This document shows, piece after piece, positions 1 through 64,000 of a DNA stretch of 64,000 nt. Origin of the DNA: a virus; IMG/VR virus record IMGVR_UViG_3300046463_000247, positions 1-64,000 of that record. The stretch is one strand, 5' to 3'. A program made the position numbers and the translations under genes. Numbering within the stretch: position 1 is the stretch's first letter; each line of letters starts with the position of its first letter. Below the pieces are notes generated by a model. It was not told where the DNA came from. It ran no database searches and saw nothing but the letters and a program-made list of their open reading frames with translations.

Positions 1-372
1 GCGGGCTTGCATAATTCCAGCTTCCCAGCCCTTGCGGAACGTGAATTGATCCGCGTGTTCGGGGAACTCGAAATTTCGGCGGAATGCTTCCTCAAACGCT
101 TCCCGCTCCCCAATCGCCCCATTGGCGGCGTCCTCACCTCTAGGCTGGGCGCGTCGATTCCACGCGGTCACAGCGGCTTTCGTGTGCAGGCCGTTCACAG
201 CGTCGAAACAGCCCATGCGGTTATTCGCGTAGCCTCGCGGACCCTCAACCAAGCAGGATTCGCAGCGCACGTAACCCACCCAGCGGGTTGCGTCCACGTC
301 CTCATATTCGTGCAGCGTGGCTTCCCCGCCACAGAACGGGCAGGCCGACAGAGGTTCTTTGTTCTCTTTCAC
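1..372 (-). CDS. Lar-like zinc-ribbon protein (partial, runs off left edge)
   Basis: The reading frame is open from a GTG start to the window edge, 124 codons without a stop. The N-terminus has CPFCGG at residues 11-16 and a second Cys pair (CESC) near residue 40, followed by AVTAWNRRA. This is the layout of Lar-type restriction-alleviation and related phage zinc-ribbon proteins. GTG was chosen because it overlaps the TGA of the upstream gene as GTGA, with a GGAG-type ribosome binding site. Lar homologues modulate type I restriction-modification in some phages; that role here is only inferred from the short Cys and AWNRR signature. The C-terminus lies outside the window. Confidence 0.72.
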   Translation of the reverse strand, partial: MKENKEPLSACPFCGGEATLHEYEDVDATRWVGYVRCESCLVEGPRGYANNRMGCFDAVNGLHTKAAVTAWNRRAQPRGEDAANGAIGEREAFEEAFRRNFEFPEHADQFTFRKGWEAGIMQAR

Positions 373-680
373 AGCTTCTCCTTGAGGGGCTTAAAGCCCG
401 TGACGGTACTGCTACTGGCCGGGAAGTGCTTGCCCAGCGCCTGTCCGACCGTCACCGTGTCAGTCGAATAGATGCGGCGGTAGTGGTCCTCCGCGCCTGC
501 GTGCCCGAGCGCCGCGACCCAGCGCAGCCCGTCTTCCTTGCTCCACGGCGAGTGCCGCTTCGCCATGTACTCTTTCCAGTCGGCGCGGTCGATGCGGCTC
601 ACCAGGCCGAAGCGGTTGGATGTGCGGCAGTAGCCCGCCGACACCAGTTCCTCGACCGTCTTCGCAGCGGACGGGCTCAT
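369..680 (-). CDS. Hypothetical protein, 103 aa
   Basis: I do not recognise this protein. It is basic and aromatic in its middle (RADWKEYMAKRHSPWSKEDG), with no membrane segment, signal peptide or Cys cluster. The ATG overlaps the stop of the H-NS-like gene as ATGA, and its own TGA overlaps the GTG of the Lar-like gene. It is therefore probably translated by coupling inside the left-end chain of small genes. Synteny in related phages would be the best guide to function. Confidence 0.75.
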   Translation of the reverse strand: MSPSAAKTVEELVSAGYCRTSNRFGLVSRIDRADWKEYMAKRHSPWSKEDGLRWVAALGHAGAEDHYRRIYSTDTVTVGQALGKHFPASSSTVTGFKPLKEKL

Positions 681-1108
681 GCTGCCGCCTTATTATTCTG
701 GGTCACGCGCTTGGACTTCTCGCCCGTCTTGATCAGATACTCGTCGCGGTTGCCGACGATCCAGCCGGGCTGGTGGCCGCGCCCGCTCCACGTCTTGCCG
801 CTCTTCGGGTCGATGTACTTCGGCGGCGACGGCACCTTGGGCTTCTTCACCGCGAACGTGGCTTCGGCCTTCTTCACCTTGGCGGGTGGCACGATCTGCG
901 TCTTCACGAACCCTAGGTCGTACGGTGACAGTTCGAATTCGGCGATCAGTTCCAGGCAGGTGCTGATGGCTTCGCGGGTTTCTTCGATGCGGGCCTCCTG
1001 CACTTCTTTTTGCAGGGCTTCCAGCTTCGCCTTCAGGTCGCGGTAACGTGACACTTTCTTCTTCTCCATTTCGTTCGGGGTAATTGCAATTGATTGCAGG
1101 ACGCTCAC
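677..1108 (-). CDS. hns: H-NS-like nucleoid-associated protein
   Basis: This 143-residue protein has the two-part H-NS design. The N-terminal half is an acidic/basic coiled coil rich in Lys, Glu and Leu (about residues 14-65). The C-terminal DNA-binding motif contains PKYIDPKSGKTWSGRGHQPG (about residues 93-112), close to the WSGRG signature of Burkholderia/Ralstonia H-NS proteins. H-NS proteins oligomerise and silence AT-rich DNA. The start is a GTG that overlaps the upstream TGA, preceded by GGGGGAAACT. This start places one copy of the dispersed 16-bp repeat within codons 4-9 (LQSIA). A later ATG would exclude it but lacks a good ribosome binding site. It is a candidate binder of the repeat or a modulator of host silencing. 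Confidence 0.88.
   Translation of the reverse strand: MSVLQSIAITPNEMEKKKVSRYRDLKAKLEALQKEVQEARIEETREAISTCLELIAEFELSPYDLGFVKTQIVPPAKVKKAEATFAVKKPKVPSPPKYIDPKSGKTWSGRGHQPGWIVGNRDEYLIKTGEKSKRVTQNNKAAA
1084..1099 (+). repeat. 16-bp dispersed repeat, copy 1
   Basis: TTGCAATTGATTGCAG; in the H-NS-like gene, codons 4-9 (LQSIA). Confidence 0.95.
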
Positions 1109-1305
1109 CAGTTTCCCCCGGCAGTTTCTGCGGACCCGAAACAGCACGGGCCGCAGAGATCGGTCGGGTACACGGTCGGCGTGCACTCGCAGTTCATGCA
1201 CGGCGTGTCCCAGTTCTTGTCGCCGTGCTTCAGATTCGGAATAGGCTTCGCGATGTGCGGCACCGGGGCCATGTTCTTCAGCTTGTTGCCATAAGGGTCG
1301 CTCAT
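1105..1305 (-). CDS. Small cysteine-rich protein, 66 aa
   Basis: The protein carries a compact Cys cluster (CMNCEC, then CGPCC about ten residues later) in its C-terminal half, which suggests one bound zinc ion. No known family is recognised. It starts with an ATGA overlap on the upstream gene and ends with a GTGA overlap on the H-NS-like gene, so all three are probably translated together. An adaptor or small DNA/RNA-binding role is possible but not shown. Confidence 0.7.
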   Translation of the reverse strand: MSDPYGNKLKNMAPVPHIAKPIPNLKHGDKNWDTPCMNCECTPTVYPTDLCGPCCFGSAETAGGNW

Positions 1306-1781
1306 TGCACTACGCTCCGCTTCAGGCTGAACGGCGGCACGTAGCGGCGATAGAAGCTACGGCTGCTCAGGTACGCGTCCATGTCGAATGTGCGCGGGTT
1401 GATGTACTGGGCCAGTTCCGGGTTGGCCGCGATCATGCGCCGCTCCACCGCAGCGAAATCCACGCCCATTTCCAGCGGCATCATCGCCGCGTCGCCGTAT
1501 CGTTGTCCGCCGTACACGGAGAAGAACGAGGACCACTGGCCCATCGCACGGTTGCCCGCCTCGGCCTGCTCGTGGAAGTTGGTCACGCGACCGGTCGGCG
1601 ACAGGCCCTTGTCGAACAGCCGCTTCACCAGCGGGTTGGCCTTCGGCAGGTTATTGATGGTCGGGTTGTACAGGTCGAGGAAGTTCGCGGTCTTCCCGAC
1701 TTTGCGCTGCTCTTCGGTCACGTCTTCCGGGCGGACGCCAAACAGGCGGGCGGCGGTGTCGCGGTGCAGGTCTTGGGTCAT
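1302..1781 (-). CDS. Protein with a family A DNA polymerase fingers-motif fragment
   Basis: This 159-residue protein opens with DLHRDTAARLFG, then VTEEQR, then KTANF. That reproduces the fingers/O-helix region of family A polymerases (D-I-H-x-x-T-A-A ... E-Q-R-x-x-x-K-x-x-N-F). The usual following GxxYG is DLYN here. A motif-A-like stretch (VDFAAVERRMIAA) appears near residue 120, after the O-helix segment rather than before it, and no HDE motif C is present. A complete polymerase lies at the right edge, so this is not simply that gene. The ATG overlaps the upstream TGA (ATGA). It may be a polymerase remnant reused for another job, or a convergent match. Confidence 0.7.
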   Translation of the reverse strand: MTQDLHRDTAARLFGVRPEDVTEEQRKVGKTANFLDLYNPTINNLPKANPLVKRLFDKGLSPTGRVTNFHEQAEAGNRAMGQWSSFFSVYGGQRYGDAAMMPLEMGVDFAAVERRMIAANPELAQYINPRTFDMDAYLSSRSFYRRYVPPFSLKRSVVQ

Positions 1782-2074
1782 AGTGAGGTGTGCAGTCCGG
1801 TTGCTTCGGTAAACAGGGCGGGCAGGTGGTCGCCGTACACGTCGGCGTGAGTGCCCTTCAGCGTCGCGGTGGCCTTGTGGATGCCGTAAAACTCCACGGT
1901 GTACAGGTCGTTGGGCTGAAGCATCACCCGGACCTTGCGGATGCCGTTGGTGCGCGGGATGCTGAACTGGAGCCCGGCGTCCAGCGCCAGGAAGTTTCTG
2001 GCCCCGGTCATTGCTGCGAACCGGCGTCCACCGAACTGCCGGAGAATCGTCTCCGCGCGCTGCTTTTTGTCCAT
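1778..2074 (-). CDS. Conserved phage hypothetical protein, 98 aa
   Basis: The N-terminus (DKKQRAETILRQFGGRRFAAMTGA) resembles a small protein found in many phages of proteobacteria whose function is not known to me. The middle has alternating basic and hydrophobic residues (KVRVML, YTVEFYG), suggesting a small beta-rich fold. AAGGAG lies nine bases before the ATG. It is the first gene behind the promoter at 2120-2148 and heads the left-end operon. Confidence 0.8.
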   Translation of the reverse strand: MDKKQRAETILRQFGGRRFAAMTGARNFLALDAGLQFSIPRTNGIRKVRVMLQPNDLYTVEFYGIHKATATLKGTHADVYGDHLPALFTEATGLHTSL

Positions 2075-2119
2075 GTCGTCGCACTCCTTGCGGTTGACAC
2101 TGGGTTAGTCGATGAAAGT

Positions 2120-2148
2120 ATTGTCGCTAAACATCTGCGGATTGTCAA
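2120..2148 (-). promoter_or_regulatory. Sigma70-type promoter, GTTTGACA family
   Basis: Read on the minus strand, TTGACA (2143-2148) is followed by 17 bases and GACAAT (2120-2125). It faces the left-end operon that begins at 2074. A copy of the 16-bp repeat begins six bases upstream of the -35 box. Confidence 0.75.
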
Positions 2149-2154
2149 ACACAT

Positions 2155-2170
2155 TTGCAATCAATTGCAG
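2155..2170 (-). repeat. 16-bp dispersed repeat, copy 2
   Basis: TTGCAATCAATTGCAG; between the 2171 stop codon and the promoter at 2148. Confidence 0.95.
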
Positions 2171-3529
2171 CTACCCGAACAGGGTAGTCGCCGCGTGGCA
2201 GACGTTGCACAGCGTCACGTTCACCGTCCACGCCTGCCCGTCTACCGGGGACTCATATTGCAGGTGGTAGGCGTGCCGGGTCCGGTGCTCGACCGTCAGC
2301 GCGTCTACCGACACATTGGCAAGGGACGGCTTGTACCACGGGACGGGGTTATTCGAGTAGGCCATAACAGTTTCCCCGGGCGACGCCTCGACGGCGTAGC
2401 TGCACCCGCCGTTTGCACAGAAGCACTTCTGAACGTGCCCCAACCTCTTGAGGAAGTCCTGGTACGGGATGATGTGGCCTGTGTCGTAATGCAGCGTATG
2501 GGGCAGGTTCTTGTCGATCCCGTAGGCATAGAAGCATGTCTGGCAGAGGAACGCGTCCACGGGCTGTCCAAGCGTGGTTCCGGTCACCTTGTAACGCTTA
2601 AGCGACTCTGATTTGGTCAGGTAGACCGAGTACTCGCTATCCACCGTGTACTCGGGCAACGCCCTCCGCAGCGTGACCGGCTTGAACAGGCGGCACTGCT
2701 CGTTGTAGCAGAAGTGGTGCGGGTGCGTGAATGACACCTTCTTGCCAGGCGTGTCCGCCAGCGCCTTCGCGGGCACCGCGCCGGTCAACTCGTGGCTGGT
2801 TTTCAGTGCCGCCAAAAGTTTCTCCTTGTCCACGCTGATCGCGACCTTCAGTTCGCCTTGGAGTTTCGGATCGGGCTGCATGTAGTGCGTCGTGCCGGTC
2901 CCATGCGTCTGGTGCATCGGGGCGACTAGGTGCTTCTCACGACGGACAATCACCAGCCACACCAGGTTGTACTGGTCGTATTCGGCATCGGTCGCGCCTG
3001 CGTCGAGCCACACCTGCACCGTTGGGGGCACTATCAGTGCCTCGTTCACCACCTCTCGCGGGACCCTCAGAAGCGTGTAATGGGCGTTTCCGCTTGGGTT
3101 AGGCCCGGCCAGCATGGTCGTCGTCTCCCTGAACCAGTAGGACAGCCATGCCGCCGTCAGTGCCGTGCGCGGGTCCTCCGAGGTCAGCGAGACGCGTGGC
3201 GACCACCCTACCGTGACCTGATTCAGCGTCGGCGTGGGAGCGAAATACAGCGTGCACTCAGGCGTCTTATCCGCAGGATTCATCCACCATTCGGTCTTCA
3301 GGGCACCGCATTGCTGCCACAGGCTTGCCCAGTCGGTCTCGGTGTAGTGCTGCGCTTTATTCGCGTCGATTAGCCACGACGGGAGTTGCTTGGGCTGAAT
3401 AGACAGGCCGATACGATCCATGTGCGGGATGTACTTGCCGTTGATGTGCGCATGGTGGGCGACGAACAGCGCGAGGTACTGCGCGAACTGGCTGCTTGAA
3501 TTGGTGTTGACCAGCGGTTTTAACGGCAC
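2171..3529 (-). CDS. Cysteine-rich protein of unknown function, 452 aa
   Basis: I do not recognise this gene. The C-terminal half (from about residue 275) carries repeated Cys pairs: CYNEQC, CQTC, CFCANGGC and CNVC. Two zinc-ribbon-like modules are therefore likely. The N-terminal half has no membrane segments or signal peptide and several Trp-rich stretches. A GTG also occurs nine bases upstream, but it overlaps the AAGGAG; the chosen GTG has that AAGGAG eight bases before it. Its own promoter lies at 3565-3592. A 16-bp repeat directly follows the stop codon. It sits just downstream of the ParB/PP-loop cassette and may belong with it. Confidence 0.8.
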   Translation of the reverse strand: MPLKPLVNTNSSSQFAQYLALFVAHHAHINGKYIPHMDRIGLSIQPKQLPSWLIDANKAQHYTETDWASLWQQCGALKTEWWMNPADKTPECTLYFAPTPTLNQVTVGWSPRVSLTSEDPRTALTAAWLSYWFRETTTMLAGPNPSGNAHYTLLRVPREVVNEALIVPPTVQVWLDAGATDAEYDQYNLVWLVIVRREKHLVAPMHQTHGTGTTHYMQPDPKLQGELKVAISVDKEKLLAALKTSHELTGAVPAKALADTPGKKVSFTHPHHFCYNEQCRLFKPVTLRRALPEYTVDSEYSVYLTKSESLKRYKVTGTTLGQPVDAFLCQTCFYAYGIDKNLPHTLHYDTGHIIPYQDFLKRLGHVQKCFCANGGCSYAVEASPGETVMAYSNNPVPWYKPSLANVSVDALTVEHRTRHAYHLQYESPVDGQAWTVNVTLCNVCHAATTLFG

Positions 3530-3564
3530 GAAAGGCACTCCTTGCCCGGTTTATTCACCCGGTC

Positions 3565-3592
3565 AGTATAGCCTACCGACCGGGATTGTCAA
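3565..3592 (-). promoter_or_regulatory. Sigma70-type promoter, GTTTGACA family, with operator-like inverted repeat
   Basis: TTGACA (3587-3592), 16 bases, then TATACT (3565-3570), read leftward. A perfect inverted repeat, CCCGGTC (3558-3564) and GACCGGG (3578-3584), brackets the -10 box and most of the spacer, as an operator would. Confidence 0.75.
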
Positions 3593-3595
3593 ACA

Positions 3596-5161
3596 TTAGC
3601 TGAGGTCCCGGCCCAGATACTTGCCGAATACCTCGCGGGCGCGTACCGCCAGCCCCATGCGCGAACCGTCCTTGTACGGCAGGTCGAATTCGAGGTCAAT
3701 GGCCTCCTTCAGCAGCCGGTCGGGCACGCGGCGCGCGTGACGGCATTCCGCGTAGCAGTTCGCCTCTGCCGCCTTGACTTCGACCTTGGCGAAGAACACG
3801 TCCAGCATCTTCTTCAGTTCCTCTGGCTCGAAGAACTTCTGGGCCTTGAAGAAGCGCGTGTCGTTGCCCAGCGTCACGTTCGGCTCGGCGTTGTTGACGC
3901 GCAGGTGGTTGCCGATCTTGAAGCCCTGAAGCGTCTTGGCGTGCTGGGTGCCGATGAACACGCCCGTCGAGTACCGCGACATCGCCGCGAGGATCGTCAG
4001 GTAGGCCATGCGGTCTTCGTGGTGCGGGATCGAGTTCAGCACGAAGCTGCTGATGATGCTGTCCGGCCCGCTTCCCGCGTCCGCCAGCGCCTCCAGACGG
4101 TCCAGGTAGGCACTGATCAGCGCCCGGCTCGCGTTCGGGTCCACGTCGGTCGTCTCGGGCGGGCTGTAGTACGGCTCGAACGGGGTGCAGTCGAACCCGG
4201 CTTCCCGCATCATCGTCGCGTCGTGCAGCGTGCCCGCGCCCATGTCGAAGATCACCTTGCCGTAGCGCCGCGCGAACGCCGCGCGTGAGTCCTCGTTGTT
4301 GGTCGGCAGCAGCGCAAGGTCGGAATTGACGTTGCCGTCGATCACCTGCTTCGTGTTCATCGTGTTGCTGATGATCCGGCCATAGACGAAGTACGGGTAG
4401 GTGCGCGACAGCCCGTGAATCTGCGCCTGCACCGACTTGCGGCGAAACGCGTTGAAGCGCAGTTCTTCGCGGAAATGGGACTGGATGTCGAAGTCCATCG
4501 CGAGGAAGTTCAGCGCCATGTAGGCGAAGTCCGCCGCCGCTTCGGGCACCTCCACCACGTCGAGCATGTCCACGCCCTTGCCGTAGTAGCCGTGCGCGCG
4601 GCCCGCACCGTTCAGCAGCCGGTTGCCGCAGACCACGAGGGGCATGTAGACCCGCGCGTCCACCAGCGCCCCGCCACCGGCCCTCACGTTCTCCGTCACG
4701 TCAGGACCCGCCATCCCCACGGCCTCCTGTGCCGACATCGTGCGCAGCGCGTCGATGCACGGGTAGTAGGTGTCGGGCTCGATGTCCGGCAGGTTCGCCG
4801 TCAGGTTGGTGGCCTTCTCCAGGTACTCGGTGAACGCCCGCTTCGCGTCGGTCGCGAACGTGTCCATGTCGTTGGTGCCCTTGTTGAAGAGCACGTTCAG
4901 CCCCTTCTCCTGGTCGTCGGGCACGTCGAGTTCGACCACCGGCACCTTCGTGTAGCCCACCATCTTGGCGGCGGTCGTGCGCTGGTGGCCCGACAGGATC
5001 ACGCCGTTCTTGTTGACGAAGATCGGCAGCACGAAGCCAAGCTTGCGCAGCGAGATCGCGACCTGCTGTAGCCGCTCCGGCACCATCTTGCGGGGGTTGT
5101 ACTCCGCGCCGTGGAACGTGCTGATGTCCCGCAGCACGACCGGGTTGCTTGCGTGCTTCAT
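3596..5161 (-). CDS. ParB-fold protein fused to a class I methyltransferase-like domain
   Basis: Residues about 5-90 form a ParB/sulfiredoxin-type N-terminal domain: NPRKMVPERLQQVAISLRKLGF, then ILSGHQRTTAAKMVG. This is the GHxR box that binds nucleotide in ParB-like proteins. Residues about 300-420 look like a class I SAM-dependent methyltransferase, with a glycine motif (FDMGAGTLHDATMMREAGFD) and a motif-IV-like SSFVLNSIPHHEDR. No DPPY motif of DNA adenine methylases is present. The ATG overlaps the TGA of the second ParB-fold gene (ATGA), so the two are co-translated. The family is often linked to DNA or nucleotide modification; the substrate here is unknown. About 521 residues. Confidence 0.8.
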   Translation of the reverse strand: MKHASNPVVLRDISTFHGAEYNPRKMVPERLQQVAISLRKLGFVLPIFVNKNGVILSGHQRTTAAKMVGYTKVPVVELDVPDDQEKGLNVLFNKGTNDMDTFATDAKRAFTEYLEKATNLTANLPDIEPDTYYPCIDALRTMSAQEAVGMAGPDVTENVRAGGGALVDARVYMPLVVCGNRLLNGAGRAHGYYGKGVDMLDVVEVPEAAADFAYMALNFLAMDFDIQSHFREELRFNAFRRKSVQAQIHGLSRTYPYFVYGRIISNTMNTKQVIDGNVNSDLALLPTNNEDSRAAFARRYGKVIFDMGAGTLHDATMMREAGFDCTPFEPYYSPPETTDVDPNASRALISAYLDRLEALADAGSGPDSIISSFVLNSIPHHEDRMAYLTILAAMSRYSTGVFIGTQHAKTLQGFKIGNHLRVNNAEPNVTLGNDTRFFKAQKFFEPEELKKMLDVFFAKVEVKAAEANCYAECRHARRVPDRLLKEAIDLEFDLPYKDGSRMGLAVRAREVFGKYLGRDLS

Positions 5162-5880
5162 TCTGCCGTGCCCCCCGGCTGGGCGACCGGCTGCTGCGCG
5201 TTTGCAATTGATTGCAGCGACTCGGCAGACGGCCCGCCGATGGTCGAGACGGTGAAGCCCAGACGGCGTGCGATTTCGTTCACCAGGTCGGCGCGGCGCG
5301 GAAAGTCCTTCAGCAGGCTTGCTTCCCACTGCTTGTAGTCGTTCACGTGCACCTTGAACTTGTACAGGCCGATGTTCAGCACGATATGCTCGCGGCTGAT
5401 GACCTGCTTATTGCTCGCCACCGATCCGCACACCGCCTCGTAGCTGAGGTCCTTCAGGCAGTCCGCGTCAATCTGGCCGCACAGGCAGTCCAGTTCTTCC
5501 TTGCTGAAGCCGGTCGATTCGAGGTCGAAGCCCAGTTCGCCCAGCAGCCGCAGTTCTTCCGACAGCTTCGATTCGTCCCACTTCGCGTTCTCCGACACGC
5601 GGTTATCGGCGAGGCGGAACGCCTTGATCTGCGCGTCGCTCAGGTGGTCCGCCGTGATGGTAGCGACTTCCGTCAGACCCAGTTCCGTGCTGGCGCGGTA
5701 GCGCGTGTGGCCGGTGACGATCACGCCGTCCTTGTCCACCACAATCGGCACGAGGAAGCCGAAGTCCTCAATTGACTTCTTCACGCCCGCCACGGCTTCG
5801 TCGTTCACGCGCGGGTTGTTCCAGTACGGCTTGACCTCGCCCAGCGCGCGATAGACGATTGCGATCTTGTTCTGTTCCAT
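5158..5880 (-). CDS. ParB-like nuclease-domain protein, 240 aa
   Basis: The first 110 residues follow the ParB N-terminal pattern: NNPRVNDEAVAGVKKSIEDF, VDKDGVIVTGHTRYRAST (GHTR box), then a helix pair DAQIKAFRLADNRVSE. This matches the stand-alone ParB-like proteins of phages rather than chromosomal ParB. I see no clear ParB central helix-turn-helix, and there is no ParA in the window. The C-terminal tail contains a 16-bp repeat in frame (LQSIA, near residue 223) followed by a low-complexity end. It has a good AAGGGG ribosome binding site and lies 15 bases after the PP-loop gene. Confidence 0.85.
   Translation of the reverse strand: MEQNKIAIVYRALGEVKPYWNNPRVNDEAVAGVKKSIEDFGFLVPIVVDKDGVIVTGHTRYRASTELGLTEVATITADHLSDAQIKAFRLADNRVSENAKWDESKLSEELRLLGELGFDLESTGFSKEELDCLCGQIDADCLKDLSYEAVCGSVASNKQVISREHIVLNIGLYKFKVHVNDYKQWEASLLKDFPRRADLVNEIARRLGFTVSTIGGPSAESLQSIANAQQPVAQPGGTAE
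5202..5217 (+). repeat. 16-bp dispersed repeat, copy 3
   Basis: TTGCAATTGATTGCAG; in the C-terminal tail of the ParB-like gene (LQSIA). Confidence 0.95.
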
Positions 5881-5895
5881 GCGTTACCCCTTGAG

Positions 5896-7092
5896 TTATT
5901 CGAGCCCGGCCATCGTGGCGCGGATGTTGTCGTCCTGCAAAATCGGGTTCTCCAGGCGAATCTTGCCGATGCCCGCGCCCGTGTAGAAGCCCACCTTCTT
6001 CGCCTTGTCATGCCAGCTTCCGCCCGACACGTAGCGGTCGAGCAGCGCATAGTACAGCGGCTTGCTGGTCTCGACCGGCGTCACTTCCAGACTCAGGCCC
6101 AGCAGGAATTCGAGCACGTCGCGGTTCACGAACAGGTCGGTCGTGCGCAGCGGCTGGAACACCTTGTAGACCATCAGGTTGTTCGGCAGCGTGTATAGCT
6201 GGTGATCAATCCGGTACTTCGACCACTTCTGCGAGGTCGGGTAGTCCTCGGCCTTCAGGAACTTGCCGGTCGTCATGATGTCGTTGCCCAGCACCACGTC
6301 GGCGAGGTCGGCGGCAGCGATCCACTCGGCCCCGATGCCCTCGGCGAAGCGCGCGACCACGCGGTTGCACATGCCCATCAGCACGTTGCTGTAGTCCGTC
6401 ATTTCAATATGGGCCAGCGTCTCGGCCAGCAGCGATTGCAGGCCCTCGTCGTCGCCCGGGAGCGGCAGGAAGTGGTACTCCAGACCCAGTTGCTCGGCGT
6501 ACTTGCGCGCGTAGCTGGGATCGAAGTCTTCCTCGGTGCGGCCCACGCAGACGCACACCTGGTCGATGCCCGCGTGCTTGAGCGCCAGCGCGGTTAGCAG
6601 ACCGTCGGTGCCGCCGCTGATGGTCGTGACGACCTTCTTGCCGCGCAGGAACTCGGCAGCGCCCACCAGCCGTTTCAGAAGCTCCGATGCGGCCTCGTCC
6701 ATCGGCATCTTCCAGTTCGGTTCGGGCTTGATGATGTCGAGCACGTAGCGGCGCAGGCCCTTGGCCGACAGGTGGTAGCCGACGCCTTCCTTGCAGCGCA
6801 CGATGTCCTTGATCTTGAAGCCGTTCGCCTGGACGAATGCCTTGATCGACGTGTAGGACTGGGAGAAGTGTAGTTCGCCTTCCCGGTGCACGTAGTACAG
6901 CGGGATCATGCCGGGGGCGGACTGGTACAGGTAGCAGGCGCGCGGCCCGCCGTATGCCTTGAAGGCGACGCCGCCAATCGGGGCGATCAGGCCCGCGCCG
7001 AAGTTGCGTTGCTCGCGGATCGCGGAGTCGTGCTCTTCGTAGTGGAAGGACTGCGGGTCAGAAACCGACCACGACTGAACGGTTTTTAGCAT
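5896..7092 (-). CDS. Asparagine-synthase-like PP-loop ATP pyrophosphatase
   Basis: At about residue 145 there is a PP-loop, TISGGTDGLLTALALKHAG, the SGGxD motif by which this superfamily adenylates a carboxyl or amide. The N-terminal 110 residues echo the second half of a glutamine amidotransferase domain (ELHFSQSYTSIKAF), but no catalytic Cys2 is present, so free ammonia or another amine donor would be needed. At 398 residues it is shorter than asparagine synthetase (about 550). It shares an operon with two ParB-fold genes, a context compatible with hypermodification of a base or small molecule. The promoter and a 16-bp repeat lie directly upstream. Confidence 0.82.
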   Translation of the reverse strand: MLKTVQSWSVSDPQSFHYEEHDSAIREQRNFGAGLIAPIGGVAFKAYGGPRACYLYQSAPGMIPLYYVHREGELHFSQSYTSIKAFVQANGFKIKDIVRCKEGVGYHLSAKGLRRYVLDIIKPEPNWKMPMDEAASELLKRLVGAAEFLRGKKVVTTISGGTDGLLTALALKHAGIDQVCVCVGRTEEDFDPSYARKYAEQLGLEYHFLPLPGDDEGLQSLLAETLAHIEMTDYSNVLMGMCNRVVARFAEGIGAEWIAAADLADVVLGNDIMTTGKFLKAEDYPTSQKWSKYRIDHQLYTLPNNLMVYKVFQPLRTTDLFVNRDVLEFLLGLSLEVTPVETSKPLYYALLDRYVSGGSWHDKAKKVGFYTGAGIGKIRLENPILQDDNIRATMAGLE

Positions 7093-7122
7093 GTCTGGCT
7101 TCGTAAAGTGTAAAGGTGCCGA

Positions 7123-7151
7123 AGTGTAGCGCCTTCACTTCGCGAAGCCAA
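7123..7151 (-). promoter_or_regulatory. Promoter candidate for the PP-loop/ParB operon, inside a large inverted repeat
   Basis: TTGGCT (7146-7151), 17 bases, then TACACT (7123-7128), read leftward. The -10 context TACACTTCGG equals that of the promoter at 52919-52947. Arms at 7096-7110 and 7136-7150 form a 15-bp inverted repeat (13 of 15 pairs) around the -10 box. A 16-bp repeat starts five bases upstream of the -35 box. Confidence 0.6.
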
Positions 7152-7155
7152 CTTT

Positions 7156-7171
7156 TTGCAATTGATTGCAG
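7156..7171 (+). repeat. 16-bp dispersed repeat, copy 4
   Basis: TTGCAATTGATTGCAG; intergenic, five bases upstream of a -35 box. Confidence 0.95.
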
Positions 7172-7175
7172 CGGG

Positions 7176-8048
7176 TTAGCTCCAGTACATCTTGCCGCCC
7201 GTGGCGCTCGGGTGAAACTTGGGGAAGTCTACGCCCACCTCGTGCAGATTAGCGCCAGCCGCGAGCGCGGCAGGGTACTCCTTCTGCCAGTAGTACTCTC
7301 CCATGTGCGTGACCCGGTTGCCCCCGCCCTCACCTTCCCCGTTGGGCACCCATTCCAGCCATACGCGGCGCGGCTTCGGGCAGACCTCGATGCAGAACAC
7401 GTTGCTCTTTTTCCACATCATCAGCAGGTCCACGTCGCAGTTCAGCATGATCCAGCGCGCGAAATCCTCCTTGCTCACCTCACCGTCCTCGACGCAGAAC
7501 GGCAGGATGTCCACGCGCGCACAGGGCTGGTTGCCGAAGGTGCCCCGGTCCCACTGGTGCGGGTCATGGCTGGTGGACTTCTTCGCGGGTGGATACCCGG
7601 CCTCGATCAGCGCGCGGCTCTGGTAACCGTAGGTGATCGCGAAGCGCCCGAACTGCGCCAGCACCGGCTCCAGCACGCGCTCGCAGATGGCCCGGCCACC
7701 GGCAATCGCCAGTTCGAGGTTGTCGCTCGGGAAGTTCGGAATGCCCAGCGCATCAGCGCGGTTCGAATACAGGAAGTCCCGCAGGATGAAGTTCTTGGAC
7801 AGGCGGGTGCGGCTCTGTTGCTCGCGCATGGCGATCAGGGCGTGGCTGTCCTTGCTGATTTGATACGGCATGCTCGCCTTTATGGTCGGTTGGTCCCCGC
7901 ACACCTGGTCGATGTGCTTGCAGCGTTTGTGCGCCTTGACGAAGCGTGGGCACGTGCAGGTCTTGCGGACGGGATCGACATGATAGATCACGGAAGGGTT
8001 GCTCTCGCTTTGCACCTCAACGAGCCCTTCAAACAGCGATCCCTGCAT
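7176..8048 (-). CDS. SWIM zinc finger fused to an M15 peptidase-like domain
   Basis: Residues about 25-50 contain CTCPRFVKAHKRCKH, the CxC...CxH pattern of a SWIM zinc finger, normally a DNA- or protein-binding module. From about residue 75, NFILRDFLYSNRADALGIPN and the later VLEPVLAQFGRFAITYGYQS closely follow the start of M15-like (Hedgehog/DD-peptidase fold) phage domains. The expected later His-x-x-x-Asp metal site is not clear, although HDPHQWDRG and ARVDILPF could supply it. It precedes the PP-loop gene, with a GAGGG ribosome binding site and its own promoter. A role with the ParB/PP-loop genes is inferred from position only. Confidence 0.72.
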   Translation of the reverse strand: MQGSLFEGLVEVQSESNPSVIYHVDPVRKTCTCPRFVKAHKRCKHIDQVCGDQPTIKASMPYQISKDSHALIAMREQQSRTRLSKNFILRDFLYSNRADALGIPNFPSDNLELAIAGGRAICERVLEPVLAQFGRFAITYGYQSRALIEAGYPPAKKSTSHDPHQWDRGTFGNQPCARVDILPFCVEDGEVSKEDFARWIMLNCDVDLLMMWKKSNVFCIEVCPKPRRVWLEWVPNGEGEGGGNRVTHMGEYYWQKEYPAALAAGANLHEVGVDFPKFHPSATGGKMYWS

Positions 8049-8085
8049 GGTTTATCCCTCATGGTTCCGTTTAGCACCTATAAGC

Positions 8086-8114
8086 ATTCTCGCACAACCG
8101 CGCCGGATTGTCAA
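8086..8114 (-). promoter_or_regulatory. Sigma70-type promoter, GTTTGACA family
   Basis: TTGACA (8109-8114), 17 bases, then GAGAAT (8086-8091), read leftward, 38 bases before the SWIM/M15-like gene. It begins immediately after the terminator at 8126-8161. Confidence 0.75.
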
Positions 8115-8125
8115 ACGCACGGGCG

Positions 8126-8161
8126 AAAAAAGACCCCGGGTCCTTGGCGTGACGCGGGGTC
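8126..8161 (-). terminator. Intrinsic terminator after the 8202-9407 gene
   Basis: On the minus strand, GACCCCG and CGGGGTC form a 7-bp stem (arms 8132-8138 and 8155-8161) followed by six T. Confidence 0.85.
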
Positions 8162-8201
8162 GTGCTGCGATGCTACTGTGTGAGAGCGGCGCGATTCTAG
8201 C

Positions 8202-9407
8202 TCAGATTTTGACCGTCTGTCCAGTCACTTCCAGCCGTGCCTTCAGCAGGTAGCCCGGCAGTATCTGGGTCGAGCACAGTTGCAGCCACTCACCGACGAC
8301 TTCGGCCTGATGGCTCTCGTCCACGTTCTCCAGCATCGGCGCGAAGCGTAACACCCGCACGGCCTGCGCAATGATGCGGGACGGCCCGTAGGCGACCTGT
8401 GCGGTGAACCAGTCCGTCTCCAGCACGCGGATCGCCTGGCCGATCAGGAACGCGCGTGTCGCGGGCATGGTGACGCCGTGGTGGGCGAGGAACTTCTGGG
8501 CCGCACCCGCTTCCGCCTCAATGCGCCGGGCGACCATCTGGCCTTCCGCGATGCCCGGGTTGTACGCGTAGTCCGGCACTCCGGCCACGATATTCAGTTC
8601 CGGGGGCGAGTACGGACCCAGCGCGTCGCCAGGACCCAGCACGTCCGGCATGTGCACGCGGTCCATCGTCAGCAGGCTCGTCACTGACAGGCTCGGGTCG
8701 TCCTGAAGCAGCTTGACCAGCCCGTCGCAGCGCAGCAGCGCCACGGCCTTGGCCCGCACCACCGAACTCTGCACGGCGGCAGCGCTCGCGTCCACGCCGA
8801 TCTCGTCAAAGTGGCCCAGCAGGAAGTTGCCTGCGGCCATGCGCGCGGTCAGTTCCCGGATCAGGGGCATCAGGCCGGGTCCACTGAAGACGTTCGTCCT
8901 GAAGCTGGCCCGGTAGGTGTCGAGCACTTCTTCCGCCGTCATGCAGGCGAACGAGTTAATCAGCCCTTCGACGTGCGGCAGGCCCCGCGTGAACAGTTCT
9001 TCGAGGTCCGCGCCCAGGCGGCTCGGCGTATGCGCGCACAGGCAGGCGATCACGTAGCTCACGTAGCCGCGCAACTCGTCCAAGCTCTCATGGGTCTCGC
9101 GCAGCATGCACACGGCGTCGCGCGCCACCTGCTCGGCGGGGAGCGCGTAGTGCTGGGTGATGTAGCGCACCAGCGTCGGCACCAGCATGGCCGTGTAGCC
9201 GCCGTTGACGAGACCCTGGGCGTACTTGGTGGCCGTGTTCAGGTCCAGTCGTCGCAGCGAACAGATCACCGCCTGTACCGCCTTGGGCACGCTCGACGGA
9301 TTCTTCACGATGATGCTGTGCTGAACGTACGCGCCGGACTGGTGGAACCACGCGTCCTGATGTTCTTCAGAGAACGGCGGTGCGTCCATCGCTGCAACCG
9401 TAGACAT
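8202..9407 (-). CDS. Hypothetical protein, 401 aa
   Basis: Not recognised. It is a soluble, mostly alpha-helical sequence with no membrane segments or known catalytic motif; scattered Cys residues do not form a zinc cluster. The start codon overlaps the upstream stop as TAATG with GGAGG six bases before it, so it is co-translated with the 9407-9997 gene. A strong terminator follows. The pair forms its own transcription unit between the structured-RNA region and the SWIM/M15-like cassette. Confidence 0.82.
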   Translation of the reverse strand: MSTVAAMDAPPFSEEHQDAWFHQSGAYVQHSIIVKNPSSVPKAVQAVICSLRRLDLNTATKYAQGLVNGGYTAMLVPTLVRYITQHYALPAEQVARDAVCMLRETHESLDELRGYVSYVIACLCAHTPSRLGADLEELFTRGLPHVEGLINSFACMTAEEVLDTYRASFRTNVFSGPGLMPLIRELTARMAAGNFLLGHFDEIGVDASAAAVQSSVVRAKAVALLRCDGLVKLLQDDPSLSVTSLLTMDRVHMPDVLGPGDALGPYSPPELNIVAGVPDYAYNPGIAEGQMVARRIEAEAGAAQKFLAHHGVTMPATRAFLIGQAIRVLETDWFTAQVAYGPSRIIAQAVRVLRFAPMLENVDESHQAEVVGEWLQLCSTQILPGYLLKARLEVTGQTVKI

Positions 9408-9997
9408 TACGACCTCCAGAGCGGTTCGTACTTGGGGACTTCACGTTCGGTGATGCGCGGGCGGATCAGTGCGTTATACGGGCCTTCCAGGCGCGCGTAG
9501 CCGGTTTCTGGATCAAACGCATGCACCCTGTACGCGTCGCTCGTGTGCTTGTGCACGAGGTACAGTTCCCGCTGGTCGCCGCTCTTGGCGAAGGCGCTCA
9601 GGGCGTCGAGGATGGTTTCGACTTTTTCGCCGCTGGTTTCGACTTGGCCTTCGATTTGGGCTTGGACTTTCGGGCTGCTGGCTTCGACGGGGACGCCGAC
9701 TTTTTCGCTGCTGGCCTGCGTCCCCGGCTGCTGTGGGGAGCCACCATCGTCCTTGCCCAGACCAGCGGCGAGCGCGAAGGCTTCTTCCTTGGTCAGGCTC
9801 GGTGCGGCCAGTGCATCGCTGACCCCGGTGCCCGGGATGTCCTGCGAGGGTAGCTCGGCCTGCACAGGAGCCGCGCTGACGGGCTCGGGTGTGCTGGCAG
9901 GTGCCTTGGGCTCGGTGGGCTGCTCGGGAGCGGCTGCGGGCGGTGTGGCGGTTGCCGGGGCGGTCTCACCCTCGGGCCGGTGAATTTTTAATGCCAT
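9407..9997 (-). CDS. Proline/alanine-rich hypothetical protein, 196 aa
   Basis: The first 115 residues are low-complexity Pro/Ala/Glu/Thr (ATATPPAAAPEQPTEPKAPA), probably disordered. The last 80 residues look folded (QRELYLVHKHTSDAYRVHAF). The start MALKIHRPEG resembles the N-termini of RecA, the 19678 gene and others here (MALK/MGLK/MGIK). AGGAG lies eight bases before the ATG. No function is assigned. Confidence 0.78.
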   Translation of the reverse strand: MALKIHRPEGETAPATATPPAAAPEQPTEPKAPASTPEPVSAAPVQAELPSQDIPGTGVSDALAAPSLTKEEAFALAAGLGKDDGGSPQQPGTQASSEKVGVPVEASSPKVQAQIEGQVETSGEKVETILDALSAFAKSGDQRELYLVHKHTSDAYRVHAFDPETGYARLEGPYNALIRPRITEREVPKYEPLWRS

Positions 9998-10038
9998 TCT
10001 TCTCACTCCTTGAGAGGCGGATCGTCCGCATAGCACTT

Positions 10039-10065
10039 ATTTTAGCACAATCGGCGTATTGTCTA
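10039..10065 (-). promoter_or_regulatory. Sigma70-type promoter, divergent member of the GTTTGACA family
   Basis: TAGACA (10060-10065) and TAAAAT (10039-10044) with a 15-base spacer, read leftward, 41 bases before the 9997 start. The -35 box and spacing are weaker than in other family members. It sits at the downstream edge of the structured-RNA region. Confidence 0.55.
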
Positions 10066-10080
10066 ACGCACTTTGTGGGT

Positions 10081-10677
10081 TAAGACGCTCGGGCGTGACT
10101 CCGAGAGCGCAGGATTCAAACCGGCCTCGCTTGAACCGGGAGGCTTTGCCCTACTTAGGGAGCATCTAGCGGCACAGGCCCTTGCGGGTTACTGGGAGGG
10201 TAAATGGTCTCTTTTTCGGACTGGCTGGTCTGTGGCGTACCCGACATACGAGAGGATTTAGCGCCCTTGTCGCTCTATTCCCCGATCTTTCACGGGCTCT
10301 CACGGCAGTTAGTCCCTGCTGTCACCAGCAGTCACCGCGCTGGCACACCTGCATCGCCACCAGATACCCGACTTACGGGCGTCGTCTTACAGCAGCAGTC
10401 CACCGGTCATAACGCGAGGGATTCAGGGTCGAAGGAACCCCTACCCATATTCTGAAATGAACGCCGTCCGATTTCAGGCGGGCCTCTATTGGTCCCCGGA
10501 CGGCTCTACCCCTGAACTGGACTGCTGGTGTAAGACCTCAGTGAACCGGACAGCACGGGCGCGCAATGCGATGTCCCCGTGACAGGTATTGAGTGGACCC
10601 CGCTGTACGGGGCTGAACACGGGTCGTTATCTGCCACGAAAACTCCCGTCCCACTGGGTTCCTATCCGTTTCACTGA
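10081..10677 (-). ncRNA. Candidate large structured noncoding RNA
   Basis: About 650 bases lack a credible gene on either strand in a window that is otherwise almost fully coding, and the stretch is dense in inverted repeats. One 19-base arm (10384-10402) pairs with 10518-10536 at 18 of 19 positions. A second domain follows directly, with arms 10538-10550 and 10665-10677 (12 of 13 pairs). TAAGACG at 10081-10087 pairs with 10383-10389, enclosing the rest. Internal hairpins include CTGCTG-TCAC-CAGCAG (10316-10331) and CCCCG-CTGTA-CGGGG. Strand is assumed from the flanking genes. Size and ornateness recall the large phage RNAs GOLLD and ROOL, but no sequence match can be claimed. A replication origin or packaging region is the main alternative. 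Confidence 0.5.
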
Positions 10678-10681
10678 AGCC

Positions 10682-10697
10682 TTGCAATTGATTGCAA
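10682..10697 (+). repeat. 16-bp dispersed repeat, copy 5
   Basis: TTGCAATTGATTGCAA; intergenic, at the edge of the structured-RNA candidate. Confidence 0.95.
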
Positions 10698-10734
10698 ACC
10701 TCAGCCAGCGGGCCGGAGCCCGCCGCACTGCGTG

Positions 10735-11538
10735 TTACTTTACTGCCTGCTTCACTTCGATGTCCCACTCGGGGAACAGTTCGGCGATCTTCGTCAGGGC
10801 CGCTTCGAAGCCGAGCGTCTTGACCTGCTCTTCGAACGGGACTTCCGTGCCGCCCGTTGCGCCGCCGATCACGCCTGCGAGGTAACCCGCGCAGATGTTT
10901 TCGAGCGCCACGCTGTCAAATTCGGTGCCGGTCTCGGCCTTGGCCTTCGAGAGCGCCGACTTGATCGTGTTCGCCTGGTCGTTCTTCACAGCGAACTTCA
11001 GGCTCACGTTGTCGCTCGTGGTGGACGACGAGGTTTCGCCCGCTTCACCCGTGACCGTGCCCTTCAGCAGCTTCTGGAGTTCCACGACCGTCAGGCCCTC
11101 AGCCTTGGCGACCATTTCGTCCAGGTTCTCCAGCGTCAGGTGTTCGGCGAGGTCCTTGAGCTTGGTCCAGCCGAGGTGGCTGACCTTCTCCCACGGAATC
11201 TGCTTCACAATCAGGTGATCGTAGATGTCAATCAGGTAGCGCGCCTTGCGCGACTTGAAGCCAAACTTCTCTTCGACATACGCGTCGAACGATTCGAAGC
11301 CTTCGAACCACGAGTTGTCCTGGATCAGCTTGAGCACACCGCCCAGCCGCAGGTACGACACTTCGATGGTCTCGTTCAGCTTCTCAGCCTCGCCGAGAGC
11401 CTTGGGCTTCGACATGGACTGGATTTCGGCGGCAGTGTCAAAGAACAGATCGCCGGTCGCGGTCTTGCCCTTGGATTTGGCCTTGCCGACCACGACGGTC
11501 TCGGGCTTCTGTTCTTGCACTTGCTCTGCTGCGCTCAT
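10735..11538 (-). CDS. Hypothetical DNA-associated protein, 267 aa
   Basis: Residues about 55-115 read as a helical segment with a YxRLGGVLKLIQDNSWFEG start and FDAYVEEKFGFKSRKARYL. This kind of segment occurs in phage and plasmid proteins annotated as regulator-like or DUF3102-type; the match is from memory and weak. The N-terminus is Lys/Gln-rich and the C-terminus hydrophobic-acidic. The ATG has AAGGA twelve bases upstream. The gene sits alone between promoter 11605-11633 and the structured-RNA candidate, which is probably transcribed as its 3' extension. Confidence 0.72.
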   Translation of the reverse strand: MSAAEQVQEQKPETVVVGKAKSKGKTATGDLFFDTAAEIQSMSKPKALGEAEKLNETIEVSYLRLGGVLKLIQDNSWFEGFESFDAYVEEKFGFKSRKARYLIDIYDHLIVKQIPWEKVSHLGWTKLKDLAEHLTLENLDEMVAKAEGLTVVELQKLLKGTVTGEAGETSSSTTSDNVSLKFAVKNDQANTIKSALSKAKAETGTEFDSVALENICAGYLAGVIGGATGGTEVPFEEQVKTLGFEAALTKIAELFPEWDIEVKQAVK

Positions 11539-11604
11539 GGCTGTGGTCCTTCAGTCGGAATAGTAAACCGGTTACGGGTGTTATTTGGGTGCTGCGTGAG
11601 AATC

Positions 11605-11633
11605 ATAATAAGCACCCGTGCCCGGTTTGTCAA
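11605..11633 (-). promoter_or_regulatory. Sigma70-type promoter, GTTTGACAAAC form
   Basis: TTGACA (11628-11633), 17 bases, TATTAT (11605-11610), read leftward. The -35 region is the perfect inverted repeat GTTTG-A-CAAAC. A 16-bp repeat lies seven bases upstream. Confidence 0.85.
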
Positions 11634-11640
11634 ACAGTCT

Positions 11641-11656
11641 TTGCAATCAATTGCAA
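11641..11656 (-). repeat. 16-bp dispersed repeat, copy 6
   Basis: TTGCAATCAATTGCAA; seven bases upstream of a -35 box, just after a stop codon. Confidence 0.95.
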
Positions 11657-11658
11657 AT

Positions 11659-12306
11659 TCACGCGGGAATTACGGGTGCTGTTGCTTCAATCTGCTTCGA
11701 GAATACGGCGCGCACCTCGTCCAGTTCCGCGTCCTTGTCGCGGTTGCGAAGGAGTTCCACGTTGAACGTTCCGGTCTGCATCCGCTCGGTCAGGTGTGCC
11801 ACGTTGGCACCCATCACCTGCGCGGGCGTGGCGTCGGCGAGTGAGCCGCACAGGCCATACAGCAGCGGCCATGCTTCCTCCACCAACCCCTTGATGCGGT
11901 CCAGATCGAACTCCAGTCCCTCGTACGCCACCTTGAAGGCCCGCAGCATCTGCGTGCTGATTGAATCCAGCTTGAGCAGTGCCGCCGTGTTCGTCATTCC
12001 CACCACCTTGAACTTGCGTTTGTTGGCGGGCACGCGAATCTTCACGGTTTTCGATGCAATCGTCAAGGCGTAGATCGCTTCCCCGAGCTTTTCACGCAGT
12101 TGCGGGCGCACAGCCGGGTCGAACTGGAACCCGAGAATGTACTGGGCCAGCACCTCACGGACCTCCCCCATTGCATCGGCGAAGCCGACCAGGCCAAACG
12201 AGAGATTCATGTACTGGGCCTTGCGCGCGACGGTGCGCAGTCCTGCCTTAGCCGGTTTGGCGTTGAGGGTTTTGGCGACGCACCGACGATATGTTGCTGT
12301 GTCCAT
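11659..12306 (-). CDS. Hypothetical protein with MazG-like helical core, 215 aa
   Basis: Residues about 33-85 (NLSFGLVGFADAMGEVREVL, LREKLGEAIYALTIASK) follow the helix spacing of MazG-type nucleotide pyrophosphohydrolases, but not all acidic metal ligands are in place. Hydrolytic activity is therefore doubtful. The rest is helical and unrecognised. A leader of about 85 bases with a GGCCGAAAGGC hairpin precedes it, and TTGGAG serves as ribosome binding site. It follows the RuvC-like gene. Confidence 0.7.
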   Translation of the reverse strand: MDTATYRRCVAKTLNAKPAKAGLRTVARKAQYMNLSFGLVGFADAMGEVREVLAQYILGFQFDPAVRPQLREKLGEAIYALTIASKTVKIRVPANKRKFKVVGMTNTAALLKLDSISTQMLRAFKVAYEGLEFDLDRIKGLVEEAWPLLYGLCGSLADATPAQVMGANVAHLTERMQTGTFNVELLRNRDKDAELDEVRAVFSKQIEATAPVIPA

Positions 12307-12392
12307 CTTAAGACTCCAAGTTAAAGTGTTGCTGCCTTTCGGCCTCTTTAACCCCTAGCGACACGGATGTGCCGCCCGTCTTGGTCCTTGTT

Positions 12393-12884
12393 TTAGTATC
12401 CGCGAACGACTGACTTCTTCTGTTCGTCGGTCAAACTCCCGGACAGGAATGCAGCCCCCATCCGGTTTAGTGCTACTCCATCAATCACGTCGTCCGACTT
12501 GGACGTGAACCCGAACCGGGACAGCACTGCTGCCTTCATGTCGGGCTTCTTCGCCTTGCCGCTGCCGGTCAGCCACTTCTTCAGCGTGGTCGGCGGAATC
12601 TCGTACCACGGGATGCCCCGCCGCAGTAGCTCCAGCCGCACCACCGTGCCGACCTCGACCATTTCCTTCATCGTGAACTGGTTGCCCAGCCCGTATCCTT
12701 CGATGAAGGCCACAGTCGGCTCGAATTCGTCCAGTACATTCGACGCGCTGTTGCGCAGCTTCTCCACTCTCACCAGGCCCTTCACGCCCTTGTGGTGGAT
12801 CGCTTTCGTCATGAACTGTTCGCTTTCCGGGACAGTCTGTGCCATCCCGATATACGTGCTCACGTCAATTCCAAGTATTCGCAT
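12393..12884 (-). CDS. RuvC-like Holliday junction resolvase
   Basis: The sequence starts MRILGIDVSTYIG, the first RuvC strand with catalytic Asp7. It continues with an AFIEGYG strand (second acidic residue), PTTLKKWLTGSGKAKKPDMK and a C-terminal SDDVIDGVAL acidic pair. This is the RNase H-like RuvC order D-E-D-D in 163 residues, the normal family length. It would cut four-way junctions during replication, recombination or packaging. The ATG was chosen over an upstream TTG because the protein then begins at the RuvC strand. It follows the nuclease and RecA genes. Confidence 0.88.
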   Translation of the reverse strand: MRILGIDVSTYIGMAQTVPESEQFMTKAIHHKGVKGLVRVEKLRNSASNVLDEFEPTVAFIEGYGLGNQFTMKEMVEVGTVVRLELLRRGIPWYEIPPTTLKKWLTGSGKAKKPDMKAAVLSRFGFTSKSDDVIDGVALNRMGAAFLSGSLTDEQKKSVVRGY

Positions 12885-12887
12885 GGT

Positions 12888-12903
12888 GTGCAATCAATTG
12901 CAA
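12888..12903 (-). repeat. 16-bp dispersed repeat, copy 7
   Basis: GTGCAATCAATTGCAA; fills most of the 21-base gap between the nuclease and RuvC-like genes. Confidence 0.95.
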
Positions 12904-12905
12904 AG

Positions 12906-13793
12906 TCAGGTGATCGGAAGCTGGGCCGGGAACTTGCCGGAGAAGCACGCCTTGCATAGCTGGCAGTTTTTCGCCGCCGTATCGTTGGTTGTCGAACAGA
13001 TGCCAGCCGGAATAACCTTGTCCTGCCTGGCGATCTTGATCGCGCGTGCCTTCTTCAGCAATGGTTCGAGGGGAGCATCGTCACGTTTTACGTCGAATTC
13101 CTTGAAGGGTAGAATCTTTCCACCCGCAGTTTCATTCTTCTTGCCGAACCCCCGGCTCACGTAAAACACCTTCGCTTCATGGAGATTGAATCGGGGTGTC
13201 CAGATACTACCCGACTTTTCTACGATCCTCAAATACAGCGAAGTGCGAATACGGTGTTCTGCGAGTGGTGCGGCCAGCGTGGCGAACTCGTCCACCGCCA
13301 TGATCTTCAGTTCGGTGATGAAGAGCTTCGGGGCCATCAGGTCCATAATCGCGTCGAGACTGCCGGATATGCCCGTGTCCGCGTCTACAAACCGCACCTC
13401 GCGGTATGCCCAGTTGCACGCCATCAGCTTCGTGCAGCCCTCGGGCGGCTTCTTGCAGAAGGTCCGCATTTCCCCGCACGTGGTGCATTCCCAGTTGCCG
13501 TGTATCGCGTCGCCCGCCCACTTGTTCGTGAACAGGTCCGCCGTGGCGTTGCCCACGTCAAAGGTGGCCTCCAGCGCGGTCGCCAGCCACTCACCCTTCG
13601 GCTCTTCCTGAAGCACGTCGTACAGCACATAGCGGCGCGGGCAAAAGTCGGGCTTGGTCACGTCGGACGCGTGTACCGTGGCCGGGCTGCGCGCCGGACG
13701 CCAGCCGCCGATGTTCTTTTCCATGACGCTGATGATCGAATACTTCGGCTTCAGCGCCTCTTGCACTGCCGGTTTCAGCCAGCTTGCGGCCAT
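12906..13793 (-). CDS. Cas4/RecB-like PD-(D/E)XK exonuclease with Cys cluster
   Basis: Motifs in order: HASDVTKPDFCPRRYVLYDV near residue 42 with the first Cys; an internal Cys pair (CTTCG); the nuclease core GSLDAIMDL...ITELKIM (D, then ExK) near residues 143-160; and a C-terminal CSTT...CQLCKAC cluster. This is the layout of Cas4-type exonucleases that hold an iron-sulfur cluster. The start is placed at the ATG that follows the upstream TGA (TGATG); a GTG three bases earlier is also possible. It lies between the resolvase genes and RecA, so recombinational end processing is likely. Confidence 0.8.
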   Translation of the reverse strand: MAASWLKPAVQEALKPKYSIISVMEKNIGGWRPARSPATVHASDVTKPDFCPRRYVLYDVLQEEPKGEWLATALEATFDVGNATADLFTNKWAGDAIHGNWECTTCGEMRTFCKKPPEGCTKLMACNWAYREVRFVDADTGISGSLDAIMDLMAPKLFITELKIMAVDEFATLAAPLAEHRIRTSLYLRIVEKSGSIWTPRFNLHEAKVFYVSRGFGKKNETAGGKILPFKEFDVKRDDAPLEPLLKKARAIKIARQDKVIPAGICSTTNDTAAKNCQLCKACFSGKFPAQLPIT

Positions 13794-14179
13794 CACTCAC
13801 CCCGGTCCAGGTCTTCCAGCAGTTCTTCGTAGTGGGCGCGCGGCATCATCACCCAGTCACCGTGTGGCTTCGCGCTCCCATCGCTATTGACGAAGGAGAC
13901 GGTCAGCCCGGGGATCGCGCCTTTCGCCAGGGCCTCATGGCTGATCTTGACGAGCCAGCCGAACTCCAGCGACATGCTGCCGTGAACCGTGGACTTCGCC
14001 TCGATCAGCACGGTCCGCTGGTGCAGGCGGCGTTTCATGTCGCCCTTGGCTCCCCGCAGTGCGCCGCTGGCGGGCGTCTTCTGCGCCCCCAGCTTCTTCG
14101 CAATCCGGTCTTCGCTCGCGTTGCCGTGACGGGTCTTGCCCATCGCCGCCGCGCGCCGCATGAACGGGCTGTCGGTCAT
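13793..14179 (-). CDS. PD-(D/E)XK endonuclease-like protein, 128 aa
   Basis: The core VLIEAKSTVHGSMSL, followed by WLVKISHEALAKGAIPGLTVSF, gives the E-x-K of a PD-(D/E)XK fold plus the helix after it. A basic, Gly-rich N-terminus precedes it. Length and motif spacing match small phage Hjc-like or VRR-like nucleases. The ATG overlaps the RecA stop as ATGA. With the RuvC-like protein two genes away, one of the two may be structure-specific and the other for end trimming. Confidence 0.75.
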   Translation of the reverse strand: MTDSPFMRRAAAMGKTRHGNASEDRIAKKLGAQKTPASGALRGAKGDMKRRLHQRTVLIEAKSTVHGSMSLEFGWLVKISHEALAKGAIPGLTVSFVNSDGSAKPHGDWVMMPRAHYEELLEDLDRGE

Positions 14180-15342
14180 TTGGCCGCGCCCTCCGCTTCG
14201 ATCAGGAACGCCTGCCCTGCGGTTGCGTCGAGCACCATCTTTTGCAGGAACAGCGCGAACTCGCGCTCGGCCTGATAGGTGTCCTTGAGCGGCACCAGGG
14301 TCGGGAAGTTGCCCTGCCCTTCCAGCACCCAGCCGGTGCCCTTGTCGGCCTTGCGCAGCAGGTTCAGCGCCTTCAGGTGGCTCGACACGCTGTTCCACGA
14401 GTCGGACTCGCCCACCGACAGGTCGCCGTGCGGGGTCATACACAGCTTGTATTCGAACGACATCTGGCGCACCGCGACCTTGGCCTTCTTGATCACCGCA
14501 CTGGTGTCCTTGAAGATCGGCAGGTCCGGGTGAATCTTCGCGTCGATCACGTTCTTCCCGTAAAGTCTCACCGTCAGCGACGACAGGAACTTCATCGTGT
14601 TGCCGCCCGGCATCGTCTCAGGGTCGCCGAACATCACGCCGATCTTCATCCGAATCTGGTTCACGAGGATCACAGCCGGGAAGTGCCCCTTGCGGGCCTG
14701 CACCGACTGCGCGATGACGATCTTGTTGCACATGCGCTTGATCAGGATCGAAGCGGTGCCCACGTCGAACTTCTCCGCGCTCTGCTCCAGTTCCTTCGTG
14801 CTCGTGATCACCGCCAGCGAATCGAGAATGACCAGCGCCACGTCGTCGGCGTACAGGAACGCGTCCATCGCGTCCACCGCTTCCTCGCCGTAGGCGGGCT
14901 TGACCAGGATCAGGGCGTCCACGTCCACGCCGAACATCGCCGCCCACTCGGGGTCGAACGTGCCTTCTAGGTCGATCCAGACCACCTTGTTGCAGTGCGC
15001 CGGGCCGCGCTGGGCGTTGGCGACCGCACAGTAGCAGATGTTGGTCTTGCCCGATGATTCAGGGCCGAAGACGATGGAGTAGCGCCCCTTCGGGAAGCCA
15101 CCACCGGTTGCATAGTCGAACTCCCAGACGCCGGTCGGGATGCGCTCGACACGCGGGATACTGGAGCCCGCCATCACGAGGCCCGGGCCTTTTTGCTTCG
15201 CCAGTTGCGCCATCACTGCCGCGCTCTCACCCTCAGTGCCGAACTTCGGTTTTGCAATTGATTGCACGGCGGCAGAGACGCCGGTTACTGCTGTTGCGGG
15301 AGACGGATGCGTGCCCGCCTCTCCATTGACCTTGAGTGCCAT
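14176..15342 (-). CDS. recA: RecA/UvsX-type recombinase
   Basis: Walker A is GPESSGKT at about residues 93-100. Before it lies RIPTGVWEFDYATGGGFPKG, typical of RecA; after it come LVILDSLAVI (Walker B) and VILVNQIRMKIGVMFGDPET (L1 region). It promotes strand exchange on ssDNA with ATP. At 388 residues it is slightly longer than bacterial RecA because of a Ser/Thr/Ala-rich N-terminal extension. That extension contains a 16-bp repeat in frame (VQSIAKPKFG, residues 27-36). It has an AAAGGGG ribosome binding site and is followed by overlapping nuclease genes. Confidence 0.93.
   Translation of the reverse strand: MALKVNGEAGTHPSPATAVTGVSAAVQSIAKPKFGTEGESAAVMAQLAKQKGPGLVMAGSSIPRVERIPTGVWEFDYATGGGFPKGRYSIVFGPESSGKTNICYCAVANAQRGPAHCNKVVWIDLEGTFDPEWAAMFGVDVDALILVKPAYGEEAVDAMDAFLYADDVALVILDSLAVITSTKELEQSAEKFDVGTASILIKRMCNKIVIAQSVQARKGHFPAVILVNQIRMKIGVMFGDPETMPGGNTMKFLSSLTVRLYGKNVIDAKIHPDLPIFKDTSAVIKKAKVAVRQMSFEYKLCMTPHGDLSVGESDSWNSVSSHLKALNLLRKADKGTGWVLEGQGNFPTLVPLKDTYQAEREFALFLQKMVLDATAGQAFLIEAEGAAK
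15252..15267 (+). repeat. 16-bp dispersed repeat, copy 8
   Basis: TTGCAATTGATTGCAC; in the RecA N-terminal extension (VQSIA). Confidence 0.95.
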
Positions 15343-15365
15343 GCTTACCCCTTTCTGGTTGCGGA

Positions 15366-15743
15366 TCAGGAGCCCTTAACGGACCCGATTGCTTCCTGAA
15401 TCTTTTCGGACACCCAGTTCGAAGCGAACTCGTAGCCCTCGTTAAGTTCGTCCTTGTGGCACGGGAACGACAGCGACACGTGAATCTTGACGTTGCCGTA
15501 CGCATTGTCGGGAATGGTCTGCCCGCCACCCACCGTGATCGTGCACAGCTTGTCGGGCGGGATCATCATCCCGGGGTGCACCACCTCGGTTTTGTCCTGC
15601 AATACCGTCTCGTGCTTCACGCCCGCCGTCTTCGTCGCATGGGTCATCTGCACGTTGCCCACCGCCTGCTTGGCGCTGTACGGCTGCACGGGCTGGCCCA
15701 GGTGCGCCGCGAACGGGTTCGGCTTCTCGATCTTGATGCCCAT
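15366..15743 (-). CDS. Hypothetical protein, 125 aa
   Basis: Not recognised. It begins MGIKIEKPNP, like the MGIK/MALK N-termini of other genes here. The C-terminal half resembles a small alpha/beta domain (NVKIHVSLSFPCHKDELNEG) that could bind another replication protein. The start follows the stop of the MerR-like gene by one base. It is probably co-transcribed with RecA. Confidence 0.7.
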   Translation of the reverse strand: MGIKIEKPNPFAAHLGQPVQPYSAKQAVGNVQMTHATKTAGVKHETVLQDKTEVVHPGMMIPPDKLCTITVGGGQTIPDNAYGNVKIHVSLSFPCHKDELNEGYEFASNWVSEKIQEAIGSVKGS

Positions 15744-15744
15744 G

Positions 15745-16179
15745 TCAGTTCCAGTTCGCAGCAATCGCCGCGATCAGTTCGTTGCGAAGACCCTCGGTCG
15801 CCGCCGACGTGCGCTTGCCATACACCGCGAAGAACTTCGCCAGTTCCTTCAGCAGCAGGACCTGCTTGTCGGTGAAGTACAGCTTGCTCCCGTGCTCGTG
15901 AGGGGCCGGGTAGTACTCCTTCTTACGCCACTCGCGCAGCGACCACACCGACACGTCGATCTCGTCGGCTGCGGCCTGCATGGTCGTGGTGTACTTCGGG
16001 TCCAGCGGCGCGCGGGCCTGCCGTGCCTTGGCCTTGTTCGCGCGGTTCTGGGCGATGATCTTCTGCCGGTACTCCGGGTCCGTGTGGTAGCGCTGTTTGC
16101 GCTGCTTCGAGAGCGTGTCCTTATTGGACTTGTACCAGCGGGAGAATCGCGTCTCTCCAGCGTCTTTTGTCTCTGCCAT
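15745..16179 (-). CDS. MerR-like helix-turn-helix protein, 144 aa
   Basis: Residues about 68-112 read MQAAADEIDVSVWSLREWRK, then YYPAP...KLYFTDKQVLLLKELAKFF. This is the winged-helix order of MerR-type DNA-binding domains (helix-turn-helix, wing, helix). The N-terminal half is strongly basic with no metal-sensing Cys, so a structural or regulatory DNA-binding role is more likely than metal response. It is the clearest site-specific DNA-binding candidate in the window and therefore one possible reader of the 16-bp repeat. It is coupled to the helicase upstream. Confidence 0.75.
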   Translation of the reverse strand: MAETKDAGETRFSRWYKSNKDTLSKQRKQRYHTDPEYRQKIIAQNRANKAKARQARAPLDPKYTTTMQAAADEIDVSVWSLREWRKKEYYPAPHEHGSKLYFTDKQVLLLKELAKFFAVYGKRTSAATEGLRNELIAAIAANWN

Positions 16180-16182
16180 AGT

Positions 16183-17484
16183 TCAACCTACGTGAACAAT
16201 CTCCGCGCCGATGGAGTAGTACTGCTTCTCGCGGCTGCGGTAGAAGTTATCAAAAATCGGGTCTGCATCGACAAGATCGAGCGCCACCGGCTGCTTCTTT
16301 CCGTCCATCTTGCGGATGATCCGACCGACTGCCTGGGTGACGTTGGCGCGCGGCGTGCCGAGCACCAGGGTGTCCCACCAGGGCTTGTTGGTGCCCTCCG
16401 CAGTCATCGCGTAGGTCGCAAGCACCACCTTCTTCTTCGCTGCCGCGTCGAGCGCGTTCTTCGTGCGCCCGCCGATGTAGTAGTCCATTTCCTCGCCCGG
16501 GATACCGGCCTTCGCGAGCACGTGGAACAGCGGTTTCAGATGGTCGTCTATCAGGTCACTCATGATCACGGTCGTCCGGCCTGCCGCAAACGCGGCCTGC
16601 GTGAACTCCACGATATGCCAGTTGCGCCCGAAGTCCTGGGCCTGCAACTTCGACACGGCCATCATCTTGCCGGGTGTCGCCTTCATCCAGCCGGGTTTGC
16701 GCCAGCCGGTCTTGCGTACCAGAATCTTCGCCTTCATCGGCACCTGCGTGCCGCGTACGAGGATCGGTCCGATGTGCGCCTCGACCAGTTCCCACTTGCC
16801 GTCCGCGCGCTTGGTCGTCGCCGACAGCCCGAGACGCAGCTTGGCGGGAAACAGCGCGCACGCGGTGAGGAAATAGTCCGCCGCCATCCGGTGCACCTCG
16901 TCAAAGATCACCAGGCCGAAGTAGCTGAAGAACTTGTAGTCGTACTTGTCGGGGATCACCACCGACTGAACCATCCCGATCACGAAGCGCTTTCCCTCGT
17001 ACACGCACTTGTCCTGCTGCACGTGGCCGATCTGCGACTCAGGCACCTTGAACACATTCAGCAGCGTGTCGCGCCAGCTATGCACGAGGTCCTGTTTGGT
17101 CACGAGGATCAGCGTAGGCTGGCCGATGTCCGCTGCGGCCATGACGCCAATGATCGTCTTGCCGAATCCGGTCGGGGCCTCACAGATGTGGCTCAGGCCC
17201 AACCTCAGCGCCTCGATCACACTCGCAATCACCTGCGCCTGGTCGTCATCACGCGGCTGCACGTGGTGGGCCATCGGCTGCGGGGTGTACCACACGCGCT
17301 GATCGTCCTTGCTCGTCGGTGCAAGCTCGCGCGGCACCAGCAGGCAGTTGCCACGGCGGATTGCCGCGTTGAACGGCTCGCCGATCTTGGGCACGAACCG
17401 GAACATGGCTTCGAGACCCGGCGAGTACGGGTACACCGACATTGCAGCGGTCGAAATGGGGAGTTCTGTCAGCAGTTTGTGCAT
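16183..17484 (-). CDS. Superfamily 2 DNA helicase, UvsW-like
   Basis: Motifs in order: Q/Walker A EAPTGFGKT (about residues 103-111), Ia-like LILVTKQDLVHSW, DEVH box FDEVHRMAADYF (about residue 195), SAT motif GLSATTKRADG, and a C-terminal lobe with AVGRIIRKMDGKKQPV (motif VI). It has the compact two-lobe form of phage UvsW/ResIII helicases, 433 residues. Such enzymes remodel recombination and replication forks, which fits neighbours RecA, RuvC-like and SSB. The ribosome binding site is weak. Confidence 0.88.
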   Translation of the reverse strand: MHKLLTELPISTAAMSVYPYSPGLEAMFRFVPKIGEPFNAAIRRGNCLLVPRELAPTSKDDQRVWYTPQPMAHHVQPRDDDQAQVIASVIEALRLGLSHICEAPTGFGKTIIGVMAAADIGQPTLILVTKQDLVHSWRDTLLNVFKVPESQIGHVQQDKCVYEGKRFVIGMVQSVVIPDKYDYKFFSYFGLVIFDEVHRMAADYFLTACALFPAKLRLGLSATTKRADGKWELVEAHIGPILVRGTQVPMKAKILVRKTGWRKPGWMKATPGKMMAVSKLQAQDFGRNWHIVEFTQAAFAAGRTTVIMSDLIDDHLKPLFHVLAKAGIPGEEMDYYIGGRTKNALDAAAKKKVVLATYAMTAEGTNKPWWDTLVLGTPRANVTQAVGRIIRKMDGKKQPVALDLVDADPIFDNFYRSREKQYYSIGAEIVHVG

Positions 17485-17526
17485 ATCGGGCGGAACCGGG
17501 TTGCCCCGGCCCCTGTGGTTATAGGA

Positions 17527-18594
17527 TCAAAGCTGCTGCGACCAGTCCACCATGCCGCCCGGCGCACCCGCGCCACCGCCGAAGTTGGTAGCAGGCAGGC
17601 TTGCCTCGCCGACCGGCTTGCCACCGCTGAACGACAGGTTCGACGGCTTCGACTGTGCCGGTGCCTCGCCCAGCGGCTGCATGCCCTGATTAACGGGCTG
17701 CTGCGGGGTTTCCGCTGCACCGCCAACCGGAGACATCCCACCCGGCAGACCGCCCGGCTTGAAGCCACCTGCTGCGGCGTGCGACGCCTGCGAGGTCTGC
17801 GACGGGTTGAAGCCCCCGCCACCGTTGAAGCCGCCGCCGTTACCACCCATGCCCTGCCCTGCCTGGAAGCCGCTGTAGCCGCCGCCACCCATGCCGCCCA
17901 TCGACTTGCCGAAGCCCATCTGGCGCAATTCGACTTCCGTCTGGAACACGATCTCCTGCTCGTAGTTCGCGGGCACGAAGTACGTCTTCTTCTGGCCGGT
18001 CGGCTTGCCGTCCTGACCCAGCACGTCTTCCATGAACTGCTGCTGGAGGATCGCGATGTCGGTCTGTCCAATCGGCATGAACATCGAGCCGACTGCCGGG
18101 GCCTTGTCGCCGACGCGCGACACGTCGAACGTCTTGCCTGCGAGACCGCCGTACTTCAGCGCCAGCTTGTTCAGGATTTCGAAGGTCTGCGGCTTGGCGG
18201 CGAAGATGCGGCGCGTGTGCTGGTAGGTCTTGTCCGAGTCTCGCGCCTTGCGAATCCGGTGGTCGATGATCGTGAAGACGGACAGCAGATACGGGCGGTC
18301 GCCCTGCTCGCAGATCGGGCACTGGTGACCAGCATCCGGGTCGGACTTCTGCGGGCACACGAACGTCTGGAACTTGCCGTTGACTTTCAGGCCGTGCTCG
18401 TAGAAACGCGGCGGCACCAGGAAACCCTGTTCGTTCAGCGCGCCGTCCACAAACGTAATCTGGGCCTCTTCCTTGTCATCCAGGAAGAACCGGAACATCT
18501 TGCCCTGCTGCTCCTTGCGAAGCGCGTGTTCGGCTTCCTCCTGCTGCGCCACCTGTGCGGACGCTGCACCCTGCTTCATCCATGTAACTGCCAT
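17527..18594 (-). CDS. gp32-like single-stranded DNA-binding protein with zinc motif
   Basis: Residues about 75-110 contain CPQKSDPDAGHQCPICEQG, a zinc site like that of T4-type gp32 proteins, within an OB-type core (residues about 35-225). From about residue 235 the chain turns into a Gly/Gln/Pro-rich tail with repeated MGGMGG and GGGFNP. Such tails typically recruit partners. The ATG was chosen with TTGGAG upstream; an earlier TTG lies in that ribosome binding site. It has its own promoter, matching the need for abundant protein, and lies next to the helicase. Confidence 0.8.
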   Translation of the reverse strand: MAVTWMKQGAASAQVAQQEEAEHALRKEQQGKMFRFFLDDKEEAQITFVDGALNEQGFLVPPRFYEHGLKVNGKFQTFVCPQKSDPDAGHQCPICEQGDRPYLLSVFTIIDHRIRKARDSDKTYQHTRRIFAAKPQTFEILNKLALKYGGLAGKTFDVSRVGDKAPAVGSMFMPIGQTDIAILQQQFMEDVLGQDGKPTGQKKTYFVPANYEQEIVFQTEVELRQMGFGKSMGGMGGGGYSGFQAGQGMGGNGGGFNGGGGFNPSQTSQASHAAAGGFKPGGLPGGMSPVGGAAETPQQPVNQGMQPLGEAPAQSKPSNLSFSGGKPVGEASLPATNFGGGAGAPGGMVDWSQQL

Positions 18595-18656
18595 CTTTTT
18601 CTCCAAGGTTTGTGACCCAGGCGGGTCGGGGCTCCACGGCGGAACGTGGAAAACAG

Positions 18657-18685
18657 AATTTAATACAAAAGGCTGGGTTTGTCAA
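18657..18685 (-). promoter_or_regulatory. Sigma70-type promoter for the ssDNA-binding gene
   Basis: TTGACA (18680-18685), 17 bases, TAAATT (18657-18662), read leftward. The -35 box overlaps the stop codon of the primase gene. A CCACG-CGTGG hairpin lies in the 5' leader. Confidence 0.78.
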
Positions 18686-19674
18686 ACCAATTCTAGCTGC
18701 GCAAGCTGCGACCTGATCCAGTCCACCCCCAGCTTGTCCGGGTCATTCTTCACCAGCTTGCCGTTCTCGTCGTACTCTTTCGGCGGAATGATGTGCGCGT
18801 ACGTCATGCCCTTGTCGATGAAGTATTCCTCGTACTTCGCACGCGCCGCGTCGCCGGTCGAGTCGTTGTCGAGCATCGTTACGACAGCGGGCGCGTCCTG
18901 AAGCTTGCGCATCTTTTCGTAGGTCGGCTTGGCCGTCAGGTTCGCCATCACTGCCGGGTAGACCCGTTGCACGGCGAGCGCGTCAATCTGGCCTTCCACG
19001 ATCACGACGGGTTGCATCAGTTGCAGCGCCTGCTCGTTGTACCAGACGAGTTTCGAGTTGTTGACCTCGTTCCACGTGTAGTCGTAGTGCTTCAGGTTCG
19101 CATTGAACAGGCAGGACCGCCCCCGTGCGCCCGCGAGCCGCCCATACACGGTGCGGAACGGGAACACCAGCATGCGGCGCAGCGGGTCGTAGCGCAGGCC
19201 CATCGCGTCGGCCTGCTCGTACGGAATGCCCCGGTATTTGATGTACAGCACGCACTCCTTGCTGTACTTCCATTCGATGAAGTTTTCAAGAAACCCCTCC
19301 GGCCACTCCACGAATGTCTTGTCCGCCGCCGCGCCGAACTCCGAGAACGCGGGCAGCGGCATGACCACGACCTCTTCGTCGTCCATGATCTGCCGGGCGG
19401 TCTTGAAGTCGTACTTGGTCTGGTACGGGGCATCCTTGGCGGCGTACATTTCGAGCGTCTGCAATAGCTGCTCGATGCTGCCGGACATACACGTGAAGCA
19501 GTGAAAGAAGGCACGCTGTCCCTCCTGCACGTTGACGGCAAAGCTCGGGTGTGTGTCCTTGCCGGACTGGTGCAGGAAGGGCGCAAGCGGGCACGGTGAG
19601 CGGACCCACACCCCGTCGTGCTGGGGCTTGCCGCCCAGTGCCTTGATGAACTGCTTGGCCTGATCGGGCGTCAC
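18682..19674 (-). CDS. DnaG-type DNA primase
   Basis: The zinc-binding start has C28 and H35 in SPCPLAPFLH, plus HCFTC near residue 60. The Toprim core follows: VVIVEGQIDALAVQRV (about residues 222-237) and the acidic pair in MLDNDSTGD. It is short for a primase (330 residues) and has no helicase domain; the DnaB-like helicase is encoded separately two genes upstream. It would make RNA primers at the phage fork. The start is GTG four bases after the preceding stop. Confidence 0.88.
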   Translation of the reverse strand: MTPDQAKQFIKALGGKPQHDGVWVRSPCPLAPFLHQSGKDTHPSFAVNVQEGQRAFFHCFTCMSGSIEQLLQTLEMYAAKDAPYQTKYDFKTARQIMDDEEVVVMPLPAFSEFGAAADKTFVEWPEGFLENFIEWKYSKECVLYIKYRGIPYEQADAMGLRYDPLRRMLVFPFRTVYGRLAGARGRSCLFNANLKHYDYTWNEVNNSKLVWYNEQALQLMQPVVIVEGQIDALAVQRVYPAVMANLTAKPTYEKMRKLQDAPAVVTMLDNDSTGDAARAKYEEYFIDKGMTYAHIIPPKEYDENGKLVKNDPDKLGVDWIRSQLAQLELV

Positions 19675-19677
19675 GGC

Positions 19678-20172
19678 TTACTCGCTGAATCCTGCAAAGC
19701 TGCGCGAGCCGGGAACCTTCTTCGAGAAGGTGTCGATCTCGACCGGGGAGAGGTACTTCTTGATGTCGGTGAGCGACACGGTGGCGACCGCATCAAAAGT
19801 CTCGCCGAGGGCCTTGCGCATCGCTTCGCGGTCGGTGATCTCGGTCGATTCCTTGCGCGCGGAGAACGTCACGGTCTTGCCGTGGGTGCCGGAGATAACG
19901 GCGGGCTCGGAGTCGGCGAAGTTCTCGTTGGCGTGTGCCGACAGAATCTTGCGTAGCTCGGTCTGGCGCTTGAGCATCTTCGCGATGTCGTCCTGAGCGA
20001 GCCACTGCTCGATCTGCACGAGTTCATCGACGTGTAGCTGGATCGCGGTGACCGGCTGGGCGACCTGCGTGCCTGCGGCGTGGAGTTTGGTCTTGGCGAC
20101 CGGTGCCTGGTCTTGCACCTGAACGGCGACAGCTTCTTGGTGCTGCGCTACCGGATGAAATTTGAGGCCCAT
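19678..20172 (-). CDS. Hypothetical protein, 164 aa
   Basis: Not recognised. A Gln/Val-rich N-terminus leads to a charged helical segment (VQIEQWLAQDDIAKMLKRQT) and a folded C-terminus with FSARKESTEITDREAM. It sits between the helicase and primase with AAGGAG before the ATG and its own promoter. A replication-accessory role is suggested by position only. Confidence 0.7.
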   Translation of the reverse strand: MGLKFHPVAQHQEAVAVQVQDQAPVAKTKLHAAGTQVAQPVTAIQLHVDELVQIEQWLAQDDIAKMLKRQTELRKILSAHANENFADSEPAVISGTHGKTVTFSARKESTEITDREAMRKALGETFDAVATVSLTDIKKYLSPVEIDTFSKKVPGSRSFAGFSE

Positions 20173-20206
20173 TTAGGCTCCTTGTTGTCAGTTTACCCAC
20201 CCCTTC

Positions 20207-20234
20207 ATTTTACACAAGCATAGGGGTTTGTCAA
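20207..20234 (-). promoter_or_regulatory. Sigma70-type promoter, GTTTGACAAAC form
   Basis: TTGACA (20229-20234), 16 bases, TAAAAT (20207-20212), read leftward, ahead of the 19678-20172 gene and primase. A 16-bp repeat lies 19 bases upstream of the -35 box. Confidence 0.82.
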
Positions 20235-20253
20235 ACAGTTTAACAAGGAGCCT

Positions 20254-20269
20254 TTGCAATTGATTGCAA
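20254..20269 (+). repeat. 16-bp dispersed repeat, copy 9
   Basis: TTGCAATTGATTGCAA; directly after the helicase stop, 19 bases upstream of a -35 box. Confidence 0.95.
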
Positions 20270-20271
20270 TT

Positions 20272-21546
20272 CTACAGGCCGGTGAAGTCCCCTTCTTCCG
20301 AGAACGTCAGCACCTTAGCGCACTCGTTGAAGTTCATCCCCACGAAGTCCCAGTTGATCGAGAACTGGCCGGTTTCGCCGGAGCGGCCTTTCAGGATGTC
20401 GATCAGGCGCTGCTGCTTCGTCTCAATGGACTCTTCCTGCATCAGGCCCAGCACGACCGAACTGATCTGGCCGATGGCGTCCGAGTAGCCGATGTCTTCG
20501 AGGCCGACTTTCTGCTTCGCGACTTTCTTCTTGGTCGCCTCGCGGCTGAACTGCCACGAACAGAACGTCGGGATTTCGAGGTCGGTCGTGACCTGCTTGA
20601 TCGACTCCACGTTCTCAGCCACGCGGGTGAAGCGGTCGAGCCGCATGTTCGGGTGCTTCAGCATGTACGCGCCGTCGATCCACACCGCTTCGCACTGGAG
20701 TTGCGCGGCCAGCAGATAGATGTCGTCCACCATTGCCGCGAGGTTGCCGTCCAGCACATAGAACTTGGCGGACTCGTCGGCCATCTGCCCCATGCCGAGC
20801 ATGAACGCGTTGTACGGCTTGGTCGCGTAGCCCTTCATCTTCAGTTGCGTCAGGCCGGTGTGCGCGTACATCGCGGCGGCACGCTGGGCAATCGCCAGCG
20901 CGTTCATTTCCATTGAAGCGAACAGGATATTGCGGCCCTTTCGCCAGTTATGGATAGCCCCGTACAGACTCATAAAGCTCTTGCCCGAGGCAGGGCGACC
21001 GACGAACGAGATCACGTCACCGCCGACTGCCCCATCGCACATCAGGTCCAGGGTAGGCCAGCCGAACTCGATGGGCGGCTTCTGGTCGTTGACGTTGTGA
21101 TACTCGTTGATCACCATTTCCGCGCCCTCTGACCCGAGGTCGAGAATACGCGTGCGGTGCTGTTGCTGGGTGATCGTGTTGACGGCTTCCTGAAGTACGG
21201 CCTTGGCCTTACCAACGGCCTTCGGGTTCTCCTTCAGGATCGCCTGCGAGTTGATGTTCGCCCGGTCGATCAGGTTGTACGCGAAGCGGTTGTCCAGCAG
21301 GTCCAGGTAATACTTCGCCGGTTCAGGCGTCGGGATGTCCTTGAACTCGGGGAACTTCTGGAGAAGCGTTTCAATCGCCGGGAGTGCTTTGTAGGCGGTG
21401 ACGTGGTGGTGCACCCACCCGAAGACCGCCATTTCGTAGTCGCCGTTGAAGAGTTGGTCCGATAGCTTGGCTTTGTGCCAGTGAAGCGCGCTTTTTTCTT
21501 CGCACAGGCGTCGGATCGCCTTCAACCCTAGTTGAAAGTTTGACAT
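20272..21546 (-). CDS. DnaB-like replicative helicase
   Basis: Walker A is GRPASGKS (about residues 183-190) after the typical GWPTLDLMCDGAVGGDVISF entry. Later come LLAAQLQCEAVWIDGAYMLK (Walker B) and a C-terminal FSREATKKKV...DIGYSDAIGQISSVV, as in RecA-fold hexameric helicases of the DnaB/gp41 class. The N-terminal 150 residues would be the primase-interacting domain. It unwinds the fork and should work with the adjacent primase and the winged-helix gene upstream. Confidence 0.87.
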   Translation of the reverse strand: MSNFQLGLKAIRRLCEEKSALHWHKAKLSDQLFNGDYEMAVFGWVHHHVTAYKALPAIETLLQKFPEFKDIPTPEPAKYYLDLLDNRFAYNLIDRANINSQAILKENPKAVGKAKAVLQEAVNTITQQQHRTRILDLGSEGAEMVINEYHNVNDQKPPIEFGWPTLDLMCDGAVGGDVISFVGRPASGKSFMSLYGAIHNWRKGRNILFASMEMNALAIAQRAAAMYAHTGLTQLKMKGYATKPYNAFMLGMGQMADESAKFYVLDGNLAAMVDDIYLLAAQLQCEAVWIDGAYMLKHPNMRLDRFTRVAENVESIKQVTTDLEIPTFCSWQFSREATKKKVAKQKVGLEDIGYSDAIGQISSVVLGLMQEESIETKQQRLIDILKGRSGETGQFSINWDFVGMNFNECAKVLTFSEEGDFTGL

Positions 21547-21578
21547 ACCCCAAATTGGTCCGGTAGTACGATCTGGCC

Positions 21579-22112
21579 TTAGCCGACGATCTTGTAGTTG
21601 TTTTCGAGGAAATCACGGAACACGTTGCCGTACGCTTGCGACACGGCGTCCATGTCCTCGATGAACAGAACGGTGGGCTTGCTTGCCGCCTGGCGCTCCA
21701 GCAGCACGTCGTAGATCGCCTGCACGTCCCAGTGGGCGAGCCCCTTCGCGCTACCGCCCGCCTTCACGTACAGGTTCGGGATCAGCATCACGGTCGGGGT
21801 CGGCAGTTCACCGGTCTTCGCGAGCCGCAGCACCGTGTTGATCGGGAACACGCGGGCATCGGTGAAGTTGCGGATCAGCGCACCCGCCATGTACATCATG
21901 CGGTTGCTGACGTTGCTGCCGTCCGTGAGCACGAGACCAGCGCTGACGGCCCGGTTCTTCGGGAAATGGCGCACCCACTCCACCTCTTCCGGGCCGCACA
22001 CGTCCATCATGGAGTTGGCGAGGAAGTACTGGCTGATGCCCGCCGTCTGGCAGATATGGTCGATGTCGTCCAGTATCGTGCGGTGGCGGATCGGATCAAG
22101 TACGGTAGTCAT
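21579..22112 (-). CDS. Possible AAA-like replication accessory lacking a P-loop, 177 aa
   Basis: A hydrophobic-acidic strand near the C-terminus (PTVLFIEDMDAVSQAYGN) looks like a Walker B/sensor region, and TVMLIPNLYV resembles a preceding strand. No GxxxxGK is present, so ATP binding is unlikely. It lies directly before the DnaB-like helicase, where a loader would be expected. An ATG six bases upstream is an alternative start; the chosen one has GGGG nine bases before it. Family assignment is uncertain. Confidence 0.62.
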   Translation of the reverse strand: MTTVLDPIRHRTILDDIDHICQTAGISQYFLANSMMDVCGPEEVEWVRHFPKNRAVSAGLVLTDGSNVSNRMMYMAGALIRNFTDARVFPINTVLRLAKTGELPTPTVMLIPNLYVKAGGSAKGLAHWDVQAIYDVLLERQAASKPTVLFIEDMDAVSQAYGNVFRDFLENNYKIVG

Positions 22113-22139
22113 TTGCATAAGCCCCGTTGACGGTATGCC

Positions 22140-22155
22140 GTGCAATCAATTGCAA
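22140..22155 (-). repeat. 16-bp dispersed repeat, copy 10
   Basis: GTGCAATCAATTGCAA; intergenic, 22 bases upstream of the first possible ATG at 22118. Confidence 0.95.
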
Positions 22156-22171
22156 CTTGCACGGTGCCAGG

Positions 22172-23389
22172 TCAACCTCCAAGTTTTTTGTAGAACGCCG
22201 CCAGCGCAGCCGCTTTCTGCTCTTCACTGGGTTTATCGCTCTCGGTGGAATCAGGGGCCTTTGGCGACTCGTTCGCCGATTTTGGCCCTATATCTGAATC
22301 ATAATTCACAATTTTAGGTTTGTCAAACACTTTCGGCACGGTATATGCGGTCTTCGCCACAGACGGTGCGGGTTGCTGCGGAACGCTTTTTGCAATCAAT
22401 TGCAACAGCGAGTCGTAATGCGACAGGATGAACCCGATCAGCGGTTGCACGGGGGCCGAGCCCAGCGCCTTGTCGGTCTTGGCCTTGTAGGCGAACGCGG
22501 ACCAGTGTTGCAGGGCGTGGTCGAGCACGGCTATCGGGTCGTGGTTCAGCCCAACCAGCTTGACGAATAGCTGGCCCATCTGCCCGATCTCTTTGCCGGT
22601 GGGCTCTTTCCAGCCGTCTTCGTACAGGACCGACATGCGCTTCTTCCACAGCAGCAGCATCCCGTTCTTGCCCTTCAGCCCGGCAGCGGGCGCGGTCGCC
22701 TTCTGCTCCTGCTGGGCGCTCAGGGCCGCGACGACGGCTGCGGAACTCGTGAGTTTCGGTTTCGGAGGCAATTCGCTTTCCCCTTTTTCAATTTTTTCCA
22801 GGTTTACTTCTTCACCGCTTTCAGGGGTTGGGTTTTCGTTTTTCGTTTTCCCTGAAAACGGGTTTCCAGTTTTTAAAAATTCCTTGGCGTCGTCAGACGC
22901 TAAAGATTTTTCTTTGTTGTTAACAGTGTCTGTACCCAGTGTGTTACGTAGTAAGGATTCAGTTGAAACACCCGAATCCAATCCGTTGTTTCGACCGGAT
23001 GGAACCTGTTGTTTGGCCGGGGTCTGGGCGTGTTCCAACTCCGTAAGACGCTCCACGTCGAGCCAGATATGGACCTTGGGCGAACCGCCATGCTTGTATC
23101 TTGCGGTCTGAATCAGCCCTTTTTGCTCCAGTTTCGGCAAAACGCGACGCAGCATCATGTCGGTGACGCGGGCTTCTTCCAGCCACTCGGGACGGGACTT
23201 GGCGAGCCACATCTTGCCGTCTCGATAGACGGTCAGCTTGCTCTTGCCGGTCTTGGGATTCGGGAGTGCCCAGAAGCAGATTCTGGAGAGCACGAGCCCT
23301 GCAACGACATCCCCATCCATCAGGTCAACGTAGGATAGGACAATGGACGGTCCAGCGCTCTGGACGTTCTTAGCGGTCGAAACTTTCAC
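22172..23389 (-). CDS. Winged-helix replication-initiation-like protein, 405 aa
   Basis: Residues about 20-100 look like a winged-helix domain of phage replication proteins (VVAGLVLSRICFWA, then EARVTDMMLRRVLPKLEQKG with a recognition helix). A Ser/Glu-rich linker and a DnaD/O-protein-like C-terminal region follow. The GTG start is supported by TAAGGAG four bases upstream. A 16-bp repeat in the C-terminal part is read LLQLIA, and a sigma70-type promoter lies inside the last 150 coding bases. It probably binds an origin and recruits the DnaB-like helicase. Confidence 0.75.
   Translation of the reverse strand: MKVSTAKNVQSAGPSIVLSYVDLMDGDVVAGLVLSRICFWALPNPKTGKSKLTVYRDGKMWLAKSRPEWLEEARVTDMMLRRVLPKLEQKGLIQTARYKHGGSPKVHIWLDVERLTELEHAQTPAKQQVPSGRNNGLDSGVSTESLLRNTLGTDTVNNKEKSLASDDAKEFLKTGNPFSGKTKNENPTPESGEEVNLEKIEKGESELPPKPKLTSSAAVVAALSAQQEQKATAPAAGLKGKNGMLLLWKKRMSVLYEDGWKEPTGKEIGQMGQLFVKLVGLNHDPIAVLDHALQHWSAFAYKAKTDKALGSAPVQPLIGFILSHYDSLLQLIAKSVPQQPAPSVAKTAYTVPKVFDKPKIVNYDSDIGPKSANESPKAPDSTESDKPSEEQKAAALAAFYKKLGG
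22298..22326 (-). promoter_or_regulatory. Promoter inside the winged-helix gene
   Basis: TTGACA (22321-22326), 17 bases, TATGAT (22298-22303), read leftward. It lies within the coding sequence about 130 bases before its stop, and would drive the 21579-22112 gene and the DnaB-like helicase. Confidence 0.72.
22390..22405 (-). repeat. 16-bp dispersed repeat, copy 11
   Basis: TTGCAATCAATTGCAA; in the winged-helix gene (LQLIA), upstream of its internal promoter. Confidence 0.95.
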
Positions 23390-23425
23390 GGTACTCCTTA
23401 CCGGGCGGTCAGCGGGTTCAGCGCT

Positions 23426-23441
23426 GTGCAATCAATTGCAA
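23426..23441 (-). repeat. 16-bp dispersed repeat, copy 12
   Basis: GTGCAATCAATTGCAA; intergenic, touching a terminator T tract. Confidence 0.95.
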
Positions 23442-23465
23442 AAAAGAGCGGGCCGAAGCCCGCCC
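23440..23465 (-). terminator. Intrinsic terminator after the 23486 gene
   Basis: On the minus strand, GCGGGC-TTCG-GCCCGC forms a 6-bp stem with a stable tetraloop, followed by six T. The T tract touches the 16-bp repeat at 23426-23441. Confidence 0.88.
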
Positions 23466-23485
23466 TGCTGTCGGGTAAACCCGGA

Positions 23486-23962
23486 TCAGTCTTCGTCCAG
23501 CGACGAGGTTTGGCCGAATGCCTCGGGGTCAAACTTCGGGTTCTCAGCAGCTTCCGCTTCGTCCGGCACGTAGCCCTTGATCAGGGCCGTCAGGATATGG
23601 TCGCGGGGTGCACAGTTGATGCCGTCCATCGCTCGCAGCGCGTCGATCAGCGCGATCATCTTCGTGCGGGTCAGCACCGCGCCGACGTACGCCCAGGCTG
23701 ACTGACCTGCCGAGCGCTCATAGCGGACCTCGGGGTCGAGCGTGATGCCGAAGTCCTTGTCGGACGGCCAGAAGTGGAACTTGTACTGGTCCTCGCCAAG
23801 ACGGCGCACGCCCACGGCGTTGTAGGTCACGACATCGGCGCGCGTCGCGACGACGAGATACGACTTGCTGCTGGTGCGACCGTCCACGAACACCGGCTTG
23901 CCGGAGATACGGGGCTTGCTGGGCATGGTGCCGTCAGGCATGAGTTTCGAGTTATTGCGCAT
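23486..23962 (-). CDS. Hypothetical protein, 158 aa
   Basis: Not recognised. A basic N-terminus (PSKPRISGKPVF) leads to a beta-rich middle (YLVVATRADVVTYNAVGVRR, FHFWPSDKDFGITLD) and an acidic tail ending SSLDED. An acidic tail of this type is seen in ssDNA-binding or partner-binding proteins, but no OB motif is evident. It overlaps the dCMP deaminase gene by 11 bases and ends at a strong terminator. Confidence 0.72.
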   Translation of the reverse strand: MRNNSKLMPDGTMPSKPRISGKPVFVDGRTSSKSYLVVATRADVVTYNAVGVRRLGEDQYKFHFWPSDKDFGITLDPEVRYERSAGQSAWAYVGAVLTRTKMIALIDALRAMDGINCAPRDHILTALIKGYVPDEAEAAENPKFDPEAFGQTSSLDED

Positions 23963-24431
23963 TTTGATGGTCCTTTTCTTCGAAGATTTGAACTTCTACC
24001 CCTACCTCTCGGTAAATCTCGGCGGCGATTGCCGCCTGCTCTTCCCAATAGGCATTCTGCTCGCCGGGAACCATGCGCGGTGCGAGCACCCGAATGATAC
24101 CGGCCTGACTGCTCATGCGCGCACACACTGTGCACGGATACAACTCGGTGACGATCAGCGTGCAGTCTTGCAGACTGATCCCGGCACGCGCGGCGAGCGC
24201 CACGATGTTTTCCTCGGCGTGGCAGGTCCAGTGCAGCTTCAGCGGCTTCTGGCGACGCTCGGGTACATCATCGCGGGCACCCATCGGCAGGCCGTTGAAG
24301 GCCGACTGACGGAGTTCGTAGCGGGGTCCCAGAGCGGCTGCGCCTACCTTGCGGTCGTCCTTGGAAAGCGACGCGGCAGCGCGGGCGTAGGTCAGCCCGA
24401 TACGCAGCGCCTTGTAGTCAAGCGCCGACAT
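23952..24431 (-). CDS. dCMP deaminase-like cytidine deaminase
   Basis: The zinc and catalytic signature is HAEENIVALAARAG (H-A-E) near residue 70 and PCTVCARMSSQAG (P-C-x-x-C) near residue 101. This is the pattern of deoxycytidylate deaminases, which convert dCMP to dUMP for thymidylate supply. At 159 residues the length is normal. The chosen ATG has AAGGA nine bases upstream; another ATG nine bases earlier is too close to it. It may serve nucleotide supply or feed the possible DNA-modification cassette. Confidence 0.87.
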   Translation of the reverse strand: MSALDYKALRIGLTYARAAASLSKDDRKVGAAALGPRYELRQSAFNGLPMGARDDVPERRQKPLKLHWTCHAEENIVALAARAGISLQDCTLIVTELYPCTVCARMSSQAGIIRVLAPRMVPGEQNAYWEEQAAIAAEIYREVGVEVQIFEEKDHQNAQ

Positions 24432-24615
24432 GACCAGCATCCTTGCGGCCCGTCTCCGGGCTCACAGCGGGCTCGCCAGCGTCGGGCAGGCCCCAGGTGT
24501 CACGCGTGGTCGCCAGCACGGCTACAGCCTGTCTGGCCGGACACACCGGACGCCCACACTTCGCCTGCTTGGCGTTGTTGAACTTCACGCCACACTGCCC
24601 ACACTTATGCGACAC
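24418..24615 (-). CDS. Small zinc-finger protein, 65 aa
   Basis: The sequence begins MSHKCGQCGVKFNN and continues AKCGRPVCPARQ, giving a CxxC...CxxxxC cluster typical of one zinc ion. The C-terminal half is Gly/Asp-rich without motifs. The GTG start was picked for its GGAGG nine bases upstream. It overlaps genes at both ends, so it is translated as part of a tight cluster. Confidence 0.68.
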   Translation of the reverse strand: MSHKCGQCGVKFNNAKQAKCGRPVCPARQAVAVLATTRDTWGLPDAGEPAVSPETGRKDAGHVGA

Positions 24616-24823
24616 AGCCGTGTTCCTCCGGGAAGTGCCTGGTGTACAGCGCCTCGATGTGCTCAAGCTGCCTGTCGGACAAGGCGGTGACCTGCCCTGC
24701 CGCCACCGCGCGCTCGGCCTTGTCCACCACGTTGAGAATGAAGCCGTGCTCCCACGCGGTCACGTCGTGGCGCGTCAGCTTGGCGAGCTTCTGGATTTTC
24801 TGGTAGGTGGACACGAGTCTCAC
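24605..24823 (-). CDS. Small hypothetical protein, 72 aa
   Basis: An alpha-helical, charged protein (QKIQKLAKLTRHDVTAWEHG, SDRQLEHIEALYTRHF) without known motifs. The GTG start overlaps the preceding TGA as GTGA. It is probably a partner or regulator within the nucleotide-metabolism cluster; this is a guess from context. Confidence 0.65.
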   Translation of the reverse strand: MRLVSTYQKIQKLAKLTRHDVTAWEHGFILNVVDKAERAVAAGQVTALSDRQLEHIEALYTRHFPEEHGCVA

Positions 24824-25134
24824 AGCAGCACCCCGCACGTGAACACCTTGTCGATCTGGCCGATGGTCGGCAGAGACTCTTCCGGCACCAAGCCCGTGAA
24901 CCAACGCGCATTCCACGGCGTCAATTCAGGGTCAGTCGTACCTGCGGAGCGCTCCGGGTCGCCCATTGCCAGGTTGATCTTCTCCAGCGCCAGTTCCTGT
25001 TCGTCGGAGCGGTGGCTACCCATGTACGCGCCGCTGGCGGTCTGAAGCACCGCGAGGTCGTCATCGGACGGGTTGTCGAGCACGACGAAGCTAATGGAGT
25101 CCGGCACTTCCTGCCAGACGAGCAATACACGCAT
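24820..25134 (-). CDS. Small hypothetical protein, 104 aa
   Basis: It begins with a hydrophobic strand (RVLLVWQEVPDSISFVVLD) and continues with acidic residues. I see no catalytic motif. The start has AAGGTAAAG upstream. It heads the cluster of overlapping small genes leading to the dCMP deaminase. Confidence 0.7.
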   Translation of the reverse strand: MRVLLVWQEVPDSISFVVLDNPSDDDLAVLQTASGAYMGSHRSDEQELALEKINLAMGDPERSAGTTDPELTPWNARWFTGLVPEESLPTIGQIDKVFTCGVLL

Positions 25135-25166
25135 TTTCTTTACCTTTTGGTCCTAGTTGTTATGAA

Positions 25167-25182
25167 CTGCAATTGATTGCAG
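25167..25182 (+). repeat. 16-bp dispersed repeat, copy 13
   Basis: CTGCAATTGATTGCAG; directly after a stop codon. Confidence 0.95.
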
Positions 25183-25183
25183 C

Positions 25184-26110
25184 TTACAGGTCGTTCTGGT
25201 TCTTCCAGTCCTCGAACGAATCCGGCTCTTCACCGCCAGCATTGCATTCCGCCACGTACTGCTCATAGGCGGGGATGTTCGGGTCGTTCGGCGGCATGAT
25301 CTTGCCGTGGGCATCGACCTTGCCACCCGCTGCTTTCCACGCCTCGGCAACCAGCTTGCCTGCGGGCGTCGTCGGGTCGTTCGGGTCGCCAGCACCCGGG
25401 TTCGGGCTCGCACCGATGATGTCGCCAACCGTCTTCAGAAACGCCTCCTGACCCGGCGTCGCGGGCTTCAGCTTGCCTTCACCGAACATCTTGCCAAACG
25501 CGTCCTTGAACTCCTGCACGCTCGGGTCCGTTGGCTCGGCAGCAGGCGCTGCGGCAGCGGCCTTGTACGGGTTCGCGATAGTAGCCGGATCGCTGAACAG
25601 CAGCACCTGCTCATTGGGCACCTCGAACATCTTCGAGAGCACGATGTTCACGAGCGCGTCTTCGGCCACTTTCAGGGTGCCTTCGCTGGCCTGCACGCGG
25701 GCGGCAATCCACGCCGCGATGCGCGCGCCGCAGTCCTGCGATTCGACACACTCCAGGAACTCGTAGGGCGAGCACGGGAAAGAACAGACCGGCAGGTAGT
25801 GTTTCTCGCCGCGCAGCCCGTGAATCATCTGCTCGCCGTGCTTGAACGCGTCCTTGCCGCGCACCACGAAGTCGGTGAACACCGAGGTCGAGTCGCCCGG
25901 CGTCGCGGGGACTTCCATGAAGCGAACCGTCAGCCCCGCGCTCGCGATGGTCTTGTCCTTGTACTTCGCCTTCTCGTTCACGGTCGGCATCACGCTCACC
26001 GCCAGCTTCGCACCCGCTTTCTCGGCCACCACCAGGTAGACGTTGCCGCTCGACGGCGAAACGACCTGTTCGGGCAGGTTGCTGGTCAGGTTCTTCAGGT
26101 AGTCGTTCAA
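25184..26110 (-). CDS. Hypothetical protein, 308 aa
   Basis: Not recognised. The N-terminal 150 residues appear folded, with four Cys (CSF, CSPYEFLEC, CGAR). A Pro/Ala linker and an acidic C-terminus follow (ASPNPGAGDPNDPTTPAG). The start is a TTG with AAGGAG six bases upstream; no in-frame ATG is close to a ribosome binding site. A 16-bp repeat lies directly after the stop codon. It is the first gene behind promoter 26156-26183. Confidence 0.72.
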   Translation of the reverse strand: MNDYLKNLTSNLPEQVVSPSSGNVYLVVAEKAGAKLAVSVMPTVNEKAKYKDKTIASAGLTVRFMEVPATPGDSTSVFTDFVVRGKDAFKHGEQMIHGLRGEKHYLPVCSFPCSPYEFLECVESQDCGARIAAWIAARVQASEGTLKVAEDALVNIVLSKMFEVPNEQVLLFSDPATIANPYKAAAAAPAAEPTDPSVQEFKDAFGKMFGEGKLKPATPGQEAFLKTVGDIIGASPNPGAGDPNDPTTPAGKLVAEAWKAAGGKVDAHGKIMPPNDPNIPAYEQYVAECNAGGEEPDSFEDWKNQNDL

Positions 26111-26155
26111 GATGCACTCCTTGCATTTATTGTGTGTGCGACATTGCACCAATGG

Positions 26156-26183
26156 ATATTAACACAATGTCGGGGTTTGTCAA
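26156..26183 (-). promoter_or_regulatory. Sigma70-type promoter, GTTTGACAAAC form
   Basis: TTGACA (26178-26183), 16 bases, TAATAT (26156-26161), read leftward, ahead of the 25184-26110 gene. No 16-bp repeat lies near it. Confidence 0.82.
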
Positions 26184-26189
26184 ACAGGA

Positions 26190-27383
26190 TTATTTCAGGA
26201 ACGACTTGAACCACCCGTTGCGCTTGATCAGGTCGTAGACCATCACGGTCGCCTCGGCGTGGCTGATGTCGGGCTCGCCGCTCGCCTTCAGTTCCTCACG
26301 GATAAGGTGGAACTGCTTGGTCGTCGGCTTCTCGCCGATCACCGACTCGAACACGCGCGCCGTGAAGTTGGCGGCGTCGCTGATCGACAGGCGGGCCACT
26401 TTGATCACCATGTCCACGCGACCGGGCCGGTACAGTTCCTCGGGGATCACGGACTGGTCGTTGGTCGTCATGATCGTAATCACCTGCGACTGGTGCTCGG
26501 AGAGCCACCACAGCATCTGCGAGAGCATGCGCGAGGTCACGCCCTGCGAGTCGGCGCTGTCGTTGAACACCTTCTCGATCTCGTCCAGCAGCAGCACACA
26601 CGGCGACTCGCGCTCCACCATCGCCAGAGAACGGGCCAGACGGCCTTCGGACTCGCCGATGTAGCGGTTCAGTGTCGTCGCCACGTCGAGCCGGTACAGG
26701 GGCACGCTGAGACCCTTGGCGATGGCCTTCGCCGCCATGGTCTTGCCAGTGCCTGGCGGGCCGTCGAGCAGCAGGCCACGCGGACGCAGCATGTGCGGCA
26801 CGGCCTTGTCCAGGAAGTACTTCGTGTTGAGGTCCAGCCAGTCCTGAATCCGCTCGGGGTAGTCGTAGAAGTCGAACGTCACGTCGATGGGATACAGGCC
26901 CTGTGCGGACTTGCCCAGCATCATGCGCGACGCGCGGATCGCCTTGGCTTCTGACGAGCCGGTGCGCGCCTGCGTGAACATCAGCAGTTCGCCCACGGCC
27001 TTCAGGGAGAGGCCCTTGCATGCCTGCATCACGTCAGCCAGGTTCTCGGGCTCCACGTGCTCCAGCAGGAATTCTTCGATCATCGCGGTAGGCGTCGGCA
27101 GACTGCCCACGTCGAAGATCAGCGACGACTCCTTGTCCGGGTTCAGGAAGACCAGTTGCCGCTCGTCTTTCAGCAGCTTCTTGTACAGGTCCACCGTCAG
27201 CAGCGGAAACTCGTCGGTGTAGTACAGCCGGTCGGGCAGCTTGGCCTTGGAGGTGGCAGAGTTTTCCGCCAGTTCGACCGGCTGCTTCTTCGCGTAGAAG
27301 TACAGCACGGCTTCCAGATTTACGAGGTCGTCGGTATGGACACCGATGATTGGAATACCGCTCTTGAGGGCGCTCTCGAACAT
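26190..27383 (-). CDS. AAA+ ATPase
   Basis: Walker A GPPGTGKT is at about residues 206-213, Walker B LLLDEIEK about 60 residues later, sensor-1 TIMTTND, and an arginine-finger region YRPGRVD. This matches the FtsH/p97-like classic clade. The N-terminal 200 residues are unique and may bind the substrate. Classic-clade AAA+ proteins unfold or remodel protein complexes; the target here is unknown. The ATG was chosen because it follows the stop of the small upstream gene by five bases and removes a low-complexity extension. 397 residues. Confidence 0.85.
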   Translation of the reverse strand: MFESALKSGIPIIGVHTDDLVNLEAVLYFYAKKQPVELAENSATSKAKLPDRLYYTDEFPLLTVDLYKKLLKDERQLVFLNPDKESSLIFDVGSLPTPTAMIEEFLLEHVEPENLADVMQACKGLSLKAVGELLMFTQARTGSSEAKAIRASRMMLGKSAQGLYPIDVTFDFYDYPERIQDWLDLNTKYFLDKAVPHMLRPRGLLLDGPPGTGKTMAAKAIAKGLSVPLYRLDVATTLNRYIGESEGRLARSLAMVERESPCVLLLDEIEKVFNDSADSQGVTSRMLSQMLWWLSEHQSQVITIMTTNDQSVIPEELYRPGRVDMVIKVARLSISDAANFTARVFESVIGEKPTTKQFHLIREELKASGEPDISHAEATVMVYDLIKRNGWFKSFLK

Positions 27384-27388
27384 GTTGT

Positions 27389-27580
27389 CTAGTGGCAGGT
27401 TGACAGGCCGGTGAAGACCTTGAGGTGTCGGATTTCTTCCGGGGTGGCTAAGCGTGCGAACGTAGTAGCATGCGGCGGCGGGTTCAGGCAAGCCAGCACC
27501 TTGTCGCTCGCTTCGAATGTGGTCGGGGCCTCGACCAGATGGATCACAGGAAACCCGTTGACCTTGACGATAACCAGCAT
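27389..27580 (-). CDS. Small hypothetical protein, 63 aa
   Basis: A beta-alpha-like small protein (MLVIVKVNGFPVIHLVEAPT) with GGGG before the ATG. No motif is recognised. It lies just before the AAA+ ATPase and may be its adaptor. Confidence 0.65.
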   Translation of the reverse strand: MLVIVKVNGFPVIHLVEAPTTFEASDKVLACLNPPPHATTFARLATPEEIRHLKVFTGLSTCH

Positions 27581-27599
27581 GTTTTTACCCCATGTCGGA

Positions 27600-27839
27600 C
27601 TATTTAAGGAATTGGTCGATCAGGGTTTGCTCCAGCGCGGCCATGAAGTCTTTCTCTGCTTCATTGAGCCGCCCCCTGTCGTTATTGGCTTGCATGGTGC
27701 GCAGCGACTTCCACGCGTAAGCCCAGCTAATGCCACCACACCACATGTGCTGCGTGAACATGCCGGTGCGTTTCCAGCAGACCGACTGTTCCAGGTGGGT
27801 GACGGGGACGCGCTGTTCAGGCGGTAATTCTCGAATCAC
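27600..27839 (-). CDS. Small hypothetical protein, 79 aa
   Basis: The GTG start follows AAGGAG by ten bases; an ATG 45 bases earlier lacks such a site. The protein is rich in aromatic residues in its middle (MWCGGISWAYAWKSL) and helical at its C-terminus. Function unknown. Confidence 0.65.
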   Translation of the reverse strand: MIRELPPEQRVPVTHLEQSVCWKRTGMFTQHMWCGGISWAYAWKSLRTMQANNDRGRLNEAEKDFMAALEQTLIDQFLK

Positions 27840-27872
27840 GGGTGTCGCACTCCTTGCGTTACCGATAGACAC

Positions 27873-27900
27873 ATTGTAGCGCAATTTACGGTTTTGTCAA
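27873..27900 (-). promoter_or_regulatory. Sigma70-type promoter, GTTTGACAAA form
   Basis: TTGACA (27895-27900), 16 bases, TACAAT (27873-27878), read leftward. A 16-bp repeat begins ten bases upstream of the -35 box, inside the last codons of the i-spanin gene. Confidence 0.85.
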
Positions 27901-27905
27901 ACAGC

Positions 27906-28556
27906 CTACTTTGCAATTGATTGCAATCCGGGCGGTTCGCTCGCCGACAGCCCCATCGACGCTAGAGCCTGATCGAACAGTTCCTTGTTCTTGCCATACC
28001 ACTGCTGCCACGCGAGGATTACTGCGCCTCGCTCGCGGGCTTCGGAGAGGTTGAATCGGTCGATGTCAGCGACTTCAGAGAGCGTAACGCTGGTCGCGGC
28101 GTCAACATCGACGGGTCGGCTTCCGGCCACGCTGCCGTCGCCGGGGTCAAGCGAGAGGTCGTGGAGGTACACGAAGCCAGCAGGAATGCGGCAAGCAACA
28201 TCAGCGTGAGGCGTAACATAGTCGGTCACCTTCTGTTTCTGGAGTTGGACGGTTCGGGCCTGGGCCTTCGCGAGGTCGGCTTTAAGCTGGAGATTGACGG
28301 TCTTCGACTGGACAAGCTGCGCGAACTGGGCCTGTGCTGCCTGGGTGCGCTCCTGCGCGGCCTGCGCTTCATACTTGGTGGTGGTATCGGCGACGCCCCG
28401 CGCGTACGCGGCGTTCAACTCGTGGTGGCCGTACCACAGCAGCGCCCCAAACACGGCCAGCGTGCCCAGTGCATACCACACCCAGCGCGGCACCCGCAGC
28501 AGGTTGGCGAATACGTCCTTGAACAGGGCGACGAAGATTTCGAGCACGAATGGCAT
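27906..28556 (-). CDS. Rz: i-spanin (Rz-like)
   Basis: A single membrane segment lies at about residues 25-43 (WVWYALGTLAVFGALLWYG). It is followed by a long periplasmic coiled coil rich in Ala/Gln/Lys (about residues 58-110). This is the inner-membrane spanin design. Paired with the o-spanin nested in it, it would fuse inner and outer membranes at the last step of lysis. The last residues (LQSIAK) are encoded by a 16-bp repeat. GGAGG lies eight bases before the ATG. It is about 40% longer than lambda Rz. Confidence 0.85.
   Translation of the reverse strand: MPFVLEIFVALFKDVFANLLRVPRWVWYALGTLAVFGALLWYGHHELNAAYARGVADTTTKYEAQAAQERTQAAQAQFAQLVQSKTVNLQLKADLAKAQARTVQLQKQKVTDYVTPHADVACRIPAGFVYLHDLSLDPGDGSVAGSRPVDVDAATSVTLSEVADIDRFNLSEARERGAVILAWQQWYGKNKELFDQALASMGLSASEPPGLQSIAK
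27911..27926 (+). repeat. 16-bp dispersed repeat, copy 14
   Basis: TTGCAATTGATTGCAA; last codons of the i-spanin gene (LQSIAK), ten bases upstream of a -35 box. Confidence 0.95.
28019..28219 (-). CDS. Rz1: o-spanin lipoprotein (Rz1-like), nested in the i-spanin gene
   Basis: The sequence starts MLRLTLMLLAAFLLASC, a lipoprotein signal peptide with lipobox LASC and Cys17 as lipidation site. A short Ser/Thr/Pro-rich chain follows; 66 residues in total. It lies entirely inside the i-spanin gene in another frame, as in lambda. AAGGTG lies seven bases before the ATG. The mature protein would sit in the outer membrane and bind the i-spanin. Confidence 0.85.
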   Translation of the reverse strand: MLRLTLMLLAAFLLASCTSTTSRLTPATAAWPEADPSMLTPRPALRSLKSLTSTDSTSPKPASEAQ

Positions 28557-28571
28557 GGTTTGGGCCTCCAA

Positions 28572-28598
28572 ATAAAAAGCCCCGCGATTGTGCGGGGC
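28572..28598 (-). terminator. Intrinsic terminator after the spike-base gene
   Basis: A 7-bp stem, GCCCCGC/GCGGGGC (arms 28579-28585 and 28592-28598), is followed on the minus strand by TTTTTATT. Confidence 0.88.
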
Positions 28599-28620
28599 CT
28601 CACCTGCCGGGTCAAGCGTT

Positions 28621-28636
28621 TTGCAATTGATTGCAG
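28621..28636 (+). repeat. 16-bp dispersed repeat, copy 15
   Basis: TTGCAATTGATTGCAG; between a stop codon and a terminator. Confidence 0.95.
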
Positions 28637-28640
28637 ACGC

Positions 28641-28934
28641 TTAGTAGATCGACACCAGTCCGGTTGCGGTCGTGCCGGTCGCCTTCACGCGGGTCACGCC
28701 CAGACGCAGCGTTTCGCCAGCTACCACGGCGATCACGGCATTGTCGCCGCCAATCGTGGTGACAGCGATGTTGCCAGCGCCGCCGACCTTGATTGCGATG
28801 GCCGGGTTCGGCAGGTCCGTTGCATCGTTCGGGACGATGGCAACCGCACGCGTCGGGGTATCCGAGTTGTACGGGTAGTGCAGTTTCGGGCCAATGGGAT
28901 CGGCTACGCCCGGATGCGGATTATCGCCACTCAT
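28641..28934 (-). CDS. Spike-base protein, RCAP_Rcc01079-like
   Basis: The pattern VPNDATDLPNPAIAIKVGGA, GNIAVTT, ETLRLGVTRVKATGTTATGL and a final IY matches the small spike-base proteins of gene-transfer agents and related phages. It would be a virion component at the head spike or baseplate. It is unusual here in lying between the endolysin and the spanins, followed by its own terminator. 97 residues, the normal family length. Confidence 0.78.
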   Translation of the reverse strand: MSGDNPHPGVADPIGPKLHYPYNSDTPTRAVAIVPNDATDLPNPAIAIKVGGAGNIAVTTIGGDNAVIAVVAGETLRLGVTRVKATGTTATGLVSIY

Positions 28935-28946
28935 GTGCTACTCCTT

Positions 28947-29450
28947 TCAGTTGAAAAACTTCACAACGCCGTCCGTGAAGAGCAGCGCTTCGGTTTTGCG
29001 GCGGGACACCAGACCACCCGCCACCACAAGCTGCCCGGTCTTCCTGTCGCGCAGCTTGTTCCACGGCGCGAACTGTGCAGCCGCGCTCGCATACAGCCCC
29101 GTGTTCAGCAGTCTCAGCAGCGTGCTCGTAGCGAAGTTGCCCTCGCCGATGTTGTACACCAGGCACACGCACGCGTCGAACTGGTTCTGGTTCAGCGCCA
29201 CGGTGACGTGCTTGTTCACGATGTCCACGCGGGCCTGCGCGTCCTTCGTCAATAACGCCTCAGCCCCCGCCGAGTCGAGCGGCGCGGTTGGTAGCGCCTC
29301 GCCCTTCTCCTGCTTGTGGCCGTAGCCCCACGTCCAGTAGCCCGCGTCGTCCTGATACGGCAACGGGGCGAACCCGCCCTTCGGACCCTGCTCGTAGTGC
29401 TTCAGGATTTGAAGCCCGCCAAGCCCCAGCTTATTGACCTGCTTTGCCAT
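28947..29450 (-). CDS. Endolysin, glycoside hydrolase family 24 lysozyme
   Basis: The catalytic triad of T4-type lysozymes is readable: E20 (KHYEQ), D34 and T40 in DDAGYWTWGYGH. The C-terminal conserved GLVSRRKTEALLF follows. It cuts the glycan strands of peptidoglycan. No signal peptide or signal-anchor is present, so it depends on the holin to reach the wall. GGGGGT serves as ribosome binding site, and the start region overlaps the end of the holin-candidate gene. 167 residues. Confidence 0.92.
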   Translation of the reverse strand: MAKQVNKLGLGGLQILKHYEQGPKGGFAPLPYQDDAGYWTWGYGHKQEKGEALPTAPLDSAGAEALLTKDAQARVDIVNKHVTVALNQNQFDACVCLVYNIGEGNFATSTLLRLLNTGLYASAAAQFAPWNKLRDRKTGQLVVAGGLVSRRKTEALLFTDGVVKFFN

Positions 29451-29859
29451 CGCTACCCCCGGTTACCTTGGTCACAAACGAATCTGCCGTCGCGACGAAC
29501 TTCCGGTAGGCCCGCAGCATGAAGTGCGCACCGCCGAACCCGCCGAGCGTGAAGCAGATAGCCTCCAGCGGCCCCGGCATCGCGAAGTGCTCGCAGCCCA
29601 GAAACACCAGCGTCGCCGCCAGGTTGCCGTTCACCACGTCGGTGATCGCGATCAGCTTCCAGTTCGCGTCGTGGCCCTTGGAGAACTTCTGTAGCAGTGA
29701 CGCAACGCTGCCCCACGTAGCCATCACGGCGACGTAGCCGTACTTGACCCACGCGATGCCCATCGGCCCCATGACGATCTCAGCGGCCAGCACGCTTTGC
29801 GCGTAGCCCATCGCCAGCAGGATTGCGATCAGCCTAGTTTGTCGATTGTTGAATTTCAT
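29431..29859 (-). CDS. Holin candidate, 142 aa
   Basis: Three or four hydrophobic stretches are seen: RLIAILLAMGYAQSVLA (about 8-24), YVAVMATWGSVASLL, NLAATLVFLGC and LEAICFTLGGFGGAHFML. A charged C-terminus follows. The size, the topology and the position directly before the endolysin are those of a holin, which opens the inner membrane at a timed point. No specific holin family motif is certain. It overlaps its neighbours at both ends. Confidence 0.75.
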   Translation of the reverse strand: MKFNNRQTRLIAILLAMGYAQSVLAAEIVMGPMGIAWVKYGYVAVMATWGSVASLLQKFSKGHDANWKLIAITDVVNGNLAATLVFLGCEHFAMPGPLEAICFTLGGFGGAHFMLRAYRKFVATADSFVTKVTGGSDGKAGQ

Positions 29860-30292
29860 ATCGCGCCAGCACCTTTCCCCGTTTCCAATGTGCATCACGG
29901 AACGCCAGCAGAAACATCAGCCCGACGAACATAGGTGCCATCAACTCCACCACCCCGACCTGCCCCGCCTCGACGGCGCTATACAGCAGCCCGGCCCACA
30001 CCGAGCCCGAATAGAAGTAGCTGCCGACGCGCCAGTTGGCGGTGTGCTCGACATACAGGCGGCAGGTGCGCGTACCCAGACCGCGCCAGCGCACGCCGAT
30101 GTATCGGTCGGAGACGCCCATGCAGGCGAGCCACGTGCCGCTGATGCCCAGCAGGACGGACCACAGCCAGCCATGAAGCTCAGGAACGATGGATTGAGGA
30201 AGGAGTGGCGAGGCAATCGCCAGCACGACGGTCTGTAGCCCCACAAAAATACGGAGCGGGGTCATCGTGCAGCACTCGTCTTTGGATCGCAT
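29834..30292 (-). CDS. Lysis-module membrane protein (possible antiholin or second holin)
   Basis: At least three hydrophobic segments (FVGLQTVVLAIASPLL, WLWSVLLGISGTWLACMG, LMAPMFVGLMFLLAF) with short loops make it integral to the inner membrane. It is the first gene after the late promoter at 30352-30380 and overlaps the holin candidate. An internal ATG at 30265 could give a shorter form (dual start), which would suit an antiholin/holin pair but is unproven. Confidence 0.7.
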   Translation of the reverse strand: MRSKDECCTMTPLRIFVGLQTVVLAIASPLLPQSIVPELHGWLWSVLLGISGTWLACMGVSDRYIGVRWRGLGTRTCRLYVEHTANWRVGSYFYSGSVWAGLLYSAVEAGQVGVVELMAPMFVGLMFLLAFRDAHWKRGKVLARYEIQQSTN

Positions 30293-30308
30293 CAGGTCTG
30301 GTCCCCGG

Positions 30309-30324
30309 TTGCAATTGATTGCAA
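30309..30324 (+). repeat. 16-bp dispersed repeat, copy 16
   Basis: TTGCAATTGATTGCAA; in the lysis leader, between the promoter and the first start codon. Confidence 0.95.
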
Positions 30325-30351
30325 CGCAAGCGCGGTTTTGGATGCCGCGAA

Positions 30352-30380
30352 GTTTACGGGGACCGCCCTGTACCTAACAA
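30352..30380 (-). promoter_or_regulatory. Late-type promoter of the lysis module
   Basis: TTGTTA (30375-30380), 17-18 bases, then GTAAAC/TAAACT (30352-30357 on the shorter spacing), read leftward. It shares TTGTTAGGT and CCGTAAA with the promoters at 57597 and 62010. A 21-bp inverted repeat (30371-30391) overlaps the -35 box. Confidence 0.68.
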
Positions 30381-30397
30381 CGTTTTAGGTAGGATCG

Positions 30398-32731
30398 TCA
30401 GGAATACGTGACTGTAATTACCGATTGGTGCCGCTTGAACTGGTCCACCGGGCCGTACTGCGCCTGCTGTGCCATGACCAGCCACACGTTGTCCGACTGG
30501 ACGGTCGAGTAGCCTGCGAGAGCCGGGGGATAGCTCGCGCGGGTCGCGATGGTCTCAGCCAGACCGGCTGTCTGTCCGTTGGACTGGGGCAGGTCCTTGT
30601 CCACGTAAACCGCTGACACCGCTACGTCCGCGCCGACGTAATCCGAGGCCACCAGTGAGTGCGGCGTGTCCTTGTCCTCGTAGGCGGCGGACTGGCTTGT
30701 GACCACGGCCACCGCGTCTGCGGAGACGGTGGACTGCGGGGAGTCCTTGTCCGGGTAGGCCGCGCCCTGCGCAATGACCTCCGAGACGCTGGACGCGGTA
30801 ACGGTCGATTGCGGCTCGTCCTTGTCGATATAGGTGCCGGTCGTTGCCACCACTTCGATCAGGGCGTCCGTCAGGTAGTCCGTCTGGGGGTCGTCCTTGT
30901 CCGGGTAGTCACCTGCCATCAGCGTGACGACCTGTAATTCCTCCACCTGGTACAGCACCCCTTCCGACGCGTCCGGGTACGGGCTGCTGATCGCGATTGC
31001 CTCCACCACGTCGCTGACCTGCTCAATCGACACGGGCAGCAGCGGGTCCGGGTAGGTAGCCGCGACCGCCAGCACTTCGAGCGTCGAACTCACCTGCCCC
31101 AGCGATACCGGGATCATCGGGTCCGGGAAGCTCGCGACCAGCGCGACGGCCACGCGCAGCGCGTCGATACGCTGTAGCACGTCGGTCATGTCACCGGGCG
31201 CGACGAAGCCCGCCTTCGAGGACTGGATCGACTTGCGGGCCAATTGCACGAGGTAGGCGGACTTCGCCGGATCGTACATCTGGTAAGGCGGCGTCATCGG
31301 GTGCGCCATCAGCCAGCCCAGCGATGCCTGCTTGGCTTGGACCGAACCGAAGGGCGCGGGCACCTGCTCGCGGGTCAGCGTGCTCTGGGCAAGCGACAGC
31401 AGCGAGGACGGCGAGTGCGGCAGGGCCATCGGTGCGTAGCGCGCGACCTGCTGGTACTGGCGGGCCACCTCAACCGACGAGTAGAAGTCCTGCGGGGCCG
31501 TCAGCGGGTCCGCCTTGGACAGCACCGGCAGCACCTCGGAGACGACCTCTGCCGTGGTGACGGACGGCGCATTGCCCAGCGGTGGGTAAGCGGTGGCGTC
31601 CGCATGCGAGAGCGCAAGCTGGGTTCCCCACACCGCCGACACCTGGGAGATCGGCAGCGGGCGCGGTTCCTTCTGCATTGCAAGCTGCACGGCCTCGCGC
31701 GTGAGCACCGGGCCGGTCATGGACACGGGGGCAGGCAGCGAGTCGAACGAGTCCACCAGCACCTTGTGCGCCGTTGCAATCAATTGCAGCTTGCTACCGA
31801 ACACCCCGGACATGTCGGTGGCCTCGCACAGCGCCAGTTGCGGGTACGACGCGACGGCGACGAAGCCCTTGGGCGTGTAGGCGATGCTTAGGGACTTCAG
31901 CACGAGGTGCGCCATCGAGCGCGTAGCGATCTGGGACCAGGTGTTGGTCGGCGTGGTGACGGCTACCCGCTTGACGACCTGCATCACCTCGGTATGAGCC
32001 TGCACCTTGCCGAAGTAGCTGGCGCTGTTCAGCGAGGGTAGCACCACGTGCCTGGTCGTCAACTGGTAAAGACCGCGCGCCTGGTCCTTGGAGAACAGCG
32101 TGGACGGCGCGGGCGTGGTGCGCTTCGAGAGGACCCGCTGGACAGACCAGCGCGACGAGACCTGGCTGATCGGCAGCGGTGCGGGGTGGGCGGTCAGGGC
32201 CTGCTGGGCTTCCTCACGCACCGATGTCGGCGAGAAGTAGCTTGCCACCGGCACCATCGGCGGCACCTTCTTCAGCGCCTCCTGGACCTGCGCGCCGTAC
32301 TGGTAGAGCGACACCAGAGCGTCGGCGGGGTAGGACCCGACCACCACGCTCTCGACCTGCGCGAGACCCGGCGAGTTCGGAATCTTGCCGACCACCACTT
32401 CAGCCACACGCGCGATGGTAGCGATGTGCGGTATCGGCGGCGGTGCGCCGACCACCACGGCTTCTTGCAGGTTGACGACGGCGAAGCGGAAGTACTCCGC
32501 ACCGATCAGCACCTGGTTAAGCTGCGCGACCGACGCGAGGTACGACGAGTTCTGGACCCCCGCGCCCGTGACGACGATCTCCTGCTGGCTCGCGACGAAT
32601 ATGCGCGGCAGGTCCTTACCCACCAGAAGTTCGGCGGCGTAGGCGTAGTCGATCAGGTGCGCATTACTCGCGGGAGGGTGCCCGATCAGGACACGCTCTC
32701 CCACGTACACCAGGTTGGTGTTTTCTGCCAT
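30398..32731 (-). CDS. Repeat-rich virion-associated protein, 777 aa
   Basis: The C-terminal fifth consists of at least five repeats of about 27 residues, each containing a DKD-x-P-(Q/H) block (PDKDDPQ, IDKDEPQ, PDKDSPQ, EDKDTPH, VDKDLPQ). The rest has looser repeats with a VAxxYPDP-like theme (SFPDPMIPVSLGQVSSTLEV, TYPDPLLPVSIEQVSDVVEA). No catalytic motif is seen. One 16-bp repeat is read LQLIA in the middle. It ends the tail-tip/fibre series and is probably a surface or fibre-associated protein. Confidence 0.75.
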   Translation of the reverse strand: MAENTNLVYVGERVLIGHPPASNAHLIDYAYAAELLVGKDLPRIFVASQQEIVVTGAGVQNSSYLASVAQLNQVLIGAEYFRFAVVNLQEAVVVGAPPPIPHIATIARVAEVVVGKIPNSPGLAQVESVVVGSYPADALVSLYQYGAQVQEALKKVPPMVPVASYFSPTSVREEAQQALTAHPAPLPISQVSSRWSVQRVLSKRTTPAPSTLFSKDQARGLYQLTTRHVVLPSLNSASYFGKVQAHTEVMQVVKRVAVTTPTNTWSQIATRSMAHLVLKSLSIAYTPKGFVAVASYPQLALCEATDMSGVFGSKLQLIATAHKVLVDSFDSLPAPVSMTGPVLTREAVQLAMQKEPRPLPISQVSAVWGTQLALSHADATAYPPLGNAPSVTTAEVVSEVLPVLSKADPLTAPQDFYSSVEVARQYQQVARYAPMALPHSPSSLLSLAQSTLTREQVPAPFGSVQAKQASLGWLMAHPMTPPYQMYDPAKSAYLVQLARKSIQSSKAGFVAPGDMTDVLQRIDALRVAVALVASFPDPMIPVSLGQVSSTLEVLAVAATYPDPLLPVSIEQVSDVVEAIAISSPYPDASEGVLYQVEELQVVTLMAGDYPDKDDPQTDYLTDALIEVVATTGTYIDKDEPQSTVTASSVSEVIAQGAAYPDKDSPQSTVSADAVAVVTSQSAAYEDKDTPHSLVASDYVGADVAVSAVYVDKDLPQSNGQTAGLAETIATRASYPPALAGYSTVQSDNVWLVMAQQAQYGPVDQFKRHQSVITVTYS
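31774..31789 (-). repeat. 16-bp dispersed repeat, copy 17
   Basis: TTGCAATCAATTGCAG; in the 777-aa virion gene (LQLIA). Confidence 0.95.
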
Positions 32732-32734
32732 CGG

Positions 32735-35518
32735 TTACGACTTGATTCGAACACCAAATTGCGCGGCCTTGACGGCTGCGGGGGTCCATGCGGCAGCAGT
32801 GTTCGGGTCCGTGTAGAACACCGAATCGGCGAGGCCGTACTGGTTCGGGATCGCGAGGCTCGGGCCGTCCACGACCGACTCCACACCGTTGGACTTCACG
32901 AGCGCTGAGAGCGCGTGCGGCGCGGTGCCGAGATTCTGGCCCACCGTGCGCACGACAACCGCATACACCTGCGCGAAGCCACTGACGTTGTTGTCGTCCG
33001 CCGCATAATAGTCCGTATTCCCCACGGTGTCCCCCACAACGAGCGGCGGAACCGGGTTGCCCAGCGCCGCGCCCACCACCTGCGAGTTCGGCTTACCTGT
33101 CGGCGACGGCTGGTAAAGCTGCGTGCTCACGTCGCGGGTCGGTGGGCGCGTGATGATGCGCGTCGCGGAGCCCAGCCTCGTGTTGCAGAACGTACCGCGC
33201 GTGTCGAGGATGTACCAGTTGCCCAGCACGAACGAGTCGGTGCCGTACAGCACGCCAGCATTGATCAGCAGCGGCGTGAGGGCGGCGGTGGACAGGCACG
33301 GGCCGTCGTAGCACAGCAGGTCGTTCACCCAGATACGGAACCAGTTGGCGACCGGATCAGCACCCATTTCGATGTAGTTCACCGCACCGACGGTGAGACG
33401 CGTCGAGCTTTGCGCGGACATCACGAGGTCCTTGGCGACGGACAGGTCGTTGCGCAGTTCGAACGTGCCCATGCCCATGAACGTCGCGCCCAGCAGCCGG
33501 ATCGAGTGATCGGACGCGGCAGGCGTGAAGCCGGGCGGCACGTACAGGCTGAAGCCCGTGTACATCGCGCGGTTGGTCGTGTCCGCCATCGTACGGCTCA
33601 GGCTGACCGGGCCTACCGAATTCCAGATGTGGCCTGCGGTGCTCGTGATCAGCAGCTTGCCGCCCGCCGAGACGCCGCGCCCGAAAGTGACGTTGGCCGG
33701 GTAGTTCAGCAGCGTCCAGTTGACCTGATCACTGGACGGCGACGCATAGATCGCGTTGGGCAGGCTGACGTACGTGATGCCGTTGCAATGCGTGATAAGC
33801 CCTTGGTTGGCCCCGCCGCTGGGAAGGGTAGGCGTCGCAAGCACGGTCCAGGTGATGCCGTCTACCGACTTGCACGCGTTGTTGGCCGTGTTGGTCGTGA
33901 GGAACCATCCGTAGGTCGGATCGTAGTCATGGTCCACGGAGACCAAGCTGTTAGGCAGGAGCCTAGCCGTCCACGTCAGCGCGTCCGGGGACGTATAGAC
34001 AGACCCCGTGTTGTTGTAGACCGCAATGAAAAGACCGGCACCGAACTTGATCGAGAGCCGCGCCGACGCGATGCTCGTGATGGTCTTCGCCACCCAGTTG
34101 ATGCCATCGGTCGAGTACGCCGAAATGGTGCTGGAGTTGGTCTGAACTGCCGCGATCCACACGCCGTTACCGTAGGCGATGCAGGAGACCTGGCCCACGG
34201 GCAGCACGCCGGTCGAGACCATCTGCCAGTTTGCACCATCGGTCGAGCTATACAGGTTGCCGCCGCTGTCACCCACCACGAACAGACCATTGCCGAAAGC
34301 GATCTTGCCCATCGTCAGGGACGACGCGGAGGTCGGCACCTTGGCGAGCTTCCAAGTCACGCCGTCCGGCGAGTAGTACACCCCGTAGAGCGGTGCGCTG
34401 GTGCCGTAGGAGGCGACGTACACGCCATTGCCGTATGCAATGTCCGTGGGGTAGCCCGCCGACGCGATGATCGAATCGTAGCGCGTGAAGTCGAGCGTCT
34501 GGGACACGCCGATACCCATCAGCACGTACACACCGGCTGCGTACAGGCCAGTCACGCCATTTCCGCCGTCTAGGCGTCCCGTGGCGATAGAAACGGCTAC
34601 CGGCGCGACCGTAGCATTGGCCTGATAGTAGAACGCCTGCCCGATCAATCCGAAGATCAGGCGACCGTTGACCAGCGCCGCACCCGTCAGCGATGTGGTC
34701 GGCGCATTCGATGCCATTGCCGTCCAGGTCAGCCCGCCATCGGTCGAGTACGACGAGGTGTTCGCGCCAGCCACGCGGATATGTGCCGGGCCGGGCACAC
34801 CGTTCATCGCGCCGAACAGCATGAGTCCGGTCGTGCTGCCGTTCGTGGAGCCGTTGGGTGCGGTCTGCGAGGTCCAGGTGATGCCATCGGTCGAGCGGAA
34901 CGCCGTCGTGCCGTTACCGCTTGCCGCGAACGCACCATTACCGAAGCGGCAGGTGCCGTAGTTGGCGGACGGGAAGGCGCGTTGGGTCCACGTCACGAGG
35001 TCGGGGCTCGTGTAGTAGGCCGTGTTGACACTCCCGGCGAACATCAGGTACAGGCCGTTGCCGAAGTCAATCGAGCCAATCGCTGCCGCCGTCAGGTTCT
35101 GGTTAGCCTTCAGCGTCCAGTTGATGCCGTCCGTGGACGTGTACACCGCGCCGGTCTTCGTGAGCGCGACGAACTGGTTATTCAGGTACTGCACGTCGCA
35201 GAAGTCCACGACGACGCCGGACAGCGCCGACTTGCTCCAGTTCAGGAAGTCGGTAGAGTAGGCGATCAGGCCGGACCTGCCCACGGCGACCGCGACGCCA
35301 TTGCCATAGGCCGAGCCCGTAAAGATCGCACCGAACTGCCACGACAGGCTCCAGTCGGAGAAGCCGTTGCGCTGGCCCATGCTGATCCCGAAGCGCGTCG
35401 GCACCACCGGGTCAGGCACCACGCGGTAGGCGGTGTCCGCCCCCGGCAGGTTGGCGAGCGCCGTGGCGACGCCGGTCGGGGCGAACGTCGAGAATGCTTC
35501 TGCCATCAGAATGGACAT
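32735..35518 (-). CDS. Tail fibre-like protein with BNR/beta-propeller-type repeats, 927 aa
   Basis: About nine repeats follow the pattern FGNGLYxxxG...YSTDGxxWT. Examples are AYGNGVWIAAVQTNSSTIS with YSTDGINWVAK, and KFGAGLFIAVYNNTGSVYTS. This is the ASP-box-like unit of BNR/sialidase-type propellers. The last 250 residues differ and may form the tip. Such proteins often bind host surface glycans. AAGGAG is upstream; the following gene starts three bases after its stop. Confidence 0.82.
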   Translation of the reverse strand: MSILMAEAFSTFAPTGVATALANLPGADTAYRVVPDPVVPTRFGISMGQRNGFSDWSLSWQFGAIFTGSAYGNGVAVAVGRSGLIAYSTDFLNWSKSALSGVVVDFCDVQYLNNQFVALTKTGAVYTSTDGINWTLKANQNLTAAAIGSIDFGNGLYLMFAGSVNTAYYTSPDLVTWTQRAFPSANYGTCRFGNGAFAASGNGTTAFRSTDGITWTSQTAPNGSTNGSTTGLMLFGAMNGVPGPAHIRVAGANTSSYSTDGGLTWTAMASNAPTTSLTGAALVNGRLIFGLIGQAFYYQANATVAPVAVSIATGRLDGGNGVTGLYAAGVYVLMGIGVSQTLDFTRYDSIIASAGYPTDIAYGNGVYVASYGTSAPLYGVYYSPDGVTWKLAKVPTSASSLTMGKIAFGNGLFVVGDSGGNLYSSTDGANWQMVSTGVLPVGQVSCIAYGNGVWIAAVQTNSSTISAYSTDGINWVAKTITSIASARLSIKFGAGLFIAVYNNTGSVYTSPDALTWTARLLPNSLVSVDHDYDPTYGWFLTTNTANNACKSVDGITWTVLATPTLPSGGANQGLITHCNGITYVSLPNAIYASPSSDQVNWTLLNYPANVTFGRGVSAGGKLLITSTAGHIWNSVGPVSLSRTMADTTNRAMYTGFSLYVPPGFTPAASDHSIRLLGATFMGMGTFELRNDLSVAKDLVMSAQSSTRLTVGAVNYIEMGADPVANWFRIWVNDLLCYDGPCLSTAALTPLLINAGVLYGTDSFVLGNWYILDTRGTFCNTRLGSATRIITRPPTRDVSTQLYQPSPTGKPNSQVVGAALGNPVPPLVVGDTVGNTDYYAADDNNVSGFAQVYAVVVRTVGQNLGTAPHALSALVKSNGVESVVDGPSLAIPNQYGLADSVFYTDPNTAAAWTPAAVKAAQFGVRIKS

Positions 35519-35527
35519 GGAGGCTCC

Positions 35528-36565
35528 TTAGCGCGCGGCGATGCCGAAAGTGGTGGACTCGACCTTGTTCCGGTCCCATGCCACCGCACCCGGGGCCTGT
35601 TCGAAAATGGCCTGCTGGAAGGCGTACGAGGTCGTCAGCGGAATATCGACTTCCTGGGTAGTCGTATCCACGGTCATCACGAGGCCAATCGAGCGCGCGT
35701 CGAGGTCGCCCTTTTTCGCGTAGCTGACGAGGGCCACGGCGAACACCTGGTTGTTGTCAGGTAGCACCGCGTTCGAGCGGAACAGGTCGGTCGTGCCCGC
35801 GACGTTGGTCTGGAGGAACACAGTCGGGTCGGCGGTGGCCGGACGCCCAGCAATCGTGTAGTGCGCCGGAGCGCCACCCTGACCTACCACGTTCCACGCG
35901 GCGGCAACGTCAGAGGTCGGGAAGCGCGTCGTGATCTGCACCGGGGACAGGCGGTCGTTGAGCCCGCCCGGCGAGTTGGAGCCGTCGATCAGGTAGAGGT
36001 CGTCAATCCACTGGGTCGTAGCGACGGTCGCAGCTTCAGACTGACCCAGCGTAAGCACGTACGTCGTGTACGAGCCTGCGGGCAGGCCCACGGTGGCTTC
36101 GAGCGTGTCGTTCGCGAACAGCTTGATCTGGTTCAGCGTCTTGTCGATCACGATCTCGAAGTAGTACCACGCGTCGAGAATGAACACGTCCTGCGAGATC
36201 GCCGTGGCCTGTCCGGCGACCAGACTTAGCTTGCCGGTCGTCGTGTCCCACATCACGTCCACGAGGTTTTCGATCCGCGCCACGCGGGTGCGACCACCGC
36301 TGGTTTTCTGCGCGAAGCCGAAGACCACCTTGGGGTCGTTGGAGACGAGGTTCGCCGAGAACGACGGGTTCACGGCACCGCCGTTGACGCCCATCGTCAT
36401 CTTCATGGCGAGCGAGCCCGGTAGGCGACCGTCGTCCAGTGCAAAGGTCGTGCTGGAGAAGTTGCGCAGCGTGTAGCCAGCGGCTTGCAGCGCATTCGAG
36501 ATATTGGTGACGGTATCGGCCTTCGTTCCGTAGTGGTCGAAGCCGTCCATGTTTTTAAGTGCCAT
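35528..36565 (-). CDS. Tail-tip accessory protein, LamG/concanavalin-like, 345 aa
   Basis: A lectin-type jelly-roll is suggested by repeated strand motifs (AWYYFEIVIDKTLNQIKLFA, YTTYVLTLGQSEAATVATTQ, WIDDLYLIDGS). It is a paralogue of the next gene: both share the MDGF start, WYYYE/WYYFE strand, QITTR and a final FG. The chosen ATG follows AGGGG and excludes a 16-bp repeat, which lies just upstream. It probably decorates the tail tip. Confidence 0.75.
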   Translation of the reverse strand: MALKNMDGFDHYGTKADTVTNISNALQAAGYTLRNFSSTTFALDDGRLPGSLAMKMTMGVNGGAVNPSFSANLVSNDPKVVFGFAQKTSGGRTRVARIENLVDVMWDTTTGKLSLVAGQATAISQDVFILDAWYYFEIVIDKTLNQIKLFANDTLEATVGLPAGSYTTYVLTLGQSEAATVATTQWIDDLYLIDGSNSPGGLNDRLSPVQITTRFPTSDVAAAWNVVGQGGAPAHYTIAGRPATADPTVFLQTNVAGTTDLFRSNAVLPDNNQVFAVALVSYAKKGDLDARSIGLVMTVDTTTQEVDIPLTTSYAFQQAIFEQAPGAVAWDRNKVESTTFGIAAR

Positions 36566-36575
36566 GCTTACCCCT

Positions 36576-36591
36576 GTGCAATTGATTGCAA
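36576..36591 (+). repeat. 16-bp dispersed repeat, copy 18
   Basis: GTGCAATTGATTGCAA; in the 28-base gap between the paralogous tail genes, before a ribosome binding site. Confidence 0.95.
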
Positions 36592-36593
36592 AA

Positions 36594-37598
36594 TTACGGA
36601 CGCACCACCACGCCGAACGGCAGGTTCTCTGCATCGTCCAGTGTCCAGTCCCCGCCGCCCGGAGCCTTGTCGTAGAAGGCGTAGTACATGGCCCAGTCCG
36701 TACTCAGGGTCGGTTGCACCACTTCCAGTTGCGCGCCGGGTCCGCCGAACACCATGCCCAGCTTGCGGTTGTCGATGTCAGTCTTCTTCGCCTGGGCGAT
36801 CAGGCCCACGGCCAGCACCTGCGAGCCATCGGGCAGGGCAGCGGACGACGAGAAGAGGTCCATCGCGCCGCTCACGCCAGACTGGATGTACTTGCTGCCG
36901 TCAGCGGGCAGGGAGTTCACCATCTTGTAGTGATCGCTGCCGGTGGACGGGCTCCATACCGGGGGCGCGCTGCCGCCCGAGATCACATAGTCCGCGTCAG
37001 GCAGGCGCGTCGTGATCTGCATCGGGTGCATGCGGCTGTTGATGCCCGAGGACGCGTCGCACGTGTAGAAGTCGGTGTAGCGCAGTTCGGTCGCCTTGGT
37101 CGCGTCGTACGCGCCGTTCGGAGCCAGCACCAGGTCATACGAGGTCTGCGCGGCAATCGCCGGATCGAGGTCAGCGGATACGTCTAGCGAGTCGTTGACG
37201 TAAATGTTCAGCTTCTTGTTCGCGCGGTCCACTTCCAGTTCGTAGTAGTACCAGACGTTGCGCGCTGGGATCGCCGTGCCGTTGACGCTGCCAACCGAGA
37301 TTCCGGCGTGCCAGTCGAGTTTGACGCCCGCGATGCTCGCGATAGGCGCGCGCTCGGTGCCCTTGAACGCGAAGCCCACCCAGAACATGTTGGCGTTGGT
37401 GTTGATGGTGCGCCGCACGCCGGGCGCTGCCGCAGCCGTCGCCTGCTGGAAGGTGAGCGCGGTCGAGTTTGCGATGCGCCCCGGCTGAAGCGCGACGTTC
37501 GGCACCGGGTTGACCCAGCCCGCATTTGCCAGCGCAATCGCCAAATTCGAAGCGGAGAGCCCATTGAACTGGGCAAAGCCATCCATGTGGAGAATCAT
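36594..37598 (-). CDS. Tail-tip accessory protein, paralogue of 35528 gene, 334 aa
   Basis: It shares the domain order of the neighbour: MDGFAQF start, NVWYYYELEVDRANKKLNIY, MHPMQITTRLPDADY, then VLAVGLIAQAKKTDIDNRKL and NLPFGVVV. This indicates tandem gene duplication and divergence. Both probably form beta-rich decorations or fibre parts. GGGGTAAC serves as ribosome binding site. Confidence 0.75.
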   Translation of the reverse strand: MILHMDGFAQFNGLSASNLAIALANAGWVNPVPNVALQPGRIANSTALTFQQATAAAAPGVRRTINTNANMFWVGFAFKGTERAPIASIAGVKLDWHAGISVGSVNGTAIPARNVWYYYELEVDRANKKLNIYVNDSLDVSADLDPAIAAQTSYDLVLAPNGAYDATKATELRYTDFYTCDASSGINSRMHPMQITTRLPDADYVISGGSAPPVWSPSTGSDHYKMVNSLPADGSKYIQSGVSGAMDLFSSSAALPDGSQVLAVGLIAQAKKTDIDNRKLGMVFGGPGAQLEVVQPTLSTDWAMYYAFYDKAPGGGDWTLDDAENLPFGVVVRP

Positions 37599-37601
37599 CT
37601 G

Positions 37602-38336
37602 TTACCCCAGCAGCGTAAGCCGCAAATTGATGCCGATATTCTGAAAACTGTCCGGGATTTCGTTCGGACAAAGCAGGCTGAGTGCGTCACCCAATGCGAA
37701 GACCGTCGAGGTCGCCACGGAGAAGACGCCATTCACCCCATCCTTCGGGAAGGTGATCGTGCCGACCTTCACCAGCGCCCGCTCAATCGTGATGATCACG
37801 TCATCTTCTACGAGCGGTTGCATCAAAATTGCGGCCGATCCCTGCGCATTGGGCGGCAGTATAGCGGGTTGCAAGTTCGGAATAAACATAATCCGCTCGC
37901 CCGGATTCGGCTTAAACATGGCCGAACAGCCGTACTGGAGATAGTGATTCTGGGCGGGCGGGCCGGTCTGATCGACGGGCGCTCCGGTGCCTGCATCGAG
38001 CCACGCCTTGCCGTCGAACCACACCAGCTTGTCGTCCAGCGTCTTGACACGGAACTGCCACCCGTAGGACGGTTTGAAGAACTTCCACTGGCCTTCGATC
38101 TTCACCGCGACTTCGAGGTCATGGCCGGACCACGCCTGCACGGAGTTCGGCGCACAGATGAAGCGGTCCCCTTCGAGCGCGGTCTGCGGCGGCTGCGCGA
38201 GCGTGATCGACTGCACCGCGCCGTGTAGCAGGGTGTCGATCTTGACCATGTTCTCGGTCATCGGCCCACCCCAACCGTTTTCCCCCGTGACCCAACCTTC
38301 GGACAAGCCTAGGTTGGGCGCTTTCTTTTCTGGCAT
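37602..38336 (-). CDS. DUF2793-like tail protein, 244 aa
   Basis: The N-terminus NLGLSEGWVTGENGWGGPMT, followed by LLHGAVQSITLAQPPQTALE, matches the start of DUF2793-type proteins found at the tail tips of alpha- and betaproteobacterial phages and gene-transfer agents. A Trp-rich domain follows (QFRVKTLDDKLVWFDGKAWL). It begins directly at the stop of the large tail gene (no gap). Confidence 0.78.
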   Translation of the reverse strand: MPEKKAPNLGLSEGWVTGENGWGGPMTENMVKIDTLLHGAVQSITLAQPPQTALEGDRFICAPNSVQAWSGHDLEVAVKIEGQWKFFKPSYGWQFRVKTLDDKLVWFDGKAWLDAGTGAPVDQTGPPAQNHYLQYGCSAMFKPNPGERIMFIPNLQPAILPPNAQGSAAILMQPLVEDDVIITIERALVKVGTITFPKDGVNGVFSVATSTVFALGDALSLLCPNEIPDSFQNIGINLRLTLLG

Positions 38337-41300
38337 TTAAGGCTCCGTTGGGTTTTCTACAAAAGGTTCGCCCTTATCCCACCCGCGCGACCAGTTCAGA
38401 CCCCAGCCATACTCCTGCGGGGGCAGTCCACCGCCACCGTTACCGGAGCCCGGGTCACCGTCAGGTGGCGGGTTGTGCGGGTCAGCCGGGTTGTTCTCGT
38501 CGGGCGGCGTATTGCTCGTGCTGTCCGGGTTGTGCGGGTCCGGCGTGCCGGGGCTCGGGTTGCTGCCTGGCGGGCCGGGCGGCGGGTAGGGCGGCGGTGC
38601 GGTCGGGTACGACGGCCACGGCCCGCTCGAACTGGGCTCCTGACCAGGAGGCGTCTGGTACGGACCGACCACGAACACCCACATGTCGTACGGTTGCCAG
38701 CATTCGATGCCGTCGCGGATCGACTCCAGCCGCAGCAGCAACGCGTGGTTGTCGTCCAGATTGGGCTTGGGCGAGATCGCCATCCCGTTCTTGACCAGGT
38801 TGTCGTAGTCGATCTGGATCGCCGCGCGCCGGTCGTAGTAGGCCGCGTCGAACGCGTACTCCATGCTGTGCCCGGTCAGCCCGGCATAGGTGCGTAGCGT
38901 GATCAGCCCGGTCGGCCCCTGCGTCATCACGCGCACGCGGTAGGTCGTGCCGTTCTCTTCAGCCACGTCCGGGTCGGTGTGGCCGTAGGGCGTCATCTGC
39001 TGGGTAATGCGGTTGCGGCCCACCCAGGACAGCGTGATACCGCCGTCGCTGATGACTGCGCTGTCGAACCACGGGCGCGGACCCTGCGTGCCGTCCTTCA
39101 TCGAGCGCTGGCCGCTCACCACCACCTGCGCGGGCGGGTAGGGGCGGGTCTGGCGCGCGCTCGCGATCACGAGGATGCGGGTGTCCGACTGGGGCACCGT
39201 CATACCGGGAAGGTCGGGCATGAACGCGAGGTACACCTTGTCCTCGAAGTAGTGCGCCTTGCCGTCGTCCGCCCAGTTGCAGATTGTCTGCCAGCGCCAG
39301 GCGAGCGTACCCGCGCCGTGGATCGCCGGGATCGTGTCGTAGCAGCCACGCTGAATGCCCACCACGCCGTGCGCGGGGTCCACCGACGTGATCACGACAA
39401 GCTCCAGCCCGAGGAACAGCATGTCGCCGACTGCCCAGCCGGTGCCCGCGAGGGTCGGGCAGTACATGAAGGCGTCCAGTTGCTTGATGTTCTGGCGTAT
39501 CGGCACACCGTCCTGCCGGAACACCAGCGGGTAGCCTTCGACCTTGGCGACGCCGGTCGTGAACGGGTACGACGCGTCACTGGTGACGAACTGCTTGGTC
39601 CCGTCCGTGTAGGCCAGCTTGTAGCCGGGGCAGGGGTACTTGCGGTCGTTGATCGAGTTGGTGCCGATGTACGAGATACGCGGGTTAGCCAGCCGCAGCG
39701 TGTCCGCCGCGCCGGAGATCGACGCGAGCGGGGCGTAGGGAATCTCGTAGGCGATGGCCGTCTGGTTGTAGCGCAGCCCCGGTGAGCCGGGCACGGGTTG
39801 GCCGTCCCACAGCGAGGGGTCCACGAGGACGATGGCGGTGCGGTAGGGCTGGTAGCTCTCGTAGCCGTCCGGGCTCACGGTCGTCAGTTCGACCTGCACG
39901 ACCTGCGGCGTGTGGTAGTCCACGCCATTCGGGCCGGGGTACTTCTCGCACAGCATCTTCTGGTCAAGCTGCGCCTGGTACGCCGAATAGAAGTAGAACG
40001 GGTCGGTGCCCTGGTAGTCTGCCAGTACGTCGTCGCCCGCCTTCATGGTGAGCCGGTAGAAGCAGCCGGGCTCCAGATTGCAATCAGTTGCAAAATGGTC
40101 CACCACCGTCGTCGCCTGGGACAGCCGGTCACGGGGCTCCCACGTGAAGATCGTGTCGTAACCCTTCTGCACGTTCGCGCCGACAAACCACGGGTTATCG
40201 TTGATGCGGAACAGACCGGGCGGGTAGGGCCGGTGGCTGCGCGCTTCGATCAGTTCCGGCATGACGCCGGTCTCGTACACCTGCTGCTGATGCGCGATCA
40301 GGTCGGTATTGACGGTCTGGTCTTCGAGGTAGTTGCGCCCGTCACTGCCCAGCGCGTTGCGCTCGAAGAACCACATGGTCGTGCCGCTCGCGTGCGACGC
40401 CGGGATCGTGTCGAGACAGCCGCGCTTGAGCTTGATCGAGCCGTGCGCGAAGTCGATGTCCACCACCTGCACGACTTCCGCATTACGCCCGTTACTGGCT
40501 TCCGAGAGCATCGCCAGCGCGCCCGGCTTCATGCCGCCCAGTGACGTGCCGTCGCGGAAATAGACCTGCGTGTCGAATGGCTTGATGTCCTTGGGGATCA
40601 GCGCGCCGCTCTGGTTGTACGTCGGGGGCCAGCCGGTGACCGTCGCAGCCGGGGCGAACGTCGCGGTGGCCCGCTCCCGTAAAGTCTCACCTGAGCCCTG
40701 CACCGCTGTTGCCACGCCGTAGTCGGAGCCCGTGATGGTCTTCGGGTCGCGCAGCATCGCCGTGCCCACCTGATACGAGAGGTCAGCGCGTCCCGCCGCC
40801 AGAGCGCTGTAGTAGGCCCACTCGTAGATAAAACCTGCGGATAGTCGCGTCTGGTTGTCCGGGGCATCGGGCGGCACAATCAGGCCACCGTCATCCCACT
40901 GGGCGGGACTCGCCAATATCCGCATTAGCTGTTTTGCTTGCATCTGGTCCAGTGTGATCGTGAACGGCATGCTGTAGCCCTGCCAGGACTCCCAGCCGTC
41001 ACGCACCGAATACAGCGCCACCCCGAGACCGTGGCTCGTGCCCGGCTCGGTGATGTTCGACCGGAACCAGTCGTACGGCAGTTCGAAGTGGTTGTCGGTC
41101 GTGGAGAACGACGCGAACTTGACCCCGTTCGAACCGTACAGGTCGATCACGTACTGCACGCCCGCTTCCGGCCCGATGTCGCCCATCAGGTGATCAATCA
41201 CCTTGTCATTCTGGCCGACCCGATCCCGGTGCGCCCACGTGAGGTTCAGGCCCGTGGTATCCCCGCTGCCACCGACAATCGCGCCCGCATAGAACGGGTT

Positions 41301-41717
41301 GCCGTTGATCTTCACGTTGCCCGGCGCGTACGGGCGCACAAACCGCGCGTCGAACGTGACACCGTAGACCGGCGATTCATCCATCGGGAGTTTGTTGCTC
41401 GTCGTGCGCGGCAGCACCTTCACGGCGATGCTTTCACCCTGGGCATATTCCCGGCTGTCCGTGCCGATGTAGTCCTGGTAGAACCAGATTTGAGCGGAGC
41501 GGGTCCAGCGCTGGGGCACCGTGTCAAGGCACCCCCGCGCGATGGTGAGAATCCCCGTGTCGGGGTTCCACCCGTCCACCCGTACGATCTCAGCGTTGCG
41601 CGCCGCGCCGATCATGGCCGCGTGCCCCACTGCGATGTTTTCGGGGTTGGCGATACTCGACAGGCTGATCGTCGTATCCAGCCAGTAAATATCGCGGTTT
41701 AGAACGGCATTAGCCAC
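38337..41717 (-). CDS. Large modular tail-tip protein, 1126 aa
   Basis: Three modules of roughly 300 residues recur, each with an RGCxDT(V/I)P signature (ARGCLDTVP, KRGCLDTIP, QRGCYDTIP) and a RPYxP strand before the next half. The C-terminal 110 residues are a Pro/Gly/Asn linker (PPPGPPGSNPSPGTPDPHNP) ending in a short WGLNWSRGW segment. The GTG start overlaps the preceding gene by eight bases. It likely forms the receptor-facing part of the tail tip. A decayed 16-bp repeat (40078) is the only coding copy in another frame. Confidence 0.8.
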   Translation of the reverse strand: MANAVLNRDIYWLDTTISLSSIANPENIAVGHAAMIGAARNAEIVRVDGWNPDTGILTIARGCLDTVPQRWTRSAQIWFYQDYIGTDSREYAQGESIAVKVLPRTTSNKLPMDESPVYGVTFDARFVRPYAPGNVKINGNPFYAGAIVGGSGDTTGLNLTWAHRDRVGQNDKVIDHLMGDIGPEAGVQYVIDLYGSNGVKFASFSTTDNHFELPYDWFRSNITEPGTSHGLGVALYSVRDGWESWQGYSMPFTITLDQMQAKQLMRILASPAQWDDGGLIVPPDAPDNQTRLSAGFIYEWAYYSALAAGRADLSYQVGTAMLRDPKTITGSDYGVATAVQGSGETLRERATATFAPAATVTGWPPTYNQSGALIPKDIKPFDTQVYFRDGTSLGGMKPGALAMLSEASNGRNAEVVQVVDIDFAHGSIKLKRGCLDTIPASHASGTTMWFFERNALGSDGRNYLEDQTVNTDLIAHQQQVYETGVMPELIEARSHRPYPPGLFRINDNPWFVGANVQKGYDTIFTWEPRDRLSQATTVVDHFATDCNLEPGCFYRLTMKAGDDVLADYQGTDPFYFYSAYQAQLDQKMLCEKYPGPNGVDYHTPQVVQVELTTVSPDGYESYQPYRTAIVLVDPSLWDGQPVPGSPGLRYNQTAIAYEIPYAPLASISGAADTLRLANPRISYIGTNSINDRKYPCPGYKLAYTDGTKQFVTSDASYPFTTGVAKVEGYPLVFRQDGVPIRQNIKQLDAFMYCPTLAGTGWAVGDMLFLGLELVVITSVDPAHGVVGIQRGCYDTIPAIHGAGTLAWRWQTICNWADDGKAHYFEDKVYLAFMPDLPGMTVPQSDTRILVIASARQTRPYPPAQVVVSGQRSMKDGTQGPRPWFDSAVISDGGITLSWVGRNRITQQMTPYGHTDPDVAEENGTTYRVRVMTQGPTGLITLRTYAGLTGHSMEYAFDAAYYDRRAAIQIDYDNLVKNGMAISPKPNLDDNHALLLRLESIRDGIECWQPYDMWVFVVGPYQTPPGQEPSSSGPWPSYPTAPPPYPPPGPPGSNPSPGTPDPHNPDSTSNTPPDENNPADPHNPPPDGDPGSGNGGGGLPPQEYGWGLNWSRGWDKGEPFVENPTEP
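40078..40093 (-). repeat. 16-bp dispersed repeat, copy 19 (one core change)
   Basis: TTGCAATCAGTTGCAA; the only copy with a changed core base and the only coding copy read in another frame (ATDCN). Confidence 0.8.
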
Positions 41718-43233
41718 TTATCGTCCCATCCATCGTTGCTCGCGGAGCAAAGGCACCCTGCCCGCGTTCGGTGTAGCTGGTTTCTCCAGCCGCTTGTACT
41801 GCAATCTTGTAGTTCAGTGTGTTCGCAGACGGCGACAGCGCGGACACGCCGAGGTAGCACGAGGTGTCGCTGATCGTGTTGAACACGGCGGGTTGCAGGT
41901 TGTGTCGCAGGTCCGCATACGGCACCTCGAAGGCCATGAACTCTGCCGGTTTGGCGATAGGGTCAGGCGGTGACCAGTCCGGCTGCTGCGGCACCACGAA
42001 GGCGGTCTTCGGCATGCCAAACACGTCCTGCACGGCGGTGATCGTGATCGTGCCGTCCTGCACGGTGCCATCGTCAATCTTGCCAACGCGCAGGATCATT
42101 TCGCCGACGCCCCGGAACGGGTCGGCAATCCTGAAGACGCCCGCAGGCGGAATCTTCCAGCCACGGCGGTCGAGCTTGACGGTCAGCCGCTTCAGGCCCG
42201 GCGCGTTGGTGCGCAGGTCCCGCTGGGCCAGCCGGGTCGCCAGTTCGGCGGTTGGCACGCCTGCATAGGTCTTCTGGGTCGAGACGATCTGCCCGCCTGA
42301 CTGCACCATTGCGAGGTTCTGCACGCGTACCTGGCGGTCGCTATCGGTGATCGGGTCGTGGTACGTGACGATGATCTCGTTCGCCCCGCCCGGAATGGTC
42401 GCGGTATTGAACTCGTCAATCGACAGCAGGCCCGAGTTGTAGTCGAACAGCGGCAGCGTCGCTGGGTCGTAGTCGTCTCGGATCAGCGCCAGCGTGATCT
42501 CGCCGGACGCGCGGTCGCCGTACAGCGCCCCGCCGCACATGTCGAGCACGGTCTGGATGAAGTTGCCGATGGAGTCGGAGCGGGTCCAGCGCATGCACAG
42601 TCCCAGACCCTCGTCGTACAGCTTGTCCGCGCAGTCGAGGAATGACTGGTTGTTGATCAGCGACGCGGGCAGGCCCCGGCCCCACTCCTGGTTGGTCAGG
42701 CACTCATAGATGATGTGGGCGGGGTTCATCGCCATGATCTTGTTCAGGTCGAGGTGACCTTCCCACCCTGCCCCGCTCGTCGTCTTGCCCTTCTGGTCGA
42801 GCCAGATGATTGCCTTGGTGACGTTCCACGGCTCGTCGTTCATCCACCCTTTCAGCGCGCGGCGCATACGGAACGCCCACGGCTTCGGGTACGGGTTCAT
42901 CGCGCAGACTTCGCCGTCGAAGACGACCGTATAGACGCCACGGAAGGCGGGCAGCACCTTGCCGATCAGCCCTTGCAGCCAGCCGTTCACGCCCTGGGCC
43001 GCTTCGCCGCACATGACGGTCAGCTTGCCCTTGATGCCGCCCTCGCCGGAGTCGCCGCCGAACAGGTCGCCCTTGTCGATGTTGATGTCGCCGTTGTCGC
43101 GCAGCGAGCCGGTGAACAGCAGCTTGTCGCCGACCTTGATCTGGCAAACCTCGTCCAATGGACCTCGCGCCAGGCCCATGTGCATCGTCATGTAGTAACG
43201 ATACCCAATTGTGGGATCAAACCCGCATGCCAT
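41710..43233 (-). CDS. Tail hub/tip protein, 507 aa
   Basis: It begins MACGFDPTIGYRYYMTMHMG, common to tail-assembly proteins that follow the small Cys-rich gene in this phage group. The body (GLCMRWTRSDSIGNFIQTVL, YGDRASGEITLALIRDDYDP, EFNTATIPGGANEIIVTYHD) matches the central hub (lambda J-like core) of long-tailed phages. It would form the ring at the tail end. The chosen ATG has GGGAG seven bases upstream. Confidence 0.78.
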   Translation of the reverse strand: MACGFDPTIGYRYYMTMHMGLARGPLDEVCQIKVGDKLLFTGSLRDNGDINIDKGDLFGGDSGEGGIKGKLTVMCGEAAQGVNGWLQGLIGKVLPAFRGVYTVVFDGEVCAMNPYPKPWAFRMRRALKGWMNDEPWNVTKAIIWLDQKGKTTSGAGWEGHLDLNKIMAMNPAHIIYECLTNQEWGRGLPASLINNQSFLDCADKLYDEGLGLCMRWTRSDSIGNFIQTVLDMCGGALYGDRASGEITLALIRDDYDPATLPLFDYNSGLLSIDEFNTATIPGGANEIIVTYHDPITDSDRQVRVQNLAMVQSGGQIVSTQKTYAGVPTAELATRLAQRDLRTNAPGLKRLTVKLDRRGWKIPPAGVFRIADPFRGVGEMILRVGKIDDGTVQDGTITITAVQDVFGMPKTAFVVPQQPDWSPPDPIAKPAEFMAFEVPYADLRHNLQPAVFNTISDTSCYLGVSALSPSANTLNYKIAVQAAGETSYTERGQGAFAPRATMDGTISG

Positions 43234-43480
43234 CCTGTACTCCCTGTTCAGCGGCTGCGCGGGCCGTTGCAATCAATTGCAAAGCCAGCACGTCCTTCGT
43301 CTTGTCCAAAATCTCGGATGCCATCACGCCCCGCTGCACGAACTTCCGCCAGTCGAGCCCGCGCTGTTCCGCCCACTGCCTGCCGCCTGAGACACATACC
43401 TTCTGCCCGCCGATGCGCACCATGCGCATGTGCGTCGTGGTGACCAGCACGTCTTCGAGCCCATCCTGAGCCAGTGCCAT
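43217..43480 (-). CDS. Conserved small tail-assembly protein, 87 aa
   Basis: The motif HMRMVRIGGQKVCVSGGRQW, then GLDWRKFVQRGVMASEIL, is shared by small proteins next to hub genes in many siphoviruses. Its exact role is not known to me. The C-terminal part contains a 16-bp repeat in frame (LQLIATARAAAEQ). It overlaps the hub gene start by 17 bases. Confidence 0.75.
   Translation of the reverse strand: MALAQDGLEDVLVTTTHMRMVRIGGQKVCVSGGRQWAEQRGLDWRKFVQRGVMASEILDKTKDVLALQLIATARAAAEQGVQDGMRV
43267..43282 (-). repeat. 16-bp dispersed repeat, copy 20
   Basis: TTGCAATCAATTGCAA; in a small tail gene (LQLIA). Confidence 0.95.
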
Positions 43481-43492
43481 TGCGCCCTCCCC

Positions 43493-43732
43493 TTACTTCT
43501 TGCCGCCAGAAGACTTCACCTCGGACGTGCGGAAGTTGCCATACCACAGCACCATCCAGTCCGCCGAGTTGCAGTCTCCGAAGACGACGCACTGCGGCGT
43601 GCCTTCCTGCGGCTGCGGCAGCGAGAAGTCCTGAAGCGAGGCGGGCTTGGGCTCGGCGGGCTTCGGCTGAAGTGCCACCGACAGCACCATGCACACGACC
43701 ATAATCGCTAGGTAAATCAGGATAACTGGCAT
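43493..43732 (-). CDS. Small membrane-anchored tail-assembly protein, 79 aa
   Basis: One N-terminal hydrophobic segment (VILIYLAIMVVCMVLSVAL) is followed by PKPASLQDFSLPQPQEGTPQ and VVFGDCNSADWMVLWYGNFR. This arrangement is found in small genes between the BR0599-type protein and the hub in related phages. Function unknown; probably tail-tip assembly. Confidence 0.72.
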   Translation of the reverse strand: MPVILIYLAIMVVCMVLSVALQPKPAEPKPASLQDFSLPQPQEGTPQCVVFGDCNSADWMVLWYGNFRTSEVKSSGGKK

Positions 43733-43744
43733 GTTCTTAGATCC

Positions 43745-45136
43745 TTAGAAAACCGGGTCGCCATCATACGGGCTTTTGCCGGGCAAGTACGGAACGCCGC
43801 CGTAGTTGTCGGCGTTATTGAACTTGTTCGCACAGGTCAGGATCGTGCGGTCACAGCCCGCGTACACCTGGATCACCTGCCCGCCCTCGAAGCCGTCACT
43901 GAAGCCCAGCAGCGAGAGCTTGGTGCCCTGGTGCCAGTCGATGCCGCGCCGCTCGGGGACGCCCTGGGCGATCTGCCATTCCACGAACCCGCCGTCAAAC
44001 CAGCCGTCCGGCAGGCGACCGACTTCGGGGCAGTCAAGCTGGCCCTGGGCCGCGAGGCCGATGGTTGCGGTGATCTTGTAGGTCGCCTTGTTCACCTTGC
44101 ATGAGTTCTGGTCGTACAGCACGTGCGGGCACATGCGCGACCAGCACAGCCGCAGCCCGTTGGCTTGGAAGCTGGAGCCGATGTTCTCGCACGAGATAAC
44201 CAGCGACCCGGGCGTCGGGCGGTCCGCGCTCGTGATCGTGCCGACGTACACGGCAATCGGGGCCTCCACACTGCCCCACTGCCAGCGCCTTACGCGAATC
44301 CAGACGTTGCCGCTCGGTGGGGTGCCGACGAACAGCGCCGCGATCTCGGTGTCGGCCTGCATCGTGACCTTCAGCGTGTCCGCGCCTGGGCCGCTGATCT
44401 TGATCCCGTCGTCGCTGATCTGGACCCCCTTGTAGGTGATCCCATAGGTGACGTTCGGGTCCGGCTGGGTCTGGACCGCCAGCGTGACTTCGGTGTACGC
44501 GTAGGGGTCACCAGACGGCGTAAAGAGGGTGGCGTCCTGGCCCGCGTACCGCTCGGTGCCATTGCCCTCGCCCACGCCCGGCACGCCCACGAGGATGTAG
44601 GAACTGCGGTACTGGATCGCGTCGAGTGTGCTGCCCCGCGCGCCGCAGCGAATGAGGGCCGCGCGCAGTCCCGGGGTAAGGTTGGACTGGGGCTCGTCGC
44701 CCGTCCAGATGATCACCGTCACACCTGAGTCCAGATGGTTCAGGTCCGTGCCGAGGCGGTCGGCTTCCGTCGCGCCGGGCGTACCGGTCTGCACGTTGTC
44801 GTAGGCGTCCACGAAGACGAACTCGCCGTTCGGGTCGATATAGCCCATGTGCCATGAGCGGTGCTTCCAGCCCGCGTACTTCGCGCCGGACTGCGGGTCG
44901 TACACGCCCATGGCGTCTGCGAACGCGTTGTTGCCACCGTTCCACGAGAAGCCCGCCGACACAATGCGGAGATTGACCGTCTTCGGGGTCGGGCGCGGGG
45001 GTCCGCCAATCGTGATGTCGCGGTCCGCCTGCGCATAGAACCACGTCTTGCCGTAGCGCATGAATTCGTATAGCTGGACCTCATAGGACTGGTGATTCGA
45101 GGTTTCGCTTGTGGAGTACTGATAGCCGCCTGCCAT
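43745..45136 (-). CDS. Phage BR0599/DUF2163-type tail protein, 463 aa
   Basis: The C-terminal signature DRTILTCANKFNNADNYGG, then PYLPGKSPYDGDPVF, is that of the phage BR0599/DUF2163 family. That family includes the tail-tip components of gene-transfer agents, often with a Cys cluster (here CPHVLYDQNSCK and CDR...C). The N-terminal half is family-variable. AAGGCG lies before the chosen ATG, which removes a low-complexity extension. Confidence 0.82.
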   Translation of the reverse strand: MAGGYQYSTSETSNHQSYEVQLYEFMRYGKTWFYAQADRDITIGGPPRPTPKTVNLRIVSAGFSWNGGNNAFADAMGVYDPQSGAKYAGWKHRSWHMGYIDPNGEFVFVDAYDNVQTGTPGATEADRLGTDLNHLDSGVTVIIWTGDEPQSNLTPGLRAALIRCGARGSTLDAIQYRSSYILVGVPGVGEGNGTERYAGQDATLFTPSGDPYAYTEVTLAVQTQPDPNVTYGITYKGVQISDDGIKISGPGADTLKVTMQADTEIAALFVGTPPSGNVWIRVRRWQWGSVEAPIAVYVGTITSADRPTPGSLVISCENIGSSFQANGLRLCWSRMCPHVLYDQNSCKVNKATYKITATIGLAAQGQLDCPEVGRLPDGWFDGGFVEWQIAQGVPERRGIDWHQGTKLSLLGFSDGFEGGQVIQVYAGCDRTILTCANKFNNADNYGGVPYLPGKSPYDGDPVF

Positions 45137-45144
45137 GGGTCGCC

Positions 45145-46542
45145 TTATGGGTTGGGGAACATCGCGGGCATCAGGTTCGTGTCCCACAACCGGTCTGGCT
45201 GCGGCCATTCGGCCACATCCCGGATCGGCCACGGGCCATCGTTACTTGCTGCCTGCTGGTTGCGGTTCTCGAACGTTTCCTTGAACGTGAGCACCACATC
45301 AGCTACGCCGTTCACATCCGTAATGTGTTCGATCTCAATCTGGTCCTGATCCAGACGCACGAGAACCAGGAGGCAAATCTTGCGGATTTCCTCAATCTGG
45401 TAGTCCTTGTCGAGCGTCGAATCGAGGGTGAGCCATTCTACAGATTCCTCGGCGCGCGAAGCAATGACGCGGCGGTAAACGGGCGGTTTTCCGACGAAAA
45501 AGATTGCGATGTAGGTCGAGGTGCCCTGGTCGAAACCGTACTGCGTGTAGCCACACTTCTTCACGCAGATAGCCCCGTCCACGCGCATGAGCGGCTTCTG
45601 GAGCACGAAGTCTTCGTTCCACGACGGCACGTAGAACGGGTGCCGCGAGCCGCGCACGCCGTGCAGGAACATCAGCATCGCGTAGTAGTCGGCGACGCCG
45701 TACAGGGTGTAGCGGAACTGCAAGCTGGCCCGGCCATAGCGCGCGGTCGTGTATTCGAACGGCAGCGCCACCTGCTGATCCAGCTTGTCGAGCAGGTAGG
45801 TGTAGCCGTTGGTCTGGTCCTCGCGTTCATTGGGCGGGATCGCCATCACCTCGAAGACGTTCAGCGAGTTCTGGAGAATCGCGGGCGGCACCACGGTCGG
45901 CTCCATCAGCCTGAAGCGCAGTTGCGCCCTCGAAATGGTGGACGTGGTGCGGGTGATCTGCGGGTCGGTGTCGAGTCGTGCGACCTTGAGCGGGAACACG
46001 CGGGTGCCAGCAGGCCACGACCGGGCGTTCGGGCTGATCGTCCACGGCCCGGGGATGTTGCCCTCGTAGCCGCCGATGCGCACGAGTTCGAAGTCCGTCA
46101 GGTAGTTGCCCAGAATCAGCATCATCGTGCCGGGCATCACGTCCGGCCACGCCCCCACCCCGACATTCATCGTCGTGCTGGCCGGTCGCAGCGACTCCAC
46201 CAAGTTCAGCCCCTCGTGCCACATGGGCAGCAGCCAGTCAGATTCGTGCGCACGCTGAAGCGACAGGTCCATCGCCACGCGGTACTCGTCGTAGACCAGG
46301 TATTCGGCTTCGAGCATGCGACGCGGCGCAAGCCGTTTGGCGTTGCGCTGTTCGGCCCCGATGGGGTTGTCCAGGATGTCCGTCAGGAACTGGTACGTCT
46401 CGGTGACGCTGTTATCCCAGTTGGGCGGCACCAGCCATACCGGCAGGTTGGCGACCGCCGCGAACGACGGGATGGGCGGGATTTCCCCGCTCCACGCGTC
46501 CTGTGGGTAAGGCTGTACGTCACTCCATGTTTGCCACGTCAT
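45145..46542 (-). CDS. Minor tail protein, 465 aa
   Basis: Beta-rich protein with a HPFYVPSWNEDF motif near residue 305 that is recurrent in minor tail proteins located between the tape measure and the DUF2163 gene. It probably corresponds to the distal tail region. The ATG overlaps the tape-measure stop (TAATG). Confidence 0.75.
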   Translation of the reverse strand: MTWQTWSDVQPYPQDAWSGEIPPIPSFAAVANLPVWLVPPNWDNSVTETYQFLTDILDNPIGAEQRNAKRLAPRRMLEAEYLVYDEYRVAMDLSLQRAHESDWLLPMWHEGLNLVESLRPASTTMNVGVGAWPDVMPGTMMLILGNYLTDFELVRIGGYEGNIPGPWTISPNARSWPAGTRVFPLKVARLDTDPQITRTTSTISRAQLRFRLMEPTVVPPAILQNSLNVFEVMAIPPNEREDQTNGYTYLLDKLDQQVALPFEYTTARYGRASLQFRYTLYGVADYYAMLMFLHGVRGSRHPFYVPSWNEDFVLQKPLMRVDGAICVKKCGYTQYGFDQGTSTYIAIFFVGKPPVYRRVIASRAEESVEWLTLDSTLDKDYQIEEIRKICLLVLVRLDQDQIEIEHITDVNGVADVVLTFKETFENRNQQAASNDGPWPIRDVAEWPQPDRLWDTNLMPAMFPNP

Positions 46543-49500
46543 TACTTGATCCCCAGCATGGTTTTCAGCGTCGGCACGTCGCGTTGCAGGTGCATGAATA
46601 CGATGTCCTTGCCGTCAGAGCCCGACATCGCCTGCGGCACGCGCTTGCGCTCGTCCACCAGCACGAAGCGGGACCCGCCATCGCCCTTGCCACCCTTCGG
46701 TGCGCCGCCGCCCGCGTCCGTGCCTTTTGCAATTGATTGCAAACCGGAAGGCATGCCACCGTCCGCGAATTTGTTGATCGAAGACGACATGCGGTTCCTG
46801 ATCGAGCCCGTCTGGCCGGAATTTAGCGCATAAAGCAGCGGCAGGTGTTCCTTCGTCGCCTTCTCGTTGACGATAAACTCGTTGTTCGCGACCATCGCCG
46901 GGATGCTGTCCGACCGGCCCGTTCCGGGTCCGCTAATCAGGCCGTGGTTGAGCCGCTTGAAGTCGTCCATGCCGAAGCCGTCCGCGAACTTGCGCACCGG
47001 CACGACGCCGCGACGACCCTGTGACGGCAGGCCACCATCGGCGAGCATCATCATCGCCATCATCGCCATCTGGCCGATCATCTGCCCCCACTGCGCGCCC
47101 TGCTTGCCGCCAATTGCCCCACCAATCGCGCCCCCGGCCATGCCGCCCATCGAGCCCGCCATACCGCCGCCACCGCCAGCCCCACCGTCCGAAAACATGC
47201 TGTTGATGCTGTCGAACATCCCGCCCAAGCTGTCCTGCGTCTGGCCCAGCACACCGCTCAGGCCGGTCGTCAGCGCGTTGCCCATCGAGTCAATCCCGAA
47301 CCCGCCGTTCGACGCGGTGTTGCCGAGGTCGGTGAACGTCGTATTCAGGCCGGTTTCGAGGCTGCTCTGGAACGTCGAGAAGCCGTCACCGCCGCCCAGC
47401 CCGAACAGCGCGGAGCCGCCCGTGGAGGTCGAGCTATCGAGGTTGCCGCCGCCCGCGTCGAAGCCGTAGTCATTGCTCGCGGTGTTCCCCATGTTGAACA
47501 GGGAGCCAAGGCCCATCGCAGCCCCGCCACGCTTGCCGAAGTTGCCCATGAGGGTGTTGACAGCCCCCATCAGTCCCGGACCGCCCTGCGTGCTGCCGTT
47601 GGTCGTGAAGGTCTGCTTGGTCGCGTCCGCCGAGCGCACCCACATCGCGTTGCTCGCGTCCTCACCCAGTTGCCTGCCGCTCTTGCCGCCCAGCCCTTCA
47701 GCCAGCTTGTCGAAGATCGAATTGCCCTCGCCGCCCGTCTGATCCACGATCCACGAGGTGATCTTCTGCGACAGGTCCTTGGCGATAACCTGGTTGATCG
47801 AGTTGACGAAGCTCAGCGCCGCGCCCCGGAAAGCCTCACCAATCGACTTCGAGTGCGACATCACGTCGTAGATGCCCTGCGTCAGCGCCTCGGAGAAGTT
47901 CGTGCGGATCGAATCGCCCAGCGTGTGGTAGGCCGACGCAAGCTGGAGAATCTGGTTCTGGTACGAAGCGGCCTTGGTGCGCGCGTCGTCGTACTCCTTC
48001 TCCATGCCCAGCGCCTTGTACTGCTCGGCCTGCTCCTGCTCAACCGCCATCAGCTTGCGGACGTTCTCGATCTCGGCGGTGATCAGTGCGTTGTCGGCGT
48101 TGGCGGCACTGATGTCCGTCAGCGCGCCGCGCGAGTTCGCGAGCGCCACCTGGGCGCGGGCGTTCTCCAGCAGGGTCGCTTGCAGGTTGCCCTGGCGCGT
48201 CGTGGCGTCGTTCAGTTGCTGCATCGCCAGCACGTCGGCCTTGCGTGCGTATTCGGCGTCCAGCAGTTCCTTCGCGCCCTTCACGCTGTCCAGCTTCTTG
48301 TGCAGGTCCTCGTACTGCTGCGCGAGCGCGGCCTGAGACCCGGCCAGCTTCTGGTCGGTCTCCTGCATCGCCTGGAACTTGACGTTGGCGACTTCCTTGT
48401 CCAGCGCTTCCTGCTCCTGCGCGCGGGCAATCGCTTCACGCGACTCGTCGGCTGCGGCCTGGGCGTTGATCTGCTTGATATGGTCGCGCTGCGCCTGAAT
48501 CTGGTTGTCGATGCCGACGCGCTCGCTGCCGGTCTTGGCCGCACCCTTGTCGATCTGGAGCGCCTTGATCTGCGCATTCGCCACCGCGACTTCCTGCGCG
48601 GCGTTCGCCTTGATCACCTCGGCACGCTTGTTGTAATACGTGTCGAGGTTCACCAGACCCTGCTGGTAGCCATACTGGTCCGCATCGAGCGCCGCCTGGT
48701 TGGCGATCTTCGTCAGCGCGGCGGTGTTCTGCGCGGCCTCCACAATCGCCTGCGCGCGAGCCTTGGCAATCGCCCGGCCTTCGTTCAGTGCGGACTCGCC
48801 GCCCGCCTTCAGTGCGGCCTGCGCTTCCTTCTCGTGCTGCTTGGCCTGCCCCATCGCGCCATTCAGCGACGACGTGATGTCCACGCCCGCCGTCTGGGCC
48901 ATCGCCTTCAGGGCCTCGCCAGCCGCCTGGAATTTCTTCAGTTCCTCTGGCGACGACACGGTGTCGGCCAGCTTCTCGAACTCCAGCAGCATCGCGTTCA
49001 GCAGCGTCTTCGACTGGGCCGAGCCGTCCTTGACGAACGCCTGCGCGGAGACAATCACGTCCGCCGCCTCGGAGAACTTCTGGGCGATGCCGGTGGTGGC
49101 CTGCGACACGTCGATGCCTGCCGCCTGCGCGGCCTCAGCGAAGTTCTGCCATGCCTTGCTGGCCTCAACCATCGCCTTGGTCTGCGCAGCGGAGCCATCC
49201 AGAATCACCTGAATCTGCTTGCGCTGGGCGTCCGACAGGTCGGCGTTCATCAGGGAGTCGCGCTGCTCCTTGATCGAAGCGTTGGTGTCCTTGATCTGCT
49301 TCTGGAGGTCAGCCTGTTGCTGCTTGAGCGTCAGCACGTCCGACGCCGCCGACGAGCGCGCCTGCGGGGTGGCCTTCTCGTCGTTGGCGATCAGGTTCTT
49401 GTCGCTGATCTGGCGCGCGAGGTCCAGGTTCTGCTTCTGCTGGGCGGCGAGGTCGGTGTACTTCTGCTTCAGCGTGTCAATCGCCTTCTGCACGTCGCCC

Positions 49501-51041
49501 GTGGACTTAGCGGTCTTGTCCGCGCCATCGGACGACGACAGCCACGCACCCAGCGCCACCGCGCCGAGCGCCGTGAGGGCCGTCACGATCAGGCCGATAG
49601 GACCGGCGAGCGCACCCATCGCCACCTCGGTCACGATAGCGCCCGTGCGCAGCGCCTTGAGCACCGTCACCGCGCCGCTGATGCCTTCCACGAAGAGCGG
49701 CAGGAGCGACGTGATCTTCGAAATGATCGTCAGGCCCGCGTACGCGATAGCCACGTCGCGCAGCACCGTCCCGGTCTCCACCAGCACGTCCTTGTGGTCC
49801 TTGAACCACTGGATAGCCTGAACGATCAGCGCAGAGGTCTGGTGGATCGCGTCGGCGAGCCCACGGAAAGACTGGTCGGTGCGGTCGGCAGCGGTGCCGA
49901 ACAGGTCAGCGTTCTTGCCGGTCGTCTGGAACGAGGCGGCGAGGTCGTTGAGCGACGACAGGATGTCGATTGCGCCCTTCACCAGTTCCGAGTAGACCGG
50001 CAGCAGTTCCTGGCCGAGCGAGTTCTTGAGCGTCTCGATATAGCGCGGCAGGGACGTAAGCTGCTTGCCCACGTCACCCATCGACGCTTCATAGGTGCCC
50101 TGAATTGTGACGGCCTGCGCGAGCACCGCATTGGCGAATGCCTGCTTCTGCTGGTTGGCGTCGAGCGCGTGACCCACCACTTCCGTGGCGTGCTGGATCG
50201 CGGACTGGCGGTCGATCACAATGCCCATCCACCGCAGACCCACCGTGTCCATCTGGTTGATGTTCGTGATCAGGCGCGAGAACGTCTCGGACGAGTTCCA
50301 CCCGGCGATCACGGCCAGGTCCTGCGACGCGCGGGCGAGCGGCGCGGCGAGGTTGATGTTCAGTCCGGCAGAGATAAGCTGGGCCAGCGACTCGCGCGAG
50401 GCCGCAGCCGTGATGCCCATCTTCTGCACTTCCTTGTCGGCAGCGGTGATCTGCTGCGACGTGTAGCCCGCGTTCTTGCCCACCGTGTCCAGCACGGTTG
50501 CCAGCACCTGCGTGCGCGCAGCGGTGTCGGCGAGGTCCTTCAGGAACGAAATGGCTTCAAAGGCGAGGAAGCCCCCGGCTGCGAACTTAAGCGCCTTCGT
50601 CAGGCCCTCCACGGACCCAATGAGTACGTCCACGCCTTCCTTCGACTTGCGCGCGTCGTCGCCCGGCTTCCGCAGACCGCCGCCCTGCCCCGCCTCATTG
50701 GCGTTCTTCGCGAGGTCTGCCAGCGCCTTCGACGCCGTGCCCACATCGGTGATCAGCGCGCGGGTCGCGTCGTCCAGTTCGCCGAACGCGGTGGCCGTGC
50801 CCTTGCCTGCCGTGGCTGCGGTGGCATTGAGTTCCTTCATCGCCGCGCCGACCGCCTTCGTGTCGGTGGCGAGGTTGTTCGCTTCCTTGGCAGCAGTAAC
50901 GAACTGGGCGGCAGCAGAACCAAGGTCTGAACTCGTCAGCGCGGCGAGTACCGACTTGAGGTCGTTCTGAATCTGCTGGAGCGCGCCAGCGGTCTCGTTC
51001 GCTACGGAGATTAGAATCTTCAGTTCTGCTTGACCGGCCAT
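46542..51041 (-). CDS. Tail tape measure protein, 1499 aa
   Basis: The longest gene in the window. It has long Ala/Gln/Lys coiled coils (about residues 560-1060), a hydrophobic central stretch (LLPLFVEGISGAVTVLKALR to about residue 500) and a Gly/Met-rich C-terminal region with MAGSMGGMAGGAIGGAIGG. This is the classic tape measure composition, setting tail length and probably entering the host membrane. It follows the frameshifted chaperone genes as expected. Near the C-terminus a 16-bp repeat is read LQSIAK. Confidence 0.92.
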   Translation of the reverse strand: MAGQAELKILISVANETAGALQQIQNDLKSVLAALTSSDLGSAAAQFVTAAKEANNLATDTKAVGAAMKELNATAATAGKGTATAFGELDDATRALITDVGTASKALADLAKNANEAGQGGGLRKPGDDARKSKEGVDVLIGSVEGLTKALKFAAGGFLAFEAISFLKDLADTAARTQVLATVLDTVGKNAGYTSQQITAADKEVQKMGITAAASRESLAQLISAGLNINLAAPLARASQDLAVIAGWNSSETFSRLITNINQMDTVGLRWMGIVIDRQSAIQHATEVVGHALDANQQKQAFANAVLAQAVTIQGTYEASMGDVGKQLTSLPRYIETLKNSLGQELLPVYSELVKGAIDILSSLNDLAASFQTTGKNADLFGTAADRTDQSFRGLADAIHQTSALIVQAIQWFKDHKDVLVETGTVLRDVAIAYAGLTIISKITSLLPLFVEGISGAVTVLKALRTGAIVTEVAMGALAGPIGLIVTALTALGAVALGAWLSSSDGADKTAKSTGDVQKAIDTLKQKYTDLAAQQKQNLDLARQISDKNLIANDEKATPQARSSAASDVLTLKQQQADLQKQIKDTNASIKEQRDSLMNADLSDAQRKQIQVILDGSAAQTKAMVEASKAWQNFAEAAQAAGIDVSQATTGIAQKFSEAADVIVSAQAFVKDGSAQSKTLLNAMLLEFEKLADTVSSPEELKKFQAAGEALKAMAQTAGVDITSSLNGAMGQAKQHEKEAQAALKAGGESALNEGRAIAKARAQAIVEAAQNTAALTKIANQAALDADQYGYQQGLVNLDTYYNKRAEVIKANAAQEVAVANAQIKALQIDKGAAKTGSERVGIDNQIQAQRDHIKQINAQAAADESREAIARAQEQEALDKEVANVKFQAMQETDQKLAGSQAALAQQYEDLHKKLDSVKGAKELLDAEYARKADVLAMQQLNDATTRQGNLQATLLENARAQVALANSRGALTDISAANADNALITAEIENVRKLMAVEQEQAEQYKALGMEKEYDDARTKAASYQNQILQLASAYHTLGDSIRTNFSEALTQGIYDVMSHSKSIGEAFRGAALSFVNSINQVIAKDLSQKITSWIVDQTGGEGNSIFDKLAEGLGGKSGRQLGEDASNAMWVRSADATKQTFTTNGSTQGGPGLMGAVNTLMGNFGKRGGAAMGLGSLFNMGNTASNDYGFDAGGGNLDSSTSTGGSALFGLGGGDGFSTFQSSLETGLNTTFTDLGNTASNGGFGIDSMGNALTTGLSGVLGQTQDSLGGMFDSINSMFSDGGAGGGGGMAGSMGGMAGGAIGGAIGGKQGAQWGQMIGQMAMMAMMMLADGGLPSQGRRGVVPVRKFADGFGMDDFKRLNHGLISGPGTGRSDSIPAMVANNEFIVNEKATKEHLPLLYALNSGQTGSIRNRMSSSINKFADGGMPSGLQSIAKGTDAGGGAPKGGKGDGGSRFVLVDERKRVPQAMSGSDGKDIVFMHLQRDVPTLKTMLGIK
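46727..46742 (+). repeat. 16-bp dispersed repeat, copy 21
   Basis: TTGCAATTGATTGCAA; near the tape-measure C-terminus (LQSIA). Confidence 0.95.
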
Positions 51042-51042
51042 G

Positions 51043-51749
51043 TTATTCCTTCAGTAATTCATTCAGGGTTTTCACGAAATCCTTGCCTTCCTGCGTGTGC
51101 GCCACCGACCGGTCTATCGTCGCCTGGGTCGCCATCCACGCCTTGCGGCGCGCGAACGCGGCTTTCACGAGGTGATCAATCGTGCGCAGCGAGTAGCCCC
51201 AGATGTCCTGCAACCGGTGCCCCTCACTGGCAAGGAATTCAACACTTTCGACCCATGAGTCCGACAGTTCCTCTACGCGGAGAGCAACGGCTCGGTCGAT
51301 GGCGTCAACGGTGCTGCTTCCTGAGTTGCTGCCTGCGGCTGCTGCTCGATCCTGGCGCTGGCGTTCTTGCCAAGCTGCCGCAGCGCCGCCGTCGCCTCGG
51401 ACAACAACTCTTGGAGCTTTTTTGCGTCGGGCACCGACAGCTTGTAAATCTTCTGGATTGCAATCAATTGCACGGTGCCGGGCAGGCGCTTGATCACGTC
51501 GAGATCGTCTTCCGCGTCGGTTCCCATCTTGATCACCTGTGCGATGAAGTCCGGCGCGGCCAGCAGGAACTGCGTGTAGTTCGGCTCCTTCTTCTGCGCT
51601 TCGGCGTACAGCGAGACGAACGCGTGCTGGTGGTTCATCATCAGTTCGACAATCTGCAACAGGGACAGTGGGTGCAGGTCGAGCGGGACGCCGGGTGCAA
51701 CTTCGACCGTCTCGGGTTTGGCGAGCAGGTCGGCAATCTTGATACCCAT
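51043..51749 (-). CDS. Tail assembly chaperone, frameshifted long form (gpGT-like)
   Basis: A -1 programmed frameshift is inferred at A-AAA-AAG (plus-strand 51417-51423), with the heptamer in the correct phase of the upstream gene. The shifted frame stays open from there to the stop at 51043. The product of about 235 residues joins the first 111 residues (ending DAKK) to a second part ending SLRTIDHLVKAAFARRKAWM...TLNELLKE. Order and length match lambda gpG/gpGT, which chaperone the tape measure. Frameshift efficiency and any downstream stimulatory hairpin cannot be judged here. Confidence 0.82.
51273..51749 (-). CDS. Tail assembly chaperone, short form (gpG-like)
   Basis: 158 residues, mainly helical (LSLLQIVELMMNHQHAFVSL, QFLLAAPDFIAQVIKMG), just before the tape measure. 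The zero-frame product continues past the slippery site to a TAG and ends in a disordered Gln/Ala/Pro tail. The MGIK start recurs in this genome. A 16-bp repeat is read VQLIA in its middle. Confidence 0.85.
   Translation of the reverse strand: MGIKIADLLAKPETVEVAPGVPLDLHPLSLLQIVELMMNHQHAFVSLYAEAQKKEPNYTQFLLAAPDFIAQVIKMGTDAEDDLDVIKRLPGTVQLIAIQKIYKLSVPDAKKLQELLSEATAALRQLGKNASARIEQQPQAATQEAAPLTPSTEPLLSA
51458..51473 (-). repeat. 16-bp dispersed repeat, copy 22
   Basis: TTGCAATCAATTGCAC; in the tail chaperone gene (VQLIA), 35 bases before the slippery site. Confidence 0.95.
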
Positions 51750-51782
51750 GAGGTTTCACTCCTTGAACTGGGTCTATAAATG

Positions 51783-51807
51783 AAAAAGGGCGGGCCTAAG
51801 CCCACCC
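51783..51807 (-). terminator. Intrinsic terminator after the tail tube gene
   Basis: An 8-bp stem (one G-U pair), GGGUGGGC-UUAG-GCCCGCCC as minus-strand RNA, is followed by five T. Partial read-through would still allow the chaperones to be made. Confidence 0.85.
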
Positions 51808-51846
51808 GGATACTACGCTTCCTAACGGGAAACTACAGCTTTTCGC

Positions 51847-52881
51847 TTACGCTTGAGCCAGCAGCTTGCGCACCGTGAAGAAGCGCGAGCCCACCGCGCG
51901 CATCGGGTCCGACAGCACCGAACCTTCGAGCGTGATCTGGCCGAACGTATCGCTGATCAGCGACAGTTCCTTCAGCGGGTCCGTCGAGAACTTGAAGATT
52001 TCCACGACGACCGGGCTGTTGCCTTCGGCGGTGTTGAGACCTTCGAAGCGCAGATAGACTTCTGCCTGAGCCTGCGTCAGCGAATCGGTCAGCGTCTGGT
52101 CCACGAAGTCGTAGTCCACCGTCAGTTCCATGCCGTCGAACACGGCCTTCGGCGTGGCCGTCGCGGTGATGACCTTGCCCGTGGTGTCGAGTCCGATGGT
52201 CAGGTCCGCACCCGTGGACGACAGCACCGTGAACGTCTTGTTGTTCAGCACCGCAGCGTCCGCGCCGTCGAAGCCGTAGAACGACGCCTGGTCACCCGTG
52301 CTCAACGTGTTCGGCACCGTGATCTTGGTCGTGGCACCGACCGTGACGCCCGTCACCGCGACGCCCAGCGTGTCCAGCGGCGTGATTGAACCGTCGTTGA
52401 TCTTGATCGAGCCCGCGTCGAGATTGACCGCGTAGTCGTACGGCGTCGCGTCGTCCGTGTAGGGCGTCAGCGGGTTTGCGCCCTGGTTCACGATGACGTT
52501 CGACACGCCAATGTTCGCCAGTGCGGAGATCGCGCCCGTGTAGCCGATGATCGGCTCTGCCGTGACCTTGCCGCCGACGAGCGTCTTGGACTCGCCGCGC
52601 ATTGCGACAGCCATGTTCTCCGGCGACCAGTTTTCCAGCGTGGCCGACAGGGTAACCTTGGTGTCGGTCGAGAGACGCTTGTCCGTCGCGCGCTGGCCCG
52701 AGTGCGATTCCTTGTGCTCGACCACGGTCGTCGCGACGCTGATCTTCAGGTCCGGCACGTTGCCGACTGCCCGCAGACCACGCGGCTTGCCCGTGACGGC
52801 ATCGCGGACGCCCAGCATCAGGACGCCCTGACCCGAGTAGTAATGGTCCTTCGTGTCCCACTTACGATTTACTTCGCTCAT
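51847..52881 (-). CDS. Major tail tube protein, 344 aa
   Basis: It starts MSEVNRKWDTKDHYYSGQ. The chain then runs in beta strands with a Ser/Thr-rich middle domain (ITPLDTLGVAVTGVTVGATT, an Ig-like insert) and a C-terminal QITLEGSVLSDPMRAVGSRF. Position, size and its strong own promoter fit an abundant tail tube subunit. AGGAG lies eight bases before the ATG; a terminator follows. Confidence 0.82.
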   Translation of the reverse strand: MSEVNRKWDTKDHYYSGQGVLMLGVRDAVTGKPRGLRAVGNVPDLKISVATTVVEHKESHSGQRATDKRLSTDTKVTLSATLENWSPENMAVAMRGESKTLVGGKVTAEPIIGYTGAISALANIGVSNVIVNQGANPLTPYTDDATPYDYAVNLDAGSIKINDGSITPLDTLGVAVTGVTVGATTKITVPNTLSTGDQASFYGFDGADAAVLNNKTFTVLSSTGADLTIGLDTTGKVITATATPKAVFDGMELTVDYDFVDQTLTDSLTQAQAEVYLRFEGLNTAEGNSPVVVEIFKFSTDPLKELSLISDTFGQITLEGSVLSDPMRAVGSRFFTVRKLLAQA

Positions 52882-52918
52882 AAAAGCTCTCCTTTTCCCG
52901 GGAAATGTTACGAGCCGA

Positions 52919-52947
52919 AGTGTATCGGCCCGGGGTGCACCTAACAA
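52919..52947 (-). promoter_or_regulatory. Late-type promoter of the tail tube gene
   Basis: TTGTTA (52942-52947), 17 bases, TACACT (52919-52924), read leftward, within TTGTTAGGT and TACACTTCGG contexts shared with other promoters. Confidence 0.72.
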
Positions 52948-52952
52948 AAGAA

Positions 52953-53387
52953 TCAGACCAGTTGAACCGGCACGGACCACCGTTGCAGGTACAGGAGCAC
53001 CGTGTCTTTCTTAGCCGCCTGGGCTTCCACCAGGAACTTCCAGTGCGCCGCCACCGGGGAGCGGCCCTCGCGCATCGCGGCGCGTACGTCGTCCAGCAGG
53101 GCAATCGCGGACGCCTTGTTGTTGTGCCCGGCAAGCTGTTCGATCTTCGTCATGATCACGAGACCGAACACCGCTTCGCACGAGATACCGCGCTGCTCCT
53201 TCGTGTCCACCGACCGCATGCCCTCGTACAGGTAGCAGACCTGCGGAAACGACGTGCCCTTGATCTTGTTCAGCGCTTCGTCGTCATCGAGCACGAACAG
53301 CACGCGCCCCTTCAGAATTGCAATTGATTGCAAACGGGCGTCGATGTCGTCCAGGCACTTCTGGACCAGGTTCTCATTCACTCTCAT
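52953..53387 (-). CDS. Tail terminator-like protein, 144 aa
   Basis: The size, position between the gp10-like and tail tube genes, and alpha/beta layout (VLFVLDDDEALNKIKGTSFP, VFGLVIMTK, TVLLYLQRW) fit a tail terminator or completion protein. The ATG overlaps the upstream TGA. The N-terminal helix carries a 16-bp repeat in frame (RLQSIAILKG). Confidence 0.7.
   Translation of the reverse strand: MRVNENLVQKCLDDIDARLQSIAILKGRVLFVLDDDEALNKIKGTSFPQVCYLYEGMRSVDTKEQRGISCEAVFGLVIMTKIEQLAGHNNKASAIALLDDVRAAMREGRSPVAAHWKFLVEAQAAKKDTVLLYLQRWSVPVQLV
53318..53333 (+). repeat. 16-bp dispersed repeat, copy 23
   Basis: TTGCAATTGATTGCAA; near the tail-terminator N-terminus (LQSIA). Confidence 0.95.
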
Positions 53388-53824
53388 GTCAAAGCCTTCA
53401 GGATTCGCATCATTACGAGTTGTTCGGCAAGGTTTATGTCGTCCCGCCCGATGCCCAGAAACTCGCGCTGCGGGGTCCGGCCCGTACCGAAGTTATGGTA
53501 GGGGCCATAGGGCACGTTGGAGCCGATCTCGCGCGCATTCGGGCCTGCTGCGAACAGTTGCAGCGAACGGAACAGATTGCCGGTGTCGTAGAGCGTGCCG
53601 CCGCCCCGGCCTGTCTTCGCGCGGGTGAGCGCGGCGAGGCTGGGTTTCCACGGCTGGTTGCTTGAATCGACCTGCTGGAGAAAGCGGGTGCGGATACGGT
53701 TGAAGATCAGCGCGCCCGCCTCGTCGGCGATCAGCGTCGGGTTGATCGCGGTATTGAGCGCGGCGATCCGGGCCTCGACTTCAGGCAGGCCCTGTACCCG
53801 GATATTCAGCAGCGGGCCTGCCAT
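53384..53824 (-). CDS. Virion morphogenesis protein, HK97 gp10/Mu gpG-like
   Basis: It contains LYDTGNLFRSLQLF (the L-x-D-T-G-x-L-x-x-S signature) and NVPYGPYHNFGTGRTPQREF, typical of head-tail joining proteins of the HK97 gp10/Mu virion morphogenesis group. 146 residues. It joins head completion and tail. The stop overlaps the next start. Confidence 0.85.
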   Translation of the reverse strand: MAGPLLNIRVQGLPEVEARIAALNTAINPTLIADEAGALIFNRIRTRFLQQVDSSNQPWKPSLAALTRAKTGRGGGTLYDTGNLFRSLQLFAAGPNAREIGSNVPYGPYHNFGTGRTPQREFLGIGRDDINLAEQLVMMRILKALT

Positions 53825-53825
53825 G

Positions 53826-54722
53826 TCACATTACCGGACGCAGACAGAAGCCCAGCGAGTCGCGCGTGTACGGTGCTGCCACCGCGAGCGCATGCTGGCC
53901 GCTGGCCTGGTAGTTCTTGATCGTGCCGCTCTGCTCGGCCTGCGACAGCCCTGCGGCCATCACGGCGGGTACATAGCCCAGCACTGCCTCCACCAGCCAG
54001 TCCGGCGCGAGGTCGGTCGTCTGGGGCACGGGCGTCGGTTCTGCAATTGATTGCAGCGGCGTGTCGGACGTGCTGATCAGCCGGTCGTACGGGTAGGCGC
54101 TGTCACCGAACAGCGTCACGCCAGGCGAGCCGCCCGCATTGTCGCCCGTGGTGCCCACCAGACCTGTGTCCTGATCGCCGGTAGGCGGCGTGCCACCCGC
54201 CCCCGTACCGCTGCCATCATCCGTAGTGGGAGGCGGCGAATCGGTCGGAGGCGGGTCGCCAGAAGGGTCGCCCGACGGGTCAGGTTGCGGTGTCGGCTCG
54301 GGGATCGGTTCGAAGCCCGCGTTGAACGTCACGCGGATAAAGCGCTCGTTGTACTTCTTGCGCGGGATCGAAACGACGCCTTTCACATAGTCGATATGGA
54401 AGTCCAGCACGGGCACGGGGATCGTGCACCGGTTGTAGTCCGAACCCCAATACACTGCCTCGCTGCCCGGCTTGAGCAGACCAGAACGAAGCCGGAGCCG
54501 GTAGAGACCGGCAGGCTGAACCCCGCTGAAGCTGTCGGAGTCCAGGTAAAACACGTCTTCAAAGTCTTTCGACTGAAGCGTTGAGTCAATCAGCGTGCCG
54601 ATGCGGAGTTGGGCGGCGTCGATGGCGTTCGTGATTGCTTCGTCCACCTCGGGCGCTGCAAGCTCTGAAGAGATTTGCATCCGCGTGCGCACCTGCGCGA
54701 CCGTCACAATACGTGCTGTCAT
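53826..54722 (-). CDS. Head-tail connector with a Pro/Gly-rich insertion, 298 aa
   Basis: The first 130 residues resemble small head-tail adaptors (gp6-like helical bundle with EVDEAITNAIDAAQLRIGTL). The last 75 residues are a second helical part. Between them is an unusual 90-residue insert of Pro, Gly, Asp and Thr (PSGDPSGDPPPTDSPPPTTD), which also hosts a 16-bp repeat (PLQSIAEPTP). The insert is far outside the family's normal length. Confidence 0.72.
   Translation of the reverse strand: MTARIVTVAQVRTRMQISSELAAPEVDEAITNAIDAAQLRIGTLIDSTLQSKDFEDVFYLDSDSFSGVQPAGLYRLRLRSGLLKPGSEAVYWGSDYNRCTIPVPVLDFHIDYVKGVVSIPRKKYNERFIRVTFNAGFEPIPEPTPQPDPSGDPSGDPPPTDSPPPTTDDGSGTGAGGTPPTGDQDTGLVGTTGDNAGGSPGVTLFGDSAYPYDRLISTSDTPLQSIAEPTPVPQTTDLAPDWLVEAVLGYVPAVMAAGLSQAEQSGTIKNYQASGQHALAVAAPYTRDSLGFCLRPVM
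54041..54056 (+). repeat. 16-bp dispersed repeat, copy 24
   Basis: CTGCAATTGATTGCAG; in the connector's low-complexity insert (LQSIA). Confidence 0.95.
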
Positions 54723-54739
54723 GTCTGCCGCCCTCGTCC

Positions 54740-55138
54740 TTAGACTGCTTCGCCTTCGTCCATGATCTCGATGCCCTTCTTCGCGGCACCCTCCACAGCG
54801 GTCTGGTCGTCCGCGTCGGTCACTTCCGGTGCCGGGGGCACTTCAGCGGTGACGACTTCGACCGGGCCGTTGACCTTCGCCTCGACGGCTTCCTGCGTCG
54901 GCAGGGCTACCTTGGTCGGCGTCGCCCACTCGCGGTCGCCGTTGCTGTCCACGCGGCCCAGCAGGTCGAGCGCGGTGGCCTGGTCGAACGCGTAGCGCAC
55001 GCCAGCGGTGTACAGCTTGTTGCCCAGGTTCAGGCGCTTGGCCCGCGCGAGCACCAGTTCGATGCGAGCCGGGGCTGCTGCCTGTGCCTCTTCCTGCTTG
55101 CCCTTTGCGGCGTCTTCATTCTTCACGGTTACACCCAT
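54740..55138 (-). CDS. Small acidic structural or assembly protein, 132 aa
   Basis: An Ala/Lys/Glu-rich N-terminus is followed by ARAKRLNLGNKLYTAGVRYA and an acidic tail (EIMDEGEAV). This type occurs between capsid and connector genes in siphoviruses and may be a head-assembly factor. No specific family is recognised. Confidence 0.68.
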   Translation of the reverse strand: MGVTVKNEDAAKGKQEEAQAAAPARIELVLARAKRLNLGNKLYTAGVRYAFDQATALDLLGRVDSNGDREWATPTKVALPTQEAVEAKVNGPVEVVTAEVPPAPEVTDADDQTAVEGAAKKGIEIMDEGEAV

Positions 55139-55187
55139 TTTTCACCTCTCAAACGTGGATTGGAAAGCGCGGCGAATATATGCCGCT

Positions 55188-55203
55188 GTGCAATTGATTG
55201 CAA
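55188..55203 (+). repeat. 16-bp dispersed repeat, copy 25
   Basis: GTGCAATTGATTGCAA; intergenic, adjacent to the capsid terminator. Confidence 0.95.
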
Positions 55204-55204
55204 G

Positions 55205-55240
55205 AAAAAAGAAGGGCGGGTCCCTTGCGAGAGCCGCCCC
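55205..55240 (-). terminator. Intrinsic terminator after the major capsid gene
   Basis: On the minus strand a GGGCGG/CCGCCC stem (arms 55214-55219 and 55234-55239) is followed by TTCTTTTTT, adjacent to a 16-bp repeat at 55188-55203. Confidence 0.82.
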
Positions 55241-55260
55241 AAGTACTACCCGACTACGGT

Positions 55261-62197: not shown

Positions 62198-64000
62198 TCA
62201 GACTTTCAGTTTCAGTTCCGCCATGTTTTTGCCCGCCTTCCCATCGGCAGTGAATTTAAGCTGCGGGTGCCAATTCACGGTTTCGAACGGAAGATTTTCC
62301 ATCAGTTCGATCTCGCGCTTCGCGTAGAACTCCCAGTTGTCCTCGGGGATGTACGTGTACTTCGCGTCGTGCACCGCGCCGAATGCCGGGCAGGTCTTGG
62401 TCCAGCCGTTCTTGTGCGCGAGCGCGAACGTCCACAGCATCATGTCGGACAGCGTGGACTGGATCGGCGAGTTGATCGCCTGGCGTTCGGCCCCGCTGCG
62501 TACCATCCGGTTCGGCGAGTTGATCAGCGGCAGGTGGCGGATACGGCCCAGCGGCGAGCGCACCATGCCGGTCTTGCTGGCCTCACGCTTGTAGTTGCGG
62601 TGGTACACCGGCAGCATCTGGTACGTGTTGAAGAACTGGTTACGGAAGTCTTCCGCCTCTTCCATCTTCAGCGACACGCCATAGTTGGTCTCCGCGTACG
62701 CATGGAAGCCCTGCGCCGACATCCCGTAGATCAGACCGAAGTTGCCTGCCTTGCCAAGCTGGCGGGTTGCCTCGTACAGCGCCACCTCGTCGGGGTCGTC
62801 GCTGTTCTTCATCGCCATCATCCGCTCGTACGTGTAGCCCGCGAAGTTGCCGGACGTGATCGCGTGCAGGTCCTTGCCGTTGCGGTACGCGTCGATCATC
62901 GTGGGCTCGTCGGCCACACAGGCGATCACCTTCAGTTCGCCCTGCGAGTAGTCGTTCTCCAGGATCAGGTAGCCCTCGGGCGCGATGAAGCACTTGCGCA
63001 GCTTCTTCGCCCATTTGGTGTGCTTCGGGATCGTCTGGAAGGCGGGGTCCTTGCACGAGAGCCGCCCGGTCACGGTGCCGCCCTCGCCCTCGTCGCGGTT
63101 GCCCGCGAAGAAGTAATAGCTGGGGTGAAAGCGCCCGTCGCTGCGTATGTGCTTCTGGAACCCGTGCACGTAGGTCGAGAGGGTCTTGGCCGCGCTCGAA
63201 TAGTCCGACAGCAGCGCAATGAACGGCGCGGCGCGCTCGTCCTTCTTGAACATCATCAGGTGCTCTTCTGCCGTCGAAGGCTTGCCGCTTTTCTCGGTCA
63301 TCATCTTCGGCTTCAGATTCAGACCTTGGGGCGTGAACATGAAGTCGTTCAGCAGCGATGCCTTCGTGATGTTCAGCCCACCAGGCTTCGAATCGTCCCA
63401 GTGCTTCGCGACGAGGTGCCCGCCCAGGTGGCGCTTCGCCTCGACAGTCAGCTTCGCCATTTCGGTCACGAGGTCCGCTTCCAGTTCCTTGTACGCGTCC
63501 ATGTCCACCAGCACGCCACCCTGCTCGATGGCCTCGAACGAACGCGCGGCTGGGTGCAGGATGTTGACGTAGAAGCGGGTCAGCGCCTCGTCTTTCAGCA
63601 GTTCCTCCTTCATCACCTTGCGCACGCGCAGCCCCGCGTCGGTGTCGCCCCCGGCGTAGCCCAGCAGCCGGTCGTCAGGTGGTAGCTTGTCCATGCGCGA
63701 CTTGTCCACGATCCGGTCGAACTCGTCGGAGTAGCCCCCCATCGTCGTGTAAATCTTCGCGTGGATGTCGAGCCCGTTGGAGCGGTTTTCGTCCAGCAGC
63801 GAGCCTACCAGTGTCGAGTCGAAGCGGAAGTTGCCGCAGTGCAGCCCACCCCACACCGCGAGCCAGTGCAGGTCGAACTTCAGGTTCGCACCGCCCATGC
63901 TGATCTTCGGGCTGTTCAGCAGTTCGCCCATCATCACGGCGTTGTCGAAGTTGCTGAACCACGCGATGCACTCGTCACGCGACTTGAAGTGGATCAGGTC
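62198..64000 (-). CDS. Family A DNA polymerase (partial, runs off right edge)
   Basis: The frame is open to the window edge, so the N-terminus is missing. Exonuclease motifs are present: NLKFDL (Exo II-like) and YAGGDTDAGLRVRK (Exo III-like). The polymerase motifs follow: A (ENDYSQGELKVIA), the fingers DLHAITSG and RQLGKAGNFGLIYGMSAQGF (B), and C as VHDAKYTY, where the usual HDE reads HDA. It copies the phage genome with proofreading. A terminator follows. About 600 residues are visible. Confidence 0.92.
   Translation of the reverse strand, partial: DLIHFKSRDECIAWFSNFDNAVMMGELLNSPKISMGGANLKFDLHWLAVWGGLHCGNFRFDSTLVGSLLDENRSNGLDIHAKIYTTMGGYSDEFDRIVDKSRMDKLPPDDRLLGYAGGDTDAGLRVRKVMKEELLKDEALTRFYVNILHPAARSFEAIEQGGVLVDMDAYKELEADLVTEMAKLTVEAKRHLGGHLVAKHWDDSKPGGLNITKASLLNDFMFTPQGLNLKPKMMTEKSGKPSTAEEHLMMFKKDERAAPFIALLSDYSSAAKTLSTYVHGFQKHIRSDGRFHPSYYFFAGNRDEGEGGTVTGRLSCKDPAFQTIPKHTKWAKKLRKCFIAPEGYLILENDYSQGELKVIACVADEPTMIDAYRNGKDLHAITSGNFAGYTYERMMAMKNSDDPDEVALYEATRQLGKAGNFGLIYGMSAQGFHAYAETNYGVSLKMEEAEDFRNQFFNTYQMLPVYHRNYKREASKTGMVRSPLGRIRHLPLINSPNRMVRSGAERQAINSPIQSTLSDMMLWTFALAHKNGWTKTCPAFGAVHDAKYTYIPEDNWEFYAKREIELMENLPFETVNWHPQLKFTADGKAGKNMAELKLKV

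Follow-up and report, generated by a model that had tools for sequence, protein, structure and literature searches.

We find that a four-gene cassette leading into the terminase genes of a phage genome looks, to judge from its sequences, like part of a widespread and previously undescribed phage system for decorating DNA by way of carboxy-SAM (Cx-SAM). The cassette lies in a 64,000-nucleotide stretch (the window), which is positions 1-64000 of the 98,045-bp record IMGVR_UViG_3300046463_000247 (the source record), and is made up of the following genes:

3596..5161, minus strand: ParB-ParB-methyltransferase fusion, 521 aa; predicted Cx-SAM-dependent DNA carboxymethyltransferase (phrog_5475, PF02195, weak PF13489, AlphaFold2, hhalign)
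5158..5880, minus strand: stand-alone ParB-N protein, 240 aa (PF02195, 31.5 bits; phrog_620, E 2.8e-53)
5896..7092, minus strand: asparagine-synthetase-like PP-loop protein, 398 aa, without the Cys nucleophile; predicted amide ligase acting on a carboxymethyl base (AlphaFold2 fold; PF00733 in homologues)
7176..8048, minus strand: protein with a SWIM zinc finger and an M15-like domain, 290 aa, accessory (PF04434, 20.8 bits; phrog_894, E 3e-5)

A sequence-only reading of the window had picked out these linked genes and likened them to a base-hypermodification locus. All four ORFs were recovered where that reading had placed them, and hypermodification is now the best-supported reading, through a CmoA-like gene outside the window and through comparison with other phages; the support is comparative in kind. 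We think it highly probable that the cassette modifies DNA, and probable, with distinctly less assurance, that carboxy-SAM is the donor.

The genes are transcribed in the order SWIM/M15-like (8048-7176), PP-loop (7092-5896), ParB (5880-5158) and ParB-methyltransferase (5161-3596). The last of these starts at the ATG at 5161, not the GTG at 5329, and this start and the ParB stop share four bases (ATGA), as in translationally coupled genes; the mechanically listed 577-aa ORF starts upstream, inside the ParB gene. The same order recurs in locus L004 (identity 63% for the ParB-methyltransferase, 54% for ParB, 42% for the PP-loop protein and 51% for the SWIM/M15-like protein), in L005 (53%, 50%, 34% and 45%, respectively) and in L130, so the arrangement is not due to chance. 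Neighbouring ORFs in the window (2171-3538, 8202-9407 and 9407-10036) gave no informative match in PHROGs.

Both ParB proteins match ParB_N (PF02195) above the Pfam cut-off of 26.3 bits, the fusion at 26.7 and the stand-alone protein at 31.5 bits. The earlier count of two ParB-fold proteins stands, and these hold three folds: a second ParB-like fold occupies approximately residues 128-226 of the fusion (matched by hhalign at 97% to the fusion's first ParB domain and at 96% to the stand-alone ParB family), giving two in the fusion and three in the pair. In the AlphaFold2 model (pLDDT 89.3, pTM 0.84), the N-terminal part matches solved ParB/Noc structures and residues ~228-478 adopt a class I methyltransferase fold. 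The Pfam match of this domain (PF13489, 23.2 bits) falls below cut-off, but the modelled fold and a phrog_5475 match spanning residues 65-573 of the 577-aa ORF (E 6.5e-77) bear out its assignment as SAM-methyltransferase-like. Across 149 fusion homologues the DxGxG cofactor motif and the EP, NSxP, DR and KxQK motifs are nearly or fully invariant, R235, R241, R384, K439 and K442 are invariant residues that might act as carboxylate ligands, and the alignment shows neither the PPC motif of C5-methyltransferases nor the DPPY motif of amino-methyltransferases. Fold comparison gave no discrimination of methyltransferase subclass, the closest solved structures (METTL6, the best, GNMT and others) being tied at Z 13.0 to 10.7; a PDB sequence search with the fusion returned only ParB and weak UbiG matches, and profile comparison found no significant similarity between the methyltransferase domain and CmoA (17%). 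Because the PPC and DPPY motifs are missing and the nearest folds are tied, the modification target cannot be read from the fusion.

The CmoA-like gene of the source record (88691-89371, minus strand) directly follows the terminase genes, ~12 kb downstream of the cassette across the ends of the record, which have 60 bp in common. The second methyltransferase adjoining terminase in L004 and in phages SM1, Evaa and HJ05 is likewise a CmoA relative. The best family for these proteins is TIGR00740 (E 1e-18 to 1e-35), their best solved-structure matches are E. coli and Haemophilus CmoA, and all 22 of those sampled match CmoA models, with CmoA the top family for the members listed; against the curated TIGR00740 cut-off of 193.3 bits, scores are lower, at 69.8 bits in the source record and 66-121 bits in the other phages. 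CmoA matches occur in 79 of 50,697 phage records. The source-record protein also carries an N-terminal extension of ~300 residues.

In E. coli CmoA, the Cx-SAM carboxylate is bound by Arg199. The aligned position holds Arg in 76 sequences, which keep the E. coli KR-SLE motif, and Glu in 48, including the source-record clade, where an Arg just precedes the conserved Pro. SpCmoA, the enzyme of Synechococcus phage S-B43 proven to make Cx-SAM, aligns Glu and Lys at the same positions, and Glu there therefore neither counts against Cx-SAM nor proves it. CmoA subfamilies share either 46-71% or only 21-24% identity with the source-record protein. Along the ParB-methyltransferase tree the CmoA type, scored by one residue, switches 13 times where 26.7 switches would be expected if shuffled, with one type replacing another in place; this alternation beside the same ParB-methyltransferase suggests, and no more than suggests, that activity rather than lineage has been kept.

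A profile of the fusion identified 224 relatives in IMG/VR, 80 of which were examined, and 75 loci in GTDB genomes, including those of Verrucomicrobia, Clostridia, Bacteroidota, Chloroflexi, Alpha- and Gammaproteobacteria and Desulfovibrionaceae. Where at least 3 kb of downstream sequence was available, a CmoA-like gene lay within 5 kb of the ParB-methyltransferase in 110 of 114 loci, compared with none of 19 control ParB loci. A ParB gene sits directly upstream of the ParB-methyltransferase in 126 of the 132 loci with room for one. Three isolated phages carry both ParB-methyltransferase and CmoA-like genes: Pseudomonas phage SM1, Aeromonas phage HJ05 and Gordonia phage Evaa. Several loci sit in long bacterial contigs; among the four exceptions, one contig (L048) is identical to the source record over the cassette and encodes CmoA further off.

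The same association bears on whether the fusion might simply methylate DNA from SAM, guided there by its ParB domains, with the CmoA-like protein a second methyltransferase that has no role in carboxy-SAM supply. Fusions of ParB-N with conventional DNA methyltransferases are common in phages, phrog_498 being an example, and this explanation also draws on the sub-cut-off CmoA scores and on the source-record clade having no R199 equivalent. Yet every member listed has CmoA as its best-matching family, many of the partners keep the KR-SLE motif, there is no obvious need to retain a second plain methyltransferase so consistently, and in a proven system CmoA is accompanied by amide ligases of the AsnB type; we judge the ordinary-methyltransferase explanation unlikely.

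The carboxy-SAM reading gains a possible further step from the PP-loop protein. Its own Pfam match is below cut-off (12.6 bits), and homologues in HJ05 (25.9 bits) and Paracoccus (28.8 bits) exceed the cut-off for PF00733 (Asn_synthase). The AlphaFold2 model (pLDDT 78.4, from an alignment of five sequences) superimposes on asparagine synthetase B with Z 26.9 and 367 residues aligned over residues 2-398; over this range AsnB, beta-lactam synthetase and carbapenam synthetase all align at Z 23-27, the next class scoring 12.7, and the predicted fold has the superfamily layout of an N-terminal Ntn-type domain followed by a PP-loop domain. The protein starts MLKTV, and no aligned homologue has a Cys near its start that could stand for the Cys2 nucleophile of glutamine-dependent members, in agreement with the earlier description of an asparagine-synthase-like enzyme lacking the amidotransferase Cys. 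Its PP-loop motif is SGGTDG in place of the usual SGGxDS. Since the enzymes that it resembles make amides, we read it as a candidate amide ligase, and an amide step by this protein seems to us somewhat favoured. The earlier proposal that an amine or amino acid is attached to a base survives in that an amide on a base fits a route in which Cx-SAM provides a carboxymethyl group and an ATP-dependent reaction then forms the amide (PMC12783734); the amine itself is a conjecture.

The PP-loop protein was found in the source-record clade, HJ05, L052, L130 and Paracoccus sp. MKU1, the last with genes for the PP-loop and M15-like proteins, ParB, the fusion, CmoA and terminase in one row; in most loci with the triad of ParB, ParB-methyltransferase and CmoA-like genes, no amide ligase was detected. 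The SWIM/M15-like gene occurs almost only together with the PP-loop gene. Its SWIM domain is above cut-off (PF04434, 20.8 against 19.6 bits) and its M15-like part is a weak match; both had been named from the sequence. The SPHxWDRxTFG..RxDILP and SNVxCI motifs are conserved, and at what we take to be the M15 zinc-site positions the alignment conserves His and Asp motifs, with apparently Cys at the third ligand position. The peptidase-annotated neighbour of the ligase in phage PaBG, considered as a counterpart, was not homologous.

Alternative transferases were sought by Pfam in six phages (the source record, L004, L005, HJ05, SM1 and Evaa, of which L004 and possibly L005 may be incomplete). 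At Pfam sensitivity none of the six matched C5-methyltransferase (PF00145), N4/N6-methyltransferase (PF01555) or CmoB (PF08003), leaving the ParB-methyltransferase as the likely carboxymethyltransferase. A truncated C5-like ORF at 96461-97126 of the source record (phrog_757, FPPC) was considered for the missing CmoX and rejected, since none of the other six of the seven records tested has it and the family match runs beyond an in-frame stop. Nor is a thymidine route favoured, thymidylate synthase being present in HJ05 and the L130 contig and not in the source record, SM1 or Evaa. A literature search found no report of DNA modification in Samunavirus phages.

The position of the cassette is a further argument. 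By terminase, the closest annotated phages are Stenotrophomonas phages DLP3 and DLP5 and Vibrio siphophages. In DLP5 and Vibrio phage PG28, genes for a glycosyltransferase, a PIG-L deacetylase and ParB stand before terminase in place of the cassette, and PG28 has flanking genes in common with the source record (exonuclease, RuvC and 10735-11538). DLP3 DNA proved resistant to each of the 15 restriction enzymes tried, and modification of this DNA has been inferred (PMC7326821). That sister phages hold glycosyltransferase cassettes in this pre-terminase slot, one of them with restriction-resistant DNA, argues for DNA as the substrate. It also makes it improbable that the cassette instead modifies RNA during infection, in the manner of cmo5U or METTL6-type tRNA modification. 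CmoA usually serves tRNA, and the top-ranked fold for the fusion's methyltransferase domain, METTL6, is a tRNA m3C enzyme, albeit tied with many others; set against this are the three DNA-linked ParB folds, the location ahead of terminase and the lack of a CmoB match in the phages searched.

DLP5 is a phage-plasmid with ParB proteins (PMC7326821), which, with the ParB domains and adjoining terminase of the cassette, recalls another explanation: that the ParB genes are there for DNA packaging or for partitioning a plasmid-like prophage, their neighbours being unrelated accessory genes. Counting against partition, ParA (PF13614) was not matched in the six records, in a search whose control was positive in 14 of 14 genomes. 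ParB is moreover linked to the fusion and CmoA in phages of many phyla, several of them in long bacterial contigs, and we consider partition or packaging very improbable.

Taken as a whole, a post-replicative DNA hypermodification cassette is the model that we hold to be probable. The phage CmoA-like enzyme would make carboxy-SAM from SAM, and the ParB-ParB-methyltransferase, with the stand-alone ParB probably as its DNA-binding partner, would transfer the carboxymethyl group to a base of phage DNA. In the source-record lineage, the asparagine-synthetase-like protein may then adenylate the new carboxylate and join ammonia or an amine to it; the resulting amide-decorated base would be expected to block host nucleases. 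The genes, homologies, predicted folds, conserved order and association are observations, from which we infer each chemical step, the modified base and atom, and the amine. The sub-cut-off scores of the CmoA-like proteins, Glu at the Arg199 position (seen in SpCmoA as well), a methyltransferase domain whose target cannot be read from its motifs or fold, the SGGTDG motif and the majority of triad loci in which no ligase was detected count against the model.

If the model is true, carboxy-SAM chemistry in DNA extends past the C5-methyltransferase type described in 2025 to a second, very widespread enzyme class, and phage proteins beside terminase annotated only as ParB-like or hypothetical are explained. 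Such an enzyme could be put to use in DNA tagging, and the base that it makes, possibly a new one, would offer a carboxylate as a handle; E. coli itself produces carboxy-SAM, and the genes are at hand in the three isolated phages. More tentatively, DNA carboxymethyltransferases that use carboxy-SAM could have evolved twice independently, with the fusion as the first member of the second class. The enzyme would modify not C5 of cytosine but a ring or exocyclic nitrogen, yielding a new DNA base, and its class would be common among the phages and prophages of many bacterial phyla.

Several known systems invite comparison. The modification cassettes of Delepquintavirus (DLP3/DLP5) and the Vibrio siphophages occupy the same pre-terminase slot, also with ParB, but encode a glycosyltransferase and a PIG-L deacetylase rather than CmoA, ParB-methyltransferase and PP-loop proteins. 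Fusions of the phrog_498 type likewise have a ParB-N domain preceding a methyltransferase, yet only the ParB part matches, and the cassette fusion differs in methyltransferase class and in having two ParB folds. Beta-lactam and carbapenam synthetases, amide formers without glutaminase activity, have the same predicted fold as the PP-loop protein over its whole length, whereas that protein is predicted to join an external amine to a DNA base bearing a carboxymethyl group, and its motif in the source record is SGGTDG. In the E. coli CmoA-CmoB pathway to tRNA cmo5U, as perhaps here, a CmoA relative supplies Cx-SAM to a partner of class I methyltransferase fold; the cassette, by contrast, has no detected CmoB homologue, and its partner is fused to ParB domains and found in phages.

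The closest parallel is Synechococcus phage S-B43, in which CmoA, the C5-methyltransferase homologue CmoX (bearing SPPC and a Cx-SAM-binding Arg) and CmoY were proven in December 2025 to produce 5-carboxymethyl-C and its glycine amide, 5-glycylcarboxymethylcytosine, with an estimated 75% of GC sites modified (PMC12783734). This proven combination of CmoA, a C5-methyltransferase and an AsnB-like ligase underlies our model of Cx-SAM transfer and amide formation. We find CmoA, an asparagine-synthase-like ligase and a C5-methyltransferase together in both S-B43 and PaBG, and CmoA, a homologous unannotated protein and a C5-methyltransferase in Staphylococcus phage F1. While CmoA-based DNA carboxymethylation and amide formation are thus already known, the candidate ParB-fused carboxymethyltransferase class is likely new: it is missing from that study, whose search was built on CmoX and reported no candidate N6 or N4 carboxymethyltransferases (PMC12783734). 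Both systems belong to phage genomes and combine a CmoA homologue with an AsnB-type ATP-dependent ligase, and ParBc genes are often near CmoA-CmoX-CmoY loci (PMC12783734). In place of a C5-type CmoX, however, the cassette has the ParB-ParB-class I methyltransferase as its candidate transferase; its ligase keeps a shortened N-terminal domain where S-B43 CmoY has none; and it lies ahead of terminase and includes a SWIM/M15-like protein besides. The S-B43 chemistry is proven, whereas that of the cassette is predicted. Most likely, then, the cassette works like the S-B43 system but with a different transferase, and we count it as a relative in mode of action rather than as a member.

Two related viral contigs, L004 and L005, which carry the four cassette genes in the same order, contain extra genes:

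L004:6330-6809, flanked by the SWIM/M15 and PP-loop genes: GNAT-like acetyltransferase (weak FR47 match)
L005:3294-4079 and L005:6092-6610, within or near the cassette: radical SAM protein (matching PF04055 at E 8.6e-15), plus a small protein rich in Cys

The acetyltransferase perhaps caps a newly added group, and the L005 proteins possibly carry out additional tailoring steps. A phosphatase-like protein of ~150 aa (phrog_32036) lies close to the ParB-methyltransferase and CmoA-like genes (for example, L065:12061-12513 and L030:2633-3115); such proximity recurs in 10 members of a clustered set made up of non-redundant loci and related phages, and the copy in Gordonia phage Evaa is annotated as a phosphatase.

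Among seven records tested, we found a C5-methyltransferase-like ORF of phrog_757 solely in IMGVR_UViG_3300046463_000247, where the family match crosses an in-frame TGA:

record 96461-97126 (L027:15461-16126), minus strand: truncated C5-methyltransferase-like ORF, phrog_757, with an FPPC motif

Elsewhere in this record, a 260-aa ORF (window 1302-2084, minus strand) has DNA polymerase A homology confined to a short stretch of ~42 residues; a split or a frameshift may interrupt the polymerase gene there. The two copies of a direct repeat of 48 bp, 97.9% identical, occupy record 83422-83469 and 86497-86544.

In the sister phages DLP5 and PG28 (L207 and L208), the slot upstream of the terminase that the four-gene cassette takes up in this record holds cassettes of glycosyltransferase, PIG-L deacetylase and ParB genes, which may specify another, uncharacterised DNA modification; DNA of the close relative DLP3 is resistant to 15 restriction enzymes (PMC7326821).

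Follow-up and report, generated by a model that had tools for sequence, protein, structure and literature searches.

The gene-free gap and its neighbors

The window analyzed here covers positions 1-64,000 of a virus record of 98,045 bp (IMG/VR IMGVR_UViG_3300046463_000247), and the genes in it lie on the minus strand. The phage is kin of the Stenotrophomonas phages DLP_5, Summit, and DLP_3 (Delepquintavirus). The largest gene-free gap within the window spans 10037-10734 and is arranged with its neighbors as follows, in the direction of the genes:

10735-11538, minus strand: upstream neighbor gene, PHROG 17202, role not known; syntenic anchor for the locus comparison
10682-10697, no strand: copy of the near-palindrome TTGCAAT(TG/CA)ATTGCAA, adjoining the 5' end of domain A
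10532-10683, minus strand: domain A, a stem-clamped RNA candidate (5' arm 10683-10662, 3' arm 10553-10532, interior ~108 nt)
10384-10536, minus strand: domain B, a stem-clamped RNA candidate (arms 10536-10518 and 10402-10384, interior 115 nt)
10037-10383, minus strand: rest of the gap, non-coding, structure at chance level; may be the leader of the next gene or a spacer
9407-9997, minus strand: downstream neighbor gene, role not known; likely ATG at 9997 with GGAG ahead of it

The gap is non-coding. Its codon log-odds score of 5.3 equals the level of shuffled sequence (5.4), far below the flanking genes (144 and 42), which bears out the gene-free stretch claimed in an earlier reading of this DNA (the original prediction). 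For the upstream gene, Pfam, AlphaFold, and Foldseek gave an all-helical prediction without a match; for the downstream gene, family searches gave no match and a neighbor-protein search of IMG/VR no relatives. No minus-strand promoter or terminator was recognized within the gap, and no tRNA genes were found in the window phage. Elsewhere in the window, two minus-strand tiles of 150 nt fold strongly (22801-22950 with z -4.2 and 12601-12750 with z -3.5), both inside predicted genes.

The near-palindrome is a dispersed repeat with ~50 copies per 98 kb, within and between genes; its longer form is expected 0.07 times in the window. The exact form GCAAT(TG/CA)ATTGC occurs 28 times in the window (e.g., 10682-10697, 11641-11656, and 46727-46742), 9 times in stretch L041, and 13 times in stretch L042, and several relatives likewise bear dispersed copies (3-7 per 12-17 kb). 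In DLP_5, DLP_3, and Summit, the motif TTGCAATCAATTGCA also stands directly ahead of their own domain A (DLP_A), the one just before tRNA-Ser. Possibly, these repeats are binding sites for a phage protein with a role in the nucleoid, in partition, or in regulation.

Two stem-clamped domains

Structure within the gap is confined to 10384-10683, that is, to ~300 of 650 nt. The closing stem of domain A extends over 22 positions including G-U pairs on the minus strand (stem score 42.4), and that of domain B pairs at 18 of 19 positions (stem score 40). Among 1000 dinucleotide shuffles of the gap, none matched the best and none the second-best of these scores. The originally proposed stem with 18 of 19 pairs (10384-10402/10518-10536) is confirmed. 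A second stem had been placed within 10538-10677 with 12 of 13 pairs; it is present, yet longer on the minus strand than described (10662-10683/10532-10553). The folding energy of domain A corresponds to a z of about -3.3 to -3.4 on the minus strand; domain B reaches an MFE of -69.3 (z -4.25, minus strand), and an equally good folding was found in 0 of 200 shuffles. Domain A has three A-C mismatches on the plus strand that turn into G-U pairs in the minus-strand reading, which lengthens the stem; the reverse occurs once. Its structure hence fits an RNA read in the direction of the genes. For domain B, pairing does not tell the strands apart. The outer stems of both domains overlap and compete for ~5 nt (10532-10536).

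The rest of the gap presents a different picture. Segment 10040-10381 has a z of -0.2 on the minus strand and -0.1 on the plus strand, and all 150-nt sliding windows across it lie between -0.6 and +1. The long-distance outer pairing proposed between 10081-10087 and 10383-10389 is therefore unsupported and stands at chance level; the many hairpins ascribed to this region likewise fold as shuffled sequence does. A lone T-arm-like string, GGTTTGAATCC, lies here at 10112-10122. A decayed tRNA at 10081-10168 was considered and rejected, as relaxed ARAGORN calls of this kind also arise in 126 of 300 shuffles.

Database searches returned no relative of the element. With Rfam, neither the whole window at the gathering threshold nor the gap region at E <= 10 matched a family—apart from a chance match to mraW in the latter (14.8 bits, E 5.1)—and no tRNA match was obtained for the region; in the relatives, Rfam yielded tRNAs but no other family. 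By blastn, the whole element and each domain had no DNA relative in 50,697 phage records, nor did the whole element in 72,556 plasmids. A search of IMG/VR via the neighbor proteins led only to L040, which derives from a near-identical phage but is a fragment and ends short of the gap. No second copy of the element exists in the 98-kb genome, and a comparison of the window domains with the DLP domains by sequence gave chance-level matches only.

The same locus in related phages

For comparison, the upstream gene served as anchor (alignment A1) and gave 79 IMG/VR loci in addition to the DLP phages. Downstream of the anchor gene, DLP_5, DLP_3, and Summit bear five tRNAs along with four long-stem domains that lack annotation, measure 91-133 nt, and have stems of 18-24 bp. 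Sequence-unrelated domains of 80-200 nt, often back to back, occupy gene-free gaps downstream of the anchor gene in further relatives (L055, L059, L063, L066, L069, L070, L071, and L083), with three in L069, two in L070 (in an 800-nt gap), and two in L083. Some relatives carry 1-5 tRNAs at the locus, and most of the ~50 uncultivated relatives show no long-stem domain there. The richest array is that of L071:6763-7983, where three long-stem domains (108, 138, and 202 nt) and a tRNA-Cys share a gene-free gap of 1.2 kb. In one IMG/VR phage contig, ARAGORN calls a tmRNA gene downstream of the anchor gene (L057:3269-3603).

An even count over 53 loci, among them a few near relatives of each other, took in stems with a score of at least 40 and a span of 75-260. 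It yielded 25 sense stems downstream of the anchor gene versus 4 upstream and 2.0 in shuffles, and 13 antisense stems downstream versus 1 upstream and 0 in shuffles. Each of the 13 antisense stems is at the same time a sense stem, whereas another 12 pair in the sense direction only—the signature of a transcript that contains G-U pairs. In individual domains, the antisense fold can equal the sense fold in stability. Overlap with a predicted gene is absent in 18 of 21 inspected domains; the stems in L088, L095, and L163 are likely coding or of low confidence and were excluded as evidence. The last stem often lies 10-50 nt ahead of the next predicted gene (L059, L063, L066, L069, L070, L071, and L083).

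From this comparison, a class can be proposed that is defined by a 17-26 bp stem, an interior of 40-150 nt, and a position in sense direction within a gene-free gap downstream of the PHROG 17202 gene; the window fits this description. The locus in the window exemplifies an undescribed architecture that recurs at a phage tRNA/noncoding RNA locus. The new class that the original prediction offered as an option suits the data better than GOLLD or ROOL, not as one RNA but as an array of separate stem-clamped domains of 115-155 nt. The elements of DLP_5, DLP_3, and Summit resemble those of the window in locus, in the kind of stem, and in the TTGCAAT motif ahead of the domain on the tRNA-Ser side; they differ in that the sequences of domains A and B are unrelated to theirs and in that the DLP phages bear four domains plus five tRNAs.

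Compensatory changes and a conserved core

Compensatory stem changes are seen in the DLP phages, whereas domains A and B of the window are without a homologue in the collections. Between DLP_3 and DLP_5, the stem of domain DLP_0 shows the double changes G-C to A-U and G-C to C-G and one repaired mismatch around an identical interior; a pair-count control on three sequences only, and hence weak, reached the score in 50 of 500 shuffles. In the DLP_C stem, two double changes and a single G-U change set Summit apart from DLP_5, and another pair is lost. Between L055 and L075, two A-U pairs have become G-U. For DLP_A, three DLP sequences (again a weak control) gave no covariation signal.

The DLP_C interior is wholly different in the two phages, being a tRNA in Summit (30.1 bits, Rfam) and another fold in DLP_5. 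This has the appearance of a cargo exchange within a conserved clamp stem (L035:9099-9229 in Summit versus L034:9210-9342 in DLP_5).

The interior of DLP_0 recurs, without annotation, within or next to tRNA clusters in Straboviridae and in phages outside that family, namely Serratia phage 4S, Enterobacter phage CIP9, Pseudomonas phage Astolliot, Salmonella phage As2, and Aeromonas phage AS-zj, as well as in 32 IMG/VR contigs. In total, 39 phage sequences bear this core (L034:7908-8023 in DLP_5, L127:1501-1551 in CIP9, L124, L125, L126, L128, and the IMG/VR loci L129-L160). It comprises ~50 nt with the signature CRGCUCACCGUUGA...AAGAAUACGG, also written CRGCUCACCGUUGA..AAGAAUACGGACAAGUCGGC, and is laid out as [X]GCUAUC[Y]GCUCACCGUUGA-(hairpin)-AAGAAUACGGACAAGUCGGC[Y']CGAC[X']. 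Of the 39 sequences, 38 have standard pairs at both X-X' (five pair types) and Y-Y' (four pair types); the 39th falls outside the pattern. Mostly, the core is enclosed by closing stems, which vary in sequence. It is absent from Rfam 15 at E <= 0.5, and its model (R1) found no match in the window phage (window, L041, and L042), nor is the core present in the T4 tRNA region. At the level of sequence comparison, the conserved core of DLP_0 with its covarying pairs marks one domain of the locus, at the least, as a real RNA under wide selection. By appearance, the core looks like a ribozyme- or aptamer-like family.

Comparison with known phage RNAs

The nearest likeness is with RNA C and RNA D of phage T4 (species 1 and 2 stable RNAs), encoded by rnaC and rnaD back to back beside the T4 tRNAs. 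No role is known for these RNAs (PMC3014915), which are expressed late and were detected by Northern blot (PMC9697503). As in the window, they are a back-to-back noncoding pair on the strand of the flanking genes, at a phage locus that holds tRNAs in some relatives. Their lengths are 139 and 119 nt compared with ~152 and ~153 nt in the window. By contrast, no sequence similarity is seen, the predicted T4 folds lack a closing stem of 19-22 bp, and a neighboring tRNA array is present for T4 RNA C/D and in the DLP phages but not in the window phage.

GOLLD and ROOL, in whose likeness the whole region had been proposed as a candidate single RNA of ~650 nt, are phage noncoding RNAs as well, the former large, often near tRNAs and sometimes with tRNAs inside, the latter of about this length and near tRNA islands. 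Neither Rfam covariance model matched, even at E <= 10 on the region in cmscan; hence, neither family is found here. In addition, the window holds short separate domains instead of the one ~800-nt RNA of GOLLD, and it shows neither the extended structure across the region expected for ROOL nor the contiguous structured RNA of about 600-800 nt that would be expected of either. One large ornate RNA would agree with the length, the gene-free gap, and the tRNAs at the locus in relatives—tRNAs being often present at GOLLD and ROOL loci (PMC12286853)—but with half of the region unstructured and the outer pairing at chance, we consider it very improbable.

What the domains might do

We put the probability that domains A and B form a structured RNA locus at roughly 0.85. 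Most likely, the long stems are clamps for processing and stabilization. The locus would then encode two small candidate noncoding RNAs, presumably transcribed from the minus strand alongside early or replication genes, each with a folded interior of ~110 nt clamped by a stem of 18-22 bp. RNase III has its natural substrate in stems of 18-25 bp, and it is through comparable clamp stems that rRNA precursors are set free in bacteria. Host RNase III might cut the double-stranded stems of a polycistronic transcript and leave stable RNAs of ~110-150 nt, a mechanism to which we give slightly less than an even chance. The freed RNAs would act in trans during infection. Against this reading stand the failure to recognize a minus-strand promoter or terminator in the gap and the lack of tRNA genes in the window phage.

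Foremost among the alternatives is a function of the stems in cis only. In phage T7, RNase III sites are long imperfect stems between the genes of a polycistronic transcript, formed by hairpins with small loops. Stems A and B might serve in the same manner as RNase III sites or mRNA stabilizers between genes, their interiors being functionless. The short distance from the last stem to the next gene in several relatives would suit such a role, as would the keeping of stems without conservation of the domain sequences between phages. The long stems are indeed alike, but the window interiors measure ~110 nt and are folded, and interiors in general (~40-150 nt) are mostly structured. Moreover, many phages share the DLP_0 interior in strictly conserved form, and domain B ends about 380 nt short of the next gene. 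We hence regard a solely cis function as rather unlikely. The full turnover of sequence at constant architecture might also reflect an arms race, with the RNAs as fast-changing decoys or inhibitors of a host nuclease or sensor. Neutral interiors would turn over likewise, and such an anti-defense role appears improbable.

Two further explanations take the locus for a remnant. Tandem inverted repeats of 19-22 bp flanking about 110 nt could be MITE-like mobile remnants with terminal inverted repeats and not functional RNAs; yet neither the 98-kb genome nor the phage and plasmid collections hold another copy, and a sense-strand G-U bias as well as double changes that keep pairing in relatives argue against it, making this origin exceedingly improbable. 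A tRNA array that decayed after tRNA loss would agree with the 1-5 tRNAs found here in some relatives and for the T-arm-like string, but the relaxed tRNA calls stand at chance, no tRNA match emerged at E <= 10, and long stems are not the remains of tRNAs; it is scarcely probable.

Returning to the stem-clamped RNAs, their recurrence might tentatively be taken for a general phage strategy, in which a fast-evolving long stem holds exchangeable RNA cargo that is processed from transcripts and acts on the host. With similar reserve, the cargo may be thought of as unique folds, tRNAs, or a core that is deeply conserved and resembles a ribozyme or an RNA that binds a ligand. If this modular reading is true, the window contributes two new cargo types.

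Phage tRNA regions harbor RNAs without known function—T4 RNA C and RNA D, for decades, and GOLLD and ROOL. The stem-clamped architecture, which compensatory changes maintain although its cargo is swapped (a tRNA in Summit, the conserved core in DLP_0), gives a handle on RNAs that are missed by sequence search and Rfam. With DLP_5, DLP_3, and Summit in culture, the question of how such RNAs are produced is open to direct testing.
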